From positions 7,259,001 to 7,302,772 of the forward strand of contig NZ_KK037166.1 of assembly GCF_000568255.1 (NCBI RefSeq): a stretch of 43,772 nt of DNA, given 5' to 3'. Each line of letters opens with the position of its first letter. Positions within the stretch are counted from its first letter, which is position 1. Source of the stretch: Kutzneria sp. 744 (lineage in GTDB: Bacteria > Actinomycetota > Actinomycetes > Mycobacteriales > Pseudonocardiaceae). Shown in pieces: positions 1 through 43,772 of this stretch. A program made the translations under genes and the position numbers. The notes under the pieces are model-generated. The model was not told where the DNA came from, did no database searches, and was given only the letters and a program-made list of their open reading frames with translations.

Positions 1-966
1 CAGGCCCCGGGTCAGCTCGCGCAGCTCGACGATGGCGTCCTTGGCGCTGCGGTGGGCCTCCTCCAGCAGCGCCCGGGTGGCCTCGGGGTCGCTGTCGTAC
101 TTGCGCTTGGCCCGCCCCAGCAGCATCGCCAACGCCACCAGCTGCTGCTGGGCGCCGTCGTGCAGATCCCGCTCGATGCGCCGCCGCTCGGTCTCGGCCG
201 CGGCCATGGCGTCCTCGCGTCGCTGCTCGACCTCGAACACCCGGGCGGCGAGCTGCTCGGCCGACAGCTGCCCCAGGTAGCGGCGGGCCAGCGCGAGCTG
301 CCACGCCTGCATCCACCGCACGAGGTACGGCACGACCGGGATGAGCAGCGCCAGCAACAGCAGCGGCGCGCCGGCCCACACGTCGCCGTGACGCAGGTAC
401 GGACGGTTGATCGACGCCACCGTGAGGTCGACGAAGAACACCGCGGCGATCACGGCCACGACCAGCGGCAATGCCCAGGCGAGCAGCGTCAGTGCGCCGG
501 TGAGCAGCGCGACCGGCAGCCGGACCAGCTGGTACGCCATCAGCCGCCACAGCCGCAGGTCGCGCACCATCCGCCCGAACAGGGGCAGCAGGCGTCCGCG
601 GACCGGCAGCTGGAGCGTGAGCGGGATGTCCACGCCGAGGATCGAGCGGTGCCAGCCGACCTCCAGCCGCGCGCACGCCTCCAGCGCGTACCCCGTGCCG
701 ACGAAGCCGAACACACCGACCGGCAGGATCAGCAGCAACAGCAGCAGCACGACGAAACCGCTGGTGGTGACGTTGAACTGGGTCGCGCTGACCATCGCCC
801 CGAAGGTCATCACCGCCGGGATCGGGCACAGCGTGACGATCAGCCCGACCAGCAGCACCAGCGTGTTGCCGACGCTCCAGAACACGCCGCCGAGCAGGTG
901 CAGAGTGGCCCGCCACGTGCGCGCTTCCCCCAGTGGCCGCAGTAGCAGCGCGTGCAGGCTCCCCAT
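1..966 (-). CDS. Sensor histidine kinase (3' end outside window)
   Basis: Open frame of 322 codons entering from the left edge, so the catalytic ATPase domain is not seen. The N-terminal ~220 residues hold about four hydrophobic segments (for example around VFWSVGNTLVLLVGLIV and FVVLLLLLLILPVGVFGFV), matching the membrane 'sensor' region of actinobacterial NarL-type kinases. It is followed by a dimerisation/phosphoacceptor helix reading ERRRIERDLHDGAQQQLVAL, the HisKA_3 signature whose His in DLHDG is the phosphorylation site. The role is membrane signal sensing and phosphotransfer to a LuxR-type response regulator, which by family habit should lie just left of the window. Start is ATG at 966; an in-frame GTG lies at 969. 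The ligand is unknown. Confidence 0.88.
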   Translation of the reverse strand, partial: MGSLHALLLRPLGEARTWRATLHLLGGVFWSVGNTLVLLVGLIVTLCPIPAVMTFGAMVSATQFNVTTSGFVVLLLLLLILPVGVFGFVGTGYALEACARLEVGWHRSILGVDIPLTLQLPVRGRLLPLFGRMVRDLRLWRLMAYQLVRLPVALLTGALTLLAWALPLVVAVIAAVFFVDLTVASINRPYLRHGDVWAGAPLLLLALLIPVVPYLVRWMQAWQLALARRYLGQLSAEQLAARVFEVEQRREDAMAAAETERRRIERDLHDGAQQQLVALAMLLGRAKRKYDSDPEATRALLEEAHRSAKDAIVELRELTRGL

Positions 967-1024
967 CACGTTTTCCCAGGTTACGGACGTCGAGCGGGTC
1001 GGGATATCCGGTTAACCCCCGAGA

Positions 1025-1966
1025 TCAGGCGTCGAACAGGGCGCTCACCGACTCGCCGTTGTGGATGCGCCGGATCGCCTCGGCCATGGCCGGCGCGATG
1101 GACAGCACGGTCAGCTTGGGGGTGCGCTTCTGGGCCGCGATCGGCACGGTGTCGGTGCAGACGATCTCCGTCACGCCCGGCAGGTCGCCGATGCGCTTGA
1201 TCGCGCCGTCGGCGAACAGGCCGTGCGTGCAGGCCACCCGGATCGACGCCACGCCCAGCTCGTGCAGCCGCTCGACCAGCTCGACCACGGTGGAGCCGCG
1301 GGCGATCTCGTCGTCCAGCACGATCACGTCCTTGCCGGCAACATCGCCGATGATCGAGCTGATGCTGACCTTGTCGTCGGCGAAGCGCTGCTTGGCCCCG
1401 GCGGCCACGCCCACGCCGAGCAGCCGGGCGAACGCGGCCGCCGGCTTGGCGTTGCCCAGGTCGGGGGAGACGACCACCGCGTTGGACAGGTCGTTGCCGC
1501 GGAAGTGGGCGGCCAGCTCGCGCAGGGCGTGCAGGTGGTCGACCGGCACGCTGAAGAAGCCGTGGACCTGCGGCGAGTGCAGGGTCATGGTCAGGACCCG
1601 GTTCGCGCCGGCGGTCAGCAGCAGGTCGGCCACCAGCCGGCCGCCGATGGAGACGCGGGGCATGTCCTTCTTGTCGCTGCGCGCGTACGCGTAGTGCGGC
1701 AGCACCACGGTCGTGCGGGCCGCCGAGGCGCCGCGGGCGGCGTCCAGCATCAGCAGCAGCTCGACCAGGTTCTCCTGGGTCGGCGGCACCAGCGGCTGGA
1801 TCAGGAACACGTCCCGCTCGCGGCAGTTGGCCTGGAGCTGGACCTCGATGCAGTCGTTGGCGAACCGATCGACCCGCACCGGGCGTAGTGGAACACCGAG
1901 GTGCGCGCAGATGTCCGCCGCGAGTTCGGGATGGGCACTGCCGCTGAAGACCGCGATCTCATGCAC
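1025..1966 (-). CDS. prs: Ribose-phosphate pyrophosphokinase (PRPP synthetase)
   Basis: 313 residues, the usual length for class I PRPP synthetase, which transfers pyrophosphate from ATP to ribose-5-phosphate to feed nucleotide, histidine and NAD synthesis in the cytosol. Visible motifs: the N-terminal FSGSAHPELA, the ATP-binding stretch YARSDKKDMPRVSIGGRLVADLL, the flexible-loop catalytic Lys and Arg in AGAKQRF, and a PRPP-binding loop VIVLDDEIARGSTVVELV. That loop is less standard than the usual DDxIDTGGT: it has DDEIARGST. The VVSPDLGNAKPA segment also differs from the more common GGxxRA form. These differences suggest a paralogue rather than the sole housekeeping copy, but function as a PRPP synthetase is still the best call. 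It is transcribed away from the secreted protein gene at 2065. Confidence 0.9.
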   Translation of the reverse strand: MHEIAVFSGSAHPELAADICAHLGVPLRPVRVDRFANDCIEVQLQANCRERDVFLIQPLVPPTQENLVELLLMLDAARGASAARTTVVLPHYAYARSDKKDMPRVSIGGRLVADLLLTAGANRVLTMTLHSPQVHGFFSVPVDHLHALRELAAHFRGNDLSNAVVVSPDLGNAKPAAAFARLLGVGVAAGAKQRFADDKVSISSIIGDVAGKDVIVLDDEIARGSTVVELVERLHELGVASIRVACTHGLFADGAIKRIGDLPGVTEIVCTDTVPIAAQKRTPKLTVLSIAPAMAEAIRRIHNGESVSALFDA

Positions 1967-2064
1967 GTGAACGGATGGTACCCGTCGGTGAACCGTTCGC
2001 CGGTTTCGTCGGTAGTACCCCGCGAACGTGGTTCAGACCAAGAACGACGACAGGAGACGCCGCA

Positions 2065-3273
2065 ATGTCCTGGATTGCCGATATGAGCCCCAGTCGCAAA
2101 CGCGCCACCATCCTGGGTGTCGCCGCTGCGCTGGGCGTCGCCGTCGTGCTGGGGGGTGGATTCGCGGTCATCTCGGGGACAAGCCACGCGGCGACCGAGA
2201 ACTGCCAGGGACTCGACCAGGCGCTGCAGAACAACCTGAACTTCATCGCGCAGCAGAAGGCCAACCCGACCGCGGTGTCCGCGGCCAACATCGCCAACCG
2301 CAATGCCGTCGTGGCCCAGATCCAGCAGCGCCGCCAGGCCGCCGGCTGCACCAACAACGTGACGGCCTCGTCCGACGCCAAGAAGAAGAAGGGCAGCGGC
2401 GAGGCCTGCGCCGGCCTGCAGAAGGCCTTGCAGAACAACCTGAACTTCATCGCCGACCAGAAGGCGCACCCCGACGCCCAGTCGGCGGCCCGCATCGCCA
2501 ACCGCCAGGCCGTGGTGGCCCAGATCGAGTCGCGCCTCAAGGCCGCTGCATGTGGTGACAACGGTGGCAACAACGGCTGCCCGACCGCGACCGACACCAA
2601 CACCCCGCCGGCCACCACCACCGACAACAACGGTGGCATGGGCATGGGTGGCAACGGTATGGGTAATGGCATGGGCACCGACACCAACACCCCGCCGGCC
2701 ACCACCACGGACAACAACGGCGGCATGGGCATGGGTGGCGACAACGGCATGGGCAACGGTGGCATGGGCACCGACACCACCGCGCCGCCGGCCACCACCA
2801 CCGACAACAACGGCGGCATGGGCATGGGTGGCGACAACGGCATGGGCAACGCCGGTGGCATGGGCGACGGCGGCATGGGCACCGACACCACCGCTCCGAC
2901 CACCACCGACAACAACGGCGGCTGCGACAACGGCGGCACCGACACCGCCGCGCCGACCGACACCGCCACCGCCGACCCGACCGACACCAACGCCGGCAAC
3001 GGAAACGGCTCCGCCGCCGGCACCGCGGCCAACCAGGTCTGCAAGGGCTCCACGGTGACCACGTCCGGCTCGAAGGGCGTCTCCGCGTCCAGCAACCAGT
3101 TCCCGCTCGGCACCATGCTCAAGGTGACCAACCTGGACAACAACAAGTCCATCACGGTCCCGGTGACGTCCACCTCCGGCAGCTGCGTGCTGCTCGACAA
3201 CGACGCCTTCCTCAAGATCCACCAGGACGGCAAGCAGCTCATCCGCAAGGCGCTGATCCAGAAGGTCGGCTGA
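2065..3273 (+). CDS. Secreted or membrane-anchored repeat protein with DPBB-like C-terminal domain
   Basis: 402 residues from ATG 2065, chosen because a GGAG lies 8 bases upstream; a longer frame from 1975 lacks this. After a short basic N-terminus there is a hydrophobic segment (ATILGVAAALGVAVVLGGGF) ending near AT, so the protein is exported or anchored. Residues ~45-165 contain two copies of a ~50-residue unit with the core ALQNNLNFIA followed by IANR.AVVAQI and a closing Cys. A long low-complexity linker of Thr/Asp/Asn and Gly-Met repeats follows. The last ~80 residues (FPLGTMLKVTNLDNNKSITV...) resemble the RlpA/expansin double-psi beta-barrel, but the usual catalytic Asp region is replaced by VTSTSGSCVLL, so lytic activity is doubtful. 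Cell-wall association is inference. Confidence 0.72.
   Translation: MSWIADMSPSRKRATILGVAAALGVAVVLGGGFAVISGTSHAATENCQGLDQALQNNLNFIAQQKANPTAVSAANIANRNAVVAQIQQRRQAAGCTNNVTASSDAKKKKGSGEACAGLQKALQNNLNFIADQKAHPDAQSAARIANRQAVVAQIESRLKAAACGDNGGNNGCPTATDTNTPPATTTDNNGGMGMGGNGMGNGMGTDTNTPPATTTDNNGGMGMGGDNGMGNGGMGTDTTAPPATTTDNNGGMGMGGDNGMGNAGGMGDGGMGTDTTAPTTTDNNGGCDNGGTDTAAPTDTATADPTDTNAGNGNGSAAGTAANQVCKGSTVTTSGSKGVSASSNQFPLGTMLKVTNLDNNKSITVPVTSTSGSCVLLDNDAFLKIHQDGKQLIRKALIQKVG
2581..2930 (+). repeat. In-frame tandem repeats encoding Thr/Asp/Asn and Gly-Met runs
   Basis: About three imperfect ~85-95-base units inside the secreted protein gene, each encoding TDT(N/T)(T/A)PPATTTDNNGG followed by MGMGG-type glycine-methionine residues. 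The copies differ by small in-frame changes in the number of Gly-Met-Gly blocks, typical of a flexible wall-spanning linker prone to length variation. Confidence 0.8.
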
Positions 3274-3290
3274 CCGAACCCGTTCACGCG

Positions 3291-3333
3291 AACGGCCCGA
3301 AACCTGGTCCCAGGAGCCAGGTTTCGGGCCGTT
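3291..3333. terminator. Hairpin terminator between convergent genes
   Basis: Perfect 17-base inverted repeat (left arm 3291-3307, right arm 3317-3333) with a 9-base loop, 17 bases after the stop of the secreted protein gene and just before the end of the convergent ParA-like gene at 3344. No long T-run, as is usual in actinomycetes; likely bidirectional. Confidence 0.8.
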
Positions 3334-3343
3334 CCGCCGTTCT

Positions 3344-4339
3344 CTAGACCTCGATGCCGGCCCGGCGGAGGATCGTCGTCGCCAGGTTGCCGAAGTGGCC
3401 GTAGGCGTCACGGGCCGCCTGGAGATGTCCACCGATCGCACCGTCCGCAGTGGTCAGCGCGAAGATCGGTTTCCTCGCCTCCTGCGCCAAGGACATGAGG
3501 CTGTGATAGTGCTTCAGCTGACCGAGGCAGTATGGATCTTCGGCCATCTTCGGGGCGTCCGTGTCGTCGATCCCCAACACCGCCGACTGGAACTCGCCCG
3601 GGATCTGGTCCATCCATCGTTGATAAGCCCGAACCGGCCGGTCCAGGCGCACGCCGTGTTGCAGCACAACATAACCAAGCGCGTTCATCGTGCCTGAAGG
3701 TGCGGCGGTGACCGATGGTGGCATGCGCTCGAGCCGATCGCGCCACCCGGTTCGCCACGCGTTCAGGGTCGGGCCGAGGTTGCGCAGGCCCTGAAGGCTG
3801 AACAGGTCGGCCGCCACCGGCACGACGACATGGCCAGCGGCCAGCAACGCGGCTCGATTGATGGCGCCGAGGCTGGGGCCGACATCCACCAGCACGACTT
3901 CGGCATCGTGTTGGTCGGCCGCGCTCTGCGTCAGACGCCAGAACGTCGACATCACCGCGAAGGCGTCCGCCCGGCCTTCCAGACAGCGCGGCCACTCCGT
4001 GCTGAGGTTGTCCTCGAAGGTGGCCAGCTGAAGGTCACCGGGCAGGAGGGCCAATCTTGTGTCCGAAGTGGTCACGAGTGGCGCGGTGCCCAGGGGCCCG
4101 GTCCGATCCTGGAACGGCTGTATCGCTCCCCAAACGGTTGCCCGCCCGTCAGCCTCCGCCCACAGTTGTTCGATCCTGGTTTCGTCGAGGAATGCTGAAG
4201 TGAGATTGGCCTGAGGATCGAGATCGGCCGCCACGACGCGATGGCCCTGGTCGGCCATCATCCACGCGAGGTGGTAGACGAGGGAGGTCTTGCCGACCCC
4301 GCCCTTGTTGTTGAAGAAGGCGATAACGGGCGTCGTCAC
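3344..4339 (-). CDS. ParA/Soj-like ATPase
   Basis: 331 residues starting at GTG 4339. The start is set by the 4-base GTGA overlap with the stop of the upstream gene and by the ParA motif beginning within ten residues. It carries the deviant Walker A KGGVGKTSL, a DLDPQANLTSAF Walker A' segment, and a Walker B-like VVLVDVGPSLGAINRAAL. These define the ParA/AAA_31 ATPases that partition plasmids and chromosomes or position protein assemblies. No ParB gene or parS-like repeat is adjacent; instead it is coupled to an AlbA_2/ATPase protein, which argues for a role outside simple partitioning. Base composition looks less GC-rich than the flanking genes. Transfer from a mobile element is inferred. 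Confidence 0.85.
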   Translation of the reverse strand: MTTPVIAFFNNKGGVGKTSLVYHLAWMMADQGHRVVAADLDPQANLTSAFLDETRIEQLWAEADGRATVWGAIQPFQDRTGPLGTAPLVTTSDTRLALLPGDLQLATFEDNLSTEWPRCLEGRADAFAVMSTFWRLTQSAADQHDAEVVLVDVGPSLGAINRAALLAAGHVVVPVAADLFSLQGLRNLGPTLNAWRTGWRDRLERMPPSVTAAPSGTMNALGYVVLQHGVRLDRPVRAYQRWMDQIPGEFQSAVLGIDDTDAPKMAEDPYCLGQLKHYHSLMSLAQEARKPIFALTTADGAIGGHLQAARDAYGHFGNLATTILRRAGIEV

Positions 4340-5526
4340 AGTCTGCTCCCGATGGTGACGCCGACGTAGGACGGGTTGACCTCGAAAACCGGAAGCGGGC
4401 TGCCGTTGTCCGCGAGGCTCTTCTTGGCGATGGGGATCCCGGCGCCGAAGCGCTGGACGTAGCCGAGACCGCGCATGATCTCGGCGAGTGTCGGGTTTCG
4501 ATAGTCGGTCAGCCCGCTGCCGAACGGGCCGTTGGCCACGATGCCGAACGGCCCGCCGGGGCTGACGATCTCCACGCGATTCTCGTACCAGGTGATGCGG
4601 GTCGGCGAGTTCGTGTGCTCGTAGCTGCGGTGCATGACCGCGTTGCGGACGACCTGCTGCAACGCCGCGAGTGGGTAATCGGGGGTCCGGGCTTCGGTGG
4701 CGCTCGATGTGAAGTCGATCGACGTGCTGATGTTGATCGTCAGGATTTCGTCGAGCTGGCGAAGCACCGTCGACAGCGGCCCGTCGACTCTCTTCTCGTC
4801 CTTGATCGGCGACGCCAGGTCTTCGCCGTCCACCCTGATGAACTGGACGTACGCGCCGGGAAGCCACTGCAAGGGATCCCGGCCGACGGCGAGCAGCCCG
4901 GCCGCGGTCGGCAGGCCATCGGGGGATGTCAGCCGCAGTGCGGCTAGCCGTTGCTCGATGCTTCTCCCGTTTTCCGCGAGCACTGCCGGCGGAACGAGTG
5001 AAGGCAGCAGAGTGCTGGTGAACAAGGACAGGTCGAGGTCGTCCGGACCGGCCCCAGGAATGGGGCGTGAATCGAACGGAAGGTCGAGCGACCGACGCCG
5101 TTCGTTGAGCCTGCGCTCGTCCTCGGCGTTGGCCACCCCACGGCGCGGGCCGACGCGGACGCAAATCTGTCCCTTGTAGCGGACCGGTGGGCTGTTGCTG
5201 GGCTGGACCTCGACGACGGCGACGTGATGGCCGCCGAGCTCGACCTTCCGCACGTCCATCGAGGGCGGCGGAAGGATATTGCCCTGGTCGCGAAAAGAAG
5301 CGAGGTTCTGCAGAAGCTTGTCATCGATGTTCGTGTCGGCATGGCTGCCGTCGTCGTTGACACCGATGAACAGCACGCCGGGGGCGGCGTGCCCGGGGAG
5401 GTCGTTGGCGAACGCGCACAGGATGTGGCCGACCATGTCCTTGTCGAACAGGCCGGCCTTCCGCTCCACCCGGTCCGACTCCAGGTCGGCGAGCAGGGCA
5501 CTCAACTCGTCTACGGACAACGCCAT
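4336..5526 (-). CDS. AlbA_2 (Schlafen-type) putative DNA-binding / ATP-binding protein
   Basis: 396 residues. Residues ~12-130 match the AlbA_2 domain: ESDRVERKAGL at the start, then AFANDLPGHAAPGVLFIGVNDDG and a VRYKGQICVRVGPRRGVAN segment. The C-terminal third resembles the HATPase_c_4 domain usually attached to AlbA_2 proteins: LQQVVRNAVMHRSYEHTNSP, ENRVEIVSPGGPFGIV and a late GAGIPIAKKSL. Such proteins are annotated as putative transcriptional regulators or helicase-related and occur often in defence islands and prophages. The stop overlaps the ParA-like start by 4 bases, so the two proteins are probably made together. Spacing to glgB downstream of its start is 42 bases. Function is not established; a nucleic-acid-sensing or defence role is inference. 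Confidence 0.8.
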   Translation of the reverse strand: MALSVDELSALLADLESDRVERKAGLFDKDMVGHILCAFANDLPGHAAPGVLFIGVNDDGSHADTNIDDKLLQNLASFRDQGNILPPPSMDVRKVELGGHHVAVVEVQPSNSPPVRYKGQICVRVGPRRGVANAEDERRLNERRRSLDLPFDSRPIPGAGPDDLDLSLFTSTLLPSLVPPAVLAENGRSIEQRLAALRLTSPDGLPTAAGLLAVGRDPLQWLPGAYVQFIRVDGEDLASPIKDEKRVDGPLSTVLRQLDEILTINISTSIDFTSSATEARTPDYPLAALQQVVRNAVMHRSYEHTNSPTRITWYENRVEIVSPGGPFGIVANGPFGSGLTDYRNPTLAEIMRGLGYVQRFGAGIPIAKKSLADNGSPLPVFEVNPSYVGVTIGSRL

Positions 5527-5568
5527 GGCGGCGATCTTACGGTGATGCCGCCACGGCGCTGGTTCGAC

Positions 5569-7737
5569 TTAGGCCTCCGGCGCGAGCCAGATCACGCCGG
5601 CCGGCGGCAGCTGCACCACGGCCGAGGCGGGGCGGCCGTGCCAGGGCTTGGCGCCCGCGGTGATCTCGCCCTGGTTGCCCCAGCCGGAGCCGCCGTAGAC
5701 CTCGGCGTCGGTGTTGACGACCTCGCGCCAGGCGCCGGTGGTGGGCAGGCCGATGCGGTAGTTCTCGTGCGGCGAGCCGGAGAAGTTGGCCACACAGGCC
5801 AACATCGAGCCGTCCTCGCCCTCACGCAGGAACGACAGCACGTTGCCGGCCGAGTCGTTGGCGTCGATCCAGGAGAAGCCGTCCGGCGAAGTGTCCAAAG
5901 TGAACAGTGCCGGCGCCTCGCGGTAGGCGGCGTTGAGGTCGCCGACCAGGCGCTTGATGCCGTTGTGCAGCGGCTCGTCCAGCAGCGGCCAGTCCAGCGA
6001 GCGCTTCTCCGACCACTCGTCGATCTGCCCGAACTCGCCGCCCATGAACAGCAGCTGCTTGCCGGGGTGGGCCCACATGAAGGCCAGCAGCGAGCGCAGC
6101 CCGGCCGCCTTGTTCCAGTTGTCTCCGGGCATCCGACCCCACAGGGATCCCTTGCCGTGCACCACTTCGTCATGCGACAGCGGCAGCATGAAGTTCTCGC
6201 TCCACGCGTACATCAGCGAGAAGGTCATCTCGTTGTGGTGGTACGAGCGGTGCACGGGATTGTGCGACAGGTACCGGAGCGTGTCGTGCATCCAGCCCAT
6301 GTTCCACTTGAAACCGAAGCCCAGCCCGCCCAGGTGGGTCGGCCGCGTCACGCCCGGCCACGCGGTGGACTCCTCGGCGATCATCATGATCCCGGGGTGC
6401 CGCCGGTACACGGTGGCGTTGAGCTCCTGCAGGAACTGCACGGCGTCGAGGTTCTCGCGGCCGCCGTGGATGTTGGGCAGCCACTGCCCCTCGGGCCGCG
6501 AGTAGTCCAGGTACAGCATCGAGGCCACGGCGTCGACCCGCAGGCCGTCCACGTGGAACTCCTCGATCCAGTACAGGGCGTTGGCCACCAGGAAGTTGCG
6601 GACCTCGTTGCGCCCGAAGTCGAAGACGAACGTGCCCCAGTCGGGCTGCTCGCCCCGGCGCGGGTCGGCGTGCTCGTACAGCGGGCTGCCGTCGAACCGG
6701 GCCAGCGCCCAGTCGTCCTTGGGGAAGTGCGCCGGCACCCAGTCCACGATCACGCCGATGCCCCGCTGGTGCAGGTGGTCGACGAAGTACCGGAACTCGT
6801 CGGGGGAGCCGAACCGGGGCGTCGGCGCGTAGTACGACGTGACCTGGTAGCCCCAGGACCCGGCGAACGGGTGCCCGGCCACCGGCAGCAGCTCCACGTG
6901 GGTGAAGCCGGTCTCCAGCACGTAGTCGCCGAGCTGCTCGGCCAGCTCCCGGTAGTTCAGGCCCTGCCGCCATGAGCCGAGGTGCACCTCGTAGGCGCTG
7001 ATCGGCCGCTTCGACCAGTCGCTGGCCTCCCGCTCGGTCAGCCACGCCTCGTCGTCCCAGGTGTAGTCCGACTCGTACACGACCGACGCCGTCGCCGGCG
7101 GCAGCTCGGTGGCGAAGGCCAGCGGATCGGCCTTCTCGTGCCACGAGCCGTCCTTGCCCAGCAGCCGGAACTTGTAGCGCGAGCCGACCGGCACCTCGGG
7201 CAGGAACACCTCCCACACGCCGGTCCCGCCCAGCGAGCGCATCGGCGTGCCGCGGCCGTCCCAGCCGTCGAAGTCGCCGCACACCCGCACGCCCTGCGCG
7301 GTCGGCGCCCACACCGCGAACGACGTGCCGTCGACCGGACCGCCGGGGGTGTCGTAGGTGTGCGGATGCGCGCCCAGGACCTCCCACAGCCGCTCGTGCC
7401 GGCCCTCGCCGATCAGGTGCAGGTCCAGCTCGCCGATGGTGGGCAGCCAGCGGTACGGGTCGTCGGCGATGACGACGTTGCCGTCGCCGTAGTCGACCTC
7501 GTAGCGGTAGTCGCTCGGCGGCTCCGGCACCAGCCCGGCGAACAGGCCGCCCTCGACCGGGTCCAGCTCGAACCGCTTGTCGCCGACGAGCACCGACACC
7601 GAGCGGGCGCCGACACGCAGCGCCCTCATGACGGTGCCGCCGGGGTGCGCGTGCGCCCCCAGCACGGAGTGCGGATCATGGTGCGCACCCCCGAGCAGCC
7701 GGTCCACCTCGTCCTTGGCCGGTGCGATGCTCGTCAC
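5569..7737 (-). CDS. glgB: 1,4-alpha-glucan branching enzyme
   Basis: 722 residues, normal for actinobacterial GlgB. It cuts alpha-1,4-glucan and reattaches the piece as an alpha-1,6 branch in the cytosol. N-terminal segment [13 protein letters not shown] and a CBM48 domain ([19 protein letters not shown]) precede a GH13 barrel with [18 protein letters not shown], the nucleophile Asp in [18 protein letters not shown], the acid Glu in [10 protein letters not shown] and the third Asp in [15 protein letters not shown]. Last gene of glgE-treS-mak-glgB; it starts 5 bases after the mak stop, so it is almost certainly co-transcribed and branches the linear chains made by GlgE. A dehydratase-like or amylase alternative is excluded by the full set of branching-enzyme motifs. 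Confidence 0.97.
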
Positions 7738-7742
7738 GACGT

Positions 7743-9077
7743 TCAGTCCTCTCCGGCGGTGATCCTCGCGATGGACGCCAGCGGCACGGTCAGCCAGTCC
7801 GGCCGGTTCCCATGCTCGTACGCCACCTCGTACACGGCTTTGTCCAGTTCCAGCGCGCGCAGCAGCGAACCCTGCTCACGGGGGTCGGCGCCGACCTCCG
7901 CGTAGCCGTCGCAGAACGCGTCCCGGTTGCGGGCGGTCCACTCCTGCGCCCGCACCTCCAGCTGGTGGTCGGCCGGGTGGCCGACGAGCAGCTGCTGTGC
8001 GGCGTAGTCGAACGACCGGAGCATGCCGGCCACATCACGCAGCGGGGAGCGCAGGGCGTTGCGCTCGGCCAGCGGCGCCGCCGGCTCGCCCTCGAAGTCG
8101 ATCAGCTTCCAGCCGGCCGCCGTCCGCAGCACCTGGCCCAGGTGCAGGTCGCCGTGGATGAACTGCACGTCGACCAGCGACGGCCCACTGCGGGCCTGCT
8201 CGAACACGGCTCGTAACGCCGACTCGAACTCGGCCAGCTCCGGCACGTCCGCGAGCACGCTGTCCAGCCGGCGGTGCATGCCCTGCACGGCCTCGTACAG
8301 CCGCTCCGGCCCCTCCTGCCCGCCGCCCAGCGCCTTGCGCAGGTCGGCGTGCACCTCGGCCACGGACTGGCCCAGCCGGAACGCCTCGCCGGCGAAGTCG
8401 CCGCCGACCTCGGCGGCGTGCAGGTCGGCCTCGGCCATCAGGTCACGCACCGAGGCGGTGGCCATGGCCCAGCCCTCGGCCGCGCCGGACAGGAACTCCT
8501 GCAGGATGCCCAGCACCACGAACTGGTCGGTGATCGCGCCCAGCGGCCGGGCGATGTGCTTGGAGCCGACCGACTGCAGCGCCCGGTGCAGCTGGAGGTC
8601 CGGGTTCGGGCCCTCCACCACGCGCCGGAACAGCTTGAGGATGTAGTCGGTGCCGTAGACGACGGAGGTGTTGGACTGCTCGGCGCTGACCGGCTTGGCC
8701 CGCTGCGTGGGCACGATCACGGCACCTGGCTCGGGCGCGAAGTGGATGCCCTCCACCCAGGTGTCCTCGGCGATCAGCGTCAGCAGCCGGCCCATCAGCT
8801 CGGTGTCGTGCACCGCCTCGTAGTAGACGTGTCCGTCGACCTCGCCGATCATCGCGTGCGCGAGGTGCTCCGGCAACTCACGGCGCCGCCCGACCAGCAG
8901 CTGGTAGTCCCCGTCCGAGGTGCTCAGCACGGCGTGCACCAGCCGCGGGTCGCCGTCCAGCAGCGTGACGGCGTCCCGCGTGGACACCTCGGCCAGGTCC
9001 CGGTTCTTGCCGCCGAACCAGCGCTGCTCGGGCAGCCAGCGCAGCAGCGCGTCGGCCAGTGGAGTCAGTTCCGTCAT
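7743..9077 (-). CDS. mak: Maltokinase
   Basis: 444 residues, matching actinobacterial Mak, which phosphorylates maltose with ATP to maltose-1-phosphate, the donor for GlgE. The N-terminal cap reads [15 protein letters not shown], typical of the family. The kinase core shows the Brenner/catalytic loop in [12 protein letters not shown] and the metal-binding Asp in LIDFEGEP, the same fold as aminoglycoside phosphotransferases. It overlaps the treS stop by 4 bases (ATGA) and leads into glgB after 5 bases. The TreS-Mak order is the one in which the two enzymes form a complex in mycobacteria, so physical coupling is plausible here. Confidence 0.95.
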
Positions 9078-10870
9078 GGTGCCTCCCCGCCTTCAGTCTC
9101 CGGCACAAGCTGGAACCAGTAGAAGCCGTGCCCCGGCAGTGTCAGCAGGTACGGCAGGTCGCCGATCGGCGGGAAGCGCACGCCGCCGGTCATCTCCACC
9201 GGCACGAGGTCCCGGTACTCGGACAGGTCCAGCTCGACCGGCTGCGGGAACCGGGACAGGTTGTTGACGCACAGCAGCACGTCGTCGTTCCATCGCCGCA
9301 GGTAGGACAGCATGCTCGGGTTGGACGAGCCCAGCTCGGTGAACGCGCCGAAGCCGAACGCCTTGTGCGCGGTGCGCACCTCCAGCATGCGGCGGGTCCA
9401 GTTCAGCAGCGAGGACGTGTTGTTGATCTGCGCCTCGACGTTGATGCCCTGGTAGCCGTAGGTGGCGTCGGCGATCACCGGCAGGTAGATCCGGTTCGGA
9501 TCGCAGCGGGAGAAGCCGGCGTTGCGGTCCGGCGTCCACTGCATGGGCGTGCGGACGGCGTCGCGGTCGCCCAGCCAGATGTTGTCGCCCATGCCGATCT
9601 CGTCACCGTAGTACAGAACGGGCGAGCCGGGCAGCGACAGCAGCATCGCGGTGAACAGCTCCTGCTGGTTTCGGTCGTTGTCCAGCAGCGGGGCCAGCCG
9701 GCGGCGGATGCCGATGTTGGCCTTCATCCGCGGGTCCTTGGCGTACTCCGCGTACATGTAGTCGCGTTCCTCGTCGGTGACCATCTCCAGCGTCAACTCG
9801 TCGTGGTTGCGCAGGAAGATGCCCCACTGGGCGCCCGACGGGATCTCCGGCGTCTGCTCCAGGATCTCCGAGATCGGGAACCGCGACTCCCGCCGCACCG
9901 CCATGAACAGGCGCGGCATGAGCGGGAAGTGGAAGGCCATGTGGCACTCGTCGCCGCCCGCGTCGGCGTCGCCGAAGTACTCCACCACGTCGGCCGGCCA
10001 CTGGTTGGCCTCGGCCAGCAGCACCCGGCCCGGGTACTCCACGTCGACCACCTTGCGGCAGCGGCGCAGAAACTCGTGCGTGCGCGGCAGGTTCTCGCAG
10101 TTGGTGCCCTCCTCCTCGAAGAGGTAGGGCACGGCGTCCAGGCGGAAGCCGTCGATGCCGAGGTCCAGCCAGAACCTCAGGACATCGATCATCGCCTCCT
10201 GGACCTCGAGGTTCTCGTAGTTCAGGTCCGGCTGGTGGCTGAAGAATCGGTGCCAGTAGAACTGCCCGCGCACCGGGTCGAAGGTCCAGTTGGACGTCTC
10301 GGTGTCGACGAAGATGATGCGCGCGTCGGCGTAGCGCTGGTCGTCGTCGCTCCACACGTAGAAGTCGCCGTACGGGCCTTGCGGGTCGGTGCGGGAGGCC
10401 TGGAACCAGGCGTGCGCGTCCGAGGTGTGGTTGAGCACCAGGTCGGTGATCACCCGGATGCCCCGGCGGTGGGCCTGGTCCAGCAGGTAGACGAAGTCGT
10501 CGACGGTGCCGAACTCGGGCAGGACCTGCCGGAAGTCGCTGATGTCGTAGCCGCCGTCGCGCAGCGGGGACGCGTAGAACGGCGGCAGCCACAGGCAGTC
10601 GACGCCCAGCCATTCCAGGTAGTCCAGCTTCTCGGCCAGCCCGCGCAGGTCGCCGGTGCCGTCGCCGTTGGAGTCGGCGAACGCCCGCACCAGCACCTCG
10701 TAGAAGACGGCGCTCTTGTACCACTCGGGCTCGCGCGGAGCCTGTCTTGCCGTGCCGAAGTCGTCGCTGCTCGGCTCAACGAGGTGGCCGTCCTCGGTGA
10801 ACTCCGTCCCCGGGATCTCTGTCCCAAGCTGGGGAGCGTCGGGCATCAGTCGCCACCACCCCTCGTCCAT
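9074..10870 (-). CDS. treS: Trehalose synthase (maltose alpha-D-glucosyltransferase)
   Basis: 598 residues, the stand-alone form of TreS that interconverts trehalose and maltose. GH13 motifs are clear: [35 protein letters not shown], nucleophile Asp in [18 protein letters not shown], acid Glu in [13 protein letters not shown], and the transition-state Asp in [12 protein letters not shown]. There is no fused maltokinase domain; Mak is encoded immediately after with a 4-base overlap. The ATG at 10870 gives the longest product; a second ATG at 10846 is possible, as neither has a strong ribosome site. The gap from the glgE stop is 64 bases, so internal promoter activity cannot be excluded. Confidence 0.95.
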
Positions 10871-10934
10871 GGTCGGCTAGCCCCGCCACCGGGGACTACC
10901 CGAGGCGGAGCCGCGATATTCGTGCTGATCAGGT

Positions 10935-12905
10935 TTACTTGCGAGAAATACTGATGACGTGCGCGACGGCACGCCAGGGTTCGAGCCGGACGAAGTTGGC
11001 CTGACCCCAGTCCCAGGTGTCACCCGTGACCTCGTCGTGAGCGGTGACCCGCTCGTGCCAGTCGAATCCCAGCTCGGGAAGATCCAACCAGAGTGTGCCC
11101 TGTTGGGCGTAGTTCGGGTCGAGGGTGACCACCACCAGCACCGTGTCGCCGGTGGTCGGGTCCGTCTTGCTGAAGGCGATCAGCGCGTCGTTGTCGACGT
11201 GGTGGAAGTGCAGAGTGCGCAGCTGGTGCAGCGCGGGGTGGTTGCGGCGGACCTGGTTGAGCTTGGTCAGCCACGGCTGCAGCGACCGGCCGTCCAGCAG
11301 CGCGGTGTGGTAGTCACGGGGCCGCAGCTGGTACTTCTCGGAGTCCAGGTACTCCTCGGAGCCCTGCCGCACCGGCTCGTGCTCGAACAGCTCGTAGCCG
11401 GAGTAGACGCCCCAGGTCGGGGACATCGTCGCGGCCAGCGCGGCCCGGATGGCGAACATCGACGGGCCGCCGTGCTGCAGCGACTCGTGCAGGATGTCCG
11501 GCGTGTTGACGAACAGGTTGGGCCGGCCCTCGTCGGCGTGCGCCAGCCAGTCGACCATGAAGTCGATCAGCTCCTGCTTGCCGGTGCGCCAGGTGAAGTA
11601 GGTGTAGGACTGGGTGAAGCCGAGCTTGGCCAGGCCGTACTGGCGGGCCGGGCGGGTGAACGCCTCGGCCAGGAACAGCACGTCCGGGTAGCGCCGCTTG
11701 ACCTCCCAGATCAGCCAGTGCCAGAAGTCCGGCGGCTTGGTGTGCGGGTTGTCCACCCGGAAGATGCGCACGCCCTGCTCGATCCAGTGCGTGATGACCC
11801 GGTTGACCTCGGCGTACAGGCTGCGCGGCTCGTTGTCGAAGTTGAGCGGGTAGATGTCCTGGTACTTCTTGGGCGGGTTCTCCGCGTAGGCGATCGTGCC
11901 GTCGGGCAGCGTGGTGAACCACTCGGGGTGCTCCTGCACCCAGGGGTGGTCCGGGGCGCACTGGAGCGCGAAGTCCAGCGCCACCTCCATGCCCAGCTCG
12001 TCGGCCCGGTGCACGAAGCCCTTGAAGTCGGCCAGCGTGCCCAGCTCGGGGGCGACCGCGTCGTGGCCGCCGTCGCGCGAGCCGATGGCCCACGGCGAGC
12101 CCACGTCCTCGGGGCCCGCGTTGAGAGTGTTGTTGGGGCCCTTGCGGTTGACGTGGCCGATCGGGTGGATCGGCGGCAGGTAGACCACGTCGAAGCCCAT
12201 CTCCGCGACCCGGTCCAGCTCGCGGGTGGCGGTGACGAACGTGCCGTGCACGGGCTTGCCGGTCTCGTCCCAGCCGCCGGTCGAGCGGGGGAAGAACTCG
12301 TACCAGGAGCCGTAGAGGGCGCGGGGGCGGTCCACCCACATCTTCTGGACCTTGCCCCGTGTGAGCAGTTCTCGCACCGGGTACTCGTGCATGATCTTGT
12401 CGACGTGCTCGGACAGCGCGGCGCCGACCCGGTCCGGCAACGGCCGTTCACCGTCGCGCAACCCGGCGGCCACCGCGAGCAGCAAGTCCTTGTCGTTGCG
12501 TCGATCCGGGCGCTTGCCCACCCGTTCCACCAGGCGCGCGCCGAGTTCCAGGTCGTTGGCCAGCTCCGCGGAACCCTGGCCCGCCGCCAGTTTTTTCTCC
12601 ACCGCCGAGCGCCAGGTCGCCCACGGGTCGCTCCAGGCGTCGATGCGGAACGTCCACGCGCCCTCGGCGTCGGGCACCACCGTGGCGACGAAGCGGTCCA
12701 GGCCGATGCCGTGCTCGACCATTCGTGTCTGCCGGGCCACCTTGTCGTTCGGGCCCTTCCACGTCACCGTCGCGGCGACCGCGTCGTGGCCCTCCCGCCA
12801 CACCGTCGCGCCGACCGGGATGTGTTCTCCCACAACGGCTTTCGCGGCGTATCGGCCACAACTGACCACCGGGGTGATGTCGTCGATGCCCAAACGTCCA
12901 CTCAT
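10935..12905 (-). CDS. glgE: Alpha-1,4-glucan:maltose-1-phosphate maltosyltransferase
   Basis: 656 residues, GH13_3 family, the chain-extending enzyme of the GlgE pathway: it moves maltosyl units from maltose-1-phosphate onto alpha-1,4-glucan. Diagnostic segments: the N-terminal beta domain starting [50 protein letters not shown], nucleophile Asp in [17 protein letters not shown], acid Glu in [13 protein letters not shown], and a late [10 protein letters not shown]. First gene of the minus-strand operon glgE-treS-mak-glgB. Its promoter should lie in the gap 12906-13070, before the inverted repeats and divergent glgP. Confidence 0.97.
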
Positions 12906-13090
12906 CGCCCACGCCCCTAGCTCGCCCGCCGCCCGCCCATAGTGTGCCTTGGACGGCCTGGTTCCAAACCACCGGGTTCGTTCGTGACCATCGGCCGTGA
13001 CTCAGGCCGTGACCCGGTGTCCGAAGGCTAGCGTCCGAGCGGATCATCAGCCACCGCTGGGAGAATGCTCCGTTATTTTTGCTGTGTTAC

Positions 13091-13277
13091 TTGGCGCCGC
13101 CTTCGGCGTCGCGGCTCGGCCCCTCGTGACCCCTGCCTCGCCCTTGCCGGATTTCGCCCGCCGCATCGGCTCGGGTGGGTGGGCGCGTTGGGTGGCGGCG
13201 GGCGAAATCCGGCAACCGGGCGAAGCAGGGGCGGGGCCGAGCACTCTGCTGCGTTGGCGGTCAGGCGCTGTCCTACC
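13091..13277 (+). repeat. Palindromic intergenic repeat, copy 1
   Basis: Runs from TTGGCGCCGCCTTCGGCGTC to a CCTACC. The core 13114-13242 is itself an imperfect palindrome of ~48-base arms: GCTCGGCCCC with CCCTGCCTCGCCC and GGATTTCGCCC on the left, mirrored by GGGCGAAATCC, CGAAGCAGGGGC and GGGGCCGAGC on the right. The same sequence occurs inverted at 13526-13716. It looks like a MITE/REP-like non-autonomous element; no transposase is present. The stretch 12906-13090 holds the glgE upstream region and nothing else I recognise. Confidence 0.75.
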
Positions 13278-13320
13278 GGCCGGTAAGGGGGCGGCCTCGT
13301 CCTTCGATCCTCAATGGACA

Positions 13321-13525
13321 GATACAGCCACTTCTCCGACCGGTTGATCAGCACTGGACCGACACCTCGGCCGAAGCGATCAATGCCGCCGGCGGCACCG
13401 CCGATGATCGGGTCGTCGTCTGGCACGCCGGCAGTTACCAAGGTGCTGCCGCCGGCGCCGAGCCGGGCCGCAACTGGAGCGGCAACGGCCCCCTCGACCA
13501 CCCCATCACCTGGACCTGCCGCTGA
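13321..13525 (+). pseudogene. Possible gene remnant between the two inverted repeats
   Basis: Between the repeat copies, one frame gives a protein-like ending: DQHWTDTSAEAINAAGG, then RVVVWHAGSYQG and DHPITWTCR before a TGA at 13523-13525. It has no credible start of its own and the upstream part of the frame reads through repeat DNA, so it is at best the C-terminal end of a broken gene, perhaps for a secreted protein. I do not recognise the family. Other frames here are low-complexity. Confidence 0.3.
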
Positions 13526-13716
13526 GGTAGGTCTGCCTGCCCCTCCAACCCCACAGAGCGCTCGGCCCCGCCCCTGCTTCGCCCGGTTGCTGGATTTTTT
13601 GAGGTCCGCCACCCAACTCGCCCCACCACCCGAGCCGCTGCGGGCCTCGAAAAATCCAGCAAGGGCGAGGCAGGGGCTTAATGGGGGCCGAGCCGCGACG
13701 CCGAAGGCGGCGCCAA
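13526..13716 (-). repeat. Palindromic intergenic repeat, copy 2 (inverted)
   Basis: Inverted, diverged copy of the element at 13091-13277; by eye roughly three quarters of the aligned bases agree, including both ends. The inner palindrome here uses GGATTTTTTGAGG / CCTCGAAAAATCC in place of the GGATTTCGCCC arms of copy 1, a compensated change on both arms that keeps pairing. Core 13560-13692. The remaining 77 bases to glgP (13717-13793) hold a short hairpin CTGCAAAG/TTTTGCAG and the glgP leader. Confidence 0.75.
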
Positions 13717-13793
13717 ACAAGCACTGCAAAGTTTTGCAGAACCCGGGGTGAAAGTTGCAGTAGCCGCGGGGGGCGGTTATAGGGTCGCCCACC

Positions 13794-16292
13794 GTGAGAG
13801 CACTCCGCCGGTTCACCGTCCGCGCCAGTCTGCCCGAGCCGCTCGCCGCGCTCGGCCGGCTGGCGACCAACCTGCGCTGGACGTGGCACCCGCCGACGCA
13901 GGAGCTGTTCGCCGCGGTCGACCCGCAGGCGTGGGAGAAGGCCGGCAACGACCCGCTGGCCCTGCTGCGCGACATCCCGGCGGCCCATCTGGAGCGGCTG
14001 GCCGCGGACCAGGACTTCCTGGCCAGGGTGCGGGTCACGGCCGACGACCTGGACCATTACCTGACGGCCCCGCGCTGGTACCAGACCCGGGGCGAGCAGG
14101 CGGAGCTGCCGGCGACGATCGGCTACTTCTCGATGGAGTTCGGTGTCACCGAGGCGCTGCCGAACTACTCGGGCGGCCTGGGCGTGCTGGCCGGCGACCA
14201 TCTGAAGGCGGCGTCGGATCTGGGCGTGCCGCTGATCGGCGTGGGCCTGCTGTACCGCTCGGGCTACTTCCGCCAGTCGCTGTCGCTGGACGGCTGGCAG
14301 GAGGAGCACTACCCGGTGCTCGACCCCCGCGGCCTGCCGCTGGAGCTCATCACGGACGCGGCCGGCACGCCGGTCCAGGTGCACGTGAGCGTGCCCGGCA
14401 ACCGCACCCTGCACGCCCGGATCTGGCGGGCGCAGGTGGGCCGGGTGCCGCTGCTGCTGCTCGACTCCAACGTGGACGAGAACGACGAGGACCTGCGCAG
14501 CGTCACCGACCGGCTCTACGGCGGCGACCAGGACCACCGCATCCGCCAGGAGATCCTGGCCGGCGTGGGCGGCGTGCGGGCGGTGCGCGTGTACTGCGAG
14601 CTGACGGGCACGCCGCAGCCGGAGGTGTTCCACACCAACGAGGGCCACGCCGGCTTCCTCGGCCTGGAGCGCATCCGTGAGCTGGTGACGGGCCAGGGCC
14701 TGGAGTTCGACCAGGCGTTGGCGGCGATCCGCGCCGGCACGGTGTTCACCACGCACACCCCGGTCCCGGCCGGCATCGACCGCTTCCCGGTGGACCTGGT
14801 GCAGCACTACTTCGGCGGCGACCGGCTGCTGCCGGGCGTGCCGATCGAGCGGGTGCTGGCGCTGGGCGCGGAGGAGAACCCGGGCCTGTTCAACATGGCT
14901 CACATGGGCCTGCGGCTGGCCCAGCGGGCCAACGGCGTGTCGCGGCTGCACGGCGAGGTCAGCCGGGGCATGTTCGGGCCGCTGTGGCAGGGCTTCGACG
15001 CCAACGAGGTGCCGATCGGCTCGGTCACCAACGGCGTGCACGGCCACACCTGGGCCGCCCCGGAGATGACCAAGCTGGAGCCGGAGCAGCTGACCGACTC
15101 CGTGCTGTGGGAGCTGCGCTGCGGTTTGCGCAAGAAGCTGGTGGACGAGGTGCGCCGCCGCGTGCACGCGTCGTGGCTGCAGCGCGGGGCCTCGGCCCTG
15201 GAGCTGGGCTGGACCGACTCGGTGTTCGACCCGGACGTGCTGACGGTGGGCTTCGCCCGCCGCGTGCCGACGTACAAGCGGCTGACCCTGATGCTGCGCG
15301 ACCCGGAGCGGCTGCGGACCCTGCTGCTGCACCCGGACCGCCCGGTGCAGCTGGTGGTGGCCGGCAAGTCGCACCCGGCCGACGACGGCGGCAAGGCCCT
15401 GATCCAGCAGATCGTCAAGTTCGCCGACGAGGCGGGCGTGCGGCACCGCATCGTGTTCCTGCCGGACTACGACATGTCGATGGCCCGCTACCTGTACTGG
15501 GGCTGCGATGTGTGGCTGAACAACCCGATGCGGCCGCTGGAGGCCTGCGGCACCTCGGGCATGAAGGCGGCCCTGAACGGCGGCCTGAACCTGTCCATCC
15601 GCGACGGCTGGTGGGACGAGTTCTACGACGGCAAGAACGGGTGGGCCATTCCCACCGCCGACGGCGTGCCCGACCCGAACCGCCGCGACGACCTGGAGGC
15701 GGCGGCACTGTACGAGCTGCTCCAGGCCCAGGTCGCGCCGCTGTTCTACGACCGCGGCGAGGACGGCGTGCCGACGCGCTGGATGTCCCTGGTGCGGCAC
15801 ACGCTGACCGAGATGGGCCCGCAGCTGCAGGCCGAGCGCATGGTCAAGGAGTACGTGGAGACCTACTACGCCCCGGCCGGCTCGTCGGCCACGGCGGTGC
15901 GCGCGGGGTCCTTCCAGGGCGCGAAGGAGCTGGCCGTGTACAAGGCGCGGATCCGCTCCGCGTGGAACCGCGTGCAGGTGACGTACACGGACCTCTCGGT
16001 CAACGGCTCGCACGCCCCGGTGGTCGGGCAGCCGGTGACGGTCCGGGCCCGGGTCGACCTGAACGGCCTGTCGCCGTCGGACGTGGAGGTCCAGGCGGTC
16101 ATCGGCCGTGTCGCCGATTCGGGTGAACTCTCCGATGTGGCCACGGCGACCATGAGCCCCGGCGCCGACGGCGCCTACCGGGCCGAGCTGGCCCTGCCCC
16201 ACGTCGGCTCGGTCGGCTACACGGTCCGGGTCCTCCCGCACCATGAACTCCTGGCCACCCCGGCGGAGCTAGGCCGAGTAATCCTCGCCTAA
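13794..16292 (+). CDS. glgP: Alpha-glucan phosphorylase
   Basis: 832 residues from GTG 13794. It is the short 'MalP/DUF3417' type of GT35 phosphorylase common in actinobacteria, releasing glucose-1-phosphate from alpha-1,4-glucan ends. Motifs: an N-terminal LRWTWHPPTQELF region, YFSMEFGVTEALPNYSGGLG with DHLKAASDLG, TTHTPVPAGID, SVTNGVHGHTW, the YKRLTL segment, and the pyridoxal-phosphate lysine in CGTSGMKAALNGG followed by DGWWDE. It diverges from glgE across the repeat-filled gap, so synthesis and breakdown of the same polymer are encoded back to back. The ribosome site is weak. Confidence 0.96.
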   Translation: MRALRRFTVRASLPEPLAALGRLATNLRWTWHPPTQELFAAVDPQAWEKAGNDPLALLRDIPAAHLERLAADQDFLARVRVTADDLDHYLTAPRWYQTRGEQAELPATIGYFSMEFGVTEALPNYSGGLGVLAGDHLKAASDLGVPLIGVGLLYRSGYFRQSLSLDGWQEEHYPVLDPRGLPLELITDAAGTPVQVHVSVPGNRTLHARIWRAQVGRVPLLLLDSNVDENDEDLRSVTDRLYGGDQDHRIRQEILAGVGGVRAVRVYCELTGTPQPEVFHTNEGHAGFLGLERIRELVTGQGLEFDQALAAIRAGTVFTTHTPVPAGIDRFPVDLVQHYFGGDRLLPGVPIERVLALGAEENPGLFNMAHMGLRLAQRANGVSRLHGEVSRGMFGPLWQGFDANEVPIGSVTNGVHGHTWAAPEMTKLEPEQLTDSVLWELRCGLRKKLVDEVRRRVHASWLQRGASALELGWTDSVFDPDVLTVGFARRVPTYKRLTLMLRDPERLRTLLLHPDRPVQLVVAGKSHPADDGGKALIQQIVKFADEAGVRHRIVFLPDYDMSMARYLYWGCDVWLNNPMRPLEACGTSGMKAALNGGLNLSIRDGWWDEFYDGKNGWAIPTADGVPDPNRRDDLEAAALYELLQAQVAPLFYDRGEDGVPTRWMSLVRHTLTEMGPQLQAERMVKEYVETYYAPAGSSATAVRAGSFQGAKELAVYKARIRSAWNRVQVTYTDLSVNGSHAPVVGQPVTVRARVDLNGLSPSDVEVQAVIGRVADSGELSDVATATMSPGADGAYRAELALPHVGSVGYTVRVLPHHELLATPAELGRVILA

Positions 16293-16305
16293 CCCCCTCT
16301 TTTTC

Positions 16306-16360
16306 CGCCACATGTGGACCACATTCGACTCCTGAAGTCGAACGTGGTCCACATGTGGCG
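16306..16360. terminator. Hairpin terminator after glgP
   Basis: Inverted repeat with 25-base arms (16306-16330 and 16336-16360), one mismatch, 5-base loop, preceded by CCCCCTCTTTTT. The arms begin CGCCACATGTGGACCACA. It lies 13 bases after the glgP stop. Confidence 0.85.
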
Positions 16361-16377
16361 TTTGCGGGTGCAAAACG

Positions 16378-16418
16378 GGGCAGGTTCCCTCGCTTCCCGG
16401 GGGCGAGGGAACCTGCCC
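16378..16418. terminator. Hairpin terminator for the ABC exporter operon
   Basis: Perfect 16-base arms GGGCAGGTTCCCTCGC (16378-16393) and its complement (16403-16418) with a 9-base loop. A second small hairpin (CCGGGAGCG/CGCTCCCGG, 16422-16443) follows. Both lie between the glgP terminator and the minus-strand permease end at 16455. Confidence 0.8.
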
Positions 16419-16454
16419 GCGCCGGGAGCGCCACCGCTCCCGGCCTGAGGCCGC

Positions 16455-17441
16455 TCAGCCTCGCTTGATGCTGAGCGGGTACACGTTCTGCTCCGCGCGG
16501 TCGGCCGCCTGCTCCGCGGACAGCGCCGCCAGCACGGCCAGGCCCTGGTACAGCGGCATGTGGTCGGTGGCGATGCAGGTCTCCGCGCACACCCGCACCG
16601 TCACGTGCACGGCCTCGCCCGGCGCGGCCGGCCGGGGGATGGGTGCGTTGGCGACCATCGCCGCCGTCACGGGACGGCCGGACCGGGTGTAGACGCGGGT
16701 CCGCACGTGGAAGGCGATCAGGCCGACGACCGCGCACGCCGCCCACCACACCGGCAGGGCGGCCATCTGCTCCCACGGCACCGACCGCGTGAACCCCGCC
16801 CCTACACCGGCCTGCATGGAGCCGTACATCGGCAGGAAGCGCACGAGGTCGTTGTCGGAGCCGGTGTTGACCACCGGCGACTCCAGCCCGACGTCGATCA
16901 GGCTGATCATGATGATGGCGAACATGCCTTCCAGCTCGCCCTTGAGCAGCACGCCGAGCACGATGCCGATGCCGCCGTAGGTCACGGCCGCGGTGAACAT
17001 GCCCAGCGCGAACAGCCACGGCTGCTGGGGATGCCAGTAGACCCACACCATCGCCGTCGAGTACGCCGCGACCACCACCGAGCTGGCCGTCAGCGCGGTC
17101 ACCTTGGCCGCCAGCAGGTGCGGCCGCGGATAGCCGGCCGCCACCAGCCGCCGGTCGAACTGCCCCGAGCGGTAGGTGACGCTGAACATGAGGAAGCCGA
17201 CGATCAGGGTCACGGCGTTCAGGCCGCCGGAGATGAAGGTCAGGTGCTGCCCGTTGACGCTCAGCTCCTCGCCGGTGCCGCGGTAGCGGAACGGCAGCGG
17301 GCTCTCCGACATCATCAGGTCGATCAGCGTGATCCAGACCGGCACGAACACCGCGACCAGGATGATCGCCAAACGATTGCGGGCGTGCTCGATGAGCTCG
17401 AACCCGGTGGCCGTGCGGTAGAACTTGCGCCCGATGCTCAT
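16455..17441 (-). CDS. ABC-2 type transporter permease
   Basis: 328 residues with about six membrane segments, including LAIILVAVFVPVWITLIDLMM, NAVTLIVGFLMFSVTYRS, ALTASSVVVAAYSTAMVWVYW, a Gly-rich GMFTAAVTYGGIGIVLGVLL and WWAACAVVGLIAFHV. This is the layout of ABC-2 membrane subunits that export lipids, antibiotics or polysaccharides. An unusual ~65-residue soluble tail after the last segment contains VRVCAETC and ends NVYPLSIKRG. The start overlaps the ATPase stop by 4 bases (ATGA), so the pair is translated together. Export of the product of the divergent polyketide synthase is inferred from position only. Confidence 0.85.
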   Translation of the reverse strand: MSIGRKFYRTATGFELIEHARNRLAIILVAVFVPVWITLIDLMMSESPLPFRYRGTGEELSVNGQHLTFISGGLNAVTLIVGFLMFSVTYRSGQFDRRLVAAGYPRPHLLAAKVTALTASSVVVAAYSTAMVWVYWHPQQPWLFALGMFTAAVTYGGIGIVLGVLLKGELEGMFAIIMISLIDVGLESPVVNTGSDNDLVRFLPMYGSMQAGVGAGFTRSVPWEQMAALPVWWAACAVVGLIAFHVRTRVYTRSGRPVTAAMVANAPIPRPAAPGEAVHVTVRVCAETCIATDHMPLYQGLAVLAALSAEQAADRAEQNVYPLSIKRG

Positions 17442-18106
17442 CCCGCGTGCGCCTCCACCGGCATGGGCGTGACGACCCCGTTGGCCAGCCGGTAGCCGGT
17501 GTCGAGGCGGTCGATGTCGTGGCTGAGGTGGGAGATCACCAGCAGCGAGCGCCCGGTGTCCCGCAGCTCGCCGGCCAGCTCCCAGAAGTGCAGGTAGGTC
17601 TCCCAGTCGAAGCCCTGGTACGGCTCGTCCAGCAGCACCACCGACGGGTCGTGCATCAGCGCGATGACCAGGTTCAGCTTCTGCCGGGTGCCGCCGGACA
17701 GCGACCTGACCCGGCTGGCCCGGTACTGGGTGAAGTTCAGCCGCTCCACCAGCTCGTGCGCGCGGTGCAGATCCTCCAGTTGGTAGGCCCGCTGGAAGTA
17801 GCGCAGGTGCTGGGCCACGGTCAGCGAGTCGTTCAGCACGGTTCGTTGCGGGCAGTAACCGAGCCTACCTCGCGGTATGACCCATCCGTGGTCCGGTTTC
17901 AGTTCTCCGGCCAGAATTCGCAACAGAGTGGTCTTGCCGGCGCCGTTTTCGCCGACGATTCCGGCCAGCTCGCCACGCTCCAGTGTGAAGTCCACGCGGT
18001 CGAGCACCTGCCTGCGGCCGAACGCCTTGCGCACGTCGGCCACATAGAGCGTGGAGTTCTGCGATGACACGTCCACCACTGTCCGTCCGGGACCGGTTTC
18101 CCGCAA
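17438..18106 (-). CDS. ABC transporter ATP-binding protein (exporter)
   Basis: 222 residues. Walker A GENGAGKTTLLRI, Q-loop region GYCPQRTVL, signature LSGGTRQKLNL, Walker B VVLLDEPYQGFD and H-loop VISHLSHDID are all present, so it should be an active ATPase driving the permease encoded next. It is related to the drug- and lipid-export branch. ATG 18106 gives the longest frame; an in-frame GTG a few codons on is an alternative. The 169 bases to the PKS start form a divergent control region shared by transporter and synthase; I see no clear operator in it. Confidence 0.9.
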   Translation of the reverse strand: MRETGPGRTVVDVSSQNSTLYVADVRKAFGRRQVLDRVDFTLERGELAGIVGENGAGKTTLLRILAGELKPDHGWVIPRGRLGYCPQRTVLNDSLTVAQHLRYFQRAYQLEDLHRAHELVERLNFTQYRASRVRSLSGGTRQKLNLVIALMHDPSVVLLDEPYQGFDWETYLHFWELAGELRDTGRSLLVISHLSHDIDRLDTGYRLANGVVTPMPVEAHAG

Positions 18107-18275
18107 GTTGACCTGCGTCGACCGGTCCCCTGTCGGGTGATCTTGGCACGTTGCGGTTGTTGCGCCGTCAACCGCGCCTCATGCTGCATTGAACGGACAT
18201 CGCATGGCCGTCCGAATTGGTTTCGCTTTTTCCCCGACGGCCGGTCGTGCCAATTCCTGCGAGGGAGTGACCGGC

Positions 18276-21200
18276 GTGGTGCAGCTCGCGCGTGAACCGA
18301 TTGCCGTCATCGGTATGTCTTGTAGGTACCCGGGTGGGATCGATTCACCGGAGCGTTTCTGGCAACTGCTCGTGCAGGGCCGCGACGTCATCCGAGAAGG
18401 CCCGCACGGTCGCTGGGACGTGGACGCCTTCTACGACCCTGATGTGGACGTGCCCGGGCGCTGCACTTCGCGCTGGGCCGGCTACTTCGACGACATAACC
18501 GGCTTCGACGCGGCCTTCTTCGGCATCTCGCCGCGCGAGGCCACGACCATGGACCCGCAGCACCGGCTGATGATCGAGCTGGCCTGGGAGGCCCTGGAAC
18601 GGGCCGGCCTGCCGCCGCGCGGCCTGGCCGGCAGCCGCACCGGTGTGTTCGCCGGTCTGTGCCACTCCGAGTACATCGGCCGCCTGGCCGGCCGGTACGA
18701 GGACATCGACGCCTACATGATGACCGGCAACGGCCATTCCACGGCGGTCGGCCGGATCTCCTACCTGCTCGGTCTGAACGGCCCCAGCGTGGCGGTGGAC
18801 ACCGCCTGCTCCTCGTCGCTGGTGGCGCTGCACCTGGCCTGTCAGAGCCTGGCCGCCGACGAGTCCGACCTGGCGCTGGCCTCGGGCATCAACCTGATGA
18901 TCAATCCCGAGACGCCGATCAGCTACTCGAAGTGGGGCATGCTGTCGCCGACCGGCCGCTGCCACCCGTTCGACGCCGGAGCGGACGGCTTCGTGCGCGG
19001 CGAGGGCGCCGGCGTGGTCGTGCTCAAGCGGCTGTCCGACGCCGAGGCCGACGGCGACGAGGTGCTGGCGGTGATCCGCGCGACCGCGGTCAACCAGGAC
19101 GGCCGCTCGCAGGGCCTGACCGCGCCGTCGGCCGACGCGCAGCGGGCGCTGTTCTTCGAGGCGGTCGAGAAGGCCGGCATCGACCCGGGTCAGCTCGGCC
19201 TGATCGAGACGCACGGCGCCGGCACCCCGATCGGCGATCCGATCGAGTTCGACTCGATGCGCACGGTCTACGGCACCGGCCGCGACCGCTGCGCGCTGGG
19301 CGGCGTGAAGTCCAACCTGGGCCACACCGAGGCCGCCGCCGGCGTCTCCGGGCTGATCAAGACCGTGCTCAGCCTGCAGCACGGCATGATCCCGCCGACG
19401 CTGAACTTCCAGGGCTGGAACCCGCAGATCCACCCCGAGGACACCCGCTTCTTCGTGCCGACCGAGGTCACGCCGTGGCCCGTGCACGACGCCCCGCGCC
19501 TGGCCGGCGTGTCGTCCTTCGGCGTCGGCGGCACGAACTCGCACGTGCTGGTGGAGCAGGCGCCGACCCACGTCTCGTCGGGGCGAACATCCCGGCGAAC
19601 ACCCGAGACGGGCCGACCGACCATGATCCCGGTGTCCGCCACCTCCTTCGAGGTGCTCGGCACCGCCGCCAGCCGCCTCGCGGAATGGTTGCGGGACAGT
19701 GCTCATTCATCCGGGAATGTCTCCTTGGCCGACGTGGCGCACACGCTGGCCTCCCGCCGTTCCCACAACCTCGCCCGGCTCGCCGTGACGGCCCGGTCGG
19801 TCGACGAGCTGGCCGCCTGCCTGGAGGGCTTCGCCGAGGGCGAGCCGCAGCCGCAGGTCACCTGCACCACCGCCAAGACCTCCGCCGCCAAGGGCAGCGT
19901 CTGGGTGTTCTCCGGCCAGGGCTCGCAGTGGCACGGCATGGGCCGGCGGCTGCTGGCCGAGGAGCCCGAGTTCGCCGCGGCCATCGCCGAGATCGAGCCG
20001 CTGGTGCTGGCCGAGGCCGGCTTCTCGGTGACCGAGGTGATGTGCGCGCCGGAGATGTCGACGGAGATCGACAGGATCCAGCCGACGCTGTTCGCCATGC
20101 AGGTCGGGCTGGCCCGGCTGTGGCGGGCGAACGGCGTCGAGCCGGCCGCCGTGATCGGGCACTCGATGGGGGAGACCGCCGCCGCGGTCGTGGCCGGCGG
20201 GTTGTCGCTGGCCGACGGAGTGTTGGTGATCTGCCGCCGGTCCACGCTGATGAAGCGGGCCTCCGGCCTGGGCACGATGGCGTCGGTCGACCTGCCGGCC
20301 GAGGACCTGGACCTGTCCGGCACTTCCGTCACCGTCGCCGTGCAGTCCTCGTCACGGTCCACTGTGGTCTCCGGCGACAACGCCGAGGTGGAGCGGCTGG
20401 TCGCGCAGTGGCAGGAGCAGGGGCAGATGGCCCGGCTCGTGGCCGTGGACATCGCCGCCCACTCCACCCACATGGACCCGCTGCTCGACGAGATCCGCAG
20501 CGGCCTGGCCGGCCTGAAGCCGTTGCGGCCCAACGTTCCCGTGTACTCGACGGTGCTGGAGGACGCCCGCGCGGAGTTCACCTTCGACGCCGAGTACTGG
20601 GCGGCCAACCTGCGTCAGCAGGTGCGGTTCGCCAACGCCGTGCAGGCCGCCGGCGAGGACGGCTACGGCGTGTTCATCGAGGTGTCGCCGCATCCCGTGA
20701 CGACCTACCCGATGAGCGAGACGCTGCCGGAAGCCGTTGTGCTGCCTACCGTCAAGCGCGACTGCTCGTCCGAGTTCTTCGCCGTCCAGTTCGGCGCCCT
20801 GTACTGCTCGGGCACGCCGATCGACTGGTCCCGCGCCTACGGCCAGGGCTGGCTGGTGGACGTGCCGACGCTGACCTGGGACCGCAAGCGGCACTGGATC
20901 GACCTGCCGCTGCCGCACCCGGACCTCCAGGTGGCCGGATCCGCCGACACGCATCCGCTGCTGGGTGTGCACGTCAAGATGCCCGAGGGCGACGGACGTC
21001 ATGTGTGGCAGGCGGATCTGGGCACGGCTGTGCTGCCGTGGCTGGCCGATCACGCCGTGGACGACGCGATCGTGCTGCCGGGCGCGGGTTTCAGCGAGAT
21101 GGTGCTGGCCGCCGGCTCCGAGTTCTTCGGTGTCTCGGCCGAACTCGTCGACGTGACAGGGCTGCGCTTCGACCGGTTGCTGCCGTTGGGCGAGCACACC

Positions 21201-24200
21201 GAAGTGTCCACCGTGCTCACCGCGCTGGCGCCGGATCGGGCGTCGGTGGCGGTGATGACCAGCACCGAGGACGGCCTGAACTGGGTCACCCACGCCACCG
21301 GCGAGGTCCGCCGGCTGGAGTCGCGCATGCCGATGGCCCCGGCCGTGCTGTCGGAACTCGTTGCGGCGCATACGGTTGTCGAGGAGCTGCCCGAGTTCTA
21401 CGCCGGTCTCCGGGCCGACGGCTACTTCCACGGGCCCGCCTTCGCCGGCCTGACCGAGCTGCGCGTCGAGGACGTCGACGGCGGCACCGTGTTGGGCAAG
21501 GTCAAGGTGCCGGCCGCGGCTCGGGCCAGCGCCCGGGGATTCCGGTTCCACCCGGTGCTGTTCGACACGTGCTTGCAGGCCTTGGGCGCCGCGCGGATCA
21601 AGGGCCGCCCGGCCGGCGCTCCCCGGCTGCTGCCGGCCGGTGTGGCGACGCTGCGGGTGTTCGGCGATCCGACGCGCGGCGTGTGGTGCGAGGGTCAGGC
21701 CGTGCTGGACGACAGCGATGGCTCGTCGGCGTTGGGCTGGATCCGTCTGCTGGACGCCGATGGCGCGGTTCTGGTCGAGGCGCACGACATCAAGCTGGTG
21801 TCGCCGCTGCGTGAGCTCGGGCCGCGCCGATTGGACCCGCTGTTCCACGAGATCACCTGGCAGTCCGCGCCGCTGCCCGAGGTTTCGGTGACCGGCAACT
21901 GGCAGATCATCGGTTCCGGCCCGCTGGCCGACGAGCTGTCGGCGATGCTGCCTGCCGAGGGTGACGTCACCGGAGTTGTTGTGCTGCCGTCGAATGCCGA
22001 CGGCATGGAGCAGGTCGTCGACCTGGTCGACGTGATCCGCGAGGCCGGGACCGCCCGGCTGTGGGTCGTCACCCAGGGCGGGCAGGCGGTGACCACCGAT
22101 GAGGACATCAACCTCGCGCAGGCCGCCCTGCGCGGCATTGGCCGTGTCGCGGGCTACGAGCACGCGGAGCTGCGGCTGACCCTGGTCGATCTCGATCCGG
22201 CCGACGCCTCACCGGCTTCGACTCTGGCGCGGGAGCTCACCGCCGACGCCTCCGAGGACGAGGTCGCCTGGCGTAGCGGCGAGCGGTTGGCGGCCCGCCT
22301 GATCAAGGCCCCGCTGCACGACGGCACCTGGCAGTACCGTCCACGTCGGACCGTCCACTATGGATCAGATGGCTTCGCCCTTGACCTGGCTCGCCCCGGA
22401 AACCTCGACACCATGGGCCTTGTCGTGCGGCCGCGTCGGGATCCGGCCGCCGGCGAGGTGGAAATCCAGGTGCAGGCCGGCGCGCTGAACTTCCGTGATG
22501 TCCTGCTGGCCATGGGCCTCTACCCGACCATCGACGGCTCCCAGCCGCCGCTGGGCGGCGACTGCGCCGGCGTCGTGAGCCGGGTCGGGCCCGGCGTCAC
22601 GGACCTGAAGCCCGGCGATCGGGTGTTCACGCTGGCCAGCGGCTCGTTCGCCACGTATGTGACGACCCCGGCCGACCTTGTGGCGATCGTTCCCGACGGC
22701 ATGAGCGCCGCCGAGGCCGCCGTGGTCCCGGCCGTGTACCTGACGGCCTGGTACTCGCTCGTGCACCTCGCCCGGCTGATGCCCGGCGAGCGGGTGCTGA
22801 TCCACTCCGCCACCGGTGGTCTCGGCCTCGCCGCGATCGCCATCGCCCGCAGCCGCGGCGCGGAGATCCTGGCCACCGCCGGCAGCCACGACAAGCGGGA
22901 GTACCTGCGGCGCCTCGGCATCTCGGAGGTCATGGACTCGCGGTCGCTCGACTTCGTCGACCAGACCATGGCCGCCACCGACGGCCGCGGCGTCGACGTC
23001 GTGCTGAACTCCCTGGCCGGGCCGGCGTTGCGGGCCGGTCTGGACGTGCTGGCCGTCGGCGGCCGGTTCATCGAGCTCGGCAAGCGGGACATCTACGCCG
23101 ACACCAAGCTCGGCATGTCCCCGTTCAAGCGCAACATCACCATCAGCAGCGTCGACCTGGACCTGGTGCTGCGCACCAAGCCCGACCTGGCCTGCACCCT
23201 GCTGTCCGAGGTGGCCGAGGAGCTCACCGCCGGCCGGCTGGACTCGTTGCCCCGCAAGGAGTTCCCACTGGAGCAGGCGGCCGACGCGTTCCGCCTGATG
23301 GCCGCGGCCAAGCACATCGGCAAGCTGGTGCTGACCGTGCCGGACACCGGGTCCACGGTGGCCGTGGTGCCCGAGGGCACCGTGCCCGTCGCCCACTCCG
23401 ACGGCGCCTACGTGATCACCGGCGGCCTCGGCGGTCTCGGTCTGGAGATGGCCAAGTGGCTGGGCGGCCTCGGGGCCGGGCGACTCGTCCTCAATGGACG
23501 GTCGGCTCCCTCCGTGCACACCGAAGAGGTCATCGCCGAGCTCCGGGCCGCCGGCACCCAGGTCGAGGTCGTCTGCGGCGACGTCTCCACGGGCGACACG
23601 GCGTCACGTCTGGTCGAGGCCTGCGGTCCGTTGCGGCTGCGGGGCATCCTGCACGCCGCCGCCGTCCTCGACGACGGCATGGTGCTCAACATGGACCGCT
23701 CGCGCGTGGAGAAGGTCTGGCGTCCCAAGGTCGACGGCGCCTGGCGCCTGCACGAGGCGTCGTCGTCGCATGATCTCGACTGGTTCGTGCTGTTCTCCTC
23801 CGGCGCCTCCATGTTCGGCAACCCCGGGCAGGCCAACTACGCCGCCGCCAACGCTTGGCTGGACGCCTTCGCCCAGTGGCGGCACCACCGCGGTCTGCCG
23901 GCGTTGGCGGTGAACTGGGGCGCGTGGGGCGAGGCCGGGCGGGCCACCGAGTTCAAGGATCGTGGATTCAGCACTTTGTCGACAAAGGACGGTATCGACG
24001 CCCTGGCCACCCTGCTGGACCACGACCGCGTGCGCACCGGCGTCTTCGCGTTCGAGGCCGATCAGTGGTTCGGCATGCTGCCCTCGGTCATGGAGTCGTC
24101 CTTCTTCGCCGCCATGCCCCGCTCCGCCCAGGGCGACGCCCCCGCCTCCGGCGGCAAGGTCCGGGCCGAACTCGTCGAGCTCCCCGCCGAGGAACGCCGC

Positions 24201-24434
24201 CGCTTCATGATCGACTACCTGGCCGTGCAGATCCGGGTGATCCTCGGCCTCAGCTCCGCCGGCGTCGACTCGGACGTGCCGCTGACCAACCTCGGCTTCG
24301 ACTCCTTGACGGCACTGCAGCTGCGCAACCAGCTGGAGGCCGACCTGGCCCTGAAGATCCCGGCCACGGCCGTGTGGACCCACCCCACCCCTGCGGCCCT
24401 CGGCGACCACCTACTGGAGCAACTGGCCCTGTAA
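18276..24434 (+). CDS. Type I polyketide synthase, KS-AT-DH-ER-KR-ACP
   Basis: 2052 residues from GTG 18276, placed by GAGGGAG 8 bases upstream; frames further upstream lack a ribosome site. Order and rough limits: KS 6-425 (Cys178 in DTACSSS, then [12 protein letters not shown] and [11 protein letters not shown]), AT 530-835 (Ser630 in GHSMGE; IAAHS specificity region), DH 893-1170 (His926; late FDTCLQAL), ER 1370-1690 ([25 protein letters not shown] at ~1510), KR 1710-1890 (Tyr1855 in [13 protein letters not shown] motif of B-type KRs), ACP 1965-2045 (Ser2010 in GFDSL). All reductive domains look intact, so it should make a fully saturated chain. Layout and length resemble mycobacterial mycocerosic acid synthase (about 2100 residues), which works iteratively on a fatty-acyl starter. 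There is no loading module or thioesterase. Iterative use and branched product are inference. Confidence 0.93.
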
Positions 24435-24445
24435 GCCCGCTTTGA

Positions 24446-24498
24446 GCCACATGCGCTTCCTATGTGGCGCTAGATGCCACATGGGAAGCGCATGTGGC
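24446..24498. terminator. Hairpin terminator between the PKS and a convergent oxidoreductase
   Basis: 23-base arms (24446-24468 and 24476-24498), one G-T-type mismatch, 7-base loop GCTAGAT, 11 bases after the PKS stop. It serves both converging genes. The arm opens GCCACATGCGCTTCC, a relative of the CCACATG-rich hairpin after glgP. Confidence 0.85.
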
Positions 24499-24516
24499 AA
24501 AATGGTGTGTCGGAGG

Positions 24517-25467
24517 TCAGGGCAGCAGTAGGGTCTTGCCGACGAAGCGGCGGGCCTCGATGTCGGCGTGGGCGGCAGCGGCCTCCGCCAGCGGATACGT
24601 CTGGCCGATGACGGGGGTCAGGCGGCCCTCGGCGACCTCTGCCAGCACGTGCTCGACGCGGCGTGGGGCGTCGGCCCAGAAGGTGGGCAGCTGCGACATG
24701 TCCGAGACAGTCAGGCGCTGGCGGTCGGCCGCGCCGACGTGGGTCTCCGCGCCGCTGGCCATGCCGTAGCCGGAGAAGCGGCCTCCGTCGCCGAGCAGGG
24801 CCAACGCCGCCGCGCCTGTCTCGCCGCCGACGCCGTCGAACACGACGTCCGGGCGGCCATTGCGAGTAGCCCAGGACGGGGCGGAGTAGTCCACGGCCTC
24901 GGCCCCCAGTTCCTTGGCCAGGGCCATCTTCTGCTCGCCGCGCACCGCCGCGACGGCTATCGCGCCTGCGGCGATCACCAGCTGCACCAGCAGGCTCCCC
25001 AGGCCGCCCACCCCGGGCGCGACCAGCACGCGGTCGCCGGGCCGGACCGGCGTCCTCTCCAGCAGGGCCAACGCCGTGCTGCCGTCGTCCAGCACGGCCA
25101 AGGCGTCACCAAGGTCCACGCTGGCCGGCACGAGGAACGAAGCCTCCGGCGTGGAGATCACGATGTCGGCGTACCCGCCGCCGTAACCGCCCAACGGCCT
25201 CGTGACGACGCGAGCGCCCAGCCACCCGACATCCACGCCGGACCCGACCGCGGTGACCGTGCCGGCGACCCCGCCGCCCGGCACGTACGGCGGCGTCACC
25301 CCGAACCCCGCGGGAGCCAGACCGCGTCGGATCTGGGCATCCAGCCAGCCCACGCCGACCCGCCCCACCGCAACGCGGAACTGCCCCTCGGCCGGCTCCG
25401 GCGTCGGAAGCTCCGCCAGCGCCAACACTTCCGGACCGCCGAACCGGCTCGCCATGATCGCTCGCAC
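24517..25467 (-). CDS. Zinc-independent alcohol dehydrogenase / quinone oxidoreductase family protein
   Basis: 316 residues of the medium-chain dehydrogenase fold. The N-terminal GroES-like half reads FGGPEVLALAELPTPEP and PYVPGGGVAGTVTAVGSGV; the NADPH-binding half has VLVAPGVGGLGSLLVQLVIAAGA, and VDYSAPSW and DVVFDGVGGETG segments typical of quinone reductases and zeta-crystallins. The structural and catalytic zinc cysteines of true alcohol dehydrogenases are absent, so a reduction of enones or quinones is more likely than alcohol oxidation. It is convergent with the PKS and lies 41 bases from the thioester reductase-like gene on the same strand, so the two may be co-transcribed. Substrate unknown. 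Confidence 0.85.
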   Translation of the reverse strand: MRAIMASRFGGPEVLALAELPTPEPAEGQFRVAVGRVGVGWLDAQIRRGLAPAGFGVTPPYVPGGGVAGTVTAVGSGVDVGWLGARVVTRPLGGYGGGYADIVISTPEASFLVPASVDLGDALAVLDDGSTALALLERTPVRPGDRVLVAPGVGGLGSLLVQLVIAAGAIAVAAVRGEQKMALAKELGAEAVDYSAPSWATRNGRPDVVFDGVGGETGAAALALLGDGGRFSGYGMASGAETHVGAADRQRLTVSDMSQLPTFWADAPRRVEHVLAEVAEGRLTPVIGQTYPLAEAAAAHADIEARRFVGKTLLLP

Positions 25468-25508
25468 GACGCCAGTCTCCGGCCTCCACCTAACTGGAGG
25501 TCAAGCGA

Positions 25509-26624
25509 TCAGGCCGACAGGGTGTACTGCTCGCTGCCGAAGCTGCGCATGAGGTAGTCGCGGTCGACCGGCGGGGTGAAGTCGCCGGTCAGGCCCAGGC
25601 GGCGCAGGCCGAGGTCGTCGAAGCGGCGGCGGTAGGACATGAACGGCATGAAGGTGCCCATGGTCTGGTAGACCATGGTCTCCCACGGCGTCGGCTGCTG
25701 CGGTGCGCTGGGCACGAACCGCCAGGTGATCGGCAGGACGTCCTCGAACAGCTCCTCGAACACCTCGGCGATCAGGGAAACCTGGACGTCACGGGGATGC
25801 ACGATGTGGTAAGTGTCCACTCGGGACTCCGGCGGCCGGCCGGCCACCTCCACCATCAGCCGCGCGGCCTCGTCCACCGGCAGCATGTTGATCAACGCCT
25901 TCGGGTCGCCGGGGATGCGCACGACCAGCCGCTCGCGGGTCTCGCCGGTCATGGCCAGCGTGTTGACCAGCTTGCGGGTCAGCTGCAGCCCCGTGAGCAA
26001 CGGATGCGTCGGCAGGTGGGGATGCGGCCGCGCGTCGGTGACGAGCACGGACGGCCGGTGCACGACGGCGGGACGGCCGGTGCGCGCGGACCACTCCCGC
26101 ACGGCGACCTCGGCCAGGAACTTCGACTCCTCGTAGCGCGTGGTGAAGCCGTACGAGTCGTCCAGATCGGGCTCGTAGATCCGGCCCACCGGCCGCCGAC
26201 CGGCCACGCCGATCGTGCTGACGTGATGCAGCATCGGCTTGCGGGCGCCGGCGTCGGCCAGCTCGATGATCCGGCGCGTGCCGACCGTGTTGGTCAGGTG
26301 CAGCCGCTGGGGATCGGAGTTGAGGTCGATCGAGGCCGCCACGTGCCAGATCTCGTCCAGCTCGTCGGCCAGGTTCTGGAAGCGCTGCCGGGTCAGCCCC
26401 AGCATCGGCCGCTCCAGTTCGACGACCACCGTGCGCAGGCGCGCGGCGATCCCGGCGATCGCCTCCTCCGGCCGTCCGCTGGCGCGCAGATAGCGCACGA
26501 TTCGCTCGCGGGCCGGAATGCCGCCGGGCCGGCTCAGCAGGATCACCGAGTCGTGCCGTTCCGCGAGGATCTCCAGCAGCCGGGTGCCCAGCAGCCCGGT
26601 CGCACCGGTAATGGCGATCGGCAT
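25509..26624 (-). CDS. Thioester reductase-like SDR (NAD_binding_4 / male-sterility domain)
   Basis: 371 residues from ATG 26624, chosen over an upstream GTG at 26645 because AAGGAG sits 9 bases before it and the Rossmann motif ITGATGLLGTRLLEIL starts at residue 4. Other extended-SDR signs: IWHVAASIDLNSD, HVSTIGVAG, and the Tyr-Lys pair in TTRYEESKFLAE. Homologous domains reductively release acyl chains from carrier proteins or acyl-CoA as aldehydes or alcohols. Here the domain is stand-alone and near a PKS that lacks any release domain, so off-loading of that product is an attractive inference. A general fatty acyl-CoA reductase or sugar-nucleotide epimerase role is possible but the thioester reductase-type sequence fits better. 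Confidence 0.82.
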   Translation of the reverse strand: MPIAITGATGLLGTRLLEILAERHDSVILLSRPGGIPARERIVRYLRASGRPEEAIAGIAARLRTVVVELERPMLGLTRQRFQNLADELDEIWHVAASIDLNSDPQRLHLTNTVGTRRIIELADAGARKPMLHHVSTIGVAGRRPVGRIYEPDLDDSYGFTTRYEESKFLAEVAVREWSARTGRPAVVHRPSVLVTDARPHPHLPTHPLLTGLQLTRKLVNTLAMTGETRERLVVRIPGDPKALINMLPVDEAARLMVEVAGRPPESRVDTYHIVHPRDVQVSLIAEVFEELFEDVLPITWRFVPSAPQQPTPWETMVYQTMGTFMPFMSYRRRFDDLGLRRLGLTGDFTPPVDRDYLMRSFGSEQYTLSA

Positions 26625-26908
26625 GGTCGAGCGCTCCTTACTCACGAGGCCCCCTGCGTGGAATATAGATCCGCTCGGCGATCATCACCGGCTGATCTCG
26701 CTCGTATTGGTGAATCACCGCCTCTCGGTCGGCGTCTCGGTGTGACCTGGCCTTACTGTGTCCACAGGGCCCGCTGCTGATGCGCCACCCGGATACGGTC
26801 GGATCCGGCTGCACGGTTTTCGTGTTCAACCAGCCGTCGCGGGGAATTCGATGCGTGAATTCTCTTCGCGTTCTCCTGGTTGGAAGAAAGCAGGAGAGGA
26901 CGTCATTC

Positions 26909-27472
26909 ATGCTCAGGAAACTGCTGGTCGTCGTGCCGGCACTGGCAATGGTCGCGGCCACCGTCGGCTCCGCGTCCGCGAGCCCCGCGCCGGCGGCCCC
27001 CGGGGCCGCGCCACGGGCCGCGTGCACCGCGGACACCCCCGAAGTCAAGGCCCTGACGAGCTCCATGGCCGACTTCATCGTCGCGATCTCCGCGACGCCG
27101 CCCGACACCGCCAAGCTGCAGGCCGTCACCGGCGATCTGATCAATGAGGTGGTCGCCCTGCAAAAGGCCGGCTGCCTGCCGGCCGCCGAGGCGCCAGCGC
27201 GTCTCCAGGACCCGCAGGCCTGCCTGACCGACCTGCAGAACGCGGGCGCCGCGCTGTTCTCGATGCTTGCCGCCGCGCTGAAGGTGCCGCCGGACCCGAC
27301 CGCGATCACCACCGCGACCACCGCGATCGGCGCCGCCATCACCAAGTTCAACAACGACAACTGCCTGCCGATCAAGCTGCCGGTGCCCGGTGCGCCGCCG
27401 CTGCCCGGCGGCGGTGGTGTGCCGGCCCCGCCCGGCGGCCTGCCCGCGCCGCCGACCATCCCCGGTACCTGA
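26909..27472 (+). CDS. Small secreted protein with Pro/Gly-rich tail
   Basis: 187 residues from ATG 26909, with AGGAGAGGA 9-17 bases upstream. A clean Sec signal peptide (MLRKLLVVVPALAMVAATVG followed by SASAS) predicts export. The mature part is helical, with four cysteines (AACTADT, AGCLPA, QACLTD, DNCLPI) that could form two disulphides, and ends in a Pro/Gly tail (VPGAPPLPGGGGVPAPPGG). I do not recognise a family. The divergent thioester reductase gene starts 285 bases away. Extracellular or wall location is a prediction; function unknown. Confidence 0.75.
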   Translation: MLRKLLVVVPALAMVAATVGSASASPAPAAPGAAPRAACTADTPEVKALTSSMADFIVAISATPPDTAKLQAVTGDLINEVVALQKAGCLPAAEAPARLQDPQACLTDLQNAGAALFSMLAAALKVPPDPTAITTATTAIGAAITKFNNDNCLPIKLPVPGAPPLPGGGGVPAPPGGLPAPPTIPGT

Positions 27473-27494
27473 TCGACGCCACTTCATTGGTCAC

Positions 27495-27530
27495 AATGGG
27501 TGCGGACTTGGATGTCCAAACCCACCCATT
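27495..27530. terminator. Interrupted hairpin after the small secreted protein gene
   Basis: AATGGGT (27495-27501) pairs with ACCCATT (27524-27530), with an inner TTGGA/TCCAA stem (27508-27512, 27515-27519). It is a modest terminator candidate 22 bases after the stop. The following ~200 bases are visibly less GC-rich than the rest of the window, with no gene or RNA I can support. Confidence 0.5.
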
Positions 27531-27730
27531 CATAAGAGCGGTACCGCATGTATTGACCTGAATATCCGTCCACCAATGAGTTGGCACGCGTTACGCCTAG
27601 TTAAGCTAGCTACCAGGGTCGCAGTTAGTCGGAGACGGACTCTGGGTCTCATGCGATGAAATCTTGAAGGCCGCGCGCAAGGACCTTTGAGAATGGTCGA
27701 TAGCGAACGCTACCCCATACTGCCTCTGCA

Positions 27731-27750
27731 GCGAAGTGAGCCACTCACGT
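27731..27750 (+). repeat. Orphan copy of a hairpin arm
   Basis: These 20 bases match the first 20 bases of the right arm of the perfect hairpin at 35171-35193 with one difference, but no partner arm is nearby. The core GTGAG-CCA-CTCAC can form a tiny hairpin. It lies just before the end of the minus-strand TPR gene, suggesting a decayed terminator of a dispersed family. Confidence 0.45.
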
Positions 27751-27755
27751 GCGTG

Positions 27756-28889
27756 TCAGGACACGTTGAGCCGGTCGCGGATGCGGGCCACCCGGGGCCA
27801 CCAGGGCGCGATTCGTTCCGCCTCACCCAGCGTCAGCCGGGCCGTGGCGTTGTCCCCGGCGGCCATCTGGGCCCGGGCCAGCGTGGCCAGGTCGTCGGCC
27901 CGGCCCAACGCGTCATTGCCGAGCTCGATGGCGGCACTGGCCAGCGCGATCGCCTTGGACACGTTGCCGCGCAACACTTCCACCAGCGCCTTGGCCCCGT
28001 TCAGCTTGTACGCCGGATAGGCCAGCTGCTCGGCGTCGGTGATCGCCCGCTCGGCCCAGCCCAGGCCCAGTTCCAGCTCCAGCTGACCGGCTTCGACCGC
28101 CGCCGCGGCCAGCCCCGCCAGGCCGGCGGTGATCAGGGCGAAGTCCCGCTGCGGCAGATCGGGCTCGGCGAGCATGCCCAGCACCAGCTGCAACGCCTCC
28201 GCGTACTGGCCGTGCGCCTCCAGCACCACGACCCGGGCCATTGACAGCGACTGCCCCTCGGGCTGAAGCCGGGCCAGCGCGTCGCAGGCTGCCTTGGCCT
28301 GGGGAAGATCCCCCGACTGCACGGCTTTCGTCACGGCCGCGACAAGCGGGGCGGCATCGATCTCCGCCGCCTCGCGCGCGTCGAGACGCAGGTAGTGCAG
28401 CAGGACCCAGCCGGTCGAGGTTGCCGCCGGGTCGCGTCGTGGCAGCAGGGCGAGGACGACGGCCGCGGCGCTGCCGACGGCCGCGCCGAGCCAGAACGGC
28501 CCGGACTCGACGGCGATCAGCGTCGCCGTCACGGCCACGCCGAAGATCGCCGACACCAGGTAGGTGCCCCAGATCCGGGGCCGCACCGGGGCCTTGCCCG
28601 GACCGATGGTCACCGACAGCATGATCGGCACGGCCCGTAACGTGATCGTTCGGCCGGGTGACGCCCAATCGCGTAACCGCGGGCCGATCCCGATGACAAC
28701 GCGAGGCATCCTCGGGCCCAGCGTCAGCCCGCCGAGCAGCACGCCCAGCTGGAGCACCGCGAGGCCGATCAGGGCGCCCACCAGCAGGCCGGGCAGCGCC
28801 ACCAGGATCGCCGCCGGGGCACGCTCCAGCGCGGCGACGACGAGCACGGAGGCGACGGCCAGTGCCGTCCCGGGACGTACGCGGGGCAC
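27756..28889 (-). CDS. Membrane protein with TPR-like C-terminus, resembling a degenerate M50 protease
   Basis: 377 residues. The first ~165 contain about four hydrophobic segments (TALAVASVLVVAAL, ILVALPGLLVGALIGLAVL, TYLVSAIFGVAVTATLIAV, LGAAVGSAAAVVLALLP). The stretch VLQLGVLLGGLTLGPRMPRVVIGIGPRL is laid out like the active-site helix and the following 'VxIGxGPRL' strand of site-2 proteases, but the metal-binding HExxH is missing. Residues ~190-370 are paired helices typical of tetratricopeptide repeats (AKAACDALARLQPEGQ, AEALQLVLGML, AKALVEVLRGNVSKAIALA, ATARLTLGEAERIAP). A protein-binding membrane scaffold is a reasonable inference; function unknown. Confidence 0.7.
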   Translation of the reverse strand: MPRVRPGTALAVASVLVVAALERAPAAILVALPGLLVGALIGLAVLQLGVLLGGLTLGPRMPRVVIGIGPRLRDWASPGRTITLRAVPIMLSVTIGPGKAPVRPRIWGTYLVSAIFGVAVTATLIAVESGPFWLGAAVGSAAAVVLALLPRRDPAATSTGWVLLHYLRLDAREAAEIDAAPLVAAVTKAVQSGDLPQAKAACDALARLQPEGQSLSMARVVVLEAHGQYAEALQLVLGMLAEPDLPQRDFALITAGLAGLAAAAVEAGQLELELGLGWAERAITDAEQLAYPAYKLNGAKALVEVLRGNVSKAIALASAAIELGNDALGRADDLATLARAQMAAGDNATARLTLGEAERIAPWWPRVARIRDRLNVS

Positions 28890-28950
28890 GAAACCTACAG
28901 ACGCTACCCCTTGCCGCGTGGTTCCGTACGAACGCGCCTAAGGTTCACGT

Positions 28951-29319
28951 ATGGCGGTGAAGCGGCCGAACCCGGCGTTGTGGCTCTGGTACTCGCTCGG
29001 CGGCCGGCTGCCGCAGTCCTACCGTGAGTGGGTCCTGCGCGATGTGGTCAGCAGGACCTGGCTGCTCCGGCACCTGCTGCGCACGTTCCTGCGGCTGCTG
29101 ATCCCGCTGGGCATCCTGTACATCGTGTTGTCCCAGTTCGGCGGGCCGCTCTACATCATCCTGATGGCCCTTGGCCTCGGCCTCATCGTCGGCCTGTACT
29201 ACTCGCTCAGCTACGCCTCCGAGGCCAACGACGCCCGGCTGCGCAAGTACGGCTACCCGTCGGCCTACGGCAGCACCATCCGGGACAACCGGTTCTCGGA
29301 GGAGGACCGGCCGCAGTAG
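28951..29319 (+). CDS. DUF5313 family membrane protein
   Basis: 122 residues. Starts MAVKRPNPALWLWYSLGGRL followed by LPQSYREWVLRDVVSRTWLLRH, the hallmark of DUF5313 proteins of mycobacteria and relatives. Two hydrophobic segments (LLIPLGILYIVLSQF and LYIILMALGLGLIVGLYYSL) predict a small inner-membrane protein with both ends on the same side, and a charged C-terminal tail (ANDARLRKYGYP, SEEDRPQ). Divergent from the TPR gene across 61 bases and convergent with the rhodanese gene 7 bases away. No function is established for the family. Confidence 0.82.
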   Translation: MAVKRPNPALWLWYSLGGRLPQSYREWVLRDVVSRTWLLRHLLRTFLRLLIPLGILYIVLSQFGGPLYIILMALGLGLIVGLYYSLSYASEANDARLRKYGYPSAYGSTIRDNRFSEEDRPQ

Positions 29320-29326
29320 TCCGGTT

Positions 29327-29719
29327 CTACGGCACAGCTGGACGTCCGCCGGCCACCACGGGCAGGCCGGCCTCGGCCCAGCCTCGGAAGCCGCCGACCA
29401 GGTCGGTCGCCGTCGTCAGGCCCAGCCGTCGCAGGTCCCGGGCGGCCAGGCTGGAGGCGTAGCCCTCGTTGCAGAGCACGATCACCGCCGTGGCGTCGTC
29501 GACCTCCGGCAGGCGGTTCGGGCTGGCCGGGTCCAGGCGCCACTCCAGGTGGATCCGCTCCACCGGCACCGAGCCCGGGATCTCGCCCTCCTCGGCCCGG
29601 TTGGCGATCGGCCGGATGTCCACCAGCAGGGCGCCCTCGTCCTGCAGCCGCTTGGCCTCGGCCGGGTCCACCCGGTCCAGCTCGGCGCGGGCCTGGTCGA
29701 GGTACTCGTCGACCGTCAC
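29327..29719 (-). CDS. Rhodanese-like sulfurtransferase
   Basis: 130 residues, a single rhodanese domain. Typical landmarks: LLVDIRPIANRAEEGEIPGSV, and the active-site loop VLCNEGYASSLAA, where the Cys would carry the persulfide. C-terminal VGGFRGWAEAGLPV is also standard. The GTG start overlaps the cysteine dioxygenase stop by 4 bases, so it is translated with it. Single-domain rhodaneses paired with cysteine dioxygenase are a common actinobacterial arrangement linked to sulfur metabolism; handling of sulfane sulfur from cysteine is inferred. Confidence 0.9.
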   Translation of the reverse strand: MTVDEYLDQARAELDRVDPAEAKRLQDEGALLVDIRPIANRAEEGEIPGSVPVERIHLEWRLDPASPNRLPEVDDATAVIVLCNEGYASSLAARDLRRLGLTTATDLVGGFRGWAEAGLPVVAGGRPAVP

Positions 29720-30216
29720 TTCACGTCCTCCAGGCTGGCGTACTCGCGGGTCGGCAGCAGCGGCGGCGAGTAGGCGTGCACACTCGCGGCCGGCGCCACC
29801 TCGAGATTACGCACCTGGTGGGCGCGGCCGCCGCTGAAGCCCACGGCCTCGCCCAGCTCGCGCCGCATCGTGCGGATCGGGCCGCCCGGGTAGCGGTAGT
29901 CCTCGTTCAGCCGCCCCTTGAGCACCGTGAACGAGCCGGCCGCGCCGCCGTGGTCGTGCGGCTGCGTGCCCTGTCCTGGCAGCCAGGACAGCAGCCACAC
30001 CTCCACCCCGCCGGTCAGCGCCAGCCGCGCCCACCAGCGCTTCGGCTCCTCGAACCGCAGCACGCCCAGCAGCGGCGTGGTCAGCTCGGTGGCGATGGTG
30101 CTGGTCAGGTCGCGTAGCTGCGACGGCGTCCACAGCGGACGCGCCGGCTGGATCAGGTCACGCAGCAGCGGCAGGTCGAGGGCGGGGTGGACGTCGAGAT
30201 CGATGGCGAGAGTCAC
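29716..30216 (-). CDS. Cysteine dioxygenase type I
   Basis: 166 residues from GTG 30216, preferred because CAGGAG lies 8 bases upstream; a longer frame to 30243 has no such site. Iron-binding histidines are visible in QPHDHGGAAGSFTVLKG and GGRAHQVRN, and the catalytic Tyr in VHAYSPPL. The family oxidises cysteine to cysteine sulfinic acid with O2 using a mononuclear Fe(II), in the cytosol. It heads a two-gene operon with the rhodanese and is preceded by a cysteine-codon leader ORF (30291-30383), which suggests control by cysteine supply. The Cys of the mammalian Cys-Tyr crosslink is replaced by Gly, as is normal in bacteria. Confidence 0.9.
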   Translation of the reverse strand: MTLAIDLDVHPALDLPLLRDLIQPARPLWTPSQLRDLTSTIATELTTPLLGVLRFEEPKRWWARLALTGGVEVWLLSWLPGQGTQPHDHGGAAGSFTVLKGRLNEDYRYPGGPIRTMRRELGEAVGFSGGRAHQVRNLEVAPAASVHAYSPPLLPTREYASLEDVK

Positions 30217-30254
30217 GGGTTTGGCTCCTGCGGGTCGCGGCACGGGACGAAGGT

Positions 30255-30335
30255 GCGGACGCGACGGGCCGGCTTACGCAGTGCAGGTGATCAGCGGCCG
30301 CGTCGCGTGCGGGTACACCCGCAGGAGGCGACGCG
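30255..30335 (-). promoter_or_regulatory. Attenuator-like alternative hairpins
   Basis: Reading the minus strand, segment 1 (30335-30328, CGCGTCGC) can pair with segment 2 (30306-30299, GCGACGCG), enclosing a second stem GCGGG/CCCGC at 30322-30309. Segment 2 can instead pair with segment 3 (30270-30259, GGCCCGTCGCGT, one bulged base). The two states exclude each other. Cys codons 21 and 23 of the leader ORF lie between segments 1 and 2, so ribosome position could pick the fold. The mechanism is inference. Confidence 0.55.
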
Positions 30336-30383
30336 AACGAGGTCGACAACGAGGTCGCACCAGGTCGTCCTTGGCCGGATCAT
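30291..30383 (-). CDS. Cysteine-rich leader peptide (30 residues)
   Basis: Short ORF upstream of cysteine dioxygenase on the same strand. It begins MIRPRTTWCDLVVDLVRVAS and ends CGCTRTRRGR, giving Cys at positions 9, 21 and 23. A basic start, a 'DL.RV' centre and a Cys-x-Cys near the end is the pattern of actinobacterial leader peptides found before sulfur-metabolism genes, where cysteine codon translation controls the downstream operon. It stops 74 bases before the dioxygenase start. The ATG at 30383 has only a poor ribosome site (GAGG about 16 bases upstream), and it may be leaderless or use a nearby transcript start. Too short to be found by length alone; identified by context and motif. 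Confidence 0.65.
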   Translation of the reverse strand: MIRPRTTWCDLVVDLVRVASCGCTRTRRGR

Positions 30384-30459
30384 GACCCGATGTTCGCACG
30401 CCTCACACTGGCCTGGCGACCGCTTCCACCTGCTGAAATCATGTCGGACACCGACAAAT

Positions 30460-30575
30460 CCCCGCGAGTCGCGCTCTCGGGCAGGGTGAGTTGCGGTTTC
30501 GGGCAGTTCTGAGACCCGAGGCGCGGTTCTGCCCGAAACCGTGTTTCGGTGTGCCGGAGAGCGTGACTCGCGGGG
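30460..30575. repeat. Nested inverted repeats upstream of the leader ORF
   Basis: Outer 19-base arms (30460-30478, 30557-30575) with one mismatch, starting CCCCGCGAGTC; inner 13-base arms CGGTTTCGGGCAG (30494-30506) and its complement (30529-30541). Could end transcription of the 540-residue gene at 30587, and lies upstream of the cysteine leader. Confidence 0.65.
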
Positions 30576-30586
30576 GTTCGGGGTGG

Positions 30587-32209
30587 CTAGCCTCGGGTGT
30601 GCCAGCCGCGGTGGCGCTCGGCCAGCTTCTGGGCGTGCGCCGCCACCGTCTCGTCGCCGTAGTGCTCGGCGATCACCAGCAGCACCTCGCACGTCCGCGG
30701 CTGGTCCGACCGCCACACCAGGTTCAGGAACTCGATCGTCTGCGCCGTGTCCCCGTGCTCGGCCACCGCGTCCAGCATCCGCGCCACGTTGCCGGCGTCC
30801 AACAGTCCCGTCAGCTCGGCCACGTGGGCGTCGGCGATACGCACCGCCGGCACGTCCCCGCCGTCCAAAGCCTTGTGCCGCAACAGCCACAGCAGCGCCG
30901 GGCCGTCATGCGGACCGCCGAGCAGCAGCCGCACCGGCGGCACCGTGCGCTTCTCGCCGAACACGTCCCCGCACGCCTGGATCGCCGTCATCACCTCGGC
31001 CGTCGGCCGGTCCGGCGTCGCGACCCGGCTGATCAGCTCACGCGCGTTGTGCCGGTCCGTCTGCTCCATGCTCCACTCGCGCACGTCGTCGGCCCACTCG
31101 TCACCGGCCGCCGGGATCGCGTCGATCAGCTCGTTCACCGTGGACCACAGGGCGTGCGGCAGCACCCGCACCGGCAGCCCGTTCTCTTCGGCCACGTCCA
31201 CCAGGATCGGCATCCCGCACGCGGTCAGCCGCGCCTCGCGGCCCAGCGCGAACATCAGGCCGCAGTCCATCAGGAAGTCCACGACCTCGCCCGGCACCGG
31301 CACCTCGCGCAGGTCCAGCGACCGGCGTGCGACCGCCGCCTTCACCAGCTCGATGCTCAGCTGCACCAGGCTGCGCCCCGGCAGCTTCGGATGCGCCGCG
31401 AACACCTTGCGGATCAGGTTCACCGAATGCTTCTCGACCTTGCGCCACGCCGCCACCTGGACCAGGCGGCCCTTCAACCGCCGCACCGCACCCGCCGCCA
31501 GCGCCCACGCCAGCACGCGGGGCAGCTCGGCCGGATCGACGCCCAGCGTGAGGGCGATCTCGTCCGGCAAGGCTTTGTCGACCAGCTCCAGGCCGTCCTC
31601 GCCGCACGCCTGGCGCAGCTGCGCGAACCACACGAACACCGACGCCCGCTCCGCCGCGAACCACTGCTCACGCTCGTTCGGCAGCCGCAGCGGGCCTACC
31701 GCCCGCTCGTCGATGCCGTCCAGCGCCTTGGCCACCTCGTCCACGGGCATCGTGCGCACCCGGGACACCAGCTCCGCGAACGTCAGCGCCTGGTCGCCCC
31801 GCACGTGCTGGAACAGCGCCTTGGCCCGCACGTCGTAGGAGACGCGGTGCTCCGCCGCCTCCCACACCTCCTCGCAGCGGTCGCCCATCTCGTCCGGCAG
31901 GTCGCTGTCCGTGGACAACATGCCGTAGCGGGCCAGGAACTCCAGCAGCGGATGCAGCGTGAGCGACCCGTTCGCGCACACCGTCTCCGGCAGGCCCAGC
32001 CGGTCCGGCAGGTACTCCAGCAGGAACCGGTCGATGTCGCGGACCGTCCAGCGGAAGTAGCCGTTGGTCGGGCCGAGACTGCTCCAGTCCAGTGCCATGA
32101 TGGCGTCCTGGACGTGCTCGACCGGCGTGTGCCGGTGCTCGGCCCACTCCAGGAACTGCGCGACCAGGTGGTCGCGAAGCTCGGGGTCGGTGCCCCACGG
32201 CTGCTGCAT
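30587..32209 (-). CDS. Hypothetical protein, 540 residues
   Basis: No family recognised. Mostly helical and soluble, no signal peptide or membrane segment. The first ~200 residues begin MQQPWGTDPELRDHLVAQF and contain an aromatic stretch WSSLGPTNGYFRWTVRDIDRF; a winged-helix-like middle (LARVLAWALAAGAVRRLKGRLV-type alternation, here PRVLAWALAAGAVRRLKGRL) follows, and the final ~130 residues are repeated short helices (LLWLLRHKALDGGD, LTGLLDAGNVARMLDAVAEHGD) like HEAT-type repeats. Only scattered cysteines (four or five). Coding is supported by length and by consistent third-position GC. Divergent from the sigma factor across 115 bases. Confidence 0.75.
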   Translation of the reverse strand: MQQPWGTDPELRDHLVAQFLEWAEHRHTPVEHVQDAIMALDWSSLGPTNGYFRWTVRDIDRFLLEYLPDRLGLPETVCANGSLTLHPLLEFLARYGMLSTDSDLPDEMGDRCEEVWEAAEHRVSYDVRAKALFQHVRGDQALTFAELVSRVRTMPVDEVAKALDGIDERAVGPLRLPNEREQWFAAERASVFVWFAQLRQACGEDGLELVDKALPDEIALTLGVDPAELPRVLAWALAAGAVRRLKGRLVQVAAWRKVEKHSVNLIRKVFAAHPKLPGRSLVQLSIELVKAAVARRSLDLREVPVPGEVVDFLMDCGLMFALGREARLTACGMPILVDVAEENGLPVRVLPHALWSTVNELIDAIPAAGDEWADDVREWSMEQTDRHNARELISRVATPDRPTAEVMTAIQACGDVFGEKRTVPPVRLLLGGPHDGPALLWLLRHKALDGGDVPAVRIADAHVAELTGLLDAGNVARMLDAVAEHGDTAQTIEFLNLVWRSDQPRTCEVLLVIAEHYGDETVAAHAQKLAERHRGWHTRG

Positions 32210-32324
32210 GCCGTCATCGTGTCAGAGGTGACCAGGCCTGTGCGCTGCCCGTGCTCGAACGGTCGCTCCCCGTGAAGAGTGGTTTTTCCCGTCGGAGTTC
32301 GCCGACCCGGAACGATGTGTAGGC

Positions 32325-32852
32325 ATGAACCAACCGTCCGGGGTGCGGCCGGACCCGGGGCTCACCCTGCTCGACCTGTACGAACGAGCGCTGCCCCAGG
32401 TCTACGGCTACCTGCTGGCCCGGTGCGGGCAGCGGCCGGTCGCCGAGGACCTGACCACCGAGGTGTTCCTCGCCGCCATGGACTCCTGCCGTCGCGGCAA
32501 CGTCTCCGAGGTCAGCACTAGTTGGCTCATCGGAGTCGCCCGGCACAAACTCGTCGACCACTGGCGCCGCCTCGAACGTGAGCGGCGGGGACTTCGTGTC
32601 CTCGGCGGCCTCGCCGCCGGGTGCGAGGACCCGTGGGATGAGCGGCTCGATGCCTTGGTGGCACGGGACGTTCTCGCCGAACTGTCCGCGCAGCACCGCT
32701 CCGTGCTCACCCTTCGCTACCTCGACGGCCTGCCCGTGCCCGAGGTGGCCCGGTGCCTCGACCGGACCGTGCACGCCACCGAGGCGCTGCTCGTCCGGGC
32801 CCGCGGCGCCTTCCGTGTCCGATACCAGGGCCGAGAGGAGGGCACCCGATGA
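32325..32852 (+). CDS. ECF-type RNA polymerase sigma factor
   Basis: 175 residues. Region 2: LLDLYERALPQVYGYLLARC and VAEDLTTEVFLAAM, ending VSTSWLIGVARHKLVDHWRR. Region 4: LSAQHRSVLTLRYLDGLPVPEVARCLDRTVHATEALLVRARGAFR, a clear helix-turn-helix for -35 recognition. No region 3 or extra C-terminal domain, so it belongs to the extracytoplasmic-function class that directs polymerase to a small regulon. There is no anti-sigma gene; instead its stop overlaps the start of a double-VOC protein by ATGA, making that protein the probable regulator or co-regulated partner. Confidence 0.93.
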   Translation: MNQPSGVRPDPGLTLLDLYERALPQVYGYLLARCGQRPVAEDLTTEVFLAAMDSCRRGNVSEVSTSWLIGVARHKLVDHWRRLERERRGLRVLGGLAAGCEDPWDERLDALVARDVLAELSAQHRSVLTLRYLDGLPVPEVARCLDRTVHATEALLVRARGAFRVRYQGREEGTR

Positions 32853-33649
32853 CCGATCCGTTCGAGGACCTGCTCGAGCCCGTCGTGCCGGTCGATCCCG
32901 ATCCCCGCTTCGCTCGTCGGCTTCGTGCCCTGCTCGACGCCGCCTTCCTGTCTGGAGGAGCCATGCCCGTCACCGCCGTCCAGGGCGATGTCGTCTACGC
33001 GTCCGTCTGGTCGCCCGACGCCGCCCGTGCCGCCGCCTTCTACTCGTCCGTGCTCGGCTGGCGCATCTCCGCCGACGGCCGCGCCGTCCAGGGCCTCGGC
33101 CAGCACCTCGGCCTGTGGTCCACTCCTTCGCACCGGACCACCTTCCTCAGCCACGCCGTCGCCGACATCTCCGCCGCCGTCGACCGCGTCCGGGCCGCCG
33201 GCGGCACCGCCGCGGACGCCGTCCAGGAGCCCTACGGCCTCAGCGCTGAGTGCGTCGACAACCAGGGCCTGCCCTTCGCCCTGCACCAGTCCTCGCCCGG
33301 CGCCGCCCAGGAGACCTTCGCCCAGGGCGAGATCGTCTACCTGACCATGTTCGTGCCGTCCTCGCAGGCCGCCCGCGACTTCTACGGCTCCGTCTTCGGC
33401 TGGACCTTCACCCCCGGCCAGATCGACGACGGCTGGCAGGTCCAGGGGCCGCACACCATGTTCGGCCTGCACGGCGGGCACCCGTCGTCCGCCGTCCTGC
33501 CCATGTACTCCGTCTCCGACGTCCACGCCGCCGTCGCCCGCGTCCGCTCCGCCGGCGGCACCGCCACCGACCCCGTCCAGATGCCCTACGGCATCACCTC
33601 GGACTGCGTCGACGACCAGGGCCTGCGCTTCTACCTGGGCCAACTCTGA
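32849..33649 (+). CDS. Double VOC (glyoxalase/bleomycin-resistance fold) protein
   Basis: 266 residues from ATG 32849. After a short N-terminal part with PFEDLLEPVVPVDPDPRFARRLRALLDAA, two VOC domains follow (about 42-150 and 155-265), seen in VVYASVWSPDAARAAAFYSSVLGW and again in VYLTMFVPSSQAARDFYGSVFGW. Each domain ends with GL.AECVDNQGLPF / GITSDCVDDQGLRFYLG. The fold binds metals and small ligands in glyoxalases, dioxygenases and antibiotic-binding proteins; few obvious metal ligands are conserved here, so ligand binding is more likely than catalysis. Coupled by 4 bases to the sigma factor. Confidence 0.88.
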   Translation: MTDPFEDLLEPVVPVDPDPRFARRLRALLDAAFLSGGAMPVTAVQGDVVYASVWSPDAARAAAFYSSVLGWRISADGRAVQGLGQHLGLWSTPSHRTTFLSHAVADISAAVDRVRAAGGTAADAVQEPYGLSAECVDNQGLPFALHQSSPGAAQETFAQGEIVYLTMFVPSSQAARDFYGSVFGWTFTPGQIDDGWQVQGPHTMFGLHGGHPSSAVLPMYSVSDVHAAVARVRSAGGTATDPVQMPYGITSDCVDDQGLRFYLGQL

Positions 33650-33654
33650 CCCAT

Positions 33655-33698
33655 CCACAGCCTGTGGGCAGCTCTCGGAGTTGTCCACAGGCCGTGGA
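33655..33698. terminator. Tandem short hairpins after the VOC gene
   Basis: CCACAG-C-CTGTGG (33655-33667) and TCCAC-AGGCC-GTGGA (33684-33698), starting 5 bases after the stop. Weak but well placed terminators. The second contains TTGTCCACA (33681-33689), the actinobacterial DnaA-box sequence. Confidence 0.5.
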
Positions 33699-33769
33699 CG
33701 GCGGAGATCAACTTCGGGGTACCGCCGATAGGATGGAAGCGGGGGACGCCCCCAGGGTGGGCGGGAATT

Positions 33770-34040
33770 TGTCCTGGTGCCGTGGGGTGTCCTGGTGCCG
33801 TGGAGCGTCTGGGTGTCGTTGTCCTGACGCTGCTGTCCTAATGCCGCCGACCCGACGTCGTTGTCCTGACGCTGCTGTCCTAATGCCGCCGACCCGACGT
33901 CGCTGACCTGACGCCGCTGTCCTGATGTCGCTGTCCCGATGGGTGGCGTCTTGGGGCTGGCGTTTGAGGCCGCTGTCCCGATTCCGGCTTGAGCTCGCAG
34001 TCCCGATTCCGGCTTGAGGCCGCTGTCCCGATGCCGGTGC
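33770..34040. repeat. Cluster of short tandem repeats in a 573-base gap
   Basis: Three families in a row: GTCCTGGTGCCGTGG twice (33771-33785, 33789-33803); a 42-base unit at 33817-33858 and 33859-33900, identical by eye, with a degraded third copy; and a 25-base unit starting at 33965, 33990 and 34015 (TGAGGCCGCTGTCCCGATTC type). All share a CGCTGTCC(C/T)GAT-like core. Frames through the region give only repetitive peptides, so I consider the gap 33650-34222 non-coding. Confidence 0.75.
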
Positions 34041-34222
34041 CTTGGCGCCGTAATGGTGGTTGGGGGCCTTGGGGGTAATGGGGGCCGCAGGGATGCCACT
34101 TCGCGGCGGGGTGGCACCCCGGGACGATGATCCCGCCACGGACCAGCCGGGCGTGCGGCGGAGAAGGGGCCGGGCGTGCTGCCTCGGCTCGGGACGCGGT
34201 CGGCGGATGTGAGGATGCCGGG

Positions 34223-35149
34223 ATGTCACCCCGCGCGTCTGCCGTCGACCCGGCGAGGCTTGCCCAGTGGTGCCGGGAGCAGTTGGGCAGTCCGCCGGCG
34301 GAGGAGATCTTCAGATCCGGGCACCTCTCCGCGGTGATCGGGCTCCGGCTGGCCGACGACCGTGAGGTCGTGGTCAAGGTTCGCCCGGACTCGGCCCGGA
34401 CGGCGGCCTGCGTCGAAGTGCAGCGGCGGCTGTTCGAAGCGGGTTACCCGTGCCCGCAGCCGCTTACCGGTGCCGTCCGGTTCGGCGAGGACATCGCCAC
34501 GGCTGAGGCCCACGTCCCCGGCGGAACCCTGCTCCCGACGGTGGACGACCCGGCGCTGGCCTTCGCGGAAGCGTTCGCACTGCTGATCGGGCTCGCGCCG
34601 CGGCCGGCCGAGGTGTCCACGCTGGAGCCGGCGCCGTCGTGGGCGGCATGGCGGCACACGGAGGACGGACTGTGGCCGCGTCCGGAGGACTCCGATGTCG
34701 ACCTCAATGCGGTGGCTGGTCCGGAGTGGATCGACGACGCCGGGCGCCGTGCCCGTGACCGGCTGCGGGCCGGCGACTCCGACGCCGTGATCGGCCACTG
34801 CGACTGGCTGGCCGGCAACCTGCGCTGGAGTGGGGACGCGCTGCTGGTGGTGCACGACTGGGACAGCATGACGGTGGACAGCGAGGCCGTCCTCGCCGGA
34901 TTTGCCGCAGCGCTGTGTTCGACCGTCACCGCGGACGAACTGGCCGCCGTCGAGGACACCGAGCGGTTCCTCGTCGCGTACTGCCACGAGCGTGGCCGGG
35001 AGCTCAGCGCCGACGAAGTCGAAAGGGCGTGGGCGGCCGGCGTCTGGACCAGGGCTTACGACGCCAAGCATCAGCACGCGGTCGGTCGACCCGTCACCTC
35101 GCTGACCGAGAACGAGGCCCGTGAACGCCTCCGTCGCGCCGCTACGTGA
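34223..35149 (+). CDS. Aminoglycoside phosphotransferase (APH) family kinase
   Basis: 308 residues from ATG 34223 with GAGG 8 bases upstream; the longer frame from 34127 crosses repetitive sequence. Small-molecule kinase fold: nucleotide-binding strand with VVVKVRPD, catalytic loop VIGHCDWLAGNLRW (HxDxxxxN) and metal-binding VVHDWDS. The family phosphorylates aminoglycosides, choline, homoserine or other hydroxyl compounds, and the substrate cannot be told from sequence. It is more divergent than the well-known resistance enzymes, so resistance should not be assumed. Stands alone; ends inside the arm of a bidirectional terminator shared with glgX. Confidence 0.85.
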   Translation: MSPRASAVDPARLAQWCREQLGSPPAEEIFRSGHLSAVIGLRLADDREVVVKVRPDSARTAACVEVQRRLFEAGYPCPQPLTGAVRFGEDIATAEAHVPGGTLLPTVDDPALAFAEAFALLIGLAPRPAEVSTLEPAPSWAAWRHTEDGLWPRPEDSDVDLNAVAGPEWIDDAGRRARDRLRAGDSDAVIGHCDWLAGNLRWSGDALLVVHDWDSMTVDSEAVLAGFAAALCSTVTADELAAVEDTERFLVAYCHERGRELSADEVERAWAAGVWTRAYDAKHQHAVGRPVTSLTENEARERLRRAAT

Positions 35150-35193
35150 GTGGCTCATTTCGCGCCTATGGCGAAATGAGCCACTCACGTAGC
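35141..35193. terminator. Perfect 23-bp bidirectional hairpin
   Basis: Arms 35141-35163 and 35171-35193 pair without mismatch around a 7-base loop GCCTATG. The left arm, beginning GCTACGTGAGTGGCTC, contains the TGA stop of the kinase gene, and the right arm ends 5 bases before the glgX stop, so the element terminates both convergent genes. A 20-base relative occurs at 27731. Confidence 0.9.
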
Positions 35194-35198
35194 GAAAG

Positions 35199-37325
35199 CT
35201 ACTTCGTGCTGCGAGGCACCCGAAGCAACAGCGTGGTGCGGCCGGGCAGCTGGATCTGGCTGCCGGAGGCCAAAGGTGTCTGATCGACGGGAGTGCCGTC
35301 CGGTGTCCCGCTGTCGAGCATGGGCTCGAAGGAGGGGCCGAATTCCACCCGGGGGAGCGTGAATTCGCAGGGGTCGCCGCCGGCGTGCAGGATGAAGAGC
35401 CAGGAATGGTCGGAGACGAGCTCGCCGGATTTGGTGCGGGACAGGCAGTTGGCTCCGTCGATCCACACGCCGAGGGTGCGGCGGTCGTCGTCGAACCAGT
35501 CGGTCTCGGCCATTTCGGTGCCGTCGGGGCGAACCCACACGAGGTCGGGCTCGCCGCTGGGGGTGATGCGGCCGTCGAAGAACTGGGGCTGCCGCAGGGC
35601 GGGGGACGCGGCGCGAAGGCTGACCAGGCGCTGCACGAAGGCCAAGAGCTCGCTGGCGGTGGAATCGAAGGCCCAGTCCACCCAGGACATCTCGTTGTCC
35701 TGGTTGTACGCGTTGTTGTTGCCGTCCTGGGTCCGCCACATCTCGTCGCCGGCGGTGATCATCGGAGTGCCCATCGACAACAGCAGACTGGACATCAGGT
35801 TGCGGGCCTGCCGAGCGCGCAGCGCCAGCACCTCGGGCTCGGTGGTCTCACCCTCGGCCCCGCAGTTCCAGGAGCGGTTGTCGTTGGTGCCGTCGCGGTT
35901 GTCCTCGCCGTTGGCCTCGTTGTGTTTGTCGTTGTACGAGACCATGTCGCGCAGGGTGAAACCGTCGTGCGCGGTGATGAAGTTGATCGACGACCAGGGG
36001 CGGCGGCCGTCGTCGGAGTAGAGGTCGCTGGAGCCGGTGAGGCGGTATGCCAGGTCCCGGACACCGACGGCGCCGCGCCAGAAGTCGCGGACGGTGTCGC
36101 GGTAGCGGCCGTTCCACTCGGCCCACTGCACGCCGAAGGCGCCGACGCGATAGCCGTCGCCGGTGGCGTCCCAGGGCTCGGCGATGAGCTTGCAGCTGGC
36201 CAGCAGCGGATCGCAGGCGATGGCGGTCAGTAGAGCGGCGTTGGGGTCGAAGGCGCCGGCCCCGGGACGGCCGAGAACGGAGGCGAGGTCGAAGCGGAAG
36301 CCGTCGACGCCCAGCTCGCCGGCCCAGTACCGGAGCGAATCGGTCACCAGGCGGACGACGGTCGGCGACCCGGCGTCCAGGGTGTTGCCGCAGCCGGTGA
36401 TGTCCAACCCGCGGCCGCCCTCGCCGTGGGCGTAGTAGGCCGGGGCGTCCAGGCCGCGGAACGACAGCGTCGGACCCTCGAAGCCGGACTCGCAGGTGTG
36501 GTTGAACACCACGTCGACGATGACCTCGATGCCGGCGGCGTGCAGGGACGCCACCATGGTCCGGAACTCCTCGACCTCACGGCCGGGCTCGCTGGCGTAG
36601 CCGGCGTACGGGGCGAAGAACCCCAGCGGCGAATACCCCCAGTAGTTGTGGCGACCGGCTGTGATCAGCGACGGCTCGTCCACAAAGGTGTGCACGGGCA
36701 TCAGCTCGACGGCGGTGACACCCAGCCGCACCAGGTGTTCCACCACGGACGGATGCGCAAGCCCCAGGTAGGTGCCGCGCAGGTGGGCGGGCACGTCCGG
36801 GTGTTGCGCGGTGTAACCACGCACGTGCAGCTCGTAGAAGACGGACTCCTCGAACGGCACATCGGGCTTCACGCCGGTCGCCGGCCCGCCGAGCGAGGTG
36901 ACGACCGACAGCGGCACGCTGCCGAGCGAGTCCACGGTGGAGGCCGGCCCGGTCATGGCGTTGTCGACGTAGCCGAGCGTCGCCTCAAGACTGGTCAATT
37001 GCCCAGTGATGCGTTTCGCATAAGGGTCGACGAGGAGCTTCGCCGGATTGTGGCGAAGGCCACGTGTCGGGTCGTACGGCCCGTGCACGCGGTACCCGTA
37101 CTGCTGCCCGGGCAGCACTCCGTGCACGACTCCGTGCCACACGCCGAAGGTGCGTTCGGTCAGCTCGACGCGCCGTTCCGACCCGTTGTCCAGTAAGCAG
37201 ACCTCCACGGCCTCGGCCGTCGAGGAGGCCACGGCGAAACGCACACCGCCGCCCTCGGGGTGCGACCCGAGGGGGAAGGGACGTCCGGCCAACATCATCG
37301 GGTCCGGCGCAGGGTTGGCAACCAC
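35199..37325 (-). CDS. glgX: Glycogen debranching enzyme (isoamylase type)
   Basis: 708 residues from GTG 37325 with GGGGAAG 8 bases upstream. It hydrolyses alpha-1,6 branches in glycogen-like glucan. CBM48 N-terminus (GRPFPLGSHPEGGGVRFAV; YGYRVHGPYDPTRGLRHNPAKLLVDPYAK), then GH13_11 barrel motifs: ELHVRGYTAQHPDVP, VDVVFNHTCESG, nucleophile Asp in GVDGFRFDLASVLGR, acid Glu in KLIAEPWDATGDGY, and NFITAHDGFTLRDMVSYNDKHN. TreX/TreY-TreZ partners are not adjacent, so a general debranching role with GlgP is likelier than a dedicated trehalose route. Single gene, divergent from an ABC ATPase across 68 bases. Confidence 0.95.
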   Translation of the reverse strand: MVANPAPDPMMLAGRPFPLGSHPEGGGVRFAVASSTAEAVEVCLLDNGSERRVELTERTFGVWHGVVHGVLPGQQYGYRVHGPYDPTRGLRHNPAKLLVDPYAKRITGQLTSLEATLGYVDNAMTGPASTVDSLGSVPLSVVTSLGGPATGVKPDVPFEESVFYELHVRGYTAQHPDVPAHLRGTYLGLAHPSVVEHLVRLGVTAVELMPVHTFVDEPSLITAGRHNYWGYSPLGFFAPYAGYASEPGREVEEFRTMVASLHAAGIEVIVDVVFNHTCESGFEGPTLSFRGLDAPAYYAHGEGGRGLDITGCGNTLDAGSPTVVRLVTDSLRYWAGELGVDGFRFDLASVLGRPGAGAFDPNAALLTAIACDPLLASCKLIAEPWDATGDGYRVGAFGVQWAEWNGRYRDTVRDFWRGAVGVRDLAYRLTGSSDLYSDDGRRPWSSINFITAHDGFTLRDMVSYNDKHNEANGEDNRDGTNDNRSWNCGAEGETTEPEVLALRARQARNLMSSLLLSMGTPMITAGDEMWRTQDGNNNAYNQDNEMSWVDWAFDSTASELLAFVQRLVSLRAASPALRQPQFFDGRITPSGEPDLVWVRPDGTEMAETDWFDDDRRTLGVWIDGANCLSRTKSGELVSDHSWLFILHAGGDPCEFTLPRVEFGPSFEPMLDSGTPDGTPVDQTPLASGSQIQLPGRTTLLLRVPRSTK

Positions 37326-37393
37326 GTCGCGATCTTCCCCGACCCGGTGCCCCGGTGCCAGGCCACGTCCGGCGGGTTGTGAACAATGGGCTC

Positions 37394-38209
37394 GTGACCG
37401 AGCCGATCAGTCCGGATGTCGATCTCGTCGTGGCGATGGAGAAGGTCAGCGTGCGACGCGGCAGGACCACCCTGGTGCGCGCCATCGACTGGCGTGTCGA
37501 GCTGGACGAGCGGTGGGTGGTGCTCGGCCCGAACGGGGCGGGCAAGACCACCCTGCTGCGCCTGGCCGGCGCCGAGATGCACCCGACCACGGGGTCGGTG
37601 CACGTGCTCGGCGAGAAGCTGGGCCGCACCGACGTGTTCGAGCTGCGCCCCAGAATCGGCGTCTGCTCGTCCGCGCTGGCCGGCCGGGTGCCGCCCGAGG
37701 AGAAGGTGCTGGACGTGGTGGTCAGCGCCGGCTACGGCGTGATCGGGCGCTGGCGCGAGCAGTACGACACCATGGACACCGGCCGCGCCGAGGAGTTGCT
37801 GGCCGCCCTGGGCATCAAGCACCTGGCCGAGCGCATGTTCGGCACGCTGTCGGAGGGCGAGCGCAAGCGGGCGCTGATCTCCCGGGCGCTGATGACCGAC
37901 CCGGAGATGCTGCTGCTGGACGAGCCGGCGGCGGGCCTGGACCTGGGTGGACGCGAGGACCTGGTGGCCCGGCTGTCGGAGTTCGCCTACGACCCGGACG
38001 CCCCGGCCATGGTGCTCGTCACACACCACGTGGAGGAGATCCCGCCGGGCTTCACGCACGCGATGCTGCTGCGTGAGGGCGGCGTGGTGGCGCAGGGCCT
38101 GATCGACGACGTGATCACGGCCGAGAACCTGTCGTCGACGTTCGGCCAGGACCTGGAGCTGGACAAGGCCGGCGACCGCTTCTTCGCCCGCCGCCGCACC
38201 AGCGCCTGA
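37394..38209 (+). CDS. ABC transporter ATP-binding protein without adjacent permease
   Basis: 271 residues from GTG 37394; a later ATG at 37436 is possible as the GTG has no good ribosome site. Walker A VLGPNGAGKTTLLRL, signature LSEGERKRALISRAL, Walker B MLLLDEPAAGLD and H-loop VTHHVEEIPPG are complete. The last ~35 residues end LDKAGDRFFARRRTSA. No membrane subunit is next to it. It resembles stand-alone ATPases of the iron/molybdate-like group seen in actinobacteria; partner and substrate unknown. Confidence 0.85.
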   Translation: MTEPISPDVDLVVAMEKVSVRRGRTTLVRAIDWRVELDERWVVLGPNGAGKTTLLRLAGAEMHPTTGSVHVLGEKLGRTDVFELRPRIGVCSSALAGRVPPEEKVLDVVVSAGYGVIGRWREQYDTMDTGRAEELLAALGIKHLAERMFGTLSEGERKRALISRALMTDPEMLLLDEPAAGLDLGGREDLVARLSEFAYDPDAPAMVLVTHHVEEIPPGFTHAMLLREGGVVAQGLIDDVITAENLSSTFGQDLELDKAGDRFFARRRTSA

Positions 38210-38213
38210 TGCG

Positions 38214-38260
38214 GGGAAGGACGCCTTACCCGCGCTGAACGAGGGTAAGGCGTCCTTCCC
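38214..38260. terminator. Perfect 18-bp hairpin terminator
   Basis: GGGAAGGACGCCTTACCC (38214-38231) and its exact complement (38243-38260) with an 11-base loop, 5 bases after the ABC ATPase stop and 60 bases before the enoyl-CoA hydratase start. Confidence 0.88.
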
Positions 38261-38320
38261 TGCATAACGTCGCCTGCTACTGGGCGGTAGCCTGCCGGGC
38301 AGGATGTCTGAGGAGGACAG

Positions 38321-39100
38321 ATGGCTGAGTTCGTCCGGCTAGAGGTGGACGGCGGGATCGGCACGATCCGCCTGGAGCGGCCGCCGATGAACGCGCTGAA
38401 CATGCAGGTCCAGGAGGAGATCCGGGCCGCGTCGGCCGAGGCGACCCGCCGCGACGACGTGCGCGCGGTGATCGTCTACGGCGGGCAGAAGGTGTTCGCG
38501 GCCGGCGCGGACATCAAGGAGATGGCCACGCTGTCGTACGCCGAGATGGCGGCCCGGGCCCAGCAGCTGTCCTCCGCGGTCGGCGCGGTGGCCGAGATCC
38601 CCAAGCCGACGGTGGCCGCCGTCACCGGCTACGCGCTGGGCGGCGGCTTCGAGCTGGCCCTGTGCTGCGACCGCCGGATCGCCGGCGACAACGCCAAGGT
38701 GGGCCAGCCGGAGATCCTGCTCGGCATCATCCCGGGCATGGGCGGCACGCAGCGCCTGGCCCGGCTGATCGGCCCCAGCAAGGCCAAGGACCTGATCTAC
38801 ACCGGCCGTTTCGTGGCGGCCGACGAGGCGCTGGCACTGGGCATGGTGGACGAGGTCGTCGCCCCCGACGACGTGTACGAGGCGGCCCGGCGCTGGGCGT
38901 CGCAGTTCGCCGAGGGCCCGGCCCGTGCGCTGGCGGCGGCCAAGGCGGCCGTCGACGGCGGCCTCGACGGGGACCTGGCCAGCGGCCTGAAGCTGGAGAG
39001 CCACCTGTTCGCGGCGCTGTTCGCCACCGAGGACCAGCGCGCGGGCATGCAGTCGTTCATCGAGAACGGTCCGGGAAAGGCGAAGTTCAGTGGCAAGTGA
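38321..39100 (+). CDS. Enoyl-CoA hydratase/isomerase family protein
   Basis: 259 residues, crotonase fold, with GAGGAGG upstream of ATG 38321. Oxyanion-hole strands FAAGADIKEMATL and YALGGGFELALCCDRR are present. The first catalytic Glu sits in VGQPEILLGIIPGMGGTQRL; at the position of the second Glu of classical hydratases the sequence reads AKDLIYTGR, with Asp, a substitution often seen in actinobacterial members. Expected role is hydration of 2-enoyl-CoA in beta-oxidation, substrate chain length unknown. It overlaps the next gene by 11 bases, linking fatty-acyl metabolism to two methyltransferases by operon. Confidence 0.92.
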   Translation: MAEFVRLEVDGGIGTIRLERPPMNALNMQVQEEIRAASAEATRRDDVRAVIVYGGQKVFAAGADIKEMATLSYAEMAARAQQLSSAVGAVAEIPKPTVAAVTGYALGGGFELALCCDRRIAGDNAKVGQPEILLGIIPGMGGTQRLARLIGPSKAKDLIYTGRFVAADEALALGMVDEVVAPDDVYEAARRWASQFAEGPARALAAAKAAVDGGLDGDLASGLKLESHLFAALFATEDQRAGMQSFIENGPGKAKFSGK

Positions 39101-40061
39101 CGTGCAGGACCCGGCCCCCAACCCGCACGCCACCGAGGAGCAGGTCCAGGCCGCCTGGGACGACCCCAAGCTGGCCAACGTGCTCTACCACGACTGGGAG
39201 GCGGGCACCTACGACGAGAAGTGGTCCATCTCCTACGACGAGCGCTGCATCTCCTACGCCACCGGCCGGTTCCGGGCCGTGGCGGGCGATCGCGGCTGGC
39301 CCTACGGCCGGGCGCTGGAGCTGGGCAGCGGCACCGGGTTCTTCCTGCTGAACCTGATGCAGGGCGGGGTGGCGCAGAAGGGCTCGGTGACCGACCTGTC
39401 GCCGGGCATGGTGCAGGTGGCCCTGCGCAACGCCGAGAACCTGGGCCTCGACGTGGACGGCCGGGTGGCCGACGCCGAGCGCATCCCGTACGACGACAAC
39501 ACGTTCGACCTGGTCGTCGGGCACGCGGTGCTGCACCACATCCCGGACGTGCAGGCGGCGATGGCCGAGGTGCTGCGCGTGCTCAAGCCGGGCGGGCGCT
39601 TCGTGTTCGCCGGCGAGCCGACCAAGGTCGGCGACTTCTACGCCCGCAAGCTGGGCCAGCTCACCTGGTGGCTGACCACCAACATCACCAGGCTGGAGCC
39701 GCTGAACTCGTGGCGGCGGCCGCAGGAGGAGCTGGACGAGTCCTCCCGCGCGGCGGCGCTGGAGGCGGTCGTCGACATCCACACCTTCGACCCGGCCGAG
39801 CTGGAGCGCACCGCCCGGGCGGCCGGCGCCCGCAACGTCAAGGCGGTCACCGAGGAGCTGTCGGCGGCGCTGTTCGGTTGGCCGGTGCGCACCTTCGAGG
39901 CGGCGGTCCCGCGTGAGAAGCTGGGCTGGGGCTGGGCGATGTTCGCCTACAAGGGCTGGCAGCGGCTGTCCTGGCTGGACGAGAACCTGCTGTCCAAGGT
40001 GATGCCGCGCGAGCTGTTCTACAACGTGCTGGTGACCGGGACCAAGCCGGGTGGGGTATGA
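39090..40061 (+). CDS. SAM-dependent methyltransferase, class I
   Basis: 323 residues from GTG 39090, inside the end of the hydratase gene (11-base overlap). Motif I ALELGSGTGFFLLNLMQ, then VTDLSPGMVQVALRNAENLG, the acidic DAERIPYDDNTFDLVVGHAVLHHIPD and a post-motif LRVLKPGGRFVFAGEPT: the Methyltransf_11/25 pattern. The C-terminal ~120 residues include WWLTTNITRLEPLNSW and GWGWAMFAYKGWQRLSWL, an aromatic-rich part that may hold a hydrophobic substrate. A lipid or quinone-type acceptor is a guess; the sequence does not decide it. Confidence 0.9.
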   Translation: MASDVQDPAPNPHATEEQVQAAWDDPKLANVLYHDWEAGTYDEKWSISYDERCISYATGRFRAVAGDRGWPYGRALELGSGTGFFLLNLMQGGVAQKGSVTDLSPGMVQVALRNAENLGLDVDGRVADAERIPYDDNTFDLVVGHAVLHHIPDVQAAMAEVLRVLKPGGRFVFAGEPTKVGDFYARKLGQLTWWLTTNITRLEPLNSWRRPQEELDESSRAAALEAVVDIHTFDPAELERTARAAGARNVKAVTEELSAALFGWPVRTFEAAVPREKLGWGWAMFAYKGWQRLSWLDENLLSKVMPRELFYNVLVTGTKPGGV

Positions 40062-41223
40062 GTTCTCCGCCGCCGACGTCGCTTTCCTGACGTCGGCGGC
40101 GGGCCGGTCCGCGCTGGCCGAGGTCGGGGCGCTGCCACTGACCGCGGCCTCGCGGCTGGCCGATGTGGCGGCGGCGCGGCGGATCGTGCCGGAGTACGCC
40201 GCGGCCGTGCTGGAAACGGCCGTGCTGCGGCGAAAGGCCGTGGCCAAATTGTCCTCTTCGGACGATTGGCTGTTCACCGACGCCGCCCTCCAGCAGGCGA
40301 CGCCGTCGCCGGTGGCGGTGCTCCGAGCCGAACGGCTGCGTGGCCGCGATGTGCACGATGTGACGTGCTCGATCGGCGCCGACCTGACCGTGATGGCTCG
40401 CGTGGCCAATCGCTGCGTCGGGTCCGATGTGGACGCTGTACGGCTGAAGATGGCCCGCCACAACGCATCCGTGGCCGGCGTCGATCCGCTGCTGATCCGC
40501 GCCGACGCGTTGAAACCGTCCACTAGGGACACTGTGGTTGTCGCCGACCCGGCGCGGCGGGACACGTCCGGGCAGCGAAAGTGGCGTGCCGCCGATCTTG
40601 TGCCGCCGCTGGACGACCTCGTCGACGTCTACCATGGCCGGGAACTGGCCGTGAAATGCTCACCCGGCATGGACTTCGCGATGGCGCCCTGGGCCGACGA
40701 GATCGAACTGGTATCCCTGGACGGCCAGGTGCGCGAGGCCTGCCTGTGGACGGGGTCGCTGGCCTCGGTGTCCAGGCGGGCAACGGTTCTGCGGTCGAAC
40801 GGTCCGGAGTGGACGATCACCTCCGACGAGCCCGACGACTGCCCGGTCACGCCCGTCGGCGCCTGGATGGTCGACCCGGACGGCGCCGTGGTGCGGGCCG
40901 GCCTGGTCCGCCACTACGCTGCCCGGCACGGATTGGCGCAGGTGGACCCGCATATCGCCTACCTGACCGGGGACCGCCCGCCGCCCGGGATCAGGGCGTT
41001 CGAAGTGTTGGAACACGGCCACTACAGCGAGAAGGCGCTGCGCGCGGTGCTGCGACGCCACCGGATCGGGCGACTGGAGATCCTCGTCCGAGGCCTTAAC
41101 GTTGACCCCAACACGCTGCGACCTCGGCTCAAGCTCTCCGGCGACGCCGAGGGCACCGTCGTGCTCACGAGGATCGGTCACACCCCGACCGCCGTGCTCT
41201 GTCAGGCACACGCAACCACCTGA
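40051..41223 (+). CDS. THUMP-like domain / SAM-dependent methyltransferase-like protein
   Basis: 390 residues from GTG 40051 (11-base overlap with the previous gene). N-terminal helices (FLTSAAGRSALAEV), then a Rossmann core with DVTCSIGADLTVMARVANRCVGSDVDAVRLKMARHNA and the DPARR motif in VVVADPARRDTSG, a substitute for the DPPY-like catalytic motif of RNA/DNA methyltransferases. The C-terminus (LEHGHYSEKALRAVLRRHRIGRLEILVRG..VDPNTLRPRLKL) matches the THUMP-like domain used in RNA binding. A structured-RNA target is likely by family; identity of the RNA is unknown. Confidence 0.88.
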   Translation: MGYEFSAADVAFLTSAAGRSALAEVGALPLTAASRLADVAAARRIVPEYAAAVLETAVLRRKAVAKLSSSDDWLFTDAALQQATPSPVAVLRAERLRGRDVHDVTCSIGADLTVMARVANRCVGSDVDAVRLKMARHNASVAGVDPLLIRADALKPSTRDTVVVADPARRDTSGQRKWRAADLVPPLDDLVDVYHGRELAVKCSPGMDFAMAPWADEIELVSLDGQVREACLWTGSLASVSRRATVLRSNGPEWTITSDEPDDCPVTPVGAWMVDPDGAVVRAGLVRHYAARHGLAQVDPHIAYLTGDRPPPGIRAFEVLEHGHYSEKALRAVLRRHRIGRLEILVRGLNVDPNTLRPRLKLSGDAEGTVVLTRIGHTPTAVLCQAHATT

Positions 41224-41284
41224 GGTGTCACACGTCCTCTCACTGGGTACTCGAAACGCTGAGTACGACTGGAGGCGAATGTCC

Positions 41285-41950
41285 ATGACCAGGTCAATCG
41301 GTATCGCGGCGGTCGCTGGCGTCATGGCGGTGGGCTTGCTCACCGCGGCCTGCGGCAGCCCGAGATCGAGCAACGCCTCGTCCGACACCTCGACCACCTC
41401 CGCCGCGGCCACGACCACCAGCACCACGGCCAGCTCCGCGCCGTCCGACGGCGCCAACTCGGCCTCCGGCGCCAGTGGCGACGGATCCGGCGGCGCGTCC
41501 GAGGCCAACGGCCAGTGCCTGACCGGGAACCTGAAGGTCACGGTCGGCGGCGGCGACGCGGGCGCGGGCCACTCGTTCATCCCGATCGTGTTCACCAACA
41601 GCGGCAAGGCGGCGTGCACCATCGCGGCGTACCCGGGAGTGTCCTTTGTGACCGGTGACGACGGCCGTCAGGTCGGCGACCCGGCCACCCGGGTCTCGGC
41701 CAGCGCGCCCGCGATCACCCTGCAGCCCGGTCAGGCCGCCTCGGCCGCGCTGAGCATCACCAACCCGGGCATGTACGACCCGGCGCAGTGCAAGCCGGTC
41801 GCCGTGCGTGGTCTGCGGGTCTACCCGCCGAACAACACCGCCGCCGCCTTCGTGCCGCTGTCCGGCGACGTGCAGGGCTGCTCCGCTCACGTGCCCAACC
41901 AGGAGCCGTTGAAGATCAAGCCGGTCGTTGCCGGCGCGAACGCCCAGTAA
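41285..41950 (+). CDS. DUF4232 lipoprotein
   Basis: 221 residues from ATG 41285, chosen over ATG 41279 because GGAGG at 41271-41275 is 9 rather than 3 bases away. A signal sequence ends in a lipobox-like LLTAACGS, giving a lipid-modified Cys and a membrane-anchored outer-face location. A Ser/Thr/Ala/Gly linker (SDTSTTSAAATTTSTT) precedes the DUF4232 domain: LKVTVGGGDAGAGHSFIPIVFTN, AACTIAAYPGVSFVTGDDGR and LRVYPPNNTAAAFVPL, with four cysteines likely in two disulphides. Function of DUF4232 is unknown. Confidence 0.88.
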   Translation: MTRSIGIAAVAGVMAVGLLTAACGSPRSSNASSDTSTTSAAATTTSTTASSAPSDGANSASGASGDGSGGASEANGQCLTGNLKVTVGGGDAGAGHSFIPIVFTNSGKAACTIAAYPGVSFVTGDDGRQVGDPATRVSASAPAITLQPGQAASAALSITNPGMYDPAQCKPVAVRGLRVYPPNNTAAAFVPLSGDVQGCSAHVPNQEPLKIKPVVAGANAQ

Positions 41951-41975
41951 CCGGGGCCGTTGTTGTCGTGGCGGC

Positions 41976-42003
41976 GGGACTGCTCGCGGTTCGCGGCAGT
42001 CCC
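41976..42003. terminator. Hairpin terminator between lipoprotein and nucleoside hydrolase genes
   Basis: GGGACTGC (41976-41983) pairs with GCAGTCCC (41996-42003) and the stem continues as CGCG/CGCG around a GTT loop. It lies between two convergent genes. Confidence 0.75.
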
Positions 42004-42068
42004 CCGACCACGGCCGCGCGCCGGCTGACGTCGGCTGAGCGCCCGGTCAAGCGCCCGACTCTGATGCC

Positions 42069-43013
42069 CTACCTGCCCTGATCCGCGATCCGGCTCAGCA
42101 CGAACTCCCCGAGCTGCGCCGTGTCGGCGTCGAGGGCGACGTCGACGAGGCGGCGGGAGGAGTGGGCGGTGGCGCGCTGGTCGATGATGGTGGCGCCGCG
42201 GGAGGGGCCGTGGGAGCAGTCGACCTCGACGGGGTAGGGCGTGGTGCGCAGGATGCCGGGGGAGATGGCCTCGGCCAGGGCGATGGCGTCGTGCAGGACC
42301 ATGCCGTCGACGCCGAGGACGCGGCGGTAGATGGCGCGGTAGAAGGGCGTGAGGGCATTGAGGCCCTGGGCGACGCGGCCGCCGGCAGCGAGGCGGTCGA
42401 GCCAGACGGCGTCGACGGCGCAGCGGTGGGTGAGGTCGAGCGGCACGAGGACGGTGGGCACGTCCTCCTCGGCGAGGACGCGGTGCGCGGCCTCTGGATC
42501 GCTCCAGATGTTGAATTCGGCGGCGGCAGTGGTGTTGCCGCCCTTGGCGCCGCCGCCCATGGCGACAATGCGACCGATCTTCGGCTTCAGCTCGGGGTGC
42601 AGGGCCAGCAGCAGGGCGACGTTGGTCAGCGGCCCGATGGGGGCGATGGTGACGGGCTCGGTGGCCTGGCGCAGGAGGTCGGCCATGAGCTCGACGGCGT
42701 GCCGGCCGTCGACGTCGTGCGAGGCGGCGGGCAGGGTGTCGGCAGCGCCGGAAAGGCCGTCATCGCCGTGCACGGTGCTCGCACGGTGGATGGTGGGGTG
42801 TACGAGGGGGCGCTCGGCCCCGGCGGCCACGGGCACGTCTGAGCGGCCGCACAGCTCCAGCAGGCGCAGGGCGTTGGCGGTGGTGTGCGACAGCGCCACG
42901 TTGCCGAAGACGGTGGTCACCGCGAGCAGGTCGACCTCGGGGCTGCCGGCCGCCAGGGCGATGGCGAAGGCGTCGTCGATGCCTGGGTCGGTGTCGATGA
43001 TCAGTGGCGTCAT
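42069..43013 (-). CDS. Inosine-uridine preferring nucleoside hydrolase
   Basis: 314 residues, normal for the family, which cleaves the N-glycosidic bond of ribonucleosides in purine/pyrimidine salvage. Calcium-binding and signature motif LIIDTDPGIDDAFAIALAA at the very N-terminus, supporting the ATG at 43013. Also TTVFGNVALSHTTANALRLL, ITIAPIGPLTNVALLL-like VTIAPIGPLTNVALLLAL, GGGAKGGNTTAAAEFNIWSDPEA and a late MVLHDAIALAEAI with the catalytic region His-Asp. Faces away from the acyltransferase with only 12 bases between the two starts. Confidence 0.94.
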   Translation of the reverse strand: MTPLIIDTDPGIDDAFAIALAAGSPEVDLLAVTTVFGNVALSHTTANALRLLELCGRSDVPVAAGAERPLVHPTIHRASTVHGDDGLSGAADTLPAASHDVDGRHAVELMADLLRQATEPVTIAPIGPLTNVALLLALHPELKPKIGRIVAMGGGAKGGNTTAAAEFNIWSDPEAAHRVLAEEDVPTVLVPLDLTHRCAVDAVWLDRLAAGGRVAQGLNALTPFYRAIYRRVLGVDGMVLHDAIALAEAISPGILRTTPYPVEVDCSHGPSRGATIIDQRATAHSSRRLVDVALDADTAQLGEFVLSRIADQGR

Positions 43014-43025
43014 AAGGTGCAGCGT

Positions 43026-43772
43026 ATGACGAGCATGTGGGGCGCATCGCTGGCTTCACGGCGTCGCGCCCGCCGCCGCGACCCCGAGCAGGCGCGTTTT
43101 CTCACCATGGCGTCGCTGCGATGGATGCTGCGCAACCGCGCCTACACGCCCTGGTACCTGGTGCGGTACTGGCGGCTGCTGCGGTTCCGCCTGGCCAATC
43201 CGCACGTGGTGCTGCGGGGCATGGTGTTCTTCGGCAAGAACGTCGAGCTGCACTGCCGGCCCGGCTACGGCCGCCTGGAGGTCGGCCGCTGGGTCCACAT
43301 CGGCGACGGCAACTCGATCCGCTGCCACGAGGGCTCGCTGCGCATCGGCGACAAGGTGGTGTTCGGCAAGGACAACACCGTCAACTGCTACCTGGACGTC
43401 GAGATCGGCGCGGCGACCCTGGTCGCCGACTGGGTGTACGTCTGCGACTTCGACCACGTCGTCGCCGACATCACGCTGCCGATCAAGGACCAGGGCATCG
43501 TGAAGTCGCCGGTGCGGATCGGCCCCGACTGCTGGCTGGGCGTCAAGACGAGCGTGCTGCGCGGCACCCGCATCGGCCGCGGCTGCGTCCTCGGCGCCCA
43601 TGCGGTGGCCCGCGGCGACATCGCCGACTACTCGATCGCGGTCGGCACACCGGCCCGCGTGGTCCGGGACCGCCGCGTCGACTACGACGCCGACGCCGAA
43701 CGCCGCGCCGCCGTCGCCGACATGGCCCGCAAGGCCGACGAAGCGGTGAAACAAGCCCTCACCGACACCGCC
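43026..43772 (+). CDS. Left-handed beta-helix acyltransferase (3' end outside window)
   Basis: 249 codons to the right edge without a stop. After a basic N-terminus (SRRRARRRDPEQ) and a RYWRLLRFRLANP segment, the hexapeptide-repeat pattern appears: VVLRGMVFFGKNVELHC, RLEVGRWVHIGDGNSIRC, SLRIGDKVVFGKDNTVNC, then PVRIGPDCWLGVKTSVLRGTRIGRGCVLGAHAVARG with the VGTPARVV ending typical of maltose/galactoside O-acetyltransferase-like enzymes. A proposed catalytic His lies in CDFDHV. Acceptor unknown; sugar or lipid headgroup acylation is family-based. ATG 43026 is the longest start; ATG 43107 (MASLRW...) is a possible alternative. Confidence 0.82.
   Translation, partial: MTSMWGASLASRRRARRRDPEQARFLTMASLRWMLRNRAYTPWYLVRYWRLLRFRLANPHVVLRGMVFFGKNVELHCRPGYGRLEVGRWVHIGDGNSIRCHEGSLRIGDKVVFGKDNTVNCYLDVEIGAATLVADWVYVCDFDHVVADITLPIKDQGIVKSPVRIGPDCWLGVKTSVLRGTRIGRGCVLGAHAVARGDIADYSIAVGTPARVVRDRRVDYDADAERRAAVADMARKADEAVKQALTDTA

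Follow-up and report, generated by a model that had tools for sequence, protein, structure and literature searches.

The dioxygenase-rhodanese operon of Kutzneria sp. 744, a member of Pseudonocardiaceae, is preceded by a short leader ORF with cysteine codons, and this leader is a real, widely conserved and functional-looking cis-regulatory element with an unexpected target. The window analysed is a stretch of 43,772 nt of contig NZ_KK037166.1, to which all coordinates refer. With a probability of about 0.5, the leader is a cis-acting translational attenuator on a leaderless mRNA, which would read the supply of Cys-tRNA and turn the operon on in cysteine shortage. A sequence-only reading had placed a 30-residue ORF with cysteines at positions 9, 21 and 23 before the dioxygenase-rhodanese pair, and its sequence and coordinates are right. 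The genes and the cysteine codons are as follows.

30291..30383, minus strand: 30-codon leader ORF MIRPRTTWCDLVVDLVRVASCGCTRTRRGR plus stop (ATG at 30383, TGA ending at 30291)
29716..30216, minus strand: cysteine-dioxygenase-family (CDO) gene, 166 aa, GTG start at 30216 (Pfam PF05995, E 2.9e-13)
29327..29719, minus strand: rhodanese gene, the start of which overlaps the CDO stop (Pfam PF00581, E 9.7e-14)
30359-30357, minus strand: Cys9 codon TGC, read from the sequence
30321..30323, minus strand: Cys21 codon TGC, read from the sequence
30315..30317, minus strand: Cys23 codon TGT, invariant, read from the sequence and from 82/82 distinct cores

The leader is located upstream of the CDO gene at 94 of 94 orthologous Pseudonocardiaceae loci (91 distinct) among the best CDO hits; 93 leaders were detected by pattern and one (L027) by eye. 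These loci are a non-random sample, consisting of the window (L001), 4 and 29 best-hit loci and 60 loci picked for genus spread, with three duplicate genomes included. In total, 96 loci and the window copy were compared, and L002 and L003, which are paralogous CDO genes of the same genome, were left out of the counts. The orthologous CDO proteins other than L001 show 62.9 to 93.4% identity to the window protein over the aligned part, and a rhodanese gene lies behind CDO on the same strand at all 94 loci. The leader stop and the CDO start are 35 to 232 nt apart (median 75), a gap which indicates that the leader ORF is separate from the CDO frame. Many overlapping ORFs are present in this region of 70% G+C, and the leader could in principle be a chance ORF or a part of an extended dioxygenase frame. 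Such an artefact is very improbable, as the leader has its own stop codon and the above gap, is found at every best-hit locus, and has a promoter immediately upstream. A lack of conservation of the ORF, the cysteines or the pairing in close relatives, which the sequence-only reading had named as a refutation, failed to occur.

The leader is widespread, not universal. Six genomes with close CDO (G041, G012, G261, G262, G259 and G175; E 4e-51 to 2e-67), chosen since the leader profile search gave no match, showed no leader when the upstream DNA was inspected by eye. In genus g28, the leader is present in G263 (L087) and absent from G261 and G262 (L205 and L206), where the promoter-like region is partly kept; this loss is usable as a natural control. 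With the leader profile A1, 373 of the 386 family genomes are hit at E up to 0.1, and the strong matches occur chiefly with close CDO, according to a comparison of the two hit lists by eye only. G112, G168 and G359 have no close CDO and weak leader hits (E 0.006-0.08), and leader-like hits (E 2.6e-7 to 4.4e-6) occur in five g30 genomes that have no close CDO. Outside the family, one typed 30-aa leader query matched none of the 147 other genomes of the class at E up to 0.01; the only match among the 148 was the window's own genome. PF05995 is present in 49 of 296 phylum genomes, and no leader was found upstream of 30 phylum PF05995 loci with a narrow motif pattern, a similar one having missed the true leader L027.

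Among 82 distinct cores, the DL motif has an invariant D and an invariant L (82/82), R three residues before D is present in 76/82, and V four residues after D in 76/82. The last cysteine (D+9, Cys23 of the window) is also invariant, and its codon is TGT in 82/82. Of the three cysteines of the sequence-only reading, therefore, Cys23 is held throughout, whereas the D+7 position (Cys21) is Cys in 59/82 cores, with TGC in 57 of the 59, and the position of Cys9 is Arg in 50/82. The Cys codons counted in the structural genes of these loci are TGC in 96 of 96 cases (CDO 2, rhodanese 94; sequence as far as covered), and those of seven window genes in 13 of 13; since the loci are related, the leader and structural-gene counts are non-independent. 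The contrast between TGT in the leader and TGC in the structural genes within one operon is sharp. An invariant UGU where the operon otherwise writes UGC suggests that the codon choice is a part of the sensor. In the canonical Cys leaders, all Cys codons taken together are mixed (TGT 35, TGC 25).

The number and the setting of the cysteines vary. A single Cys is present in the leaders of 16 of 75 distinct relatives, and two adjacent Cys at the leader end are restricted to the VVTAACC type, the window having Cys-Gly-Cys. Six loci of one genus (L036, L048, L057, L059, L062 and L064) have a recoded core, DLQKLNLCGC or CAC, in which C-x-C and TGT are kept; these cores are a natural test of which peptide residues matter. 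Leaders of the Saccharopolyspora type (L007, L073, L077, L082-L086 and similar ones) end at most one codon after TGT and have no 3' arm, which implies a different RNA arrangement.

Two features are located upstream of the leader.

30390..30398, minus strand: extended -10 element TGCGAACAT with the predicted transcription start at the leader start codon, from the promoter pattern in relatives
30423..30438, minus strand: possible operator ahead of the promoter, an imperfect dyad TTTCA-N5-TGGAAG, from the sequence

The pattern nAnnnT ends 5-7 nt before the leader start in 90 of 90 distinct upstream sequences, compared with 1 of 94 CDO starts and 8.8% of background positions, an enrichment that is biased because the leader starts were picked partly by that match. 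TG at -8/-7, which played no part in picking the starts, is present in 90/90 unique promoters, and so is A/T at -4/0 of the -10 element (90/90). In Streptomyces lividans, the distance from the -10 element to the start site averages 6.3 nt (PMC8079986). The extended -10 element of the leader ends 6-7 nt ahead of the start codon. By this spacing, a -10 element so near the start codon predicts a leaderless transcript, and the promoter geometry fits a start codon at the transcript 5' end, as in the mycobacterial type. Blocks of the form TC-N6,7-TRRR are present in 72 of the 90 unique promoters and mostly begin 46-47 nt ahead of the final -10 base. A TTCCA-N5-TGGGA-like dyad lies about 46 nt before the -10 end, and similar blocks were seen by eye in the leader-less CDO loci (L205-L210). 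Thus, the dyad may act as an operon operator that does not depend on the leader.

The RNA segments of the window are as follows.

30328..30335, minus strand: segment 1 CGCGUCGC, from the sequence
30296..30308, minus strand: segment 2 ACGCGACGCGGCC, the leader 3' end (T-R-R-G codons), from the sequence and the duplex
30259..30270, minus strand: segment 3 GGCCCGUCGCGU, from the sequence and the duplex
30234..30239, minus strand: segment 4 CGCGAC, immediately ahead of the SD and able to pair with segment 3 in place of segment 2, from the sequence
30317..30327, minus strand: anti-SD CUCCUGCGGGU spanning the Cys21 codon, perfect complement of 30225-30235
30225..30235, minus strand: SD region ACCCGCAGGAG of the dioxygenase gene, from the sequence

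Segments 1 and 2 can form 8 bp, and segments 2 and 3 can form 8 bp and 4 bp around a one-base bulge; the two pairings are mutually exclusive, and the 2:3 hairpin encloses the leader stop codon. The complementarities of the earlier reading, in which segments 1 and 3 compete for segment 2 and the stretch from segment 1 to segment 2 contains Cys21 and Cys23, are right. Both folds which it set against each other are possible, but the strongest predicted lock in the window is the duplex between the SD and the Cys-codon region. This 11-nt perfect complement (30327-30317 / 30235-30225) connects the SD with the region of the Cys21 codon, and was absent from the earlier note. The single-sequence fold of the window is mildly better than dinucleotide shuffles (z -1.94, 7/200). 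As this signal is weak, the weight is placed on the conservation and the codon-level nulls.

The order of segments 1-2-3-4 and the location of control codons between the first two resemble the trp/ilv-type transcription attenuators, but the window lacks their terminator and U-run. No terminator-like site was detected in 29300-30600 (0 sites), and Rfam gave no match in the window. A transcription attenuator would have an intrinsic terminator before the structural gene, and none was detected there. Of the translation-dependent attenuator proposed earlier, the conserved Cys leader and the alternative folds are well supported, but its action is predicted to be translational rather than transcriptional, with the SD paired to the leader or, in other genera, to segment 3.

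The noncoding stretch shows strong conservation across 32 relatives from several genera. In these relatives, the leader arm GACGCGACGCGG pairs with CCGCGUCGCGUC, and GUCGCGUCUUGAUCGCUAC, which overlaps CCGCGUCGCGUC, pairs with the SD-containing GUAGCCAUCAGGAGCGAC, so that the two pairings compete. Covariation had been suggested as a check, and was found for a part of the folds. The 2:3 pairing with the hairpin before the SD has a covariation score of 0.101 against 0.081 in shuffles (0/500), whereas its two-sided pairs (73/500) and pair types (210/500) are ordinary; RNAalifold recovered the 2:3 helix unaided. The 3:4 hairpin with the SD in other genera scores 0.061 against 0.053 (22/500), and 91.7% of its cells are paired against at most 58.2% when slid. 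The leader:SD (anti-SD) helices show no covariation, being nearly invariant. Segment 1:2 was rejected as a covarying helix (96.9% paired, no two-sided covariation in the 32 relatives). Over 73 loci, the 75 nt that directly precede the CDO start are more stably folded than their dinucleotide shuffles (mean z -1.23, p 4e-10), and those of the window and its closest relatives fold no better than shuffles (z -0.7 to 0.4).

Codon-level nulls were made by swapping the leader codons for random synonyms at 75 non-redundant loci, so that the peptide is kept and the RNA is tested; the p-values treat the loci as independent, and the loci are related. The codon usage was pooled from the CDO genes, which hold two Cys codons, both TGC. 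Therefore the main null, used for SD:leader pairing, ensemble energy and first-Cys access, drew TGC alone, and the later nulls drew 9:1. The SD:leader pairing is 0.641 in the native sequences and 0.308 in the null (p 5e-9, 75 loci), and the ensemble energy is -109.1 and -101.8, respectively (p 1e-9, 75 loci). These results indicate that the pairing between the leader and the SD region is under selection, and in the computed folds the SD is sequestered by leader-dependent pairing. When the upstream codons were randomised, the SD:leader pairing fell to 0.508 (p 1.5e-4), SD access at the stall was unchanged (p 0.65), and the stall-minus-stop difference showed no significant change (p 0.09). When the downstream codons were randomised, SD access at the first-Cys stall fell from 0.262 to 0.198 (p 4e-4). 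The codons after the Cys motif also contribute to the free-state pairing (p 2e-8). The duplex between the leader 3' arm and segment 3 is -32.2 kcal/mol against -24.7 kcal/mol in the null (p 3e-12, 65 scorable of the 75 loci), and its sequences differ between clades. The fraction of loci at p < 0.05 for this duplex is 0.86 in g14/39, 0.75 in g25, 0.68 in g8 and others, 0.5 in g23, 0.5 in g11, and 0.17 in Kutzneria (about 1/6 loci).

The computed evidence consists of the conserved ORF, its invariant UGU, the promoter and the codon-level selection for the pairings; from it, we infer translation, stalling, SD exposure and the direction of control in the following way. Transcription would start at the leader start codon, as the promoter suggests, and a ribosome would translate the leader. 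Should it pass the Cys codons and reach the stop, the dioxygenase SD would be paired and the dioxygenase-rhodanese operon would be poorly translated; the partner of the SD would be the Cys-codon region of the leader in the window and two near relatives, or the segment 3:4 hairpin in other genera. When charged tRNA-Cys is short, the ribosome would stall around the Cys codons and cover the anti-SD. The stalled ribosome would leave the leader 3' arm free to hold segment 3, so that the SD would be exposed and the operon translated. ermC and cat are translational attenuators, and like attenuators of their type the SD would be masked by uORF pairing and exposed by a stalled ribosome, as far as the available descriptions of that type go. 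Unlike in the ermC/cat type, the signal would be Cys-tRNA and no drug, and the initiation would be leaderless.

Ribosome positions were modelled by masking. For the window, the predicted SD:leader pairing is 0.98 in the free RNA and drops to 0.00 once a ribosome occupies Cys21 or Cys23. In three loci (the window, L008 and L011), the model keeps the SD bound to the Cys-codon region as long as the RNA is free or the ribosome sits at the stop or at codon 9 or 29, and frees it when the ribosome is at Cys21 or Cys23 (access 0.25 to 0.56). Thus 3 of the 6 distinct Kutzneria loci show a clear switch, which is weak in L005 and absent from L004 and L052. Over the 75 loci, SD access with the ribosome masked at the first Cys after DL is 0.262 against 0.176 at the stop, and the codon null gives 0.196 and 0.195; the first-Cys-minus-stop difference is 0.087 against 0.001 in the null (p 3e-4). 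With the ribosome masked at D+7 throughout, the access is 0.286 against 0.176 at the stop, and the difference is 0.110 against 0.006 in the null at 30 C (p 2e-5) and 0.111 against 0.005 at 37 C (p 1e-5). For a stall at the invariant TGT, no family-wide opening was found at 30 C (0.008 against -0.002, p 0.49), at 37 C (0.006 against -0.004, p 0.42) or with a shorter footprint (p 0.95). When the stall position and the temperature were separated, the position is what matters. The opening at D+7 is also present in 21 loci without Cys there (p 0.029, 0.013), and hence the control codon and the favourable ribosome position fail to coincide in the model.

When segment 3 is occupied, the modelled SD access over 73 loci increases from 0.19 to 0.32 (p 8e-7), with a marginal advantage over a control block (p 0.045); in this test, the arm of the Saccharopolyspora-type loci ran past the leader stop. 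No effect of segment 3 occupation was found in Kutzneria or g11. As a control of the direction, canonical Cys leaders were scored at 32 of 35 loci, with L103 left out, several loci near-identical and at least one start clearly mis-set. In contrast to the window family, they gave no such signal for stall minus stop (p 0.61), while stall minus free gave p 0.029, so that the model misses the expected direction there. According to these models, a stall that opens the SD would be the best reading for the window, and overall it stands at about even odds.

The D+7 result is relevant to a nascent-peptide arrest switch, in which the conserved peptide core, in addition to the tRNA supply, would pause the ribosome on a thiol or redox signal, followed by the same RNA rearrangement downstream. 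The modelled opening is tied to the position two codons before TGT, Cys or not; the non-Cys residues DL, R and V are conserved as described above, and 23 of the 82 cores have no Cys at D+7. On the other hand, the invariant TGT choice points to decoding or RNA beyond the peptide, and the amino acids there are partly constrained by the RNA pairing. We consider such an arrest quite unlikely.

The result at the invariant TGT, where the direction of a stall opening the SD fails, also bears on the opposite direction, in which the operon would be on when cysteine is replete. Translation through the Cys codons would prevent the strong 2:3 hairpin, which would otherwise block the operon by Rho, pausing or blocked 30S loading, and abundance would induce oxidation, the physiologically expected direction. 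The 2:3 hairpin, enclosing the leader stop, is the RNA element with the strongest codon-level signal, and the operon gene belongs to the cysteine-dioxygenase family. Moreover, it would be physiologically strange for a cell short of cysteine to induce a cysteine dioxygenase, and this counts against the shortage model. However, no intrinsic terminator is present, holding segment 3 frees the SD from the SD-containing 3:4 hairpin in several genera, related leaders of the same genome precede assimilation genes according to our reading of the translations, and mycobacterial Cys leaders are described, in the accounts available, as cysteine-responsive attenuators. Induction by abundant cysteine is considered unlikely, and the attenuator that responds to cysteine shortage is taken as the main reading.

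The polycysteine leaderless short ORFs of mycobacteria include the Ms4527A and Ms5788A families (Canestrari et al., 2020). In the accounts that cite this work, these are leaderless small ORFs with Cys codons near the end upstream of sulfur genes, and the window leader, leaderless by prediction, resembles them. In comparison with these accounts, the window leader has no run of Cys codons and no contiguous Cys, and it differs in its conserved core W-x-D-R-x-I/V-D-L-L-L-V-A-S-C-G-C, the thiol-dioxygenase target and the codon-level RNA switch. Thirty leaders were compared with NCBIfam at E up to 1, and weak matches were obtained to NF042934 (8), Ms5788A (5) and Ms4527A (4). The window leader shares the V-D-L-x-R-V-x-S-x-x-C end with NF042934 (cis_reg_atten, 'putative leader peptide'), but its score of 17 bits (E 0.0033; 15.2 bits in the genome scan) is below the curated cut-off of 27. 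Therefore it is a relative or an analogue of the known leader families, and no scored member. Among the literature matches listed, no leader ahead of a cysteine dioxygenase was found. Among the cysteine leaders of actinobacteria, this one represents a new form, which would act by a translational switch and has an unexpected target. In the same genome, Cys-leader candidates (L097-L101 and L104) are located before SsuD-like, DUF4395 and sulfurtransferase, sulfite reductase, ABC permease, secreted protein and MetY-like genes, by reading of the translations; leaders of the NF042934 type are the ones before the sulfite reductase, SsuD-like, DUF4395/sulfurtransferase and MetY-like genes.

The window CDO protein scores above the Pfam PF05995 cut-off and has the CDO cupin fold. 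Its nearest solved chains by sequence are 8qfr/8qfl, and the closest solved relative by sequence carries the PDB title of an ergothioneine dioxygenase; the name is from the PDB titles, and no paper on this enzyme was found among the literature matches listed. The structural comparison gave a tie between ergothioneine dioxygenase and B. subtilis CDO. The role in cysteine breakdown assumed by the sequence-only reading is putative, and the window enzyme may be a sulfur-scavenging thiol dioxygenase. Two further CDO-family genes are present in the genome. The second (L102, G000:C1:7385699-7386225) is preceded by another leader that resembles NF042934, MTERRGHIDLCRVCGALCLPR (22.8 bits), located 44 nt ahead of the best start. 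Separate Cys leaders thus seem to govern two thiol-dioxygenase genes. The third (L003, G000:C1:8255802-8256191) has a rhodanese neighbour (49% identical), and a pattern search upstream found no leader.

The cysteine leaders described to date, in the accounts available, precede sulfur-assimilation genes, while the window leader precedes the operon of a cysteine-oxidising enzyme family, and therefore the direction of control directly tests the purpose of the enzyme. The leader, the competing folds and the two-gene operon are present in many cultivable genera, and are easy to test. It is conceivable, though rather doubtful, that across much of Pseudonocardiaceae cysteine starvation is sensed at the invariant UGU of a leaderless leader and switches on a thiol-dioxygenase/rhodanese operon, the enzyme of which would have no cysteine-disposal role and would free sulfur from a stored thiol, for example ergothioneine, to refill the cysteine pool.
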